A DNA stretch of 64,000 nt from Loxodes magnus. Taxonomy: Eukaryota; Ciliophora; Karyorelictea; Loxodida; Loxodidae. The position numbers were made by a program, and so were the translations under genes. This document shows positions 1-64,000 of the stretch, piece after piece (positions within the stretch are counted from its first letter, which is position 1; each line of letters opens with the position of its first letter). The stretch is from positions 248,001 to 312,000 of the forward strand of contig CAMPDV010000318.1 of the NCBI GenBank assembly GCA_946699065.1, written 5' to 3'. Below the pieces are notes generated by a model, which was given only the letters and a program-made list of their open reading frames with translations, was not told the origin of the DNA and did not search any database.

Positions 1-177
1 ATACCTATATCTAAATACTAATTAAGTCATCACTACTATCATCAAGTCAACATCTTAAACCCTTAAATACATTATTTCCTTTAATCGTTTAAATTAAAAT
101 CTATATACTTAAAAATATCCCTTGTATAATCAATAATAAAGCCAAGCCATTATAATAGCTATATTCTCGATAAAAAT
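1..177 (+). repeat. 5' piece of a LINE-C-type element, G-poor
   Basis: This stretch matches 25071-25250 along its whole length with scattered differences. At 25071 the match continues directly into a sequence found here only at about 1829, so this piece and the LINE-C body were once joined and were split by later insertions. It is strongly G-poor (about eight G in 180 nt) on the plus strand. No protein is evident; it is most likely untranslated 5' sequence of the LINE. Confidence 0.6.
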
Positions 178-189
178 TCAATCTTAAGA

Positions 190-1027
190 CAAAAAAATTG
201 AGAAGAACATTCGTCTTTCTAAGATATAACAAAGAAAAACAAGAAAAAAGTGACGAACGAGGAGCTAAAAAAGCAAAGACAGTATAGAGAATCTAGCTCG
301 TCTTCAGAGGGAAAATTAATGGTTGATCCGAATGAACAATAAAACCCTGAAACCAAAAATAACAATTTACTCCAAAGCGAAATCGAAAAAATGAAAGCAA
401 AAATTGCAAAATATGAAGAGATATTTTTTAATCAAGGAGAAAAAATCCAGGAGCTAATGAATTACATAGAAGACTAAAATAACGAACTGCTAATTCTCAA
501 AAGTTAACTGATTAAAAACTCAGTAGTAACAGAAAATTAACTTTATGAAATGTCGTAAACTAACTTCAATTAATCACAAAGAATGATCATAGAAGAAGAT
601 TAGCACAAAACACAACATTAAGAAAAATAAAATTAAGAAAAAAATGATATAAACACAAACAAAAGAATTGAGATGCTGGAGAAAAAAGTTTTTAAAAATA
701 GAAATTAGAAAAACGATATAAAAATTGTTTGGTACTGCTAATCTTGGTATCATTTACTAAGACATTGTAAGAAATGAAGATAACTCAAGTACAATGAAGA
801 ATAAAGGACCTGAAGAAACTTAAACAAATTTTGGATAACTGAGTATGCATATATAAATAGAAACTATGAACAAGAAACTAAGAGAATCCTTCGTGGTAGC
901 TGTCCACTTTAAAAAAAGGTCGTGGAGAACAACCACGGAAAAAAACTTGTCAGCAGAAACCTGGTTGAAAACCCAGGATATGCAAACTTTAATTTTACAT
1001 TTAGTTAAAATAATAATAATAATAAAC
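190..1027 (+). mobile_element. ORF1-only (half-LINE) element with target-site duplication
   Basis: The element is flanked by a 12-nt direct repeat, TCAATCTTAAGA, at 178-189 and 1028-1039, as expected of a target-site duplication. It holds one ORF1-like gene (319 onward), then a 5-bp stem CCTGG/CCAGG at 960-977, a short conserved 3' sequence containing ATGCAAACTTTAATTTTA, and an (AAT)n tail near 1009-1025. The same 3' arrangement closes the element at 4310-5150. No endonuclease or reverse transcriptase lies between the gene and the tail, so it would be mobilised in trans. The unoccupied version of the site is seen at about 25245. Confidence 0.7.
319..972 (+). CDS. ORF1-like coiled-coil, zinc-knuckle protein
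   Basis: Read with TAA/TAG = Gln and TGA = Trp, the frame opens at ATG 319 and is sensible into the 3' tail. Coding-like sequence with a KKVTNEELKK-type stretch also lies upstream of this ATG, so the true start may be earlier. Residues about 20-110 are charged and heptad-like (EIEKMKAKIAKYEE), consistent with a coiled coil. A degenerate CCHC knuckle, VWYCQSWYHLLRHC, follows near 735-775; its first Cys is replaced. Family members are at 4310, 32493, 37206 and, reversed, 1813 and 45575. LINE ORF1 proteins bind element RNA; that role is inferred here. Confidence 0.6.
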
Positions 1028-1039
1028 TCAATCTTAAGA

Positions 1040-1828
1040 TAAGATAATATAATAGATTATCTTGACTTCAACATTATTAGTTTTGTCACAAATCAAATTT
1101 TTGTTAAGTTTAATAAAATTCACCTTTTTCTTTAAATTTGTTCCGATCTTCGTTATCATGTCTCTTGCCAAATATGAATCTTTTCTTTCTCAGTATCTCT
1201 TCTGTGTCGAATCCTAACCAACTTCTGTTGAAATTACTTACAGACACTTGATTTAAGGAAGTATTTTAAGTGATTTACAATCATTTTTTCTGAATATTCT
1301 GCCATCTTGCGTGCATCAAAATTTTTTTTAATTATACCATTATTTTTGGCTCTGGTATTCTTATTTTTTTTAATACTACCAAAAGTCTCTTATCTTGTGT
1401 CCCATTTTTTTACAGTATCAGCATGCTATTTTTCTTTTCCTGATATTAAATTACTATGGTATTTTTGCTTCTATGTCCATCGGATCGTTTCCTTGATTTT
1501 GCATGAACTAAGAAATTCATTTTTCACAAATTTGTTGATTATATTATCGAAAAATCTCTAATTTTGCTTCGGTCGCTTAAACTCTCTAATTAATTTGTTC
1601 AGTCGAAGGAATAAAGTTAAGTTGCTATTTGATCTCATGGCTATTGATGTGAATTCCAGTGATGCTTTCCTATAGGACTATTATATTTCTCTGTAGCTCT
1701 TGAAACGAATATTATAGCTTTTGGCTCTCACTTAAGAGAAATTCCAGATCGATTAAGTAATCATTTTGAGCTTTACTTGGCTAGATAGGTGATGATTACT
1801 TTTTCATTACCATTTTTTATATAATAAA
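1040..1828 (-). mobile_element. Second ORF1-only insertion, reverse strand
   Basis: This block lies between the 3' target-site copy of the 190-1027 element and the resumption of LINE-C sequence at about 1829. Comparison with the uninterrupted copy at 25245-25290 shows that it is extra DNA. Its gene runs on the minus strand. Exact ends and a target-site duplication are not clear by eye because both borders are AT-rich (AGATAA / ATAATAAA). Confidence 0.5.
1100..1813 (-). CDS. ORF1-like zinc-knuckle protein (reverse strand)
   Basis: ATG is at 1813 (minus). About 200 codons read as a charged, helical N-terminal part (DLEFLLSESQKLQYSFQEL) and a basic stretch, then a CCHC-type knuckle ACWYCKKMGHKIRDF in which the last Cys is Phe. 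TGA encodes the Trp inside the knuckle. A motif CTQDGRIFRK follows and recurs as VDKDGRIFRR in the element at 4310-5150. The 3' part is readable in two frames, so one frame change or decay is likely. It belongs to the same ORF1 family as 319-972 and lies in the opposite orientation. Confidence 0.6.
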
Positions 1829-3730
1829 TTTTCGAGATTAATATGATAAACCAGTAAGAACTACTCAGCAACATCCAAATCAAGTTTTGAGGATGGAGAA
1901 AAAAGCAAGGAAAATATGATGAACTAATAAAATACTTTTTAGGTTTAGATAACTGCTTAGCTCAAACAGAAAAATGGTTAAAAACCTTCGAAAATATAAA
2001 AAAACAGTTTTTTTACAATAAAAGGAATAACATGATTTGATGGTAGAACTATTATGTACCCAGAAATATTTGAACCACTTATCCAGAAAATATTCCTACT
2101 TGACTGGAAGAAAAAAATTATGAATAAAGTTAAATCAATTAGCAATATGATGATATGTAAACTGTAAAATGTAGACACAGTACTAAGTAATATAGAAGAT
2201 AAAAATAAATCAAGCTAATAATCAGTTACATTGGAATATCAAAAAAAGTGGTAGAATATGTAACAAGAAATAAAACACTGAAATAAAAGATATATAAATA
2301 AAAATAGAAAAACTAAAGAAATTTTAAAGAAATTATAAGTAGCATGCAAAAATTTGGATCCTAAAGTATAAAATTGCTTAAATAAATTATTTAAATTATA
2401 CGCGAGATAGGCAACAATTGATAGAATAATAAAAGATCATTTAACTGAATAAATGCTGAGATAAAATGATTTCTGCTACTTAGATATATGGAAAAACCAA
2501 AGTATAACACCATGAGAGAAAAATGGAATTGTCAGAACCTTTTGAAAAAATAAGCTTCATTAAGTAACTAGCTAACTTCCAAAATTATAGATGCAGTTAC
2601 TTTTAATAATAAACAAGAAATAATATCAGAAAAGATAACATACATAAAACCTGAACATAAATACAAACATTAGAGTAATTTGGTTTTGAAAAGACTAAGC
2701 TAAATTGATGTTACTAAATAGAAAGAATCAAGCAATGAAGATCAAGAAAATTTGAATATTTTAAATTAATTAAACATAAGAACTGATAATATAAGAGGAA
2801 TAAAGTGGAACAAAGAAGAGTTATGTAAATGAATGGTTGAAAAAGATATATTATGGTGATTCAAGAAGTGTTTATAGATTGAATTAAAGATATGGTTTAA
2901 ATAAAGGAATAATGTGGAGGAACTAGACTTAGTAAAGGAGTGGCTTTATATATTAAAGAAGAATTGATATGGAGAGAGTATGAAGTAAATGGAATAAAAT
3001 GAAATACTGGAAGGGTTGTAATTTGTATGAATCTTACTTAATGTATATGCGCCTACTTGAGGAATAATGAATCGGTTTCTATGAAAGCCTAATTAAAAGC
3101 AATTTAAGTTTATAAGTATAGTATGAGATTTAATGCACATATACATAATTTGTAGCAAATAAACTAAATCCAGTAGGATAGTAGCTATTAGAATTAATTA
3201 AAACTATAATGCAATAATTCAGCATAAGATCCAACCTAGATTACTACAAAAGAAAGTTTAAGACTATTTTTTAAGGGACTAATAGCATAATTAGCATAAG
3301 AATTGTTTAGGAAAGAATACTAGATGATATCTATTAATTGTTAAAATAGCAGATATAGATCATAAGTAAGAAGGTTATATTACTAAAAACTGAAAATTGG
3401 AAAAATATTGGAAAAGCTTCACAATGAGCTACATATTCTTTGAAGCTGGTTAAGCTAGATAATGATATAGCAAAAATAAGAAGTTAAATTAACTTGTGGA
3501 TATGTTGCTGATACTTAAAAAGAAGAAAGAAAACGTTTAAGAAATGAATTAAAAAAGTATCAAAAATAAGTTTAATGAGATAAAGAAAATATTGTATACT
3601 AACATAAGATAACAAACAGGAGATAATGGATTGAAAAATTAAACATTTTAATGGACTAAATAAATAAAGGTAATTTGAATAGCAAACAGATATGTTTTCA
3701 CCATTAAACTGTAATTATCTTACTATTTAA
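1829..3730 (+). mobile_element. LINE-C: ORF1 region and endonuclease domain, 3' truncated
   Basis: Starts with the 5' sequence shared with 25262-25320. An ORF1-like segment follows (YDELIKYFLGLDNCLAQTEK, about 1920-2200), then charged linker. The APE-type endonuclease begins near 2770 (LNIRTDNIRG), with MVIQEVF near 2853, GVALYIKEEL near 2940 and a degenerate DFNAHI motif (RFNAHI) near 3125. There is a frame change just before MVIQEVF. From 3230 to about 3700 the reading resembles the linker between endonuclease and RT in LINEs. I find no RT motifs before the next element. The endonuclease is closest in style to LINE-B, not LINE-A. Overall a decayed, truncated copy. Confidence 0.6.
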
Positions 3731-4309
3731 TATCTAATTAAAAGGTAAGAACATAAATAATTTCTTTAAACTTAAGAAAATATTTAGCTATATTAGCCTA
3801 TTTGATTAACTCTTACTTTATAAGTTATTGAGAAAATACTTTTGAGTAAAGAAAAGTGACTTGAATTCTATAACTAATCAATTAAATATAATAATTAATT
3901 CTATAAATCCATTATAATGATAGTATTGAAGAAATACTAGCTAATAAGGAAAATTTACAAAAGTTAAAATAAAGTTTAAAACTATAAGCTGATAACTTAG
4001 TAAATATATTATAAATTATTAATAAAATGCATAATATTTAAATCCTTTAAGTTATCTAAATTAGTCTTTATTAGTAACTAAAACCAATCAAATCATATAC
4101 TAAATACGCTATTTATTACCATAATTCATATATATAAATGAAACAGATCATAATAGTAAATAGTATAATATATAGCCATATAAAAAATTAAAATACTAGT
4201 TTTACTATAATATAGTGATTAATATTTTACTCCAATATAATTCAATTAATATCAAAATATTATTCATAATTCATTTACATTTGCCTATCAAATCCATTTT
4301 TCAAATAAA
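3731..4309. other. AT-rich stretch, no recognised gene
   Basis: Very AT-rich sequence between the LINE-C remnant and the ORF1-only element. One plus-strand frame reads as a weakly coding-like, helical segment (EEILANKENLQKLKQSLK, about 3925-3985), which might be more LINE linker. Nothing else is recognisable. Confidence 0.4.
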
Positions 4310-5150
4310 ATGGCAGAAGGTCTCAAGAAGGGTTTTTTTCCAGCTTCATTGAAAAAGGAAAGAAAACCAGAGACTTCTAATTGTTTTTCTACCATGTCTT
4401 CTTTAATAACATAATAATTTTCTTAGGCTCTTTAACCCCCAAATTTAGAAAAATAAAGATAATCTTAAATTGAATAGGAAACTAAGTCAACGGAAACTGA
4501 CTAAAGCAAGCGAGACTTTTTACTCCCCATAGCCACAATCAAGTAACTACATGAAAAGTGGTAACTAAAAAATAATGTAGAAATAGAAAAATGATGAATA
4601 GTTAATAATAGAATAACTTATGAAGTCTATCCGTAACCTATAAAAAGAAGTTTAAATATTAAAGAAAGAAAACCAAAAATTATTTTAGAAAAGTTAAAAC
4701 AATGAAGAAAGATTAATGAAGCAGGAAATCGAAGTGAAACTTTTGGGATAAAAAAGAATTTAACCTTAAACCTTAGCTGAAAATAAATTGGAACTAGAAT
4801 ACACAAAATCCATAGAGATAACTCTTCCCAGAAGGATCGCCAAGCTGTGCTACCTGTGCAATTCAAGATTCCATACATATAAGAGATGCAAGATATATTT
4901 GGACAAACAGAGAAGAAACAGCAAAGAGATTTGGAGAGAACTGTCAAGAATTTATGTAGACAAGGATGGAAGAATATTTAGAAGGATGCTTTTTCAAGGG
5001 AGGGCCAAAACTCCAAAAAATTGGAAGTCCCGAACTTTTATTTTAAACCTCAAGGAACGAATTCTGGGGGTATGTATTGAAGGGTTTTAAAATCCCCCGG
5101 AGATACAAACACTTTAATTTAGTATATTATTATTATTATTATAAAATGTA
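4310..5150 (+). mobile_element. ORF1-only element with zinc-knuckle gene and (ATT)n tail
   Basis: ATG at 4310 opens a reading with a charged N-terminal half. After one or two frame changes around 4700-4780 it leads into an intact CCHC knuckle, LCYLCNSRFHTYKRC (4843-4887), and the family motif VDKDGRIFRR. Then come a 7-bp stem CTGGGGG (5064-5070) / CCCCCGG (5094-5100), the conserved 3' sequence with ACAAACACTTTAATTTA, and an (ATT)n tail to about 5150. The layout is the same as 190-1027: ORF1 gene directly followed by the 3' end, with no endonuclease or RT. The next repeat begins within a few bases of the tail. Confidence 0.65.
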
Positions 5151-5154
5151 TAAA

Positions 5155-5557
5155 ATGGATATCGGCCGCGTCAACCAAACTAGTAGGTAATCTGGTGCAG
5201 TGTATACTGCATTGCGAGTAATATCAAACTAGATGCCACCACGGGGAAGGGTGAATAAGCTTCGTTGAGACATGCTTAACTTACCCGAGGGTTCTCTCAA
5301 GCAGAATGAAAATTTGATTGACGGGCCTTCTAATTACCGACTTAATAACTATCTCTTATTTGGACCTTATTCAAGAAGACTGAAGTATTTGACTCAAGAT
5401 TTTAGAATAATTTTTAATAAGAAGATTCCCCATTTGAAGAAGCTGACGTGACTCATCGGACCTCTAGAATTTTAACAAGAAACATGAGAGCATTTCCTTA
5501 ATATTAAATATTAATATTGAAAGAGCTGTGCGCCAATGAAGTGCTACGCGCTCTATA
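5155..5557 (+). repeat. SINE-like repeat, copy S1
   Basis: Shares with 11010-11388 and 30817-31345 a start at ATGGAT, a head containing GTAGGTAATCTGG, and a later block GAGGGTTCTCT about 100 nt downstream. The spacing recalls Pol III A and B boxes, though neither matches the consensus fully. Just after the head is a perfect 6-bp hairpin, TGCAGT-GTAT-ACTGCA. It ends in a 33-nt motif (5522-5554) with AGAGC and GCTCT at its edges and CCAATGAAGTGCTACGC inside, which recurs at 26771, 31895 and 63640. No coding potential is evident. Confidence 0.65.
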
Positions 5558-6339
5558 ATAATTTTTTTTATTAAAAATAGTAGATGTTATAATCTTAATT
5601 TAAACTTACTTAGTCTATTCTTAAAGCTATTCTTAGGAGTTTAAGTTGATATTAATATCTTAATTTATATCCTAATTTTTTTTGTTTCGAGATAAAATAT
5701 TTTCATTTAAAAATTCAAAAAAATCATTGAAATAGAAAAAATAATATCTGTTTCTAAATAAAATCAAACCAAAAATCCTCAGATACTAAAATATAAAAGA
5801 AGGAAATAAATTAATCATGTTATAAAAATAAATAAAAAATTGACCATTCATAAACATAATCAGTACAATAACTAAAGTGCCTAAAATATATTTAATTTAA
5901 TTATTTTAAATATTCTTATATCTAATAAATAAATGAAATATTGCAAAATATTGCTATTTATTTTTAGTTATCTTTATTTATTTTTATATTTTTTCCAATA
6001 ATTAATTTTATGCTAATATTGTATCATTAACATTAAAAAATTAAATAATTTAGAAAATAAGCATTATAATTAAATTTAGTCTAAATTTTTGCTTATTGTA
6101 TTTAAATAAAACTTTAAAAAGAATAGTAATTAAAATATATTATAATAAAAGCTTTTAATAAATAAATGATACATACTGTAATTAATATGCTATTGATAAT
6201 TTATATTTTATTTTTATTTTCTTATATATTTATAGTTTTGCTATATTTTAATATTTATTTTCTATATACAAATTTTACTGCTACAATTATTTTTTTATTT
6301 TAAAATATAAGTACTTTATACATGCTATGCACAAAAAAA
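5558..6339. other. AT-rich spacer
   Basis: Low-complexity A/T sequence with no recognisable gene, RNA or repeat on either strand. Confidence 0.5.
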
Positions 6340-6984
6340 ATGCTAAAAAAATCCGGAAATTTAAACTTTAAATTCTAATAGATCAATCTTAAGTCTCAAT
6401 TAACTAATAATAACCAAAAATTCAAAAAGATAAATCTACTCCTGTTAAGGATTGAGAAATACTGAATTTCATAACAAACTAAAAGGCTTGAGAAACTTCA
6501 TGAACAAAACATTATTCAGTTTTATTACTTAATTGAGAAAATGAATTAAGAAAAATAGATCCTGAAGGCGAAAAAATAAAATCTTAGGCAACTTTTGTAA
6601 GATAAAGAAAGGAAAATCAAGGATTGCTAAGTTAAGTTTAATTTCAAGATGAAGCTTTAACTTCCAAATTTGTTTTAATAGTAAAAACATAGCAAAAAAT
6701 CCATAGAAAATTAAAAAATAATTTAAATTATCAATTTAAAAACTAACCTCAAATAGACAAGATAGAAAATTAAAAAATGTAAAACAATAAAAAATATACT
6801 TCAAACTTGAAATTTATTTAGAGTAGCTGTAGAAGTATTCATCGATTACTATCAATAAATGTATGAACAACTTAAAACTAAATTATTGATTAAAGAAGAG
6901 TTTAGCATGGATAAAAGTAATTCAGCTACTAAAAGTTTGCCTATAATAATTCAGTCAAAATATTAATATGTAATTAACATTTAT
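6340..6984 (+). CDS. Possible coiled-coil protein, unrecognised
   Basis: From ATG 6340 one frame gives a Lys/Glu/Gln-rich, heptad-like reading (for example KRLEKLHEQNIIQFYYLIEK) with TGA as Trp twice. Local base composition is more purine-rich than the flanking spacer, which suggests coding. The end is uncertain because the frame has no clear TGA stop until about 7140 and sense fades near 6980. I recognise no domain. It could be an isolated host gene or an ORF1 remnant; the evidence is composition only. Confidence 0.3.
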
Positions 6985-9325
6985 TATCTATTTATTATCT
7001 ATTTATTATATCTAAAATGCTATTTTTAAATACTTTTTAATCATAAAAATACTTAAATATTTAGTCTTCTCTCTTCATACTATTCTTATATTCTTGTAGT
7101 TCAAATTTCTTGCATCTATTCTCAACAATAAAAGGTTTGATAAATCTAGAATAAAAGAATAAGCAAATATATCTCGAGTTTTAAATCCTGATAAATTATA
7201 AGAATTATGTTTTAATTCTATTTATTATCATTATTCATTCTTTCTTTTGTATATTTTCTGGAATATTCTATTTTAAATCAAATTTTTATTCCTCCTACCA
7301 TAATAAGAGGTTATAGTAACACTAATGGAAAACAAAGAACTTCAAGAAGATTGAAATAATACTAGTTTTATGTATTATTCTATTTATTATATTTTCATAT
7401 ATCATTTATAACTTTTTTTTATTTACTCCTCTAAATTAATATATATTTAGCCTCTTTTATCTGGTACTAATTTCTAAAGTTTTATTTAAAAAGGAAATGA
7501 GTACTTCTACTAAATTTTAGAATTTAGACATTTATTTTAACTTCTTTAATTTATTCTATTTCTATATTAAACAATCAATGCCTTTAAATTTTAACTATTA
7601 GCTAATTATTTATTATTAATAAGTTATTTTATTTTACTGCCCTTGTTAAGTTAAATGGATATAAGCAGCGTTAGCATAGTGTCTTCACTTGCATTTAAAT
7701 TTTTATATTAATAAGTTATAATTTATAAAAGCTTTAGATTATTTGCATTAAAGAAATTTAAAGTTTAAGAATATAATTTTAAATTAATTTAGTTTATCAT
7801 TAATATATATAATATTTAAATACTTAATTAGCTAATTATTAATATATTCAATTCACTTGTTTAGAATTACTAGTTGTAGTATTAGCATCAATACAATATA
7901 TTTTCAGTTTTGAAAGCACTAAATTAGATAGAAGTTTATTAGATTTGTTAATTAATTAAAAGTAAATATATTTTAACTTCTTTAACTAATTAAAATTGTA
8001 ATTAGGTTTTATAAATGTTACATTAATTATATCTTAACTCTAGTTATCATTTTAATTTCTTTCGTTATATCATAGTAAATTTTTGAAACTATCAAATATT
8101 AAAATAATTTTATCTTTGAAAATTGAAAATTTTTAATTATCTACAATACATCAAGAAGATTTGCTTATTAAAAATAAGAAATTATTTTATTTTAAATGAG
8201 TAAGAGAAATATCTCTTCATAGTAAAGAGTAGTTAAAATTAAACTGGTATATGAAATAAAAATTTTATTTATAGTAACAAATATTTAAGATATAAATTAA
8301 ATTGTATTTATAATTAATTAGTTTGAGCATAATAATTATAATTATAAAATTAAATACTTAGAATAGAAAAATAAACCATATGAAAGTTAAATTTATTTTA
8401 GAGAAAATAAAATTTTATTTTTTATATTAAGCAAGGATATTTGTTCTTATAGTTTGAAATAATAAATAACCTCTAAAGTAAAAGTTTTAGCCATTTTAAT
8501 AATTTTAAAAATATTTATAATTAATAAAATGAATATTTTGATTATATTTTATATTCAAATATTAAAAATGTTTCTTTAAATAAAGAAAAAATAAAATACA
8601 GCTTCTGTATTTTTAATATGTTAAAATAATATTTTATAGATAATTTATATTAATTCCTATCAAATATTAGTTTAATATTAAAGAATTTTTACAATTAATT
8701 AAATTCTAAAAGTATATTATATTTAAATTTTAAAAAGCTGTACAACATAGTTTTTTAATAAATTAAAATATTTCTACAAATATAGCATTTTATTATTTTT
8801 AGTAATTGAAAATAAATAAATATCATAATTATTTATATTAAATTTTAATTATTTTTAAATAGATTTTTTATTGTAATTTTTTAATTTAGATGTGCGTTGT
8901 TTTGTCATTTTAAAATAAAAATTTATTTTTAGACAATTAAACTTTAAAAACTATTTTTACTTTTATAATTTTGTAAATGGCATATTTAATATATTTTTAT
9001 GATTAATTTAAAATATTAAAATATTAAAATTTTTAATTTCTTTTTTTATTAACTTTAAATTAAAATTTACTTTTATTAATAATTTAAATATAATTTTAAC
9101 TATTTTTTATTTATTTACTTTTATAAATTAATAAAATATTTAAGTCTAAAAGAAATTATTTAACTTTAGTACTCTTAATTATAATAACAAAGATAGATAA
9201 AATTTTTCTATTACAAAGGAATCGCTACCTCATACAGAAATCAGCAGTTTAAACATGCTTATGTTTCAAAAAATGCTTAGGATATTTATTTTTTTAAGAT
9301 TGAAAACTCGAGATTCTCCAGGTTC
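6985..9325. other. Long AT-rich spacer
   Basis: About 2.3 kb of A/T-rich sequence. I see no protein motif, tRNA or copy of the repeats found elsewhere. A short GC-richer patch at 7640-7690 is unique and unexplained. Confidence 0.5.
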
Positions 9326-10141
9326 TCATGCCCTATTCTTCATGATTCACATCTACTCTCTCTGTTCAATTAGTCTATTCACTTTTTTGACGTTCCAGTT
9401 TGGTTACAGAACATTATGTTAATTTATTTTTAGTTTATCTTTCAAAATGGTTTTGATTTTTTCTTTCTGACTCTTTTTCATGGTACTAATTTTTTCGATA
9501 ATTTCTTAATAAAACTTAAATTTCTAACAAATCCTAAAGAGATATGAGCAAATTCTGCAGCATTAACATTTCTTCTTGACAAATTTAAAGCACCTTTTAC
9601 TGATGATTAAAGATTGCTTCTTTTTATATTTCTATTTTGTGCGAAGCTTCCTTTTTTCTTTTAATCGTGTGTTTCAGAACTTTATTTTCTCATACTATTT
9701 CTTGACTCTTTCTTCAAGTTAGGCGATTTAATTGCTCTAATTCCACTAGATGGTCCAAAAGCATCTCTTTCTTAAATCATTATTTTGATTAATTCTATAT
9801 ATTTTCTTGCTTCTGTTTTTGAATGATTTTTTCGTTTCTTTCAATTTAGACCTTTTTCTGAAGATTGAAGCTTATCAACACTAGCTAACTAATGTTTATT
9901 GCTTTATCCAAAGTAAAATTTATGTACTTTCTAGTTTTTTATGTTTTCTTTTTATTGCTTTGGTTTCTCTACCATATATGAAAATTCAGGGATATATTTC
10001 CGTACCTTTACTATCTTTATGGTTTATGGATTTGAACTTTATAAAAAGGTGCAAGTTTAAGAGGACGTAAATTGAAGTATTTATGCTTCTGATATTCATT
10101 CCTGTTTTGGGAAAGTGTTGCAAAAGCTCTTCTTGTAGCAT
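9326..10141 (-). CDS. Basic, disordered protein gene, unrecognised
   Basis: Minus-strand reading from ATG 10141 (MLQEELLQHFPKTGMNIRS) through an IYPWIFIYGRETKAIKRK stretch, then a Ser/Lys/Arg-rich part (GSFAQNRNIKRSNLQSS) and a charged helical C-terminal part (STMKKSQKEKIKTILKDK). The three parts lie in different frames, changing near 9920 and 9510. Either decay or short introns could explain this; near 9510 a GT...AG stretch of 47 nt would restore the frame. Likely stops are TGA at 9349-9347 or 9328-9326. No domain is recognised. It may be a host gene or a diverged ORF1. Confidence 0.4.
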
Positions 10142-11009
10142 TCTACCTTTTTCTTCCTATTATAAAATTTGAGGAAATTAAAATAATAACGAGTAACATT
10201 AAAAGTAATTAAATATATAAAAATAATAAAAATAGCTTTTAAAAGTACAGATGGTACAATAATTAAATATATTATACTCTATTTATATAGAGATAAACTT
10301 AATTTTTTTATAATAGAATATAATAATAATTAATATAAATTCTATTAATTATAAATATTAGTTAAATTATTTAAATAATTACTTTTTATTAGAATAATTT
10401 TATTATTTATTATTCTTATACCAATTATAAACAATTAATTTACTAAGTATTTTAAATTTATTTCTCTAATATGTTAAATTTAATTTAGTGCTATTTTATT
10501 CTTTAATCCATAAAGTATTTAACTTTTTATTTATAGTTTTAGGTAAATTATTAATTTATAATAATAGCTATATTTATAATTTATATATTAAATTAATTAA
10601 TTAATCATTAATATAATTCACACTTTATATGTTAATTTTATTTGCTAGTATATTTATTTATTCTCCTAATTTCCTCCTTTCATTTAATATCAAACCTTGT
10701 TTATTTCTAAGATTTTTCTAGTTCTTGAGAAGCAAACTTAAATAGCAGTTTCTTTAAATTCCTAGAAGGTAATTTAAATACTTAATATATAATCTACCTT
10801 AATTTAAAGTTTCAATAATAATAAAAATAAAAGATTTATAGCATTAAATAATATTACTTAGAACTATTTAAACAAATTATTTAATTTTTATCTTTATTTT
10901 AAATTTCTTACTTATAAAATTAAACTTTATTTAAATAAATACCTATAAACATTATTTGCTAATAAACCTATTCATATACTAATATTAATAAGATTATATC
11001 ATTTAAAAT
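10142..11009. other. AT-rich spacer
   Basis: A/T-rich sequence with no gene, RNA or repeat that I can recognise. Confidence 0.5.
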
Positions 11010-11388
11010 ATGGATCAATTCATAGTTGGAAAAATTTGTAGGTAATCTGGAACTGTGAATAACTGTATTGAGGGTAATCTCGCATTAGATGTCACTACGA
11101 ATAAGAATGGACAAACTCAAAAGAGATATGCCTAACTCGCTCGAGAATTTTTGCTAGCATTTGAAAGTTTGACTGACAATGCTTAAATTTTTTATTTGAA
11201 TTTGAATTTTATTTTAAAAGACTGTGTATTTGCAACAAAATATTAAAATAATATTTTAATAAGAAGATTCCTAATATGAAAAAATTATTTGTCTCATTTG
11301 ATAATATACTAAGACAAAAATAATAATGAGAACATTTAAATTAAAATAAAAGTTAATTCATTACAAAGCCACTAACGGTAACGTCACA
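11010..11388 (+). repeat. SINE-like repeat, copy S2
   Basis: Begins ATGGAT like S1 and S3 and carries GTAGGTAATCTGG at 11040. The internal sequence follows S1 with many changes (GATGTCACTACGA against GATGCCACCACGG; TTAATAAGAAGATTCC is shared exactly). The 3' terminal motif is diverged (AAGCCACTAACGGTAACGTCAC). It is the oldest-looking of the three full copies and lies just upstream of LINE-A. Confidence 0.6.
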
Positions 11389-11669
11389 TTAATAATTTTT
11401 GTTAATCAAATTAGTGGTTATAGACTTATAATATAAACCAAGCTTGATAATAATATTATAGTCAGTATAATGTCTTTAATTTAAATTTTTAATTAGTTTG
11501 ATTTAAATCTTAATTATCTGTACTATGGCAAATTTATAGCTTTAAATTATATTAGCTTAAATATATATTGAATAATAATAGGTTTTATTTGAGTTTAATT
11601 AAAATTATAATCAGAATAACTTAATAAAAAATTAATATAAATAAACAAAATAGTATATAAAAAAAAAAA

Positions 11670-14600
11670 ATGGACGAAATATAGAATTCACTAGTTTTTA
11701 ATAGTGACTCTTCTTTAATTAATTTCAAAGAAGCTGCAAATTCATAGGAAAAGCATAGGCAGGTGCATTAAAATCTCCAAACGAAAGATTTGGAGTAACT
11801 ACAAATTAAATAAGTAAACCTAATAATGAATTTATTAAGACAACTACTTAAAAATTGTAGTCAAAAACCGGAAAACAAATTCATACGCGTCCCATTAAAA
11901 CTACTTAGGAACTCTCTTCAACGTGGATATTAATTGTAGCGTATTATGAAAGTGAAATCAACCTATAAATAGATGAACAGATTAACCGCCTAAAATAATA
12001 CCGCGAAAGATACGAAACGATTACCTAAGAAATCTTTCCAAAAATAAGATATTATCTTAGATAGTTAGAATTCAAAAGATATACCTTCAAATCCTAATTA
12101 AAATTCAAATAAAGATATCCTTTTATGGTAGTCAAAAATAACATAAACTTAAGATTCATTTTTGAATAATACTAATTAACAATTCTATTAAATTTCAAAT
12201 AACGAAATTAATCAGAAATAAAATAATACTACTAATCCTGATAATTCAAATAATCATTATTTACCTGATCTTCAGAGCAAACAAGCTTAAAATAAAACTG
12301 CTGATTTAAGAAATGTAATATAAAATTAAATAATTAATTAGTCTAATGAGAATTTATTTACCTTAGAAATAAAAGAACTTAAACATAATATATAAAGACT
12401 TATAGATAAGAACCAATAATTAAATGAAATGTTAATTAATATAAAAGCAAAATATGAACGAGATATTGAAACATTGATAAGTAACTAAGAAATATTCAAA
12501 ATATATTATAAAACTTATATAAATAAAATTTATTAGAAATATAAACAATTATAGAACTATTTTTAGTCAATCAAATCTGATATATAGCAATATCACAAAA
12601 AAATGCTATCAAAATAACTAGTTCATAAAATTACTTAAACAAACTTCTCCACTTATTACAGTAACTAAATAGTTTAAACAGATGAAATAATTAGTATATT
12701 TCAAGAAATTTAGATATAATAGAAAAACTATGAGAATTAAGTCAATTCAAAATATGAAATATAATCTAATTAAGAGATTCAAATTGAAGCCAATGCTAAT
12801 TAAAGCTTTACTTAAGCTTAAATGATAGGAGCAAATAATTCACTATGCCAAAACTTTAATAAAATTAAAAATTTTACTTAAATTGAAATAGATAACTTTC
12901 TAAATAAAACTTAGCAAGGATATCAATAGACTATATTAGAATAGAACTAATATTTACTTCAACAAATTACCTAATAAAAAATAATAAACGAAATTTAACT
13001 CCAAGAGTTATATTCTTAATATTAAAAATTATAAAACTAAAATAAGTAATTTATAGATTAAGAATAGAAAGCTTAAATGGAAATTTTAACTTTTAAAATC
13101 GAATTAGATAAGTAAAGATAATAAAAATATGAAATAAATATAGCTTTTCAAAATTAAATTCTATTAAAAAATAAGGAAATTCAAATGTATAAAGAATTAT
13201 TTTAGAATTAAATCTAACATACAAAAGAATTCAGTAATTAATAGTAATTTTAGAAGAAGTAATTTGTAGATGCATAAACTTAGACATTATATGGAAATAT
13301 TTAAACAAAGGATAGTATTATCTAAACAGATAATATAAATAAATAATAAACAGCTTTTTTGTGTCAAAAATTTACTCAAACAAATATAATCAAGCAAGAC
13401 AAGTTAATGTAAACTTAAAATAATTAATAGGAAGCATAAACTAATACTATTATAACATAACATAATAACTAATACTGTCAAATAAAATTGCCAGATGAAG
13501 ATTTTGTTTTACTATAGCATTAATATCACTAACTCAACTTAAAATTCATTTAAAGTACCCAAAATATGTAGACACTTGAGATAAAAATAGAAGAGTTTTA
13601 AAAACTTAATTAAAATTTGAAAAAAGATATATTTAATTATTCTACTAAAAGATGAAAAAAAGATTAATAAAACTAAACAGATTCGATCGATGCTATTTAT
13701 CAGAATTAAACCTTATCTTCCAATATTAATCTTAATATTCTTAAAAGGAAACATGAAGAAGAAGATAAAACAATTCCGCCAGCAAAACGTATGAGTAAAC
13801 ATAATAATAAAAAAGAGTGCGATTAAATAATATGTTATTTCAATCTGACTAGTCTATAACTTTAAAAGTTTATTAAATCCGAAACTTGAAGACGTCCATA
13901 GTACGAAATGCACAATATATAAGGTAGATATGTCACAGTTACTTAAGATTTAGAATAAGGTACATGTGATAGTGTGAAAAGTAAAATTGATATAGATAGA
14001 AAGCTACTTAAAAAATATACGACGTAAGTAATATATATTTTGATACAATATTTTCATTAACATCCTGAGTATGGAAAAAGATTAGTACATATTTAGATTA
14101 ACCAATAAGGATAGAAAAGCATTTGCATTTACGAAAGTGGTCTATCTGCAGGCTCGGAAAAAATTAGAAAGGACTAATAAATTTAAAAAATAAAGATGGG
14201 ACATATAAATATTAATGGAATAGCGAGCAAGTGCTTGAATATTGAAGAATTTATCAGAGATAACAGTATAGATATTTTATCAATAAACGAAACCTGATAA
14301 AAAGATGACTTTCCTCCAATATTGATAAATGGATTTAAAACATATTTTAAGAACTCAGGAAAAGGAGGAGGTGTATGCTTAATTGTAGGAGAAGAATTTA
14401 ATAGTACAGAAATACATATATAAGTTGAAAAAGAAATAAATAGATTCATAACAATTAAACTGGATAATATTTTAATCACGTCTTGTTACATGCCTGATAA
14501 TGGAAAAAGTTAAGATGTTAAAGATTTAGCTTATGAACAACTAAATACATTGCTGAATTTATATAATGATAATCCACATATACTAATGGGAGATTTCAAT

Positions 14601-17587
14601 GCTCTTTTATAAGGCTTCGGTGATAATCCTGAAAATGCTTATGATAATAACATTAGACTATAAGAATTCTTACTATAAAACGATCTTGAGATAGTGAATG
14701 ATAGCAACATTAATACATGTATTCACAAAGGAACAGGAAAAACGTATTGTAATGATTATATCATTATAAACAACCATTTGAACGTTAATTAGTTTGCAAA
14801 TTTCACTGCTCATAATAATAGTTTATTTTCTGATCATATTCCAATCACTGTCGACTTTATCAATAATTCTATAGTATATTGGGAAAAGATAACTCAGAGA
14901 AAATATAAAATAAATAGGTTATAAGATGCAATAGATAGATAAAAATATTAAGAATCTTTCCTACAAACTTATCTAGAATTCTTTTAAATAGATTAAGATA
15001 ATCTTGAAGATTAATATGAATGCATCAAAAGTAATATTTAAGACAATGCTGATCAAACATTAGGTTCGTTTATTCCAGATTCAAATTATAACAAACTTCC
15101 TCGAGCTCTCACAAAGAAATATATAGAGGCAAAAAGAACTAACTCAGAATATAAGGAAGCTCACGTAAGATTTGGAAGAATAAACTAGCAAGTAACTAAT
15201 CTTCATGAGGAAGCAAAACGACTTTGGAAAGACTTCAAGTATAATCTATGAAAATTAAAAAAAAATAAAGCAAAAAAGAAATTTCTACTTCTTAATGGAG
15301 ATTCTAGGGAAATTTTTTCACAGGCTAAGAAAATTCTAAATCCTTTGAAGAGAAATACTATGAACTTTAATTAAGAAATCAAAAATAAATTCATTGAATC
15401 ATGGGAAAATTGTGTTTTTAACAAGCATTATAATCTAACTCAAGAATAGATAAATCTTAGTAATTAAAAAATAGATAAAATATACGATAATATTTAAGAA
15501 ATTAAAGATTATCCACTCTCGTATTTGTAAGGATTTGATCTTTTTACCATAAAAGAAATATAAGAAATTATAAAAGAAATTCCGAATGGAAAAGCAGCTG
15601 GTCCAGATGGAATAAAAGGCGAACTTCTGAAATATGGTGGATAATATTTATTAATAATTCTTAATTCTTTTCTGAATAATATGCTAAGACTTGGAAGAAT
15701 CCCTTAGGAATTAAATATATCGGTGATAATTCCAATATTTAAAAAAGGAAATAAAGATGATTGGAAAAACTGACGACCTATTTCTCTTATTAATACTATT
15801 CTAAAACTATATGATAAAGCTTCAACAAAAAGACTATACAATCTGATTTATTAGAGAAATTTGATTCACCCTTCATAAATGGGATTTATGAAAAACAGAT
15901 AAACAACTTAATAAATTTGAATAATATAATAAATAATTGATAACTATCGGAAATGTGCTAAAGGTAAGACAAAATTGATAGCAACACTGATAGACGTTGA
16001 AAAAATGTTTGACTCAATAGAAAGAAGACTCCTGTTTGATTAACTTAAGAGAGTTAAACTACCACTTGGAATAATAATAGCTTTAGAATCGTTTTATAAA
16101 AACCTAAATTCTTCATTTATCATAGATGGTAAGAGCACCAGAACTTTATAGTTCAACAATGGAGTTATGTAAGGAAGTTCTCATGGACCAGTTTTAGCAT
16201 TATTGTATTATGACATAGTAATTAGATATCTGGAAAGTAAAAGTAACTAATTGGGATTTAAATGCCAGGATTCAAGTATTAGCTTCGCTTGTAGAGGATG
16301 GGCAGATGATCTTATTCTTCTTTCCAAATCTGCAAAGTAGATGTAGAATTTAATAAATGAAGCAAATAAAGTTTTTGCATGAACACATTTAAAGATTAAT
16401 GTTACCAAATCCGAATGCATCTAATTTCTAAAGAAGAATCAGAAATAATAAATTTTAAATTTATGATTAGGAAATTAACCAATTGCTTAAAAAGAACAAG
16501 TAGCATATTTAGGAGTTATTCTACATTAGAAGAAGAACTTAAATCCCCATTGCAAAGAAACTGCATTCAAGTATATAGCTGCAATGAAGAAAGCTGTTTT
16601 TTAACTGATGAGATATAAGAATGTAACTCCTTGACATTTTAAAACTTTATGTAGACTTTTTACATTACCTAAAGCAGAATATGGAGGAGACTTAGTACCA
16701 TGAAGTATTCAAAAAGGAGTAACTGGAGTTCTGAACAGAATAGAATCAAGCATGAGATTAATTTCAAGAAAAGCTTTTTAAGTAGCAACTTCAACATTTA
16801 ATGAATCATGTTATATAGACCTGAATTGATTACCCTTTAAGCACATTATGGCTATAAAATTCTTCAGATTCTACCATAAAATTAAATAAGAAAGTACTGA
16901 TTTTCCAAGATCAACAATAGGCTCTCTTTTCATTAATATATGGAAAAAAGGATTTCAATACTACGATTAAGTGTAGCAATTATCAGACCTTTATAATATC
17001 GATCTGCAGAATTAATAGAATAATACCAATCTTAAAACTTTTACTAAACATGTAAGAGAAAAAATACAACAATATTTCTACAAAGTAGTAATAAAAAATT
17101 TATGAGGATGAAAACAGCTAAAGTATATACTGAATAATTTGGTAATCTTTAACAATTTCCACAAATTACTTATACTAAATTAAACAAATAGTATAGACGA
17201 GAAATTATCAGTATATATAAACTTAGAACCTAAACTTATAATTTCCGTAAGGATCTTTAAGATCGTCATTATCCCATTGATAATCCCTATTGTATGTGTG
17301 GAGAGTATGAAACTTTCGAGCATATCTTTAAATGTGTGTACTATTCTAATATAATGAATTGATTATCGGAAAATATCGGAAATTATGACTTAAGGCGCCT
17401 TATACTATACGATCAAGAATATCTAAACTCATTTTCAAGGTCTAAATTGGAGTATTTAGACTTATAGATCAAAATATTTCATAAGAAGCTAATGACAAGG
17501 AGACTTGAGATTCTAGAAATGGAGAAAGCAAAAAAGGAAGAAGCTAAAGATGAATAGAAAGAAGAACTAATTAAAGAAAAATGATGA
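11670..17587 (+). CDS. LINE-A polyprotein: ORF1-like, APE endonuclease, RT, CCHC
   Basis: One frame from ATG 11670 runs to about 17090 and then shifts by one base near an A-run; it ends at tandem TGA TGA (17582-17587), about 1,970 codons. Residues 1-700 are Gln/Asn-rich and coiled-coil-like, followed by a basic patch KRKHEEEDKTIPPAKR. From residue 843 an APE endonuclease shows NINGIAS, LSINETW, SCYMPD, MGDFNA, YCNDYI and SDHIPI. The RT spans about 1305-1650: NGKAAGPDG, NWRPISL, LIDVEKMFDSI, NNGVMQGSSHGP and the catalytic box WADD (16299-16310) where most LINEs have Y/FADD. Near the C-terminus is a CMCGEYETFEHIFKC finger. In-frame TGA gives Trp at conserved sites. It would copy its RNA into nicked target DNA. 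Confidence 0.9.
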
Positions 17588-17627
17588 GATGTAAACAAGA
17601 TTAAAAAACTATTAAAAACATTTACTA

Positions 17628-17669
17628 ACGTCTATAATTGAAAGAAGCAATTCTTGCAATTAAAGACGT
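17628..17669 (+). other. 3' stem-loop of LINE-A
   Basis: ACGTCT (17628-17633) pairs with AGACGT (17664-17669), and the stem continues inward with TAATTG/CAATTA after one mismatch, leaving a 16-nt loop. It lies about 40 nt after the tandem TGA. LINE-D has a different but similarly placed hairpin. Recognition of such 3' structures by the RT is known for some LINEs; here it is inferred. Confidence 0.7.
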
Positions 17670-17720
17670 CAAAAAACTCTTTTAGTTTAAATTTAATTTA
17701 ATTTAATAAACAAAATAGTA

Positions 17721-18429
17721 GAAACTAAAGATTGCAAATATGCTAAAACTTTATAAATGTTTCGATAAATTCGATGACTTATGAATATTACTAATAAATT
17801 AAGTAAATTAAGTAAGTCTTTTTTAATAAAATTTGATGTCTTAAAAATAAAAGTTATTAATAACTAAAAATAAGACAATATTACAAAAATAGAATTTACA
17901 TTTATTTTTATAATTTTCCTTTACTTTGTGTATAACTTTTATTTATTTACCATTCATTTTAATTGCTTCAATTTTTAACTAGGTATCATTTTTATGCTTT
18001 ATATTACAAATTTATCTTTATTTTTTGTTACATCTGATGTCACTCCAACCTTTTTAAATAATTATTTAAATCTTCAATTCTAAAAGATAATCCTTTTAAT
18101 GTATTATACAATTAGTTAAGTTTTAGGAAGAGATATAGCTTTACTTTTTGATTGTGAATGATTGTTTATAAAATATTTGTATTGTTATTTTTTATCTTTA
18201 CGATCCTATTTATTTTTAATTTAGTTGATTGAAAACTTACTAATAAAACTATTACTTCATTTAATCTTACAATTTATTACTTATTTACAACTATTTTCTT
18301 CTTTCTTATCAAATTATCTACCAAAAATACATTATTCTTCAAAATTAACATCAATAGCTCATCTATTTTTAAATACCCAACTTTATCTTATTACTTTTAA
18401 TCATATCTTCCAATAATATATTATTATAT
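17721..18429. other. AT-rich spacer with G-poor block
   Basis: No gene recognised. From about 18225 to 18480 the plus strand is almost free of G but contains many C, like other G-poor blocks in the window. The frame at 18225 is open even under the standard code, but its Leu/Ile/Thr-rich product is what this composition gives in any frame. Confidence 0.5.
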
Positions 18430-18990
18430 ATCAAATCCCACCTAAAACCAATCTCCTAATTAACTATAAGATACCTTTATTTAGATTTGTTCGTTACATG
18501 CTAAAATAAAAAATATAGGATGCAGTTTAGCAATTATTTAAAAAAATAAACAGCATTTAATTAAAATTAAGTAACTCTAAAATTATAATCAAATCTTTAA
18601 TGCAAAATTTAGCTTAAAAGCTTGGAGATACTAAAAAATACAAAAAAACAGAAAATAAACTATTTCTTAAAAAATTTCTTATATTTATTGTCTTCTAAAG
18701 GTGACCCATATAAAAAAAATTATTGATGGAGACTAATTACTCTAGCAAATAATAGACTATAAAAAAGAAGAATGAATCAAATGCTTTGGAAAAGATTGAG
18801 ATTGGATTATGTACAAACAATAATGAAAGAATAGAAAACACAAAGATATGTAATTAAAGAATATGAATCTGGAGAAAAATTAACAATTTCAATGAGTCTT
18901 TCGATGATTCTTGAGATTTTTATAAATTAATAAATAGCAAGCCAAATAAAGGCATTGCCACATTAATAAACTATGTAATGTTGCTATGCT
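18430..18990 (+). pseudogene. Family C dispersed coding repeat, degenerate copy
   Basis: Aligns with 61300-62090 at DNA and protein level. Shared protein blocks are IKIKQLQNYNQIFN (NQLQNDNKILN there), WRLITLANNR (WRLVTLTNNR) and the acidic end NNFNESFDDSWDF (DDFNEFYNDSWDF). TGA supplies the Trp in the last two. The middle part found in the 61-kb copy is missing and the frame changes before the acidic end, so this copy looks broken. The product is unrecognised: a helical protein with an acidic C-terminus. Confidence 0.55.
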
Positions 18991-19384
18991 ATTATTTATA
19001 AATTTATCTTATATATTTTCTATTTTATTTCTTTTCATTTATTTATTAAAAATATTTACTTACTTTACTAAAAGTTAGATTTATAATTAACATTTAAACT
19101 ATGCAATTATCTAAATATAGTTCTCTGAAAGAATAAAGAGAATGCCTTATATTGAAATATATATAGTAATTTAAATTAAGTTAATCATTTATTCATCAAA
19201 CTTTAATTAATAAAAATATTATGAAATCATATAAAAGTATGGCTCCAAAGAAATTAGTATTCCCCACAAAAACATTTAACAATACACATAACTTAAGTAA
19301 TTATTTTTATTCTATAAATGGAAGATTAGAAGCTAAAAAAGAAGTTTAAGATCTAAAATAAATAACTTTATCTCTTTTGCTTAC
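18991..19384. other. AT-rich spacer
   Basis: No recognisable feature between the family C copy and the 3' end of LINE-B. Confidence 0.45.
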
Positions 19385-22300
19385 TATCAATAAATTGATC
19401 AATGAACGGAACCTTAGATAAGAAATTAGCTGGCTTACACAAATTCATGCTTACACTTTTTGACATAATCTTGACTGCAAATTTTATTCAAAAGAAATAC
19501 TTTCTAGAAATCAGTATCCTAAATATTTATATTCATTCACTCTTTCTATTTGCTTTTCATTTATTTATATTATTTGTCAACTTTTTATTTTCTTTCCATT
19601 TAATAGCATTCACTACGTCTTATCTGCAATTTTCATTTTATTATTACGATCACCATTGTAGTATTTCAATCATCTCTTGAAATTGGTCTGTATTTACCAT
19701 CATTACAATGTCACTGCATATGCTAATACTCCCATATATCTTTCCTCTGTGTATTATTCTAATTCCATTTTTATGGTTATTCCTACTTTATTTTAATTTA
19801 GTTAGTTGAGAAGTTTATTTATTATAATATTGAATAATCTTGGAGAGCAGGTGCTACCTAATTTAACTCATTTCCCCTTTTAAAATGTTCTGATATTGAA
19901 TCATTTATTTTTATCTTTGTTTCTTCTGTGTACAATTCAAAATTGAGCTTGATTATTAACTCAGGTATTTCAATTTCATTTAGTGTTTTTCATATGTCTT
20001 CTCTTATTACGGAATCAAATGTTTTTTAATATCAATAAATATTACTGCATTTCTTTATTATTTTGCTGAAGTTATTCTGTAAAGTTCTTAGATTGTAGAT
20101 TGCTATGATATAATTTGCCTTGCTTGAAGCCATATTATAATTCAAAGATACATCTGCTCAAGTATGAGTTTATTTATCCAAATAATCAGAGAGCTATGAT
20201 TTTTACTGAATGAATTAAAAGTGAAATCAACCTATAATTCATAGGTTTTTCACTCTACCTTTTTATGAAATAGTATAATAAAAGATTCTTTAATTTTGAT
20301 TGGCATAGCTCCAGATTATATTATTCTTTATGTTAATATTGAGGTTTGGTAAATAACTTATCTCCTCTAGCTCTTATTGCTCCTATTTATATTAAATCAG
20401 ATCCTGCAGCTTTTCAATAGGAGAGTTCAGCACATTAAATCTTCTTTTTAAACCTATATTATTTATGTGTTCCTTTATGAGTCTGGTAATCTTTTGTTGT
20501 CACTTTATAAAACTCCTCTCAGCTTTTTTTGAAATTCTGCATATCCTTTTTGTTTATTAATGTCTATAGTTCATATTTTATCTACTTTAATTATTTTTAT
20601 ATTCTTTTTCAAGAGTTGTTTAAGCTTCCTTAATTAATTTCGTCTAAAAAATATTTAATTTATTTTTTCTATCTTTTTTTTGATGCAGTCTAATTTTCTC
20701 CTTACTTCTTATCTCATTTTATATAATTATCAATTTATTAGCATCCTTATCTAATTAGATATTTTATTTATTTCGCTTTCATCTAGAAGTCTTTTCATAG
20801 TTTTATTGTTTCTGTTGTATATTAATATTTTCTCATTCATTTTCCATATTATGCTTCGCTATCTAAATTTGCGGATTCGCTAAGATCTATTTTCTTGAAT
20901 CATTCTTTGAATTTTTATTGAACTTTTTAATGCTTTAAATTTTTTAAATTTATCCTTTTAATTTATGGGCTTTTTCGATATTCTTCCTCATCTTTTATCT
21001 TTGTTTTACTTGGCTAATAATCTCCTATTGATAGAATTTTGTTCTGATAATGTTAGTCGTGATATATTGATCGTTAAGAATTATTCTATTTTCAATTTTC
21101 TCTTCACTTACGTTGTGATAAAGGTTGGATCTTGATTTGGATCTTTACATTCTAAAAGATAATCTTTCATCAAGTTAAATAAGTATTAGCCTTGCCTTAT
21201 TCTACTCATACGATAAAAGTTGGGGAATATGCGCATTAAATCCCCTAATATTAAAATTTATAGTCCTTTGCTGCTTACTGCTATTATATATTATTATAGA
21301 CTTTCATAAAAGGATATTAATTAATCAGAGTCAGATGTTGTAGTGTTATGTACGTTTATTAATGCTAGCTTAAGTGTTAAACCTATTAATCTTCCTCTCT
21401 AAAATAATTCTGCTTGATTGAGATTCGCTATAACCAACACATTGGTTCTGCTGTTAATTCTAACTTTTATAAAAATGATGCTCTTTTGCAGTGTTTTGTG
21501 CTCAATTTTATTATTGCTCTAAATCCGTATATTTAAAGTATTTCATCAGTTTGATCCACAAGTATTTCTTAAATCGCCATAATTTCTATCTTCTTTTCAC
21601 AAATAAACATTTTTATACTTCTGTTTTATTTTATTAATCTGACATTTGCTGTGCCTATGTCTAATTATGTCTATTTTATTATATTAGCATTTCTTTATAC
21701 TTCCTATTTCCCTTGATCCTCCTATCCTGCATTTTTAGCTTCCTCTTCTTTAATAGCGTGAAAACCAAATCGTTCTAATATTTATTATTTTTCCTGTACT
21801 TATGTCTTCAATTATTTTTACTTGATACTATCTTCCTTACCATTATATATTTTCTATCTTTTTTGAGACAGCTTTGTGTTCATGTATACTTTCTTCCTGT
21901 CACTACTTTCTAGTTGTTTCAGTTCTTTTGCCATATTTTCTATTTTACTTTCTGTTTTTGTTTCATTGATTGTTTCGTCACATTTTTTTTAAATTAATTT
22001 TGTTGTTAAGTATCTATTAAAGTCGATAGTTTTTAAAATAACTTTAATATGGCATAAACTTGTTGCCTTTGCCAGAAATGAAAGCGGTATTTTATTCGAA
22101 GGTTAATCCTCTTCAGTTTTCTTAACTTTCTTTTCCTTCACTTTCTGTTTCTCTTTATAGTAAGGCATTATATTCCTGATTTCTGAATGCATCAACCTGA
22201 TTTTTACTTCCTTAGTATTTTTAATTGCTTCCTTTGTAGCTTTTTTTCTTAAGCATTAATTTGAACTGAGCCCTTTTTGGTTACAGTTCATACATTTTCA

Positions 22301-22960
22301 AATTTATGGCTGGCGATACAACGATACATGTATGGGATTTCCAGGTTGACTCAAGTGCTTTACTTTTCGTCTAACTTATCTGATATATTTTCTGCATCTT
22401 TGATCTCCTTCAATTCTAAATAATTTTTCATTATCAAATTGCTCAAGTTGTACCTTTTAAGGTTCCGATCTCAGCATAAACTATTTTTCATACTATAGTT
22501 GGATTTTTACCTGGTTCAAACTTAAAAAGATGTTAAGTGCTCAATGAATCGGGTAGTTCTTAGGGTTGTAGAATTCCTCAATGTTTCTTTGCTTTTTGGC
22601 ATTACAAAATTTCTACTTTTCCAAGTTTAATTATTCCGGATTGTATGAGTATTTTTTATTTTCAAATCATATAATAATTATTCCTGTCTGAAGGAATTTC
22701 ATATTCTCAATATTTTTACCATATTCTTAAATCAGATATCTGAGAAATGCTTGAATCATTTCATTTTCTTGCCTTTCTTCTGAACTGAGTCTTTGATTGT
22801 AGTAATTTTCTTCTAAAAATTTATTGAAACAGGTAACTCCTACTCTTTTAGCAGTTTTGAGCTGCATATTCTCGTCCTCATTTTATGGAATTTGCTCGTT
22901 CTTTTCTTCTTCCATTATAATGATTTGCACAGAGCTGTGGTCTGAATTGATGTTCTAAAT
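19385..22960 (-). mobile_element. LINE-B, reverse-strand non-LTR retrotransposon, decayed
   Basis: On the minus strand, in order: ORF1-like segment from ATG 22915, zinc knuckle near 22290, APE endonuclease 21670-21210, RT motif A (FIDIKK then FDSVIRED) near 20035, motif B (GSTCSPRLFNIIINKLL) near 19860, a degenerate motif C (LAYAVT) near 19720 and the thumb block EYKYLGY near 19530. The first 480 or so codons share one frame; after about 21460 the frame changes several times. Endonuclease and RT style differ from LINE-A and resemble LINE-C. The 3' end is unclear. Confidence 0.75.
21460..22915 (-). CDS. LINE-B ORF: ORF1-like part with zinc knuckle and endonuclease start
   Basis: Minus-strand frame from ATG 22915, uninterrupted for about 480 codons. 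The N-terminal part is acidic then helical (SSEERQENEMIQAFLRYLIQ). A knuckle CMNCNQKGLSSNQC follows, in which the usual His is Leu. After a long basic stretch (KEKQKVKEKKVKKTEED) the endonuclease begins at DIGTANVRL and reaches MAIQEILV. In another frame it continues as LINVHNTTTSDSDQL and LILGDL (21310-21231). TGA encodes Trp in IIWFENK and IHWALN. One frame therefore joins ORF1 to the endonuclease, as in LINE-A. Confidence 0.7.
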
Positions 22961-23313
22961 TACCTACTTTTTTTGATAGGCTCTTAGTTTTAACATTTCT
23001 GTCCCTTATTTTAGTGCATTCCTCCTAGTAGTTTAAAGATTTTGAGACAGAAAGTTTTTCTTAAAAATAATATAAAAGATCTGATTAAGTTGTAAAGCTC
23101 TTTCATGTCTTTGCTAAATTTACCTAAGCAGTCTCGATCCTAGATTGGCGGCATGCGAATTGTGAGATTGGTACTTGATATAATATCCTAATATTGGATT
23201 ATTTAAAGTATGTAATAAAGTAATAATGTAGTTTTAGATATAATTGACTGTATTTTTGATGGTAACTGTTATAAATTAGCTTTATAGCTTTTGTAGTCTA
23301 AATAATAATAAAA
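22961..23313. other. Spacer between LINE-B and RING-kelch gene
   Basis: AT-rich sequence that would hold the 5' end of LINE-B and the upstream region of the gene at 23314. No promoter motif is recognisable. Confidence 0.4.
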
Positions 23314-24709
23314 ATGTAAGCGTTACCAAAATGCTTAATCTGCTTAGAAGATTACAACTTAACTAATGCTCTTCCAACTGTCTTACCTTGTGGACATATT
23401 TACTGTGGTTTGTGTTTGAATACTCAGTACTGATTATAAGGCATAATGTAATGTCCTATTTGTTAAAAAGGATTCCATTTTAGATTTGATGATTTACCTT
23501 AAGAAAGTGATTTAATAAGAGTGATATTTTAAAACTAATAATACATATAAAAGATTTAAGATGCTAGATAGAAATTAAAAGAGATAAGGAGGTAAATTAT
23601 GGAAAAATCTAAAACCATTACAACCAAATAATCAAACATTAGTAATACTCTCATAATACCACTAACTAATATCATCATCAATCATTAACCAACATTTATC
23701 TACCAAAAATAACACTCAAATATTATCTAATTCTACTAATCACTAAAACCAACTATACTCTAATATAACTCATAACCACCTACAATACTAAACTCTAAAT
23801 TAACTTACAATCTAATAAGATAAAAACTATAATACAATACTAAGTAACCAAATAAGATTTAGACTAATTAACATAAACTAAGCTACCACTTTATATAATC
23901 TAACTATATTCACTTTTTGATTGAGACAATTTAAAAATTAAGTTTATTTAATATTTAAACAGAGTAATTACGATAAGTCTAAGTTTAAATTATAATTCCA
24001 GGTTTTAGTAATAGTATAGAATATTAAAATAAGTTATATTTAATTGGAGGATATAACAGAAATTAAAAGAAAGCAATAAAAGAAACTTGATAATTTGATT
24101 ATGAAGGTAATAGTATAAAACTTAGTGATCTAAATGAGGGAAGAGGTTACTTTGGAATAGCAGCTGCTTAAAAATAACTTTATGTGGTTGGAGGAATTAC
24201 TAATAATAATCAAGTTTTATAATCAGTAGAAAAGTTAAAGATAGAAAACTAAAGTAAATGATAAAACTGTACTTAGTTTCCAATTTAGAATAGGTTGTTA
24301 AACTTTAGTAGTAGATAAAGATGAATAAAATATTTATTCTTTTGGAGGCGGAAATTAGAAAGAATAAAGTTTAAAAGATATATGAAAGTATAACATATAG
24401 AATGATAGATGAAGTAAGTAAAATTTTAGTCTTCCTGAAGCTGTTGCTTAACCTATAGTTTGTTTAGAGCCTTTTGTCATATTTGGAGGTATGAAAAATT
24501 ATTCTAGTGAAGAGTATTCAAGAAAAATATATAAAAGAAACAAAGAATAATGGCAATAAAGCTAAATTTTTAAAGATGTTGCAGCTTTAACGGAGATGAA
24601 AATAAGAAATAACTATGGATATGTTTTTGCAGTAGAAGAGCCAAGAGTTTCAATAATGAGGATTGATTTAGAAAAATTGAGTTATAGAAGTATTAGAAGT
24701 AATAACTGA
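23314..24709 (+). CDS. RING finger-kelch repeat protein
   Basis: ATG 23314 opens a RING finger at residues 7-60 with spacing C-X2-C-X15-C-X-H-X2-C-X2-C-X12-C-X2-C (KCLICLEDY, LPCGHIYCGLC, CPICQK). This fold typically marks E3 ubiquitin ligases. A helical segment follows (IQKIQDARQKLKEIRRQ), then an odd G-free linker (23603-23925), then kelch-type blades: YLIGGYNR, LYVVGGITNN, YSFGGGNQKE, FVIFGGMKNY. The frame moves by one base between about 24230 and 24300. GT...AG stretches of 25, 31 and 43 nt would each fix it, as would a one-base indel; I cannot choose. The end is TGA 24707-24709. Trp is encoded by TGA in QYWLQG and ETWQFD. Likely a substrate-recruiting ligase; the substrate is unknown. 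Confidence 0.75.
23603..23925 (+). other. G-depleted island inside the RING-kelch gene
   Basis: About 320 nt contain roughly seven G but about 67 C on the plus strand. The frame stays open but gives a Thr/Asn/Ile/Pro-rich string unlike the rest of the protein. It may be an intron or inserted sequence rather than linker. Similar blocks occur at 1-177, 18225-18480, 24870-25200, 30030-30230 and 63706-64000. Confidence 0.6.
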
Positions 24710-25070
24710 TAAACATAATAATAATATCTATATTATTTATAATATTTATAATTTAGTTTTATATGTAAAGAAGTAGTTTAAAGATCTTAATTAGGTAAAT
24801 ATGTTACTACTTATTAAAGAGGTTAATCTACTAAATACTTTAATAAGAAGATATAAATAAAGAATCAAATTTTATCTAAAAATCTTTAAAAATCTATTAT
24901 TCAAATATTATCCTTATTCAGATACAAACATACAGCTTATAGCATACCAAAACATATTCAACATAGTCAAAAAAACTATATTTAAATACATCTGTGTTTT
25001 CAAATTATACAAGTACTATTTAGATTAGTATTTATCTAATCTAATAAAAACTATAATCAAATGATCATTA
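24710..25070. other. AT-rich spacer
   Basis: Downstream of the RING-kelch stop. The second half is G-poor and C-rich like the block in that gene. No gene seen. Confidence 0.45.
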
Positions 25071-25330
25071 AGCTATATCTATATCTATATACTAATTAGG
25101 TAATCACTACTATCATTAAGTCAGCATTTTCAAGTCTAAAATACATTATTTCCTTTAATCATTTAAACTAGCTATTAAATATACTTAAAAATGCTCCATA
25201 GACAATAATAAAATGAAGCCATTATAACCCCTATACTGTCGATAAAATTCAATCATAATAACTTTTCAAGATTAATATGATAAATCAGTAAGATTAAAAC
25301 AGCATCCAAATAAAGTTTTTAGAAGGTATT
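25071..25330 (+). repeat. LINE-C-type 5' end, uninterrupted copy
   Basis: Matches 1-177 and then, without a gap, 1829-1890 (TTCAAGATTAATATGATAAA against TTCGAGATTAATATGATAAA). It therefore shows the site before the two ORF1-only insertions at 190-1828. It is followed at 25335 by LINE-A-like sequence, not by LINE-C coding sequence. Confidence 0.65.
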
Positions 25331-26819
25331 TCTTATTCATCAAAAGTAACATTTAAGACAATGCAGATTAAACGTTAGGATCGTTTATTCCAAACTCAAA
25401 TTATAACAAGCTTCTTCGAGATTTTACTAAGAAATATAGAAGGCTAAAAAGCTAGCTCAGCATATAAGGAAGTTCACATTAAATTTGGAAGAACAAATTT
25501 ACAAGTAACTAATCTTCATGTGACAGTAAAAAGACTTTGGAAAGACTTCAAGTATAATCTGTGAAAATTAAAAAAAATAAAGCAAAAAAGAAATGTTTAC
25601 TTCTAAATGGAGATGGTAAGGAAATATTTTCATATGCTAAGAAAATTCTAAATCCTAAAAAAGGAAATTAAATGAATTTTAATTAAGAGATAAAAAATAA
25701 ATTCATTGATTCATGGAAAATTGTGCTTTTAACAAGCTTTCTAATCTTACTCAATGATAGATAAATTTTCGTACTTAAAAACTAGATAAAATATACGCTA
25801 GTATTCAAGAAAATAAAGATTATCCACTCTCATATTTATAAGGATTTGATCTTTTTACCATACAAGAAATGCAAGAAATTATATAAGAATCTCCGAATGG
25901 AAAAGCAGCTGATCCAGACGGAATCAAAGGTGAAGGTTTGTAATATGGTGGATAATATTTGTAAATAATTCTTCATTTTTTTCTGAATAATATGTATAAA
26001 CTTGGAAGAATCACTTAGGAATTTAATACATCGGTGATAATTCCAATATTTATAAAAGTAAATAAAGATGATTGGAAAAACTGAAGATCTATTTCTCTTA
26101 TTAATACTATTCAAAAACTATATGATAAAGCTTTAACAAAAAGACTATACAATATGATTTATTAGAGAAATTTAATTCAGCCTTCATAAAAGGGATTTAT
26201 AAAAAATAGATAAACAACTTAATAAATTTGAATAATATAATAAATAATTGATAACTATTGGAAATATGCTAAAGGTATGACTAAATTGATAGCAACACTG
26301 ATAGATGTTGAAAAAATGTTTGATTCAATAGAAAGAAGACCTTTGTTTGATTAATTTAAGAGAGTTAAACTACCACAAGGAATAATAATAGCCTTAGAAT
26401 CCTTTTACAAAAACCTAAATTCTTCATTTATCATAGATGGAAAGAGCACCGAATACAACAATGGAGTTATACAAGGAAGTTCGCATGGGCCAGTTTTAGC
26501 ATTGTTGTATTATGACATAGTAATTAGATATTTAGAAAGCAAAAGTACCTATCTGAAATTCAAATGCCAGGGTTCAAGTATTTTTCGCTTGCAGAGGATG
26601 TGCAGATGATCCGATTCTTCTTTCAAAATCTGCAAAGTAGACGTAGGAGTTAACAAATAAAGCAAGTAATATTTTTGAATAAACTCACTTAAGGATGAGT
26701 GTTACCAAATCGGGATGAATCAAAATTTTAAAGAAACGTTAGAAATAAATAAATAAATAAATTTGATTATAGAGCGCGTAGTACTCTCATTGGTGCGTAG
26801 CTCTTTAAAAAAAATGTTT

Positions 26820-26942
26820 CATACTGACAAGAATGTTTGCTACTGATAAAATTATCAGATACTGATAAACCTTGTTCAATACTGGTATAATTATTCAGTA
26901 CTGATAAAAATGTTCAATACTGATATAATTTTAGAATACTCG
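26820..26942. repeat. Minisatellite, 19-21 bp unit
   Basis: About six imperfect units built on AATACTGATAAAAATGTTC (variants ATACTGACAAG, CTACTGATAAAATT, GTACTGATAAAAATG). It lies directly upstream (plus sense) of the 149-bp duplication and within S4. Confidence 0.75.
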
Positions 26943-26963
26943 TAATCTTTAATACTTGTTGGA

Positions 26964-27255
26964 GGTCCAAGGACATGGCAGGATTGTGTCTCATTGCATC
27001 ACCAAAGCAGAGGACGACATGTGTCAATTATGGGTACTTAAATTCCCCACCTCTGATGAAGCTCACAATATTATTTCTTTTTCGTTCCATAATTAAAACT
27101 AAACTAAGTCAGTGTCGAAGGTTTAAGAATCTTATGTCTCGAGGCCAAACCAAAGCAGAGGAAGACATAAAGTCGATTATGGGTACTTAACTTCCCCAAC
27201 CTCTGATGAAGATGACCTTGTTATTCACCTTCGAACAACTATGGCGGTATATAAT
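26964..27255. repeat. Tandem duplication of a ~149-bp unit
   Basis: Two units start at about 26964 and 27113. Both contain ACCAAAGCAGAGGA, ATTATGGGTACTTAA and CCTCTGATGAAG in the same order and spacing, with moderate divergence elsewhere. It is GC-richer than its surroundings, which suggests a functional or RNA-derived origin. Function unknown. Confidence 0.7.
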
Positions 27256-27614
27256 ACTATATAATAAAACTTAAATTTATGATTATAAAATTAACCAATT
27301 CTCTAAGCATTTACATTTCATAATCTTAAAATTTAATAAGAAATAAATAATAAAAAATAACTTATAAAAGGAATATCAAAGTAAATATTATTAAAATATT
27401 AAATTAGCAAGAATGCTTAGCTAATTTTAAAGATTAAGTATGGTAACTCTTAACGAGTATTTTAATTAGCTAAATTTTAGTATGTCATTTATAAAGATTA
27501 TTATAGTCGTTTAAATCTATTTAAAATATGATAATGATTTTTATAAATTATAAATATAGCCGTTTCTCATAAATCAAGTATAAATAGTCTGATAAAATTA
27601 AAAATTATAATAAA

Positions 27615-29453
27615 ATGTAAAGTGAGAGGGATTAAAAAACAATTAGCTAACATTATACACCAGATAAATCAAACTAGTGATCCTCTTCCAATCGATAGAA
27701 AGAAGAATCTATTAATCCTGTCAAAGAAAATTAAATATCAACGCAAATCCAAAATAGATTAACAAAAGACTAAAAATAAAAAAGCAATTTGATAAGTTAA
27801 AAAATATCTGCAGAAGATTAAAAAGATTAAGAAATTATACTTCCAATGAAGAGATTTCAAGAACACTTAAACTAAGAAGAAGAACTTTCTTAAGAATAAT
27901 AAAGCACTAAGCAGTTAAAAAGTAGTAACTAGACTTTATTTTGCACTTCCTATATTCTTCAAAATATTTGTTAGTTCCTTAAAAACAGAGACATAAGTAG
28001 ACTACAATAGGTTAGTTAATTTCTAAATAAGTTTAAGTATAGATATAAAAAGCTAGAAATAAAATAATATTCAAGTAATTAGGACTATGCTTTAAATAAA
28101 ATTAACTGAGCTCTTAAACAAAATTTGTAATCTGATACTAGAATTCTATATATAAATATTTAGGATTGATAGGAAGAAAATTAAACAGACAAAGTTTTCC
28201 AAGAAATAAAAAGTAAATTATAACTAAAATTAAATCTAAATCAAACAGGATTTAAACTAGTGTAAGAAATTAATTTAATTGGACTAAATAATTTAGATCA
28301 AACTTTCTAAGAATATCTGACAAAATGCTCAAATCTAAAAAAATTAGTTTTAAGGATTAACTTTTTATTTGAAGAAAATTTAAGTTTTTTGTAAATCTTG
28401 ACTCATTTATAATCCTTAGAAGTCTAAAGCATAAATTAGCATTAGATAACAGGGAAATTTTTAATAGACTATTGTTTAGGTTTAAATTTAAAGGTACTAG
28501 TTATATTTAATGAATTACTCAACCAAGGAATTTTATTATAATATTTGAAATAAAAAGGTAGATCATTAGAAGAAATAAGCATTAACTCTAATGAGAATAT
28601 GGATAAATATATTGATTTTTGTCCTAATTTAAACAAAATTGGCACCTTTTATATAAATAGTTCTTAAGACTAATTTGTCCTGAAGCTAAAGAATTTTAAC
28701 CTTAGTTATTTAAAGATTTATCTAAACTTATAAGCAGAAACAATATAAGCCTTATTTTCTAAGTAGCATAATAAGATATAGTATATAGAGATTTGTAATT
28801 GCGATAATTTCAATGATAATCACCTGATATCTCTAATGCAAAACTGCCCTAATTTACAATCTCTTATATTAACTTCATTATATGAACTTACTATCACATC
28901 TTTGAAGAAAATAGGAGATTATGGATAGAATTATATAGAAATAGTCTTTAATTACGTTAGATAGGTTTCTAATGAAACTCTATGCTATATTTTTGAGAAT
29001 TGTAGAAAACTAGCTAAATTATCTCTTACTGGAATGAAAAAAATTACAAATAAGACTTTACAATCTATGAGTTAAAATAGCTAACTAATAGAAAGCTTAG
29101 ACTTGGTATATTGCTAAATGTTAGATGAGAATTGAATAGATGAAATAGCTAAAATAGACAAATTAAAGTAATTATATTTTTATGGAATTTAACTAAATAA
29201 TAAAGATATAGTTCAAATAGTAACTAACTGCAAGCATTTAAAGTTTCTAAATCTTTAGAATTCAAAGAATGTTACATAGGAAGGTTTTCCATTTTTTGAT
29301 TAAGAGGGATAAGAATATCCTTTTTATAGAAATCTTAAATATTTAGATATTTGAGGAACGTTAATAAGCGAAGAGTGGGCTAATTAGCTTAAATAAAAGT
29401 TTGTAAGAATGACAGTTTACCATAATGTTAACGAGGGTAGCAATCGAACTTGA
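27615..29453 (+). CDS. F-box-like/leucine-rich repeat protein
   Basis: One uninterrupted frame of 612 codons runs from ATG 27615 to TGA 29451-29453. Residues about 108-140 resemble an F-box (SYILQNICQFLKNRDISRLQ). From about residue 200 to the end there are leucine-rich repeats of the Cys-containing kind: CSNLKKLVLR, CPNLQSLILT, ENCRKLAKLSLTGMKKITN, SQLIESLDLVYCQMLDEN, CKHLKFLNLQNSKNVT, NLKYLDIWGT. This pattern fits FBXL/AMN1-type proteins, which commonly select substrates for SCF ubiquitin ligases. TGA is Trp at five or more internal sites (NWALKQ, QDWQEE, DENWID, DIWGT). The N-terminal 100 residues are polar. It is the best intact host gene of the left half. Confidence 0.8.
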
Positions 29454-30199
29454 AAGAAAAACTTGTAAACAACATTAAGCATTTAATTTAATATTTTGAT
29501 AAAATAAATAATTTATCTAGCATTAAATTACTAAAAGCTGCTTACTAAGATACTTTTAATATTGTATAAAGAAAAATTAGTTTTAGATAAAATAAGTAGA
29601 ATAAAGAGTGGAGTAAATTAGCTAGAAGTATGAATAGTAATATAGTAATAGATATGTAGTATAAGATATATAGAAATAATAGTATTGAATATGAATAAAA
29701 GTAAATTAGATGTGTTTATAGATTCTAAATAAACAACTATAAAGCTTAACTTATTTTAGTACTTATACTAAAGAATACAATTTTAAATAGATTTGAATCT
29801 CCTAATTAAAGTAATAAAACTTTACTATAGTCTAAACATAAAAGTATATCATAATGAAGTTTAGAAAAAGATAAATTAAAAAGCTTTTTGAATTTTAATT
29901 TTCTATTAAGAGTTAAATCTTAAATAAAGAAGAACCTATATAAATAAAAGTTTAGATCAGCTGATATAAATAAGTAAGTTTCTATTAATATATATAGTAA
30001 TAATTAGGACTATAAACTAAGATAATATCAACTATTTAGAATACATCATTTTCATAATAAGGTACTTTAAATACAACACTAAGCCTTTTAATATCCTAAA
30101 TCATCATATTATTATATATATCATACAATCTTAATATCATTTACTTATATTTCAGTCTAACTAAAATTACTATACTTGTAGTCTATATATTATCTAAAC
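29454..30199. other. AT-rich spacer
   Basis: Downstream of the F-box/LRR gene; the last 170 nt are G-poor. The frame of that gene stays open here only because stops are sense; the sequence no longer looks coding. Confidence 0.45.
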
Positions 30200-30600
30200 T
30201 AACAAACTGTCTTTACTTTACAATTTGCTAACTCTATATTAAAATCACTGAAAACTGAATTAGCTTAAAAGCTTCTGCACATCTATTTAATTAAGAAAAG
30301 AACAGAAGATAAATATAAGAAGTTACAAATCTCAGTTACTAGCAAGTTATGATTAAAACTATATACGATCCAAATGAGATTGAATAGTCTAACTTAAATA
30401 ATAAGTAAAAAATAATTAGGTAATTAAACAAGTAATAGAAAGAAGACATTTTGAGAACTGATTCCGTAGAAGCAAGAGAACAAAAAAATGTTGGAGATAC
30501 CAAATTTCAAAGTTCTAAAAGGTCTAAGAAAGGCCTAAAAGAAAATTAATCTTTAAGAAACTTCTCTAATTGACTAACATAGTCTAATAGAAACGTAAAA
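30200..30600 (+). pseudogene. Family C dispersed coding repeat, second copy
   Basis: Protein-level match to 61311-62065: ISLKASAHLFNQEKNRR (SSLKALTHLINQETKRA there), NEIEQSNLN (MEIEQSNLN) and QKEDILRTDSVEAREQ (INEMLFVEDLGTQNE). The WRL block and the acidic tail are absent, so the copy looks truncated. Confidence 0.5.
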
Positions 30601-30816
30601 ATTAAATAAAAGAAATAGTTTTTATTATTTTTAATTAGATTACTTATAATATAGTCTGATCTTACTATTTAAATGGGAAATTTATAGTCTTTAATAATTT
30701 ATCTTATATTAATTTTAATTTTTTGATTTAATTAATATAAAATTTTTAAAATAAGCCTATTTGTAAGCATTTCAAAGATAATTAAAATTATACTTATTAT
30801 GATATTCATTTTTTAA

Positions 30817-31345
30817 ATGGATTCTGGTTTCTAGTCGACCAAGTAGGTAATTAGGTGTAGTCATATCTGCATTGCAAGTAGTTTTGAAGTAGATGCCACC
30901 ACAAATAAGTAAGGACGGGATCGTTGTGTGATAAGCCTTACATGTTTGAGGGTTCTCTTTATCAGTGTGAGAGATCGACTAGAGGGAACAGAAATCCAGA
31001 TCTCAGAGTTATCCTGATTCTACATGTCGCTATTCTGATCAGGAGATAGAAAACAACAAAGACATGACTGAGATTAAAATAGTTATTACTTAGAAGAATT
31101 AGCCTAATTGAGTCATTTGACACTAATATTGGAATGTTCTTTAACCCTTCTAACTCCAGCCTTTGGAAGAATTACAAGAATTTAAAGAGTGAAGACAATC
31201 AATTTTGATTATAAAAACGGAGAGAAGAAGACAAGAAGCAAAGAGACCAGATGAAGCTAGAAACATTTCTAGCCTAATATTAATAACTAAATTTGATTTC
31301 TTTATTTTTTCGTAGCGAACCAAATAATGGTAGTACCACGCTAAT
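30817..31345 (+). repeat. SINE-like repeat, copy S3
   Basis: Starts ATGGAT and carries AAGTAGGTAATTAGGTG, a hairpin TGTAG...CTGCA equivalent to TGCAG...CTGCA in S1 (pairing kept through a G-U pair), GATGCCACCAC and TTGAGGGTTCTCT. About 120 nt longer than S1, with an inserted middle part. Ends in a diverged terminal motif (CCAAATAATGGTAGTACCACGC) and an AATT-rich tail. Confidence 0.6.
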
Positions 31346-31889
31346 TTAATTAATTAATTAAAAATTAGAACTAATTATATAAAAATTTATATTCTACAAG
31401 AAGCATTTTATTAGAATTCCACAATCAATTACAAAATATTAGTCTTCATTATAAAATAGCTTGAAGCTTATAAATTAAATAATTATTTACTAAGATGCTT
31501 AGAGATAAAACTAAATATCGCTGCTCTCATCTCTTTACCTAATTATTTTTAAACCTATTCATTTCAACTAAATTCAAAATTTAAAAAGTTGAAATCTTAG
31601 CATACAATTAAAAAATATGCAGTTAGCATAGCTAAAAAAATTCTGCAATATAATAGTTTAAAATAATAAAAAAAGGGATTTATTAGAAGTAATTAATTCT
31701 AAGAAAGCTATAGAAATAAATAGCAATTGATTTAATTTATTTTTAAGGATTTATTGTAAATTACATTATAGATACATATATTAAATCATTTTTATAAATG
31801 TATAACTATAGAGCTTAAATAAAACTATATGATCATCATATTGTTTCTATTTTTAGAACAACTTTCAAACTTTAATCTGATTAATTTAG
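31346..31889. other. AT-rich spacer
   Basis: No recognisable feature. Confidence 0.45.
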
Positions 31890-31930
31890 ATGGTTAGAGA
31901 GAGCGTAGTAACTCGTTAGCGTACTGTTCT
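31890..31930 (-). repeat. SINE terminal motif, reverse strand (S5)
   Basis: Minus-strand GTACGCTAACGAGTTACTAC with flanking AGAAC and GCTCTC corresponds to the 33-nt terminal motif of S1 and S4. Only this 3' end is recognisable; the body upstream is not. Confidence 0.5.
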
Positions 31931-31984
31931 TTTAATATTGGTGTTAGTATTAAAAAAATGTTCTTAGACTTCTTGTTAAAAAGT

Positions 31985-32020
31985 AAAAAATCGCTAGACT
32001 AACCTCTAGGGGATTCTTTT
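31985..32020. other. Perfect-arm hairpin
   Basis: AAAAAATC and CTAGA pair with TCTAG and GATT/TTTT, with single-base bulges and a 6-nt loop. It lies just upstream of the ORF1-only element and might be the 3' hairpin of a neighbouring element or a terminator. Confidence 0.5.
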
Positions 32021-32049
32021 TTATTTATTTATAAAGATGTTGTTTTTAC

Positions 32050-33440
32050 TTAAAACGAGCATAGGTAGGTGCTCGATTCTATTCAAAAAAAAGAATTGAA
32101 ACTACTAAAATTAGAATAAGTAAACTAAGTTTAGAATCTACTAAGACAACTATTAAAAAATTATAGTTAATAGCCATTTAAATAAATTCTTCAGGCTTCC
32201 ACTTAAATAACTAAGTCAGGTATTAAAACGTGGACATTAGTTGTAACACACTTTAAGAGATGTGCTTACAGAAAAAAAAATAGTCGTGTAGACTTCAATG
32301 AAAATATCCAAAATATCTTAAATATCTTCTGATAAATAGCATATCTTTGAAAATAATTATGATAATAAACATATTTATAATACATTTTTCTAGTATTTAA
32401 ATGAAGAAACTAAGCTAAATTTAACCCTAACAAATCAATGTTAAAAAAATGAAATGAAGCTTTAAAAGGGATTTTATATCACCTCCTCGTAGTATGAGAG
32501 GAAATCGGAATCTACTTCTCGACAGTTGTCTTCTCAATAACCCTAACCTTTTTCTTAATAACCTTAATAATCAGGAAAATAAGCCAACTATGAGGAACGA
32601 AAGTAAGTCCAGAAAATAACACATGTGGAAACACCTATGTCGGAAGAAAAACCTAGTAAGCAGTTAAGCAGCTGAAATCTGCTCTACATCAGGAAGATTC
32701 TGAATTTAATCTTTCTGGCCAGATTTGTATGGAGTAGCTCATCAAAGTGGTACTAAACCTCCAGGAAGAGGTAAAAAAGCTAAGGAAGGAGAACCAAAAG
32801 CTAACTGAACAAATCTAGCATGGACTGTAAGATACCCAAAACCTCATGACGACAAACTAAGAGAGGGAACTTAACGTTCTTTGGAATTGCTAGGAAAAAT
32901 TCAGTTAGACGAACTTCTAAGTGCAGAGGATTCAAAATTAAAATCAGCGGATCGAAAACAAATTACAAAGTCTGAGAAACCTCAAAAAAAACCAGCAGAA
33001 TCCATTGCAATAGAATCTAAATTCCGATAAGATGGAGATAGAAAATACCTCTAATTTGGAAATGCAACAAGTATCCAAGGTGTGAAAACTGTGTTATTAT
33101 TGCAAGAACTAAGGGCACCTATGAAGATAATGTGAAACTTTAAAGAAAATTAAGGAGAAATCTTGGAAGAGACAAGCCCAACTATCAATAAGGAGAAAGA
33201 AAAACTAAATCTGATGTAGAGAAAATGGGGAAGTTTATTCTATAAAATTGAATCTCGAACCTGAAAAACTTGGAGTAGGAACAAGAATTAAATAAGGTGG
33301 GAAAAAAAAGACAAGTTAAGCAAGATTCAAAATTTTTATGACTAGATTCAAGCAAAAAAATTATAACTTTAAAACTTCTTTTAAGAGAGGACTTTGATTG
33401 TCACTACCAAACAATTTAATTTTATAAATAAATAAGCAAA
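32050..33440 (+). mobile_element. ORF1-only element with intact CCHC knuckle
   Basis: The first 220 nt (32050-32270) match the start of the LINE-A frame (RQLLKN and flanking sequence), so its N-terminus is LINE-A-like. From 32493 a Ser/Gln-rich segment reads clearly (RQLSSQQPQPFSQQPQQS). After a frame change near 32665 it continues as a coiled coil (LNLQEEVKKLRKENQKLTEQ) and an intact knuckle, LCYYCKNQGHLWRQC (33089-33130), whose Trp is TGA and Gln TAA. The family region with RENGEVY follows. The 3' end shows CCAAACAATTTAATTTTA and an (AAAT)n tail, as in the other ORF1-only elements. No endonuclease or RT is present. Confidence 0.65.
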
Positions 33441-33683
33441 TCAACGTTCTAAAGATAAATAATCTTAATTTCCTAATAGTTAGGAAATATGTAATAATAA
33501 GATTTATTTATAAACATATCACAAAATTAACTGAACTTTATGTTTTGGAGTTAAAGATAAATAATAAATATAAAAAATTTTACCTTAAATATTAAGCAAT
33601 TAAATTCGATCTGAAGCATTGACAAAACAAGAAAAAGTCAATAATATAAAATAGCAAATTTACTTAAACAGCTCTCATCTGCC

Positions 33684-35470
33684 CAGATATAAGAATTGGA
33701 ATTTAATAACAATTGTTTTTCTTAAAGTTATTAGGCAAGTATAGAAAGGAAGTCTGATTTGTATATTAAGCTAAATAATGCAACAGATTATTTAAGAATT
33801 TAAGAAGAAATCACGTTTAATTGTGAGTAGGAAGCTCGAATTTGTATAAATAGACTAACTTGCTAAGTTCAATCTAAATAAATGAATTAAGTAAATGTGA
33901 CTCAAGAACTGCTGAAATGCATTAGCAACTCTAAGATCTGGAAATTTTTAATTAAATACTTGATTAAGAAAATTTGTATTTGCGAAGCAAACCTGAATAA
34001 TACTGCAGAAATTAAAATAGATGTAGTGATAAATAAGTTTAGTTAAACTAGATTATTCTACTAAGTTAGCTTTTTAGTATATGTTTTATTATATTTTACG
34101 TTTTTAATTATCCTATTAACATTCTTCTTAGTTGAACTTCTACTTTAAACCATTTGATAGAAATAGCCAATCACTAATCATGCTTTTATCTATGAAATTT
34201 TTTATTTTTCTAGCTTGTAAATCATGTTTCTTTATTTTGCTTAAGCCAGATATTAATTTTCTTCCTTGTTCGAATAAAAATTGGCCGATTAATAGTCAGA
34301 TTATTTTTATATGTTAGTAATTAATGATTAATATGAGAAGATAGGTAAGCTACTACTGATGAAGCATGCATTGCTTATACTTATTTTAAGCTTTTTATCT
34401 GTTAATTCATAATTTAATATCCACATTTTAGTTATACTATTTCATCTTCAATACTTCTACTTAGAAAGTTCTAAGATATTTTTAGAGTTTTGAAGTAGAA
34501 TTAATTATGATAATATCAGTTTGCTTCAAGCTTTTTTTAAAGAAGTTAGTTCTTTAAAGAGAAAATTTGTGAAATGCTTTATTATATTTAAGCATTTGAT
34601 TTCTTGACTCTTAATTACTGAGTTTTTATTCCCTTTTAGCAAGATTTTTGCTTCTTTTTTTATTTTAAAGAATTAAAAACATTTTTTTATTTCTTAACAC
34701 TATGAAGAAATAAAATCTGTATTTTAATATTTGATTTAAATCTAGAAATATTTATATCTTAAAACTACCTTAATCTATCTTTGTCGCAGATTAGTAAGAT
34801 TCATCATCAATTTTTCTTTTATCTTATCTCTCTAAAACTTAATGGCAACACCTAAACTGACTGAATTTTTTTAATCAGTTTACTTTTATTCTTGCTGATT
34901 GCTTATGTCCTCATAGTAATTTAATGACTTAGAAGAGTTTATTCAAATTTTCTTTCTTTCCTTAAAAATATTTCTTCTTGCTATTACTACCAAGATCTAA
35001 AGCTCTTAGAATGAACGATAGAATTTACTTCTATATTCCATTTCTCGAATCCTATAACTACATACTTAAACCTCTTTCTCAGCTATTAATCTTATTACTA
35101 ACTTGCTTTTTCTTGTACTTTATAGACTAAGGACTCTAGCTATAAACGCTATGAGTGCTTAAGGTATTAAAACTTTTGCTTGACTATTTCTTAGTAACTC
35201 ATAGTTATTATATAACTCTTCTTTATAGAATTCTTGAAGTATAAAAATTAGGTGAGAGTTTGTTTCAAACTTGAGTGTAAGAAAAATAAAAGATTTTTTC
35301 AACAAAAGGGAACAAAAGCAAGATAAGAAAAAGCTCTAAAGCTATCTTAAAAGCAAGCTTAGATTCAGAAAGCACTCTGAAAGTATCTACAAAAGAAACG
35401 CATATAGTCATGATTTAAGCTTATGAAAGAGTCGATAGAAATAGACTAAAGTAAAGTTATTAAGGATATA
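33684..35470 (+). CDS. Cys-containing, multi-pass membrane protein; spliced
   Basis: Exon 1 (to 34082) encodes a Cys-bearing part (NCEQEARICINRLTCQ, LLKCISNSKIW, KKICICEAN) ending in a hydrophobic stretch. A GT...AG segment of 49 nt at 34083-34131, with TATTAAC and TTCTTCTTAG near its 3' end, changes the frame. Reading resumes as NFYFKPFDRNSQSL and continues as a very hydrophobic chain with several possible membrane helices (LLILLLTCFFLYFI near 35090) and a basic tail (KGNKSKIRKSSKA). The start is not resolved. The end may be TGA 35272-35274 or later, where LINE-D begins on the other strand. Architecture resembles 45600-49543. Function unknown. Confidence 0.45.
34083..34131 (+). other. Candidate 49-nt spliceosomal intron
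   Basis: Begins GT, ends TTCTTCTTAG, has a branch-like TATTAAC 13 nt before the AG, and sits exactly between codons. Its removal joins two frames that each look coding on their own side only. Confidence 0.5.
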
Positions 35471-35559
35471 CTTGCCTTTATTTTTATTCATTCTAAAAAG
35501 TTTATTTCATGATAACGTCAACCAAAGCTTCTATATTAAATCCTGTCCCAACTCATTAT

Positions 35560-37160
35560 AACCTTTAAAGCTCTACTACAAGATATTAAAGTAGAGTCCC
35601 TATTTCTATAGCAATAATAATAATTAATATATATTTACTAAATTTTCATTTAGGTAATAAGTAAGTTTAGTATAATTCCTGATAAATTATCTTTCTCCAT
35701 ATCTGCTTTATCTTCCTCTTGATTATCATTGTAGCTTTCATAGCTTCCTTTTTCCATTATTTCTTATAAAAATTCTTTATTTTGTTAAATAGTTAAATTT
35801 CTTCTTCGAAGTAGTTCTTTATGGAAGCATTTTATTATAAAATCTATTTGTTTACCTATTTTCGGGTAGAGAAATTTTGATTAAAGTATCTTTAATTATA
35901 AGTCATAATTTGAGTAAATCATTAGTTTTTGGAATCTTTAAATTCTTCATTTAAATCTTTAGAGATTCACATTGTTCAATATGCTCGAAATTATCCAATT
36001 CTCCACAATTGCAAAATCCTGAATGCTTTATTTTATAATGTCTTTTCTTCAAATCATATTAAAAATAGTAACAGAAAGTTCTTAATTTTTATATTGAAAT
36101 TATTTCTCTTGCTTTGTCTTATTGAGTTTTGTATATGTATAATAAAGAAACTTTTCTGCATCCTTTTTAATTTCTCCAAAATAAAGGCTTGTTGTAGGTC
36201 TATCACTAATCTGTTTCACTGCATCTTGGTAGAATTTCTTTTAAATTAAAGTTTTAGAATCTTTGCTTTCATAAGTATTTTCTAAATTTGCTTAAAAGTA
36301 TTTGAGTAACTTCTACAGATTTTTAAAATAGTCTAAGTTATCACTCTTAGATCTATTAAAAAGAAAAGCAATATCCGAATCAGGTTGTAATTGAGTTTCT
36401 TATTTTATTTTGATATATAATTTTTGTATTTAATTGCAATGAAGTATTCAAATGGTAATCAATTTAGATCTTCGAAGCAAGATTCATTAGATATCTAGTT
36501 CGGACTTTGTAAGATCTATCTTGCTACTTTTCTTTAGCTTGTTTGAATATTATTTTTAATTCCTCGATGATAGCTCAAGAAATTACTTCTGAACCATATT
36601 CTACTTTTGGAAGAATAAATAATCGAAGAATATGCTTATAATTTGATGGTGCTCAATTTTTATATTTAGGTAGTTATAAAATAGCGCTATATATATTCTA
36701 TACTTTTGATAGATTTCATTTCAGTGAGATTTATAGTATTCATATTCATCAAATTTGTATCCCTAGTATGTTATATTATTATATTTTTAACCTATAGCTA
36801 TTCAAAGTAATCTTCAAGTTAGAATCATTTTAAATTTTATTTTTCTTTAAAAAGCAGATGTTTTCGGACTTTTCTACAGTGAAGATAATTTTGCTCGACT
36901 ATGAGTTTTACAAGTTGCTTAAATAAATGATTTCATGTTTATTTCATCTGAAATTAGAATTAAATCGTCCACCATAGCTATTGAAGTATAAGTTAGACCC
37001 CAATTTTAAAACCGTACTTTTTTGATAAGTTTCAATATTCTTATAACGATAACATAGAAGATAATAGCAAGAACTGATCCTTGTGAACTCTCTTATAAAA
37101 CTCCATTATTATATTAAAAAAATGGTTTCTAAGAAATAACAGAACTTTGAACAAAACATT
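35560..37160 (-). mobile_element. LINE-D, reverse strand, 5' truncated (RT to 3' end)
   Basis: Minus strand from about 37160: RT motif B (YNNGVLQESSQGSVLAI), motif C with MVDD instead of ADD, then LPKVEYGSEVISW (LPKAEYGGDLVPW in LINE-A), NESCFEDLNWLPF (NESCYIDLNWLPF) and the C-terminal finger CNCGELDNFEHIEQC. The Trp in LNWLP is TGA in both elements. The 3' end has a stem CTCTACT/AGTAGAG near 35563-35590 and a short (ATT)n run. Two or three frame changes occur. Same lineage as LINE-A but clearly diverged. Confidence 0.75.
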
Positions 37161-37205
37161 TAAACAGGAAAATTCTCTCAAAAATAAAAAAACGAAATAA
37201 TTACA

Positions 37206-38285
37206 ATGAGTGAAAGTGAGAAATATGATTGATATGACGAACATTAGCCACTTGGAAATCCAGAATTTAAAAAAATTCTGACACAAACTCAAATAGAAAT
37301 ATTATCTAAGTCATTAAAAGAGTTTATGTTTAAAAATAGATACCTCACTGATAAAGTAGAAAAATTAATAAAGACTTTGCTTGAGAAACAATATTAATCA
37401 TCATAAGAAATAGAAAGCAAACTGGAACAAAGAATTCTTTAAATTTAATAATAAATTAATGTAACGCCATTTTCGTTTTAACAGAATTAATCAAATCCTA
37501 TGGAAATAGAAAATGAAGCCTCAAATTAAAATAAACAGTAAATGTTTATTTAAAATAAGTAGTAAATTTAAATTAAATAAGTGTTACAGGAATAATAGTT
37601 TAAAAGAAGAATAAAATGCTACGTGTGCAATAAATAACACCAATGAAAATACTGCTACTAACTAAGCGAAATTTAAAGAAAGAATAAATAAGATATTTGT
37701 AGAAAACTATTTAGGATATATCCAACATAAAGTGGAAAAATTAAAAAAAAATCTTTAATTCAAATCTTAATCCTTGGATAAATAATTAGGAACGCTAAGT
37801 GCAAGACCAAAACTATTCTGAATATTAAAGGATGGTGCACTAATGAAGTGCTACACCGCCTAACTAAGCCTAGTAGGAATTCAAGACAAACTAATAGAAC
37901 AGCTGATAGAAAAGGTCAGATGGCTGACTACTAAGGTTTTAACAAAGCTTTTTAACTTTAACTTTTAAGAAACAAAAAGCCTAATTAAAGGAAATTCAAA
38001 ATTAAACCCTAATCAGCTAAATCAAAGAATTACATAACATAGAAAGTTGATCGGGAAAAAAATAAGTTTGGAAGGCTCAATTAAAAAAGACAATATTTAA
38101 TAAATCTTCAGGAAGCAATCATCAATTTCTCTTTCATAAAACAAAAGTAGAAAATAAAGGAACTGTTATAAAGGTAAGAGAACGCGAAATTACTCTTTTA
38201 AAATAAAGATAGCGTCAATAACTCAGAAAAGATAAGTAGAAGTTTTATAAATATCATTTCACATTTCTCAATCATTAAAGAGTGA
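37206..38285 (+). CDS. Uninterrupted ORF1-like zinc-knuckle protein
   Basis: ATG 37206 to TGA 38283-38285, 359 codons without a frame change. The N-terminal part is acidic then helical (KSLKEFMFKNRYLTDKVEKL), followed by a Gln-rich stretch. A knuckle CYVCNKQHQWKYC (37617-37655) has the spacing CX2CX3HX4C, one residue shorter than its relatives; its Trp is TGA and one Gln is TAA. After it the family pattern CRKLFRIYPTQSGKIKK is visible. The C-terminal half is very basic. Part of the SINE terminal motif (GCACTAATGAAGTGCTAC) is embedded near 37832. It starts back to back with truncated LINE-D. No endonuclease or RT follows. Confidence 0.65.
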
Positions 38286-38362
38286 ATAAAGAAAAGCAAA
38301 ACTTGAAAAAATCAAATAAAGAAATTAAATAATTAAAAAACCTTAAAAAAAAGAAAAAGAAG

Positions 38363-38414
38363 AAAGTCTAGTGAGTTAAAGTGTGTATTAGCTAATCAAA
38401 CTTTGCTAGACTTT
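38363..38414 (+). other. 3' stem-loop after the ORF1 gene
   Basis: AAAGTCTAG (38363-38371) pairs perfectly with CTAGACTTT (38406-38414). It follows the last coding sense by about 80 nt, the position taken by the 3' hairpins of LINE-A and LINE-D. Confidence 0.65.
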
Positions 38415-38499
38415 TATTATATTTTAATCTAAAGCTTATAAACTAGATTAATGCTTATTATCAATTAAACAGTATTAAATTGTATTTCTTAATAATTTA

Positions 38500-39480
38500 T
38501 TTAGGTAAAAAGATATTAAGAAGGATATCAACTTATTTAAGAAGACATTAATGAGAATATCAAAAATTAAAGTCTATTACAAAGAAATATTGTACAAATA
38601 TAAGAAATGTGCTAGTAGGTGTATATTAAAGTTGTCAAAATATCGAATTTTATTCCTTAAACTTCCAATAGATTTTACAATTCTTTTTACTTCCTAAACT
38701 AGAATATGGCTCAGAAGTTATTCCATGAGAAGTTATATGTCGCATCGTTAAAATAAAGAAAGATATACAAGTTAGTTAGAGTTTCTATATATCTTGATTC
38801 TTACAATAAGCTAGTACTTTTTATTTCTCTTCTTTAACACTTTCAAACGAAATTTTTTTTCTTAGATATGAGTAGCTAATTAGAATATATTAGAGTAGTG
38901 GATAACAAAGCTCTACTTCTGGCGTAAGTTTGGTATCTATTATTTACCAAATAGGGTATTTAATTATTTTCAAGTTCTTGAGATAGCAGCATTTGCTTAT
39001 ATAGCAGTTAATTGTTTTTAATTAAGGATTTGTATGACTTAGATAATCAAAAAATTATTCTGAGATAATTTAAATAAAGGAATATGATAGATCATTCAGA
39101 CTAAAGTGGGGTTTGAAGAAATCAACAGTAGTAATGAAATTTTAGTTAACTTGAATAAAAAAAATTATGGTGTTATACTTAGAAAATTTTAGATTTTAGG
39201 AGTGAGCAAGTTTCGCAATACCGTTTTCTAGAATCTCTAGAAAGTTTTATAAATATTTCAGTGAATTAAGAATCAATAACTATAATTAAAAGGTAATAAG
39301 CGTAAAAATTTATAAGTAGCTAAACTAGTTCTATGAATAAACTCTTAAAGATTAATAGAATTTATATTAGAAGATGTGTAGCTTAAAGCTGAATAATCTA
39401 TTTTCTCCTTTTATTTTGCCTTATACAATTGTCTATTTTGCTATAATGATTCTATCTAAGCTTAATATAAGTTTAAGGAT
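38500..39480 (+). mobile_element. LINE-E, C-terminal RT remnant
   Basis: Plus-strand blocks FFLLPKLEYGSEVIPWEVI (near 38672-38730) and an upstream YLGKK correspond to YLGVI and LFTLPKAEYGGDLVPW of LINE-A; the Trp after Pro is TGA here as in LINE-A and LINE-D. Later a NEIFFL segment matches the NESCF region weakly. Motifs A to C are absent and the frame changes more than once. A strongly decayed, truncated copy of the A/D lineage. Confidence 0.55.
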
Positions 39481-40324
39481 ATTTCATTAAGGATCGTTTA
39501 TTTAATATTGCCACTAACGATTTTTGTATATACTTATCTTAAATTTGATGATACTTGAAAAGAGAATCCTCATTACTATATAATCTCCATTAATGATTGC
39601 TAAGTTCTTGAAAGATAGACAATTACCATTTTGCTAATTTTTGATTTTTTCTTACGATTGTAGGTAAAATTCTCAAATTTGGCTAAAACTTTTGAAAAGA
39701 ATGTATTAAAAGCTTTTACTTCTCTCATTGAAGTAAACGAAAACATCAATTTATTGATTAATCAAGTTTGGATTAGCACTCCTTAAGAGCTACTTTTAGA
39801 TTTAAGTAGTTTATTTAATTACCATTCTCATACCAAGACTTTCACTCCACTTCTTCAATAATAATTTTTCCACTGAAAGCCTTTAAATATGTTTCTCTTA
39901 TCTTTAAACTAACTAATCTCTATCTTAATATTGAGCTAAGAGAATAAAGCATCTTTGACTTACTAGACTACAAGTAATAGTTCTATATTTTAGAGATAGT
40001 TAGCAAGTAAATTTAAATTAGTTACCTTATCTAATAGAACTAACTCCTTTGTTCTCTTAATTATCCCTTTTATATTATTCCTGCTAGAGTTCGATTTTTC
40101 TTGATTTGATTAAATACTATCTTGCTTAATATCAAATGGATAAGCAAAAATATAGAGCTTAGCTCTGAAAGGAAATGAGGGTATAAGATTTGGTATGATG
40201 TATTAAAAGGAAAGTCTGGGAAAGAAAAAAGAAAGCATAAACTCTCTTTTCTTCCAAACGCTTTTAATTTGAATTCAATCAGTTAGAATATATTTAAGAG
40301 TGCTTCAAGCAATTATTTATAAAT
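39481..40324. other. AT-rich stretch, no recognised gene
   Basis: The frame of the kelch-type gene at 40325 stays readable upstream to about 40200 (EYIQECFKQLF), so that gene may start earlier. Otherwise nothing recognisable. Confidence 0.4.
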
Positions 40325-41311
40325 ATGCAAACGAAGAAGGAAAACCTACTCGTTAAGTTATTATTTTTGAGATAAATTATTAGGAAATCTAAAAATTAAG
40401 CAAGAATTAGGATGTTTGGTAAGTTTGGAATTGGTGTATTGAAATACGAAGTATGCTCAAACTTAAAGTGGTTGACATAGTACTATAAGATTTCTACTGC
40501 TAAAAAGGATTCAAACAGCAAAGTGACATTTTGGATCAATAAGGGTATATTGGATTAATACCAAATCAATTCTGATGGTCATGATTCTAATTTTTCTTAG
40601 GTAGAGTAGATATTTGAAGAAACTTTGCTTATATCTGGGGGAGAATAACTAAACTAAAATAGATTTATTATTCACTAAAATCCCTTCTGCCAATAATTTA
40701 AGATGAAGAGCTAGCGATTTGAGCACAAAACGAGTTTTGATAAAAAGAATTTGATATGGATAGTATCAGGACGAACCTTACAAAAGTAAAAATTGATTGA
40801 TGTAGCTGAATGCGAAATGTTCAACTTAAGCAAAAAATAATTCAAAAATATCAAACCAATAAAAACTCCTGTTAGCATCTTTGGATGTCATCAAACTGAC
40901 TCTTAATTATTTACCTTTGGAGGGTGAAATTATGAAAACATTTCTTATTAGGATAAAATTCAAATCTACGATATTAAAAAAAATATCTGAGGATACTGTC
41001 TTTGTCCTATGATTAAATAAGCAAAAACATAGGCTATTTATATCCCGCGAGTCAAGTCCTTTTTCGCATATAAAAATGGAAGTGACATTGACAATTAGAT
41101 TTTTGACATGAAGACTATCACTATTTGAGGAGAAAAATATCCTCAAGCCAGCATTAGTTATACTTAGCCCATATTAAGCAGAAATTGTATTTATCAATTT
41201 GATTACAATACAAATTTATTCAGCTATGACTTATAAAAAGGAAAGTGGAAAAAGATGCTATGAACAATAGGGAGCTTAAACTTTATGTCTAAAATTTAGA
41301 AATTAATTTGA
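40325..41311 (+). CDS. Kelch-type beta-propeller protein
   Basis: One frame from ATG 40325 to TGA 41309-41311, about 328 codons, though an upstream start is possible. Blade-like units include LLISGGEQLNQ, LIWIVSGRTL, LFTFGGWNYENISYQDKIQI and SRNCIYQFDYNTNLFSYDL followed by KGKWKKM. The glycine pair followed by a hydrophobic strand, a Tyr and a later Trp is the kelch pattern. Several Trp are TGA (FGGWN, NIWGYC). A TGA at 41261 lies near the end and could be the real stop. No RING is seen upstream, unlike the gene at 23314. Confidence 0.6.
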
Positions 41312-43079
41312 AGCTAAATTTTATAAGTTTATACCCATTAAAATCAATATCATATATAAAGCCAAATTTAAAATGGTTAATACACCATCTTCGTACTTAA
41401 ATTAGATTAATCTTCTCTTAAGTTTAGGATTCTATTTTTAGTTCAATAAGGAAGCTATTTTCTTAAATAGGTTAATCCTAGCTTCTATAGCATTGTCTTA
41501 GTTTATAAGCATTAATAATAAAAACAGACAAAGAGGTTTCATCAGTTAAAGTCAGTGTTATATACAGCCATGGATATCTTAGTTTACTAGCCTTTATTTA
41601 TTAAGATCTATTATCTGCATTGCTTAAAAGTAAAGCCTATTTAGTAAAGCTTTATAATTAAAGATGTGTCTTATAACTAAAACTTCCCTAAATTTTAGAT
41701 ATTGTTAGAGTTCTTAAATCACCTAGATATCTTAATTATTTCCTTTTTCTATAGTTAAATAGCTGGATAAATAAGCATCGATAAATATAATTAAATAGTA
41801 CTCATATTATAATGAGAGGAAGTAACTAATATCCAAATGTTCTAAGAAGGGTATATCTCAAAGATTGAATACAATTAAGAGAAAGTTATAATAAACTGCT
41901 AGAAATGAAATAAACCTATAAGTAGTTAATAAAGAAATCTCAGACCCAGATTTTAAAATATCAACTATAATGTAATATATTAACTTTATAAGTAGGAGAT
42001 ATGTAGTTAGTTATTTATGTAGATTTAAGAATTTTTACTATGTTGTTAGAATAGTGTTTAGAAATCAATGTATCTGATTAATAAAAATACTATATTAGGC
42101 ATACCTTGAAATTCCATAGATTTGTAATTTTATACGAATACTCTATCAATTGTTTCTCAAATTCTACCATAAGAGTTGTAAAAGTAATTTCGATTTAAAC
42201 AACTAAGATTATTTATTCACTTAGATTTTTCTATTTTATGAAATAATAAAAAGCATGTTTCAAATATTTTTAAGTAGTTTGTAAATTAATTTTAAATAGC
42301 AAAAGCTTTTACTTTTTTCCCCCAAAAGATTACTTTAGTTTAAAATAATTTGATTTAATCTAAGGAATGATTTAAATATTTGCCATGTAAGTGTTGCTAA
42401 TTTAAAAGCTTCTATGATATTTAATGTCTTATATCTATGATTTTGATCAAATCATTTTCTTTGGTCGTGTTTGTTAATATCTTTTAATTCCTTGTCAGTT
42501 TTGATTATTCTAATAATTATACTTTAAGGTTTAAAATATTTTAGTTATTAACCAAACAACCAACACTATCTAACTCGCTAAAGTTTTTTTAATCTTTGTA
42601 ATTTATTATTTTGTGATATAGAGGAAGAAAGATCACTAAGTCTATTTTTAAGTATTACTATAACATGCTATATTCATACCAAGTAGCATCTATTGTATAG
42701 TTTTTGGAGTTAAGCATTTCCTTTTTAAATAAAACTGATTTCTTTCTTTATTTCACAGCATCAAAATAAACATATCTCTAATTATCCTTTTTATACTCTA
42801 TATGATCAAGGCATGTTTTGAAATTCTAAGTTCCAAAGTTGAATCATTTACGAGTCTAAATTAAAAGGAAATTTAGAATCAGCAAACTTAAATTAAGGCT
42901 TGTTAACCTTGGTTTCTATATTAAAGTCCATTAGTGTATTAAACATTTTTAACTTATGAATACCAAATATTAAATATCAGAAGTCTGAGGAGTAATAATA
43001 GTTTGATCTGCTTTTTGTTAGTTTTAGAATCTTAATAGATGTAAACTTAATTTGCATGAAGACAAAAAATTAAAGGAAT
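41312..43079. other. AT-rich region, coding status unclear
   Basis: Several frames give plausible but mutually exclusive readings, which is expected when stops are sense. I cannot support a gene. It may hold the 5' part of the gene that ends at 44659. Confidence 0.35.
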
Positions 43080-44659
43080 AAAAACTAACTTTTTTACAGC
43101 TTAAGTTAGCAGAACGCATTAAGGATAATAGATAATCAAAACGCTTATCTTATTTATTTAAATATCTTCTCAGAACTAAGAGTCTTTAAGTCTGAGATTG
43201 CAAGTATCTTGATGTATACATAAGTTAATTTAAAGCTCTTAAATTAATAAATCTATTATATTCAGCATTGCTAATGAGCTTTAGACTAATTTGGTAATTC
43301 ATTATCTGACTATCAAGTTAAAAAAAAAACTAGATTAGAAGAAGGCAGAAGATTGAGCAAAATGATGCTAGGATGAATATTTGTGCAACTTATACAATCT
43401 GACTCTTTCTGATTTGAGCTATAATAAGTGATTGGTATAAAGCTAAAATCTTAAAGGAATATAAGATTTTAGCTAAAAGTTCGCTTCAATAAAGAGAAGC
43501 TTTTTTGAAATAACTTTTTAAAAGATAAGCAGAAAGTATTGATTCTTAAAAGTTCTGCATTATGATCCAACTTAAACGAGAAAAGTCATTAAAGAGCAAA
43601 ACATTTAAGTAATTTTACATTCTACAAGTTTTTTTAAACAGATCTATACTTTTACAATAAGCTTTGCTATAAAAATTAAAATTGAAGCTGTAGAAAAAAT
43701 CAAAATATCTATATTTAAGAACCCGAGATAAATGTATGCTTTAAATAAAGATCTTTAAGGATAATAACGTGATATATAATCTTTAAGCTAACTTTGATCT
43801 TAAATATAGCTTAATAATAAAGCGATTATTAGTCTCTTAGTATAAAAATAATTTTATTCAGAGCTTCATTTATTTAAGTTTTCCTATTGATGCTATTATC
43901 TACATTAGATTTTCTCTAAGAGTAGTTACAAAAAAAAATCACACTGAATGTAAAAGCTTTATTTCTAATATTTTTATAGAGTATAAATAAAGATTCTGAG
44001 CTAATATAAATAAATAGTTTAGTTCCTTAGCTTTAGAAAATGAATCAGTAATATATTAGCTTTCAATTATCTAAAATTGAATTATTCAATCAAGTTTTAT
44101 GTTCTATGAACAAATAAAATAATTTAAATTGCTGTAAACTTCTAAGGCATATTTTTCCCTAAGTATTTTTACTTTTTAAAAAGAAATTTTGTAAATTAAA
44201 AAATCTTTGGAGTTGAATAGAGTATTGCGAGTTGTAATAGGCGCATTATTTTTGTCTGGAGTAATGATTATCATAAAAGACGGCTAAATTCTCTCAAAAT
44301 AAAAATTAAAGACATTTTTTATTAAATAGTAAAAATATTAATACAAAAAGTTATTTTTAAAGCTTATGCTATTAATTATTCCAACATTCTTTCTCAAAGA
44401 TAACTAGATTTTTTCTGATTTTTTTACTTTTAAAAAAATTTAAAGTGAATTACTGTTTTATCTTTCAAAGGCTAAAGAAAATGTCATATACATTTTTTCT
44501 TTTCGCCTTATATTTAAATCTGTTTTATTTATTGAAGATTTTAAAATGGACTTAATTATTGAACAAGGAAAGATAATTCAAGTTCTATTATTTCTGTTTC
44601 TGACTCAAAAATTGTTGAAAACTATTGCCTATCTTTTACAAATGTCACAGAGTGAGTGA
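43080..44659 (+). CDS. Large host protein, unrecognised
   Basis: Two frames carry strong coding sense. Up to about 43775: DQKKAEDWAKWCQDEYLCNL and LSDLSYNKW. From 43781 to TGA 44657-44659: a 290-residue stretch including SLELNRVLRVVIGALFLSG, IIIKDGQILSKQKL and AKENVIYIFSFRLI. The frame change near 43775 could be an intron or an indel. The upstream part (43190-43260) looks leucine-rich. No known domain is recognised. Base composition is uniform with other host genes here, and no repeat copy was found elsewhere in the window. Confidence 0.45.
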
Positions 44660-44689
44660 TATTTATTCTGAGTTCTTTTGATTTTTATC

Positions 44690-45580
44690 GTATGCAAATA
44701 CATACTTAAAAGTTTGGCGCTCTTCGAGATATTTCAACCTCTTTCCTGCCAGCCTCTATATTGCTCTAGAAGCTTAATATAAAAGTCTTAAAATCTCTAC
44801 AACTTTTCTACTTGCCATGCATGTTGTCCTTTAATTCTTCTTTCACATAGATGCTACATATCTTTTACTTGTAAATTTCCCCGAATTTGTTACAGTATAA
44901 TCTTTCTCTTTCTCTTGATAGCTTTATTTGTTATTGTTTCTTCCTTTTGTTCTCCGGCTAATTCTAATAGCTTCAATATTCTTATTTGAAATTGAGAAAT
45001 TTCTAGCATCTTTTCCACAGATGCTTTTGAGAGTTATAATAGTAACATCTTTTCGATTGTTGTTTAGGTTTAAATCTTGAGTTATTTTTCTCTTCAATTA
45101 TCATCGGATCATTCCTTTATTCTTCCAATTCCATTTAAAGTTGCAATTTGTACTGATTTTCTTCAATTTTTTCTAATTTGCTGATCAGTTCTTTCTGCTT
45201 CCATTGCTAATTTTGAGATTAACTGCTCTAGTCTTGCAATATATTTCAAAATGCTTTAGGTCTCTTTTTTAGGTAATGAGTCTCGATTCTATTTCCTCTG
45301 CAAGTTAAGTTTTTCCATTAACTTCTTATTGTCTTTCTTCAACTTTTTGACCTCTTCTTGGAGGTCTAGTACCACTTTAATCAGCTAATCATAGCTTATT
45401 TACTAAAATGTGGTGAGACTCGAGACTTCCGAGTGCATAATATTCTTAGTCTATTTCCTAGGCTTTTCTTCAGAGATGGGAGACTTATCCTGATATTTAA
45501 CCTTTTTGTTACCCTTTTCTTGATCCTAGCCTTTCTAGAATGTTGTTAACTCCTACTTTTAATAGCCTTTTTAAAAATTC
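44690..45580 (-). pseudogene. ORF1-like zinc-knuckle gene, reverse strand
   Basis: Minus-strand reading begins near 45575 with a Lys/Ser-rich segment, then a clear coiled coil (VLDLQEEVKKLKKDNKKL), then EAERTDQQI and LEEQRNDPMIIEE. A knuckle follows near 45055-45010, CYYYNSQKHLWKRC, with the second Cys changed to Tyr. The post-knuckle family region includes CNKFGEIYKQ. One frame change lies inside the coiled coil. The stretch EAERT...MELREQRNIPMIIEE at 60910-61030 is a sister copy. Closest to the element at 32050-33440. Confidence 0.6.
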
Positions 45581-45599
45581 AGAGACAATAAGACTAGAA

Positions 45600-48500
45600 G
45601 ATAAAGACTGATCTGGTATAAATAATATTTCAAATATTGTATTCTTTGATTATATACCAATTTATAGGATATGATGCAAAGGCAAAGATACAACTTGCAC
45701 ATTTTGCGGTTTAAGACACAACTATAATTTAACATCTTCATAATGCTAAGCATATCCAGTATATAGATCCAAAAAATATAATTAAAGAACATGCTCTAAG
45801 TGTTTCTATTCAAGCAAGTTAACTTATAATATGTGTGAAAGTACCTGCTTATCTGAATAATAGATAAAGACAGCAATAATAATTGCCAACATTGCAATGA
45901 TGTAATCCCAGGATTTATTCAGTGCACATAAGATGTAAATATATACTAATAATGCACTAATGGCTATTATCTTAAAAATTATAGATTCTAACCTTGCGAT
46001 AATTTAGTTACTGAATGTATTCTATGTAGTTAAATCAGTTGTTAGTAATGCTTATAAGGGAAAAATTAACATAAGGAATTTATTAAGATTCCTACTTCTA
46101 AGATCGGAAGATTCTAATAATGATGGTATATGTGATTAATCCTAAAATAATTTAGAATTTCTTGAATTGTGATACTTTGACAAAATTTTACTAAATGTAT
46201 CAATCCATTTTTCCTTACAAATCAAGTATAAATCATAATGCGCCGATAGTTAGCATGATTATGACTAATATTTTATTTGCCTACTTTGTTCTTTATCCTT
46301 TAGTGGATGTTTAAATTGTAGCATAAACCATCAGACTTGCTTAGAATGTCTCAAAGGTTGATTTTTTGATTCTTAAATTAAAGTTGCTATAATTGCTGTC
46401 AAATTTTCGAAGACTGCCTTTCCTGTTCAATTGATGGTGATTCTGGTTTCTAATGTTAAAATTCTTAAATTATCTTAAAACAAATTTAGGAAATTTGCTC
46501 AAAAGGAGAATAAGATTCCAATAATAATAGAAAATGCTAGATATGCTCTCAAAATGAGAACATTTATTGAATGCAATATGACTAATCGTTTTAATGTAAA
46601 GATACTTATAACTCAAGTGATGATTCTTGCTAGCAATGTAGTGATCTGGTAGAAGTGGTTAACTTTTTTAAGCCATCTTTTGCACTAAATGTGCTTCTTC
46701 TAGAGTTTCAAGCTAATATTAATGTCAAGAAACTGAAACTCTTAACCAAGATATTTTTATTCTGTGTAACGAGTTGGTTCATAACTGCATATATTGTAGC
46801 TTTACTTAAATCAACGAATTTAAAGCTACTTATTAACTAAATAGCTTAAATTAAGGCATATATTTGAAAAGCTAGCTAACGAATATTGCAACATAAGAAC
46901 GCTTTAACTACTTTTATCTTATCCAAAATTGCTAAAATTTTGATCTGAAAGCTAATACTAATGTTAATATGGATACTATCTTAATGAATAGGGAAATGCT
47001 TGCTATTTGACGTAGACAATTGCCTTTAATGCTAAGAAAGTCATTAATTCTAGACTTGTAGTTTATATATAAATACCTAGATTAAAGATCCAAATGCTAG
47101 TTATGTGGAGTTATTCCACATTGCCCTCAATTCTTAAACTCAAGCATCTGTCCTCTTTGCTTGTAAAATTGTTTTTCCTTCAACAATTCTTGATATTAGA
47201 GTTGCTTTGATAAGTCAATTAATAAAACAGAAGAAGATGAACTTTATGACCTTTATAGAAAACAAAAGTGTGCTTCTTGAGATGAGGAATGAAGAAATGC
47301 TTGATAGGCACTTCTTACGAATTTTTTATTAGATAGGAAAAGTCTATTTTTATTTCAGCTTCTCTCAGTACTAAAATTTTTCTATACGTTTCTGATGCAA
47401 TTTTTGCATTAGCTTCTATTTTAACTCTTTCAACTTGAGAAGGATCATTTAAAAGAGTATTTTAGTTAGTAGTTGCTTTGCAGCTTATAATGCTAAAAGG
47501 ACTAATAGGTTGTGAAAAATCTAGCACTCTCAATGCATATTATCATAAAATAAGTAAAAGTGACTCTTATCTTTATTCTCTAGTAGATTCTTTCGTAAGA
47601 TAAAAATCATTACAAACTGTTTATTTCTCAGTAATGCGATTTCTCCGTTATAAAGCATAATAATTAGAGCATTGCTATATTTAATACTCCTTCGATTTTA
47701 TTTTATACCTTGGCTTGAATCGAAAATAAAAAGCTTTTTCAATAGTTTCATAATACTTAAACTTTTGTTATCTGATTCTAACTAAGTTTGCTGATTTATC
47801 TTTAGCAACTACTTTCTTATAGCTAATTTTGACTCAATGAGACTCATTTTTTAATATCTTTAACAACATACTCTCAATCATCTGTCTGATAATTTTTTAT
47901 TATAGGTTTCTTTTACTTTCTTCGTTGGTTTTATTGCTTTTAAATCCTTTGATTTTATAGGATTTACGATCCTTAGAAATAATATTAGTTAGTGAACGAA
48001 AATTCCAAAATTGGGTAGTTTTATATAGCCTATGGATGTTTGCTAGATGAAATATCCAAAAATGACGATTATGAGCCTTACTTACTTATATTATAGTTTG
48101 TTTACAGTAGGAAGAGGTTATTTAGCTTTAGTTATTGCCTTTCTTATAAAACTAGTTTTTTTCCAAATTTTTATTTTCCTTTTTACTCGCTTTTTCTAAA
48201 TTTGATACAATATAGAACACAAAATTTTAGAAAGAAAAAGCACTTTCTACACGTAAATTATAACAGAAGTACTCATTTCGCTTTTAACCATTTCTAGCAT
48301 TTCCTTCCTAGCGAATTAGGATATCAAATAAGAAATGGGAAGCAAATTAAGTCAATTTGGAATTGCGATCTCTCTTGTGTACTGTGAGTTTTACTCGGTT
48401 AGCTTGCTCGCTTAGATTTTTTTATTTTTCAGATATAATTAAAGACTTCTTAATCAAAAAGAAACTTCAAAAGGATTAAAGTGAAATTTCTCATTCCAAA

Positions 48501-49543
48501 TCTTAGTCTACAAAGTTAGATAAAGCAAATGAAAATATTCAAGTTTCTACTAAAGCAGACAGTAATAAAGTACTTAGTCTCTAAAAATAAAGCAAAGGAA
48601 ACATTTAATTTAGGCATTTCGATGATAGCTCTAATTAAACTCTTTAGATATAAGACTGAGAAGAAAAAATATCGAATACACTAAAAATTTAAACGAATGA
48701 GAAAGGAAAAAAATTAAATTAGTTCTGGAAGACGTCAATGAAGATTATCCAATTAAAAAGCATGCAAGGCCAATTGCTGAAGATTAAGAAAATATACATC
48801 TCCGAAGTTCAAGAATAAATTTAAACATAACTTAATTAGATCTATCAGAAGCAACTAGTTTAATACTTGAAGGATAAAGTTAGTTATCATTATTTTTATC
48901 TCTTATCTTATGTTTATAATACATAGTTATTATACCTTTTAAATATGCAAGTTCTTAATAAATGATGATAAAGCTTTTTAATGCTTTTATTCGAAATATG
49001 CTTTAACACCGCGGAGAGTCAATCTACTGGGTTTATTTATCTTAGTTACAATTAAATTACTAAATTTCCAAATCTAAATATAACTCCCTCTTTAGAAGTA
49101 AGATAAAGGTACATATAATAATTAGATTGTGTGCTTGCTAAAGAAATCAAATAGGTGAAGAAGCTAAAACCATTATCAGTACTTTGATATTTCAAAGTCT
49201 GTAGATAAAACGTTAATATAGTCAGAAAGATCTACGGAAAGAAAAAGTTTATAGGGAAAAAGTGCTTCTTTTTCTCTATGCTCTTAACATTAAAAATCAT
49301 ACCTAAATCTAGCCAATACTTAATAAGTTAAGCTTCTAGAATAAAGCTTGAAAAGTTACAAGATCTATAATAAAAAGGTGCTTTCAATTCTCTGAAAGAT
49401 CTAAATTAAAAGTACTCAAATAACTAGCTTTCAGGTATTAAAATTTAGAAATGATGTATCTACTTACTAGTGTAATAAATGCTTAGTCCTTCTTTTTTAT
49501 AAATAACAGAATGAATGAAAGTTTCTTCTCACTTTATGAGTGA
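45600..49543 (+). CDS. Large surface protein: Cys-rich ectodomain plus multi-pass membrane part
   Basis: The first 1.7 kb read as furin/GFR-like Cys-rich repeats, in several frames: CKGKDTTCTFCGL, CSKCFYSSKL, CQHCNDVIPGFIQC, CLLCSLSFSGCLNCS, CYNCCQIFEDCLSCS, CQICSQNENIYW, CTKCASSRVSSQYQC and CPLCLQNCFSFNN. From about 47340 the chain turns hydrophobic with many possible membrane helices (SLVLLLLNPLIF near 47930). From about 48450 it is polar and cytoplasmic-like (LEDVNEDYPIKKHARPIAED, then KEKVYREKVLLFLYALNIK), ending at TGA 49541-49543. Five or more frame changes, several at A-runs, suggest introns, sequencing errors or decay. Such proteins are common ciliate surface proteins; ligand and function unknown. 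Confidence 0.5.
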
Positions 49544-49607
49544 GAAAATTAATTTTAAAGTAAAGCATTTCTAGGTCTTAAGAATTATAAGCAATGTATA
49601 CTTAAAG

Positions 49608-50195
49608 TCAAAATATTACATTATAAGAGTATATTAATGCTTAGTCAAAAATAAGATAAGAGTGAAAGGAAAACATCTAGCTAGCATGTACTATCTAAGT
49701 TGATAAAAGCAAATCATATCTATTCTTTAATCTAGCTATCTAAATAAAGCTAAAGTAAATGATTCTATAGCTAATAAGCTTCTATTAATCATAAGTAAAA
49801 GCCAAAGCAATGCTAACAATAGTTAAGACTTGATTGAGAGTGTATAAAGCTTTCATTACACAATCCTTTTAAAGTATTTAAAACTAATTATTACTAGTTA
49901 TGACTATAATATTTGGTATAGTGCTAGATAAATCTATATAAGATATGTAGGTAGCTATAAAGAATAATAGCTTATTTAACATTGACAAGCAATGCTCATA
50001 AACATAATGCTTTTATGAATCAATCTCATAGATTAAAGTTGGGTGGATGGCAATTATAATCAGATAGAGATAAATGAAGTCTTTATATAGGGAATAACTA
50101 AATTTATCTGGTTCGTAATTGCTTAAATAATATAGGATAAACACTTTGATAAGAAAATCTATTATCAGTAGTAAAGTACTTTTGAAACCCTCCAT
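49608..50195 (-). CDS. Multi-pass membrane protein, reverse strand
   Basis: From ATG 50195 the minus strand reads 195 codons to TGA 49610-49608. Hydrophobic segments include LLLIIDFLIKVFILYYL, DFIYLYLIIIAIHP and VLTIVSIALAF, separated by short polar loops. TAA/TAG-encoded Gln occurs at polar spots (DSQKHY, YDQQKL). The same frame stays sensible upstream to about 50780 (ILIYIFKYQLYFIFYLLA, FKTWFAYISELKS), so the ATG may be internal. The stop lies 65 nt from the stop of the convergent gene ending at 49543. It could be the membrane part of another Cys-rich surface protein. Function unknown. Confidence 0.5.
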
Positions 50196-51796
50196 TTTAT
50201 TCTAGAACAAGCAAGTTATACAATCTCTCAATATTTGGCTTTTTAATTCTGATATATAAGCAAACCACGTTTTAAATCTAGAGATTTTATTTAATTTTGG
50301 AGCATTAGTAAAAGTTAAAGCTAATAGGTAGAAAATAAAATATAACTGGTATTTAAAAATGTATATGAGAATTAAAAAAGTCCAGGTTTTAAACAGTAGA
50401 GCAAATAGCTAATAAGACTTTAGAAAAGAAAAGCATTAGCAAAGTTAGCACCTTAATTAGATAAAGAGATGTGAAGATTGAGTATATAAGACTTAATTTA
50501 AAGCTTTGCTTTCTATACAGTCTAACAATATACATATCATTGTATATCAATCAAAGCTATTTATTATTGTAATAGTATAAGCTTAGAATGGGATTATATG
50601 TTAACTAGATAAAATTGCTATAGTTCAGAAAGATTCTTTAGAATTGGAGTTATAAAGTAAGTAATATGGGCAATATCTAATAATAATGTCTTAATAAGCA
50701 TAATAGGATAACACATTTGAACTACAAGTGATAACTAAATTTGGTATACTTAGTTAAAATAAGTGAAGTCTTTTATGCATAAGTTTTAAAATAAAAAGCT
50801 AAAGATTTTGTTTCTAAATAGATCTAATAAGGGTACAAAGAAAAATTGGCTAGTTAATAATTGCTTATATGAGTTGAGATAAATAGTTTATTATATGAAC
50901 TAAAACTTAAATAAGTAACTAACAAAGATTGAAATAAGTGAGATATTCATAGACTCTTCTAAAAAGCATAGGAGAACTAAAACTATAAGACAAAATTCTT
51001 AATTCAGCTTTAAGTAAAATACCTATAATAGTCGTGTAAAATCTATTTCAATCAATTGCAGAACAAATTTAAAATCAATTGGACTATGAAAAAATCTAGA
51101 AGATTTAATTTGGACGTAAAGCTTTTTACATTTCTTGATAAATATTGATTCTAAAATCAAAGAGGAAAGAAAAAGTTTAAAATAATCGTGTAGTAAGCCT
51201 AAACTTTTTTAAAGGGAGATATTAAATAACAAGTCTTATTTAAGTATAGCACTCATTTTTTTAATACCTAATATCATTAAAAAAGTCTAATTTCTATAAT
51301 TTAATAACTTGATAAGTAAGTATAATACTCATATCAAGTTATCATATAACAACAGATAGATAAAAGTTTGAATTACTTTTTGATTGTTAAGTTTATCTGC
51401 TCTTTTAAATTATTAGCTTAACTTCCCTAAAATTCCATAGCATAACAATATATGAGAAACCATCTAGTATAGATCCCCTTTAAACAGCTTGTAATAATAT
51501 AGAATGCTTAATTACATTTAGATTAAGTCTAATTTAATTAAGATGTGTCATATAACAAAGGGTTGTAATACCTACTTATAGCAAGGAATGTATAATAGCA
51601 GATTCTATTATTAGCAGAGGTTTCTTTTTATCCAAGCTATATTTATAATAAACTTTAATGAAAGCAGATATTTAAACTCTTTATTGAACCCCTTGAGTTT
51701 AATAACATACTCTTCATAGTTGAGAGCCACTATTCTTTTCCCTTAGTTCAGTTGAACTTTTTATTCTCCAAATTACTTTAAAACTTATAATAAAAT
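50196..51796. other. AT-rich region; upstream extension of the reverse membrane gene, then spacer
   Basis: To about 50780 the minus strand probably continues the membrane protein gene. From there to the tRNA nothing is recognisable. Confidence 0.4.
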
Positions 51797-51868
51797 TCCA
51801 CATCCGGGACTCGAACCCGGGTCTTTCGGGTGAAAGCCGAATATCCTAACCTGCTAGACTAATGTGGA
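51797..51868 (-). tRNA. tRNA-Glu (UUC)
   Basis: A 72-nt cloverleaf on the minus strand. The acceptor stem TCCACAT/ATGTGGA is perfect (7 bp), the T arm is CCGGG-TTCGAGT-CCCGG, and the anticodon arm is TTCGG-CTTTCAC-CCGAA with anticodon UUC. The internal A box (TAGTCTAGCAGG) and B box (GGTTCGAGTCC) fit Pol III promoters, and a TTTT run follows the 3' end. No intron; CCA is not encoded. It reads GAA/GAG as Glu and is not one of the Gln or Trp tRNAs needed for the reassigned stops. Confidence 0.97.
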
Positions 51869-52150
51869 TTTATAATTACTATATTAGCAAGCTTAAATAC
51901 TTACTCATAGCGACTCTAGAAGATAAGTAAAAATTAAATGAGATCTAAAGCTATTTTATGTTATCGATTTATAATCCCTTGACTAGTTTCTTTTAACTAA
52001 ACCTTGAATCTTTTCAATAGTTATAGTTAATTATTAAGACTCTAAGTTATATAAACACCTTAAAATAAGATTTATAGTTAGAACATTTATTCAAATGAAA
52101 TCACTTAGTAAAGTTATCCAATTACATACTCTAAATTCTCTAAAACTCTG

Positions 52151-52486
52151 ATGGGCGATTAAATATTTCAGCAAGGTTTTTATAATTATGCTAAGGAAAG
52201 TTGGACTGTGATACTCAAAAAAGTGAAATAAAAAAGAGATTAAAGCTTAGATATTTAAAAAAGCGCTAATGTGGTATTAGTAGCTAGTTTAATTAAGAAT
52301 AAAGACAAAACTATTAATATTGCTATTTGGTTAAAAACTAAAGCAACTAAAGATAATCAGCTAGTTTAGCTTTATTAGCAGTCTTAAGGAACCAATTTAT
52401 AAGCTTCAATTAAATCTAGTCAAGTGAGCTTTAAGTTATCTTAAAAATTTTGTTCTTTTTGTTTAAGGAAAAAGGTCCAAAATTGA
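52151..52486 (+). CDS. Small protein, 111 aa, unrecognised
   Basis: ATG 52151 to TGA 52484-52486, one frame. The sequence starts MGDQIFQQGFYNYAKESW and contains a strand-like NVVLVASLIKNKDKTINIAIW followed by a polar C-terminal part with CSFC. The size and pattern suggest a small alpha/beta protein, but I recognise no family. It lies 134 nt upstream of COX17 on the same strand. Neighbouring context supports a real host gene. Confidence 0.55.
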
Positions 52487-52620
52487 AAGGTAGGTATGTA
52501 TAGAAAGTAGATAAAAAAGATGATAAAGCAATGTGGAGTCTAGTAGAGTTTTAATATTCGTGTTAATTAAATAAAATAGTTTAAAGGATTTATTAAGCTG
52601 TTTTTTATAATTTAATATAG

Positions 52621-52809
52621 ATGGAGTCTAAAGAACATAAGCCAGTTAAAAAGGGACCATGCTGCGTATGCAAAGATACAAGAGAGAAAGTCAGCATGTG
52701 CATGCTTACAGGTGACGAATAAAAATGCCGCAAAGAAATAGAGATACATAACTAGTGTTTAGCTAATGAAGGTTTCGATCCTGAAAAGCTTAAATTTCAG
52801 AATAATTGA
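52621..52809 (+). CDS. COX17: Cytochrome c oxidase copper chaperone COX17
   Basis: 62 codons from ATG 52621 to TGA 52807-52809. COX17 carries Cu(I) in the mitochondrial intermembrane space and hands it to SCO1 and COX11 for cytochrome oxidase assembly. All signature residues are present: the copper-binding CCVC, then CX9C, CX8, CX9C spacing (CCVCKDTREKVSMC, MLTGDEQKC, RKEIEIHNQC), preceded by KPVKKGP as in animal and fungal proteins. The length equals the usual 60-70 residues. TAA and TAG encode Gln at two positions, which is direct evidence for the altered code, and TGA is the stop. No intron is needed. Confidence 0.93.
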
Positions 52810-53239
52810 GAACTTTAAACTAGATTAATAAATAAATAGTTTTCAAACTATTTAATTAAAATAAATATCAACTATCTTTAATATCATTCTGCTTATTACA
52901 TAAGTAAGCAAAATTTAAATATTTGATTTATGATCCTTTAATTATGTGAGGAATATTAGAACAGAGATTATTTGTCTGAATTATCTAGAATACTTTAAAA
53001 GAAATACATGATCATAGTCTATGCATTGTATTTTATATTGCTCTGTTTATATTATTTATGAATATATCAACTTTATTAGGTTTAAATTAATACAACTTTC
53101 CGTATTTTCAATTTATGAATTCCTTTAATTTATAATGGAAAATAATTTAAGCTAGATGATTTGATTTTAAATTAAGTATTCGCTAGGATTATTTTATAGT
53201 ATCTTAGTCTTTAAGTAAATTAAAGTCTTAGTATAAAAT
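52810..53239. other. AT-rich spacer
   Basis: Downstream of COX17; nothing recognised. Confidence 0.5.
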
Positions 53240-53640
53240 ATAAAGAAACAGGGTTTTTACCTCTAAATAATCTTAAAATCATTTATTACTAATTTTGCTT
53301 TTTCCTTATACTGATCTTTTCCTCTTTCTTCAGTTATGAAATCTCTCAATATGCTAATCTTGGCCATCTCCATATCTCATCTTTCTATTTTACTTCTTAA
53401 AAGGCCTTCTTAGTCAAGTAGAATACTAATTCTTAAATTATTGAGCTTATCTTTATTCTAAATCAGCACCAAATTCAAATTTCCTTTCTCTGTTAGTTAG
53501 TAGCTAAGTCAAGCCTTTGTCTGGATAGTTATGCGTCTTACACTTTTATCCTTTATTTAACTTCTAAAACTTTTAAATTTCTACTTCTATCTGAAAATTC
53601 AAGCATCAAGATATTTCAATTCCGGTTGATACCAACATCC
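53240..53640 (-). CDS. Reverse-strand host gene fragment, unrecognised
   Basis: Minus strand. From about 53600 one frame reads LEFSDRSRNLKVLEVKQRIK, vaguely like a ubiquitin-like domain. From about 53480 another frame reads KGNLNLVLIQNKDKLNN, RISILLDQEGLLRSKIERW and MEMAKISILRDFITEERG to about 53270, with strong coding sense. One frame change (intron or indel) lies between. The end is unclear because no TGA follows closely. No family recognised with confidence. Confidence 0.4.
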
Positions 53641-53861
53641 GCAAAAAGCAACCAAAATATTTCCACAAGAATTCATCAAGAAACTAGAAAACAAGAAAGG
53701 AGTAAGTTAAAAAGGGAATGCGGGTAACTTAGCAGAGGATTATAATATAAGGGAAATTTAGAATAGATGAACTGAAAATAAATTCTGAGATAAAAAAGGA
53801 ATAAATATAAAATAGCAGTGAAGTTTAAATAGCTTTAATTTTTATTTTATAAAGAATAACT

Positions 53862-55598
53862 ATGAAATTATGAATCCATTTAAGGCATTATGAATCTGCA
53901 GCACATATTGTGAGTATAGATATAGAAGCTCAGCAAAAGAAAGGATTAAAAATTAGCCAAATTGTTAGTTAGCTCTTGGTCGAAGAGAAAATTAGAAACT
54001 TTGATAACTATCAAGAGTAAATCTTGGTAACTTATTAGGATAATGACTAGCTTAGTGTTGCTATCTATTAAAAAGAAATGTCTGAAGAGATTCCTCCAGA
54101 GATATGAGAGAAAGGTATTTAGTATAAGCAAATTAGTGAGCTCATTAAAGTGGATATTAAGAAATTATCTGGGTATGTGGAAGAAGAAACGATAGCAAAA
54201 AAATCTAGTTCTATACAGAGAAAAAGAAGATAAAATTATACCGTTGAGTCAGACGACTCGGGAGAATATTTATGAATCAAAACTAAGTCTTCTAATAAAA
54301 GATCCAGATCTAGGAGTAGAGAAAGGCATAAATTAAGTCAAAAAAGAGATTATAGTGAAAGTTAAGAAAGTAGCTCAGGTTCTTCTAAGTCATCAAGATT
54401 TAGAAATAATGAAGAAAACGAATAAATTTTGATAGTCGAGTATAATAATGTAAAGAAATAGAAATGCCAAGTAATTCATTCATTAGATAATTAGCAAATC
54501 GAAGAGAAAGATGCTACCATTAAAAATGAATTGACTTAGATTCCCTTATCTCCTCCTAAATCTTCTAGCATTCAAAATTAAATTAAAAATTCTGGATATC
54601 AAGTAATATAGTAATAAATGAGCCCAGTTTAGTAGTAGGAATAGCAGGAGGAAAATTAGCTAGTCAATGATTAAAACTAATAAGTAGATAATTCAGTATA
54701 ATTGAGAGAGAATTCATTTTAAGAGACTTAAGTGACATAGCTTGAAGAGCTATAATTAGAAGCTTAAGCAACTTATAATGGGTTGCAATAAGCAGAGACC
54801 TAAATAGTGCTATATGATGGAAATAAACTAGAAAGCCAAGTAGCATTATTTGCGAATGAATATTTATAAATTGCCAAAGTATAATAAAATTAACCAGATA
54901 AAGAAGTTGATAAATTTTGAGAAGTGCTAGAAGAATTCTCGTCTGAGGAAGATACTGATGCTTAGTAAAATATTTAGTGGCAATGCAAGTAAATCAGCAA
55001 AAAGTAAAGAATTGAGTTAAATGAAGAGAACATTTAAAAAATATAGTCTATTATCGACCAAATTTTAGATACTAGAAGTAAAAGAGATAAAAAGTTGCTA
55101 AAAAAAGGCTTTGCAATCGAGTAAATAGTAATTAACAATTTTTATCTGCTAGAATCTTATCTACAAACTACTAATTTATCTACTTTCTCTTTTAAGGAGC
55201 AATAAAACTCGAATATACCTTATTGAGAAATACTTCAATGCTTCAAAAACTAGAATATAAATGAAGGATAAAAGTAGAAAGTAAAATAGCTTATTTTGGA
55301 AGCGACAAAAAAATATGTCATTAAGCATAATTAGTAGATAGAGAAAATAACTTGGGAAAATAATCAAGACTAGAAATAATGGCGAATTGATATATGCAAA
55401 CAATTGCAAAGAAGAATCTTAGCTTGTTCTAATAACGAGGTTAATTAAAGTTCTTAAAACGGGTAGATTCATTAGAAAAGCCAAGCAAATTAATTTCAAG
55501 ATTAAAGACAAAATATTCAGAAAAACATCAAGTTGAAAAGTTAAGTCCAGAACAAAGAGTAATAAGGAATCTCTAAAAATGGCATATTTATCTCTTGA
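53862..55598 (+). CDS. 578-aa nuclear-type protein with Arg/Ser and Gln-rich regions
   Basis: One uninterrupted frame from ATG 53862 to TGA 55596-55598; a second in-frame TGA follows two codons later. Residues 1-105 look folded (HIVSIDIEAQQKKGLKISQI). Residues about 147-158 are an SR-type patch, NKRSRSRSRERHK, then acidic Ser-rich sequence. A Gln-rich region lies near 248-290. Residues about 386-525 are predicted helical and conserved-looking (IIDQILDTRSKRDKKLLKKG, YWEILQCF, RIDICKQLQRRILA). Five TGA codons encode Trp (EIWEKG, KFWEVL, PYWEIL). SR patches are typical of RNA-processing factors; that role is only inferred. The family is not recognised. Confidence 0.75.
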
Positions 55599-55897
55599 AC
55601 TTGAAATGTAATTTGCCTCTTTTATTTATTTTTAACAGTCATACATTTATTTAAAGCTTATCAATTAATCTATTAAAAAGGCTATCCAGCAATTTATTTT
55701 ACCCTCTATAATTAAATAATCACCTTTTTATTTATCCCCTTAGTTTTCCCTTAAGCACTTACTTGATCAAAGACTCATTTAAACTAAACTTTAAGATTTA
55801 TTTTAATCTTCAAATTCAACTAATTAAAGGCAAAAATTATTTGACTTTATTTAGACGGACTAATTACATTAGTGACGACAACTATCTTATGATCTTG

Positions 55898-56595
55898 ATG
55901 CAAACATAGAAAGTAAATAGCTTTTACAGCTAAACCTTTTTAATTTTAGTATACTTTATATCAATCCTCATAGATATTTTCATATCAACTTATCAATATC
56001 ACTATAAAAAGCAAAGGTATTTGCATACTTTCTTATACAATCTTATCCTTACTACTCTATCAGTAGAAATAAATACATTTCAGCAGTTAATATTAACTAA
56101 TCCTTTTACTTTCTCAAATTTGACTATTAACTTTTAGTGTAAATAAACTTAATTATCACGACATACTCCTACCTATTCTTCCTAATAGGTCATATTATAA
56201 AAGGTATTATAGGACTATACCAAATGATACTTAGATATCACTTATATTTTTGAATATACTTGACTAATATAAGCAATATATATCTAGCTCTCTTAGTAGC
56301 TTTAGCTTACTCTAACTGTTTTATTAATTTTGAATAACTAATATACAGATCTTTACTTATCTAGCTATCATTAGCTACATTCCCTTATTTATAGCTTAGT
56401 TCTTTAATTTGGTATTAAAGTAAAGTAAGCTTTGGTTACTTTAATGTGATTCTTTCGTATGATCACTAATAGCTTAGTATTTAATAGAGAAGACTGATTA
56501 GGTTTAGTGGTTAGTTTAAAGTGGTAGAACTATAGAGGAGTTTTAAACTGTTTAGGTTATAACTGATATATAAAATACTTTCTAATAGGAATTGA
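55898..56595 (+). CDS. Multi-pass membrane protein
   Basis: ATG 55898 starts MQTQKVNSFYS and a helix FLILVYFISILIDIFIST. After a frame change between about 55990 and 56110 a second frame holds further helices (YLFFLIGHIIKGIIGL, IYLALLVALAYSNCF, LATFPYLQL) and a basic tail to TGA 56593-56595. Removing a 47-nt GT...AG segment at roughly 56010-56056 would join the two frames. Four to six membrane segments are likely. It could be a channel or transporter; nothing specific is recognised. Confidence 0.45.
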
Positions 56596-58131
56596 TAAAT
56601 GAATGTGAGAAGGACTTAGTTAGACTAAGATAGTAGTTAACTAACCAGCAATCATTTTAATGCCAGCTTCCAGATCTTATAAGAGGAGAAAGGAGATGAA
56701 GACAAATGAAGGTTAATAAAGAGCATGAGAAGAAAACTATTAAGGTCTTATCATAGCATTCTATTATAGTAGCTAAACTTACTAATTTAGAATAACTTTT
56801 ACCAATTTCTCTTTACTAACGAACATCCAGCTTTTCAAATAAAGATGGATAAATAATAGTTAGGATAATCTTATCTTACATATTTGGTTTATTAATTAAG
56901 CAGCTTCTTTTATAAAGTTCTCATTAACCTAGATTTATACTTGAAATATAAATCATAACAAAAGAGTAAATCGTTAAGCTTTTTCAAATAATTAGCTTTC
57001 TAAAGGTAGATTAATTTTGTATTAACTGAGTAAGTTAAAAAGAAGGCTTTGAAGGCTTTTGAAGAGCCTAATAGAAAAAGAGATTGTTAATTTATAGAAA
57101 TGTAGTTAAATAAAGTTCTAGCTAGCTTTCTTATTTACTCTCAGTTCTATGAATTTTAGAGTTACTTTAGGTATAAAAAATCAATTTAAGATATTATCAT
57201 TAAGTCAGATCTTAAAGCTTGAAATTAAAAAAGAAAGTGTAATAATCAGCGAGAACGAAGTTAAGTTTAAGCGAAACACCTGAATTATACATTTTAGCTT
57301 AGTTATCTTTTGAGATTATACTGAAAACCAATGGTATGTTTATCTCGAATAATGGAACTATGTAAGTATTAAATGACTCTTAATGCTTAAATATTGGAAT
57401 ACCTTTAAACTTTATTATATCCTATTAATTAAAAATATAGCAAGGGAATAATTTCATATTCCTAGCTCTTAAAAGAGAAAGATGCTCCTATAAATAAAGC
57501 AGGTATATAAGGATTTTATTAAATAGGGAAATCATATAGAAAGTGGCTAGTCAGCCAATAAAATATAATATTGCCATAGAGCGACAAACTTAAGTTATGT
57601 AATGAGCGATTATTACCAAGCTCAAAATGATATGAATAAGAAGGATCCTTTATTATTATAAATAGCCAGATAAAATTAATAATATCTGGATCTTTAATAA
57701 ATGAAATAATAGATAAAGAAAGCTAAAGTTTAATAAGCACCAAGTATAATTTCTTTTAAGTCCAATAATTTAAAAATAATTCATATATATTGTGATTAAA
57801 TATGCTTAGCATAATAAAGAGATATTTCTTTAAGAAACTAAAAAAGGATTAAATCAAAGGATATTAAAGGCTATCAAATACTTTGATTGAAGGCTTTGAG
57901 AAATCTTTTGAATTTAAAATTTAAAAAATCGAAGGAAAAATTAAAAATAACTCAGAGCTTATTAAATTTAAACTTAATATAAAACTCAAAAATAGCAAAA
58001 GATAATAGCTTTTTTACCCTCAATTAAATAAAAAAAGCTTATAAATCTAGTCTTTTTAACTATTTCATAAAGGGGTATTTTTAAGTAATTTTTTATTTAT
58101 AAACTTACACTCTAAAAAGTTTAAATAATGA
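56596..58131 (+). CDS. Cytoplasmic-type protein segment, possibly continuing the membrane gene
   Basis: From 57445 to TGA 58129-58131 one frame reads as soluble protein (KEKDAPINKAGIQGFYQIG, KWYEQEGSFIIINSQIKLII, ENLIEGFEK-like helices, basic end). Upstream, 56850-57180 gives coding-like hydrophobic sequence (IVRIILSYIFGLLIKQLLL) in another frame. The order of membrane part, linker and a beta-rich EGSFIIINSQIKLIISG block recalls cyclic-nucleotide-binding channels of ciliates, but key residues of that fold are not identifiable. Whether it is one gene with 55898-56595 is open. Confidence 0.35.
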
Positions 58132-59690
58132 AGAAAAGTACTAAGAAACTATATCTATTCTAAAATTTTTAAGTTTGATGCTTCAAAATAATTAATCAGT
58201 GTAGAGCAAATTTTATATAGTTATAATAAGTTTCTAATTTTTCTCTGAAGTTATTTCTTTTGATAATCTAAGATACAAATAGCTAATCTTTTATAAGCTT
58301 GATTGATAAGAGTATAGCTTTTTTTATATATAAATTAGGGTGGTTTGGTATTATTAAGGGATATATCTATATCTCTTAAAATTTAATTTCCAAGATAACT
58401 TTTTGACCAAACAAAAAAGCACACTATTTTCTATAATTCCTTTTTAATGCATAGTATACTTTTGCATTAACTAAAGGTATTTTCTATCACTGAACTAACA
58501 AGAAGCAAAAGCTTTGTATAATGATATAGATAATTTAAACCAAATAAAGCTGATTGAAACTAAAGCATTTTAGTAGTAAGCCAATATACTAATTTTCTAC
58601 ATTTCTTGTTTTTCATATGAAACATTATATACATTTTGGCCTTTCATTTTGTTTACTTAGAACTGTGATTAACTTTAAAAAAATTATTTTTAAAATAAAG
58701 GAGATTATAAAAGACTTTTAGCTTCAATTTAAAATTGAATAATTATTATTGTGATAATCTCTCATTCGAATACGCTTTAAATGCTTCTATAGGATATCAC
58801 TATTTTATTTAAATATTTGCATCTTATAACAATTAAGCTTACCTATCGATTGCAGCAATTTATCCACTAAGTTTCTTATTTCTTTACTTTTTTAAGTCCT
58901 TTTATTTCAAAATTTTTTGACTTAAATGAAATCTTTTAATTTAGTTAACCTTTTTCTTAGGATTTTCAATCTATAAAATTATATCTCTTACTGCTAAAGC
59001 TATTATGCGAATTTTATTAAGCATCAGTAAAGTTTGCCATAAATCTGAAGAAAGTGTAAACTTTTTAGCTAAGCATCTTTTATTTAATTACTATATCTAG
59101 ATTTTTCTTTTGCTGGTATAACCCCAAGTTAATCTCTTTTGATTTATAGAAGTATCTATATTAAGCTTCTTTGAAGACTGATCTGCTCTAAATTTTAGCT
59201 AATTTCTTACCCTTTTCCCTTTCCATTAAAGTTATAGAAATTTCCGAATGATAATATGTTTTGAGCTTGTTTTATCCCAAGTCTAATATTTTAGACTTAA
59301 GGTATGTGCTTAACCATTAAGCAAGTAAGATTTTTCCAGAGATTTTACAATTTTTTACCTTTTATCACAAGCAATTTAGATACACCGAAGCATATGATTA
59401 TAAGATTAAAATAGGTCATTGATATTATGAGCACGCTTGATTGGGGATAAATATGGTCAAAGCATATATAATCAAAAAGCACGCTAATACTATAAGGATG
59501 TTTCTTTATCTCTCTCAAAGATACACATAAATCTTCTGTTGATACTTACAATCCAACAGATAGCTAAAATTACAAATCTATAAAGCTTATTTTAACCTTG
59601 TTTCTGAAGCAAATTTAAACATAGTTAAGTATATTTAATTTAAATGATTTACCTTTTAACTTTTAAAGGAAGAAACTTGATTAAAAGACT
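58132..59690. other. AT-rich region without recognised gene
   Basis: T-rich plus strand in the middle (58800-59250) might be minus-strand coding, but I find no motif. Two neat palindromes lie at 59279-59323. Confidence 0.4.
59279..59323. other. Two adjacent perfect palindromes
   Basis: AAGTCTAA-TATT-TTAGACTT (59279-59298) and, 8 nt on, TGCTTAA-CCA-TTAAGCA (59307-59323). Stems of 8 and 7 bp without mismatch. Purpose unknown; a degenerate tRNA was considered and rejected. Confidence 0.6.
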
Positions 59691-59746
59691 CTAATTATTT
59701 TAAGCTTTAAGAGAAGTTAATTAACTTGGCTTGCTTAAACTTCTTA

Positions 59747-60090
59747 GGAAGTAGATAAGAAAGAGGTGATGAAGATATCATAGTTAGCTAAGATATCCCA
59801 TTCGCTTAGCTTCTTAATGGATCCAGTTCTTTATAAATTTTAGAGCTTTTCTATAAAAAGAAGAAGAGCTTTATTATTAGAACTTATGAAGAAGGCTCAA
59901 AGCCTACCACAGTTTAACGCCAATTACTAAATGGTATAAGAAATAGGAATAAGTTGTAGAAGGAAGTACATATAAAGGTATAAAGTAAGCTATCGATAAT
60001 AGAGATGATTAAGAACTTCTAATAGATATAAATATAAAAACTACCTAATAAGTTAGTTAAGATGAGTATTAAATTTAAGACTTAAGATCG
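59747..60090 (+). CDS. Host gene fragment, unrecognised
   Basis: One plus frame reads KKEVMKISQLAKISHSLSFL, RALLLELMKKAQSLPQFNAN and MVQEIGISCRRKY, with good helical character. Start and end are not defined. An overlapping frame (NGSSSLQILELFYKKKK) is also plausible, so confidence is low. Confidence 0.3.
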
Positions 60091-60639
60091 TAGTAGGAAA
60101 TGAGAAACCCTTCTCGAGTTTTAATATATCCTCACATAAATAGAATAATGATAAAAATGTAAGTGTTATGCAGTTAAAAAAAGAATTGCTTGGCTAATAA
60201 ATAGAAAAAAGATAAAATTAAATGAAATTAAAAAAGCTAATAATCCTAAACCAGAAATAGCGATTTTTATTAACTGTATCATTGAGTTTTATGTAAGATA
60301 GAAAATAAAGAATTCAATGAAGAGCTTTTATAGTAGCTGAAAAATTTAGTCTAGCTAATAAAAACTGAATAGCTAAAGTAATATTAAATTGGAAGATTGT
60401 TAAGTTTAATATTTATCATCTAAAAGACTGATGGAATAGGACTTTTAATAATGTATTTATAATAATCTTCCTTTTATCATTGAAAGAGTATAGCCTTTAA
60501 TCTAAGATTTACAGTTGATAGTTGTTAGATCTACATCCAAAAATAGATAATTTGTTAGATTTCTTTAGACTAATAAATTAAAATATATAATACAATACAT
60601 AATAGATCTATTTGTAATATTGAACCAAAGGAATAACCA

Positions 60640-60905
60640 AAATAATTGAAATTTGGTTGATGTGGAGTAAAAGCTTAACTCGGAAAAAGAAGGTTGGCTT
60701 TTAATCAGCTAAAAAGAGTTAAGTTACCTTTAAGGTTGATATTAGCATTTGCATTTAATCTAAGCTCTTTATTCCTCATAAATGAAAACTATTCTAAAAA
60801 GCTTAAAATCAACAATGTAGTAATGTAAGGAAATTAACTTGGACTTTGCTAGCTTAGTTATATTAAGATAATGCTACCAGACATAGAAAGTAAAGGAAAT
60901 AATAT
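60640..60905 (+). mobile_element. RT fragment of the LINE-A lineage, chimeric end
   Basis: Motif A region NLVDVEQKLNSEKEG then FNQLKRVKLPL (LIDVEKMFDSIERR and FDQLKRVKLPL in LINE-A), and motif B NNVVMQGNQLG followed by DIESKGNN (YLESKSN in LINE-A). One frame change separates A and B. Right after DIESKGNN, where motif C should come, the same frame continues into ORF1 sequence. Confidence 0.6.
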
Positions 60906-61230
60906 TGCAATAGAAGCAGAAAGAACTGGTTGCACAATAGAAAAAATAGAAGAAATTCAGCAAAAATAGAAGTGTTAAATGGAATTAAGAGAATAAAGAA
61001 ATATCCCAATGATAATTGAAGAAGTAAAAAAATTAAGATTTAACCTAAACGAGAAACTAAAGGATGCTATTACTGTAATACTCAAGCACGTCTGTGAAAA
61101 ATTTGCTATCAATTTCATTACTTAATCTAAGAATATTGAGGTTACTAATTGACTTTATTTAAGAATAAAATCTAAATCAAAGAGAGACTTAAACAAATCT
61201 AAATTTTGCGTTTTCTGTTTTTAAATTGTA
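60906..61230 (+). pseudogene. ORF1-like fragment joined to the RT fragment
   Basis: Reads IAIEAERTGCTIEKIEEIQ and QMELREQRNIPMIIEE, matching LAMEAERTD...LEKIEENQ...MELEEQRNDPMIIEE of the reverse gene at 44690-45580. The knuckle that should follow is lost (KHVCEKF remains). It shares its frame with the RT fragment upstream. Confidence 0.55.
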
Positions 61231-61310
61231 TAGAAATCCAATATAGAAAAAAACTGAAAAAAGAAGGAAATTATTTAATTAAATCTGATATATAAAATAA
61301 AATTTCATCT

Positions 61311-62065
61311 ATGAAACAAACACTAAAATCAATCTTCTAACTAACATTATGATACCTCGATTGAGATCTGCTCATTATAACCAGAAAAAAACTATAGGAT
61401 GTAGGGAAAAAATTAATTCTGCAAATAAACAGTCTAGACTTAAAAATTAACTAACTTTAAAATGATAATAAAATACTGAATACAGAATCTAGCTTAAAAG
61501 CTTTAACACATCTTATTAATCAAGAAACTAAAAGAGCAGAAGAAAAAATATAAGAAATTTGGAATTTCATTTAAATAAGCAGTAAACGAGCTATGAGTAA
61601 AGCCATGCTTGATATAATGGAGATTGAGCAATCAAATTTAAATATTAATCAAATATGGAAAAATTAAAAAATTAATTAAGCATTAAAAAGAAGATAAATG
61701 AAATGCTTTTTGTAGAAGACTTGGGAACACAAAATGAAAGTGTTGTAGATAAAAAAAATTTAAATTTGTGATAATAAAAAATTCTGATAAAATATAACCA
61801 AGATTTACTGGACATCTGAAGGAGACCTAATTAGGAAAAAAATAATTAGTGAAGACTAGTTACTCTAACAAATAATAGATTCTCAAAAAAAGTAGAAAAA
61901 GCAAATATTTGAAAAGAACGGAGATTAGAATAAAATACCAACATAAAAGAAAGACCAGATTAGAGCCTTGGATATTTTATTCAAGAATACGAACCTGAAG
62001 AAGAAATGGATGATTTCAATGAGTTTTACAATGATTCTTGAGACTTTTTATAAACTAATAAGTGA
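61311..62065 (+). CDS. Family C protein, longest copy
   Basis: ATG 61311 opens a helical protein (NQLQNDNKILNTESSLKALT, QETKRAEEKIQEIW, DIMEIEQSNLN) in one frame to about 61650. After a one-base shift it continues INEMLFVEDLGTQNE, WRLVTLTNNRFSKK and an acidic C-terminus EYEPEEEMDDFNEFYNDSWDF, ending at TGA 62063-62065, about 250 residues. Copies at 18430 and 30200 share the same blocks, so this is a dispersed family. The shift lies near an A-run. Function unknown; it may be a second protein of a mobile element, or a multigene family. Confidence 0.5.
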
Positions 62066-62351
62066 TAAGCCAAGTAAAGGAGTCGACACATTTAAAAATA
62101 ATGTCATGATAAGTTATTAAAAGTTGTAGTAATGAAATGGAAACTAGAATAAATAGCATTTTTCTTAAGCGTTAAGATATTCCTCCTTTTTAACACTATA
62201 GACTATTTGCTTTAGTGTTATTAAATTTTATAAATTAGTTTTTTTGACTTTTTAGTAACTAACTTAATCTGCCTAAAGTTCTATTTAGTATAAGCTTTCA
62301 TCATATAGATGTTATCTTACCAAGTAAACAACAACTTTTCCTACCTTAGCT

Positions 62352-63380
62352 ATGATTAATACTACAAACTTTGATATTTCTGCTGCTTTTTGAAATCATT
62401 AAATCCCAAAGTCAATAAAAAAAATGTATTTCAGACATAAAATTAACAGCTTTAGATATACTGGTATTGTTCATATTCGTCTTTATAAAAGCTTAAGAAA
62501 AAGAAAACGATACTCATCAATAAAATTCCAAAGTCTTCAAAACGAAATTAGCCAAAATTAGATTTGATAATTGAAATCAAAAGCTTTAGAATGCTTAATC
62601 ATTATCAACTTTCTATTATTAAGGTATAATTGGTATTTGCTTGTACCTCCTTGCAAACTTTAGATTTCAAAATTTTTTAACTAGTTCGTTCAAATTAGAT
62701 AATGAATGCTTATATCTCTCATAATTAATATAGAGAGATCAAGACAACTTCAAGCTATATTCAAAGTATCCGAATGTCATACGCAAAATTGAGGTACATT
62801 GAAATCAAATTTAGGCTAGAATTGGACTTTATATAGTAAGGCAATTAAAAAGAAGTAGAAGTATAATGTAATTTCTTTATATCTTCATTACATTTTAAGG
62901 ATAATAATTTCCAGTTTTAGTATTCCAAGAACTTGATGCGAGTGCTTATTTTAACAATCAAAAATAAAGAACCTACTAAAGTGGTCTTAAATATAACGCG
63001 CAATAATTGGTCTCCAGTTTCTTTTAGAAATACAGAGTAATGAATAGGAAAAGCTACTCCGGCTAATGTCTTTTTAAGGCATGGAGTTATTTCTAATTCA
63101 AAGGTAGATATTAAATCAGTTTCTTGAAATCAAAGTCCTGGAAATATTTAATAATACATTTTCTTCTTTGCTACGTTTTTTTAATATAAGATAATACTTA
63201 AGGACTGACGAAAGAAAATTATTATACATTCACTATCGAAATATAGAGTGACAAAGTATAAGAGCCAAAAATTTATCAGTGTTTAAAATTTTCTTAAGCA
63301 GAAGTTTTTTAGCGAGTTCCCAAAAGGATTTGTATGGGATACCTTATATTTAAAAGACTGATTACATTTTTTATTTAGAA
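62352..63380 (+). CDS. Host protein gene, beta-rich, unrecognised
   Basis: The strongest coding sense is at 62930-63150: LILTIKNKEPTKVVLNITRN, WSPVSFRNTEQWIGKATPAN and FLRHGVISNSKVDIKSVSW, with TGA as Trp. An adjacent frame at 62905-62995 (VFQELDASAYFNNQKQRTYQ) also looks real, so a frame change lies near 63000. The ATG at 62352 is in a third frame and is only a formal start. No domain is recognised. The gene seems broken or interrupted by introns. Confidence 0.35.
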
Positions 63381-63636
63381 GGAAATTATCCTTGAAGATC
63401 TGGTATCAGGAAGTACCCATTGGCGAAGAACCGAACAAGAATCTTGGTAAGAGTCGAGAGAGAAGACAAAGACTAAAGCGGCATCGTGAAATGTTATTGA
63501 AGAAAGATACAAGATACTAAGGTCTCTTAGAATGCATTCCGATCACTCTCTTTAGAAGTCAAGATTCATTTAAAGGATGCTATAATTGTGGAAGACTTCA
63601 AAAATAAATTTTTTTTACTTTAAAAATCTTTATTAA

Positions 63637-63705
63637 AGAGCTGCGCGCCATTGAGGTGCTACTTACTCTCTAATCTTATTTATTTATTCATTATTTATCT
63701 CTTAA
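63637..63705 (+). repeat. SINE terminal motif and (TTTA)n tail (S6)
   Basis: AAAGAGCTGCGCGCCATTGAGGTGCTAC matches the S1 terminal motif with few changes and is followed by TTATTTATTTATT. The body upstream is not recognisable as S1-S3 head; a possible fragment CTATAATTGTGG just before it may be the remains of an ORF1 knuckle. Confidence 0.55.
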
Positions 63706-64000
63706 TTAAGAGAGCTTAACTATATAGTTTGATCATCTATTATCTATTTAACTATTTCTCTCCATAACAGTAAATATGCTTCTTTTAAGACTTAATACTT
63801 TTATCATCACTAGAAATAGTATCTAACTCTTTATTTCTCAAGTTAATAATCCTCAAACTTAAACCTTATTAACATACCCAATTTCTATCTCTAAGAAAAA
63901 TCCATTTAATTTCTCTCTTCAACTACAAAAGTGGTATAAAAGGTAGATTCCTTTACAAATAAACCTTTAATTTAATTAAAGCTAATTAGTTTAGCTAAAT
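63706..64000. other. G-poor, AT-rich window end
   Basis: C-rich and G-poor on the plus strand, like the other G-depleted blocks. No gene recognised. Confidence 0.45.

Follow-up and report, generated by a model that had tools for sequence, protein, structure and literature searches.

ORF1-only elements are best known in mammals (HAL1) and Drosophila (HeT-A), and SINEs can share a 3' end with a partner LINE, as in the shared-tail model. HAL1 (half-L1) is presented, in the available portions of two papers, as a non-autonomous element that encodes only the ORF1 protein, has neither endonuclease (EN) nor reverse transcriptase (RT), and is thought to be moved by a LINE (PMC5753468, PMC4161310). The same portion of the first paper describes it as an L1 derivative that arose several times (PMC5753468). 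HeT-A of Drosophila encodes Gag and no RT, the RT being supplied from elsewhere, according to the accessible part of its description (PMC5537684). LINEs and MITEs have been described in the ciliate Blepharisma, in a paper whose available text contains 'ORF1' 0 times (PMC9942856). For Loxodes magnus, the available part of the genome paper reports a macronuclear assembly of 706 Mbp with ~2,700 RVT_1 copies and a UGA-only stop code, and two LINE families, rnd-1_family-27 and -19, of 5-6 kb with RVT_1 and Exo_endo_phos_2 and ~3000 copies per family (PMC11441545). The same paper counts 504 repeats that overlap monoallelic indels. These LINEs share the genome with the elements described here, but they are autonomous. 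ORF1-only elements are unmentioned in that part of the paper, and 'non-autonomous' occurs 0 times in its main text (PMC11441545). In the open-licence literature, at the level of titles and the starts of abstracts, we found no report of ORF1-only retroelements in ciliates.

The genome of Loxodes magnus appears to hold thousands of short one-gene elements that lack a copying enzyme, borrow it from longer elements and keep their gene under selection. We analysed a window of 64,000 nt, i.e., positions 248001-312000 of contig C318, together with the whole genome of 705,730,643 bp. On the basis of their predicted proteins, five families (A, A2, B, C and D) and one decayed relative (F) are assigned to a single zinc-knuckle protein lineage. 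Like HAL1, the Loxodes elements have only an ORF1-type protein, without EN or RT, but this protein is unlike the two LINE ORF1s compared, and several families stand on one ORF lineage, with A-A2 synonymous divergence near saturation. Like HeT-A, they carry a Gag-type gene without RT. However, HeT-A adds to chromosome ends, whereas the Loxodes elements lie at internal AT-rich sites with target-site duplications (TSDs). The features of the window are collected in Table 1.

Table 1. Coordinates of the one-gene elements and their parts in the window.
Feature	Position	Strand	Description
5' TSD of A	178-189	.	TCAATCTTAAGA; exact 12-nt match to 1028-1039
Element A	190-1027	+	Decayed copy of a predicted ORF1-only retroelement; profile match 223-873
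3' tail hairpin of A	953-983	+	Lower stem GCA/TGC, upper stem CCTGG/CCAGG, 8-nt loop TTGAAAAC; fold z -2.9
3' TSD of A	1028-1039	.	Exact 12-nt copy of 178-189
Element F	1283-1813	-	Decayed relative with a B-like start, TATAAAAAATGG; knuckle CWYCKKMGHKIRDF without its last Cys; profile match 1283-1804
Element B	4303-5146	+	Older copy of a young 256-codon family, frame broken; ATG 4310; knuckle CYLCNSRFHTYKRC at 4848-4889; profile match 4428-5015
3' tail hairpin of B	5068-5108	+	L020-type tail fold z -1.9; alignment
5' TSD of C	32431-32442	.	12 nt, 1 mismatch to 33437-33448
Element C	32443-33436	+	ORF begins at ATG 32454, with later shifts of frame; knuckle CYYCKNQGHLWRQC at 33092-33133; profile match 32849-33250
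3' TSD of C	33437-33448	.	12 nt, 1 mismatch to 32431-32442
Element D	37108-37966 (ends approximate)	+	ORF from ATG 37122; knuckle CYVCNKQHQWKYC; profile match 37125-37763
LINE-like 3' hairpin in D	37827-37861	+	Homologous to the 3' hairpin of LINE L069/L071; single fold z -1.3
Element E	45160-45540	-	Degenerate C-related fragment; pieces of L023 and L032 match both; without profile match

For translation, TAA and TAG were read as Gln and TGA as Trp or stop. This is because a search of the genome for RVT_1 (3403 candidates, 150 of them scored) gave rows with in-frame TGA, TAG and TAA, and because the published code has UGA as its only stop. Genome-wide copy counts are matches to 31-mer markers, those of B for example with up to 3 mismatches, and the reversed-pattern controls of the marker counts are 0.

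The elements follow one plan. They are 0.8-1 kb long: ~10 nt precede an ORF of ~220-260 codons, which is followed by a structured 3' end with a short tail of simple sequence. The protein has a Gln-rich middle that looks coiled-coil-like by eye, a zinc knuckle and a conserved C-terminal segment similar to 'LxRIYxxxxGxIYRKKLF'. Among A, A2, B and D, 14 columns are invariant, including those of three Cys and the His of the knuckle. Perfect CX2CX4HX4C motifs are found only twice in the window, in B and C; the knuckle is mutated in window A and in F, and D has a CX2CX3HX4C variant. A profile built from the A2, B and D proteins, and run against the window and the LINE loci, also finds A, C and F in the window; its matches to B and D are expected, since it was built from those families. 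Among the related zinc-knuckle genes listed in the initial annotation, the profile thus retains A, B, C, D and F, but not the one at 45575 (-), which is a degenerate fragment. Two boundaries given there have moved: the gene placed at 37206 starts at its upstream ATG (Table 1), and the element placed at 32050-33440 is shortened by the TSDs of C, which set its first base at 32443. The absence of EN and RT, also claimed there, stands. Neither domain turns up when the proteins of B, A2 and D are scanned with Pfam, and A and C have no room for an ORF2 because they are 838 and 994 bp long. The best Pfam match of the one-gene element proteins has an E value of 0.057, none being below 0.05, and the best match in a PDB search has an E value of 0.43; both are taken as chance.

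Family B has gone through a recent burst. We fetched 30 loci out of the top 40 among 1335 candidates. Five of them (L009-L013) represent the block that holds the window copy, and the other 25 have their own flanks and occupy 23 sites, two pairs having common flanks. In this sample of 25 the 256-codon ORF is unbroken throughout (0/25 lost), and pairwise identity has a mean of 0.9961 and a minimum of 0.9889; the sample leans to intact copies, because the best-matching 25 of many were taken. TSDs, which had been claimed for a single copy, extend to other copies and families: they are present in 25/25 of these B copies (10-18 nt), in A (12 nt, exact), in A2 (15 nt, in L005) and in C (12 nt with 1 mismatch). 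By comparison, an exact common stretch of at least 10 nt is found in 11/400 random flank pairs from the window. These B copies lie inside contigs and are not chromosome-end additions. No convincing TSD is seen at the window B copy or its four block sisters. The B copies end in TTA or TAAA repeats. In 11/25 copies there is a T in GATACTAACAC, and those copies end in TTAAATAAA-type tails (one is too short to tell), a pairing that suggests more than one source lineage of B.

Both B and C have a fixed length. For B, unselected 31-mer counts reach 576 close to the 5' end, 611 towards the end of the ORF and 612 in the tail (reversed controls 0), which puts the family at ~610 copies. Thus, about 9 in 10 B copies seem to reach to within ~120 nt or less of the ATG, the counts being unpaired by locus. 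For C, 39 other copies (with the window copy, the best 40 of 3101 candidates, a sample that leans to long matches) are 79-84% identical over almost the full length; 35/39 align from the first base of the query and stop at 973-981 of 982, and the remaining 4/39 start at base 5 or 17 and stop at 976. The fixed length of B and its near-equal 5' and 3' marker counts therefore argue against LINEs with independent loss of RT. This alternative, in which the bulk of the copies would be LINEs stripped of EN and RT by separate deletions at varied points, had been named as the one that would overturn the idea of ORF1-only elements. It draws on a LINE 5' end that is homologous to B and C and on a hairpin common to a LINE and D, but we consider it very unlikely given the fixed length of B and C, the B counts of 576/611/612, the TSDs at the element ends in 25/25 near-identical B copies, the five tested tails that all proved to be B, and an ORF that matches LINE ORF1 at the knuckle only. 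The tails in question came from the 612 B tail matches, which were considered as possible LINE tails, a candidate that was set aside: five tails (401 nt each), picked by eye as having no exact ORF or 5' marker among the matches listed, are 5/5 old B copies, 91-96% identical to L020.

The copy first described, at 190-1027, keeps its TSD and its place in the lineage, but it is decayed and lies within a duplicated block. Its start codon and frame are lost; the frame ran from about position 197 into the 3' hairpin loop. In the duplicates L004, L005 and L007 the frame of 237 codons is open when in-frame TGA is read as Trp (3 TGA codons in the L007 copy), and a CX2CX4HX4C knuckle is present. Both flanks of window A are common to 8/8 fetched copies (the best 8 of 40 scored matches); these eight are therefore duplicated versions of a single insertion within a repeated block. 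Genome-wide, a marker 31-mer from within A matches 258 times, against ~34 matches with at most 2 mismatches for the junction between A and its flank in the window; a further 51 matches at exactly 3 mismatches were excluded, since the few of them that were compared by eye fell away from the listed A copies. Most A copies are therefore elsewhere, or in block copies that have diverged at the junction. Thus, copies away from the window junction may be separate insertions or block copies that have diverged, and on these genome-wide counts (258 vs ~34) we dropped the idea of A as merely a single insertion multiplied within a block. The even spacing of some A matches along one contig suggests that a block was duplicated there as well. 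Window parts 1-2530 and 23868-25258 adjoin each other in further copies of the A-bearing block (L001-L008), and the window therefore holds a large, rearranged duplicated unit. Separately, the window contains a long direct repeat pair, 15020-16469 and 25335-26769, which is 79-88% identical and ~10.3 kb apart. Overall, the finding of the initial annotation is real; it is stronger than could be known from the window for B and C, and weaker for the copy that was named.

Family A2 was met at two different sites, in the L005 and L024 flanks, and its marker has 682 matches genome-wide. It has an ORF of at least 237 codons with a perfect knuckle, and its nucleotide identity to A is 69% over the matched part and 60% over the ORF. 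Family D is also found in L027, L030 and L034/L035, and beside the LINE of L069. A 31-mer from its hairpin region has 2772 matches genome-wide, counted irrespective of the ORF. No convincing TSD was found for D in three copies and the window copy.

The ORF is under purifying selection between A and A2, in the coding frame only, in the one between-lineage pair that aligns reliably. In the comparison of A (L007) with A2 (L024), the coding frame gives pS 0.77, pN 0.31 and pN/pS 0.41, whereas the other two frames of the same letters give pN/pS of 1.13 and 1.09. Near-saturation of the synonymous sites leaves the point estimate of dN/dS undefined; among the bootstraps that yield a value, the 95% range is 0.09-0.32. 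Three D copies give dN/dS of 0.83-1.33 with bootstrap ranges of 0.32-4.45, compatible with neutrality after insertion. The comparisons of B with A2 (dN/dS 0.19) and of B with D (0.53) were set aside for their poor alignments. The results for A-A2 and for D show the pattern of an ORF that is selected during the copying of the lineage and free to decay once inserted. Long SINEs with an accidental open frame are thus a very improbable account. Though such elements would also be non-autonomous and short, and one family does carry a LINE 3' hairpin, selection acts here in one frame only (pN/pS 0.41 vs 1.13 and 1.09), none of the three Cys or the His of the knuckle varies among A, A2, B and D, and the frame is lost in 0/25 of the young B sample.

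The 3' ends of the families were said to be similar, and this is borne out: the tail of A resembles that of B, and the C end resembles both in sequence. The tails of A, A2 and B have a lower stem, a small internal loop, an upper stem of 4-5 bp and an 8-nt loop TTKAAAAY; their stem letters differ, and their fold z values are -2.9, -2.6 and -1.9. This common architecture is drawn from three separate folds, since the MAFFT alignment shifts the stem by one column. Reading the element ends by eye revealed no LTR or terminal inverted repeat. There is no Rfam or tRNA match (pol III head) inside the window copies, and Rfam shows nothing near cut-off for window 4900-5700. The sole match in the window is a tRNA-Glu (ttc) gene at 51796-51868 (-). 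The stretch 51778-51885 around it matches L072 9017-9121 at 93.5%, and it is therefore a multicopy tRNA gene or a tRNA-derived repeat. The tails also bear on whether a cellular zinc-knuckle mRNA was amplified by LINEs. We consider such a retrocopied host gene improbable: the short 3' UTR and single terminal UGA of B do fit Loxodes genes, as described in the available part of the genome paper (PMC11441545), but the tails are TTA/TAAA repeats behind a hairpin common to three families, not poly(A), and A and A2 have diverged with their ORF under selection.

Family D lacks the A/B tail, and its hairpin is that of LINE L069/L071. The hairpin has a TAC bulge and, in most cases, a 5-nt loop AAYGA (ATTGT in L071). 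It lies ~100 nt before the end of D, unlike its place in the LINE. Folded singly, the LINE hairpin has z -3.8, whereas that of D, at -1.3, is only slightly better than shuffles. In nine hairpin tails (LINE, D, SINE-like and one window piece), 90.7% of cells are paired, and the covariation score is 0.326 vs 0.204 shuffled (0/500); two other covariation measures on these tails fall within the shuffles (114/500 and 460/500). The LINE L069 type is ~5.5 kb long, a piece of its ORF2 has RVT_1 (3.6e-36) and Exo_endo_phos_2 (2.1e-11), and its tail has 3540 matches genome-wide; potential helper machinery is therefore abundant. Judged by the hairpin, the L069 group is the best candidate partner of D. 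As in SINEs with a LINE-derived 3' end, D and the tail at 5502-5572 share the hairpin with L069 as a possible partner, but the Loxodes elements differ from such SINEs in holding a selected protein gene. Window stretches 5502-5572, 26745-26824 (-) and 63629-63700 match the L069-type hairpin tail at ~80-90%; the first of these closes a stretch at ~5150-5572, possibly a SINE or truncated LINE. In contigs C5131 and C20, RT-bearing LINE pieces recur every ~2.5 kb, like a LINE fragment turned tandem satellite.

The 5' end of LINE L069 is also related to the one-gene elements. Its first 55-80 nt score 66 against C, where the maximum of 1000 mononucleotide shuffles is 33, and 57 against B, where the maximum is 42; against D there is no alignment, the score of 15 being reached by 673/1000 shuffles. 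This LINE-like 5' segment opens the ORF of the one-gene elements (KGFY/F...ERKPE-like), and in L069 the segment that codes for this N-terminus is in a different frame from the zinc-knuckle ORF1. In one reading, LINE L069 would have taken its 5' end from a one-gene element. The opening 150 nt of the LINE in L069 and L070 could represent a captured 5' end or conceal a short intron.

The full LINE with the tail of A and B, which the initial annotation had suggested looking for, did not appear: none with this tail or with the ORF of the one-gene elements was found in four LINE loci read over ~10 kb and 30 read at the RT and 3' part. The profile has no match to LINE ORF1 in the four LINE loci. In a profile-profile comparison with the ORF1s of L069 and L072, which are themselves ~28% identical, only the knuckle matches (24 columns, probability 3.3, E 0.013). 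The parallel with HAL1 thus holds in its logic, that of recently active elements with only an ORF1-like gene, and is supported only in part for a derivation from a LINE: L069 shares a 5' segment with B and C and a hairpin with D, but the match to the two ORF1s compared is the knuckle alone. The word 'half-LINE' claims an origin beyond the evidence.

In our view, the elements are very probably non-LTR retroelements of an ORF1-only (gag-only) kind, which work like HAL1 and HeT-A and would be moved in trans by LINE machinery. Observed are the TSDs (B, A, C, A2), the fixed length (B, C), the recent burst of B, the absence of EN and RT, and the selection on the ORF between A and A2. The element RNA would be translated, and the protein would bind the RNA that encoded it. 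A LINE endonuclease and RT would then recruit the 3' end of the element and insert it by target-primed reverse transcription, and slippage on the tail during priming would leave the simple-sequence tail. Purifying selection on the ORF of an element with borrowed enzymes implies a protein that mainly serves its own RNA (cis preference).

Two views of where the gene came from are each held tentatively. As a sub-case of trans mobilisation, a true HAL1-like origin is quite possible, if short of probable: the ORF would be the ORF1 of an unsampled LINE family that also bears the A/B tail. The zinc knuckle and coiled-coil-like layout, together with LINE-like TSDs and tails, are consistent with this, as is a small sample of LINEs, of which four were read at length and 150 of 3403 RT candidates scored. 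However, the ORF1s of L069 and L072 are of another type, and the four LINE loci gave the profile no ORF1 match. The other view, a credible one that we would not call likely, is a long-lived RT-less clade. Here, one gag-only lineage, whose protein does not come from a resident LINE ORF1, would have divided into five or more families, each with a 3' recognition structure of its own. The lineage would live as an obligate parasite of the LINE machinery, and it would be L069 that took its 5' end from such an element, not the other way round.

The presence in a ciliate of several families of these elements, one of them very young, with a selected ORF and a fixed length, would show that elements of this kind can be both long-lasting and varied. 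It would also provide a natural test of the need of LINEs for ORF1, since an element that borrows EN and RT still keeps an RNA-binding-type protein of its own.
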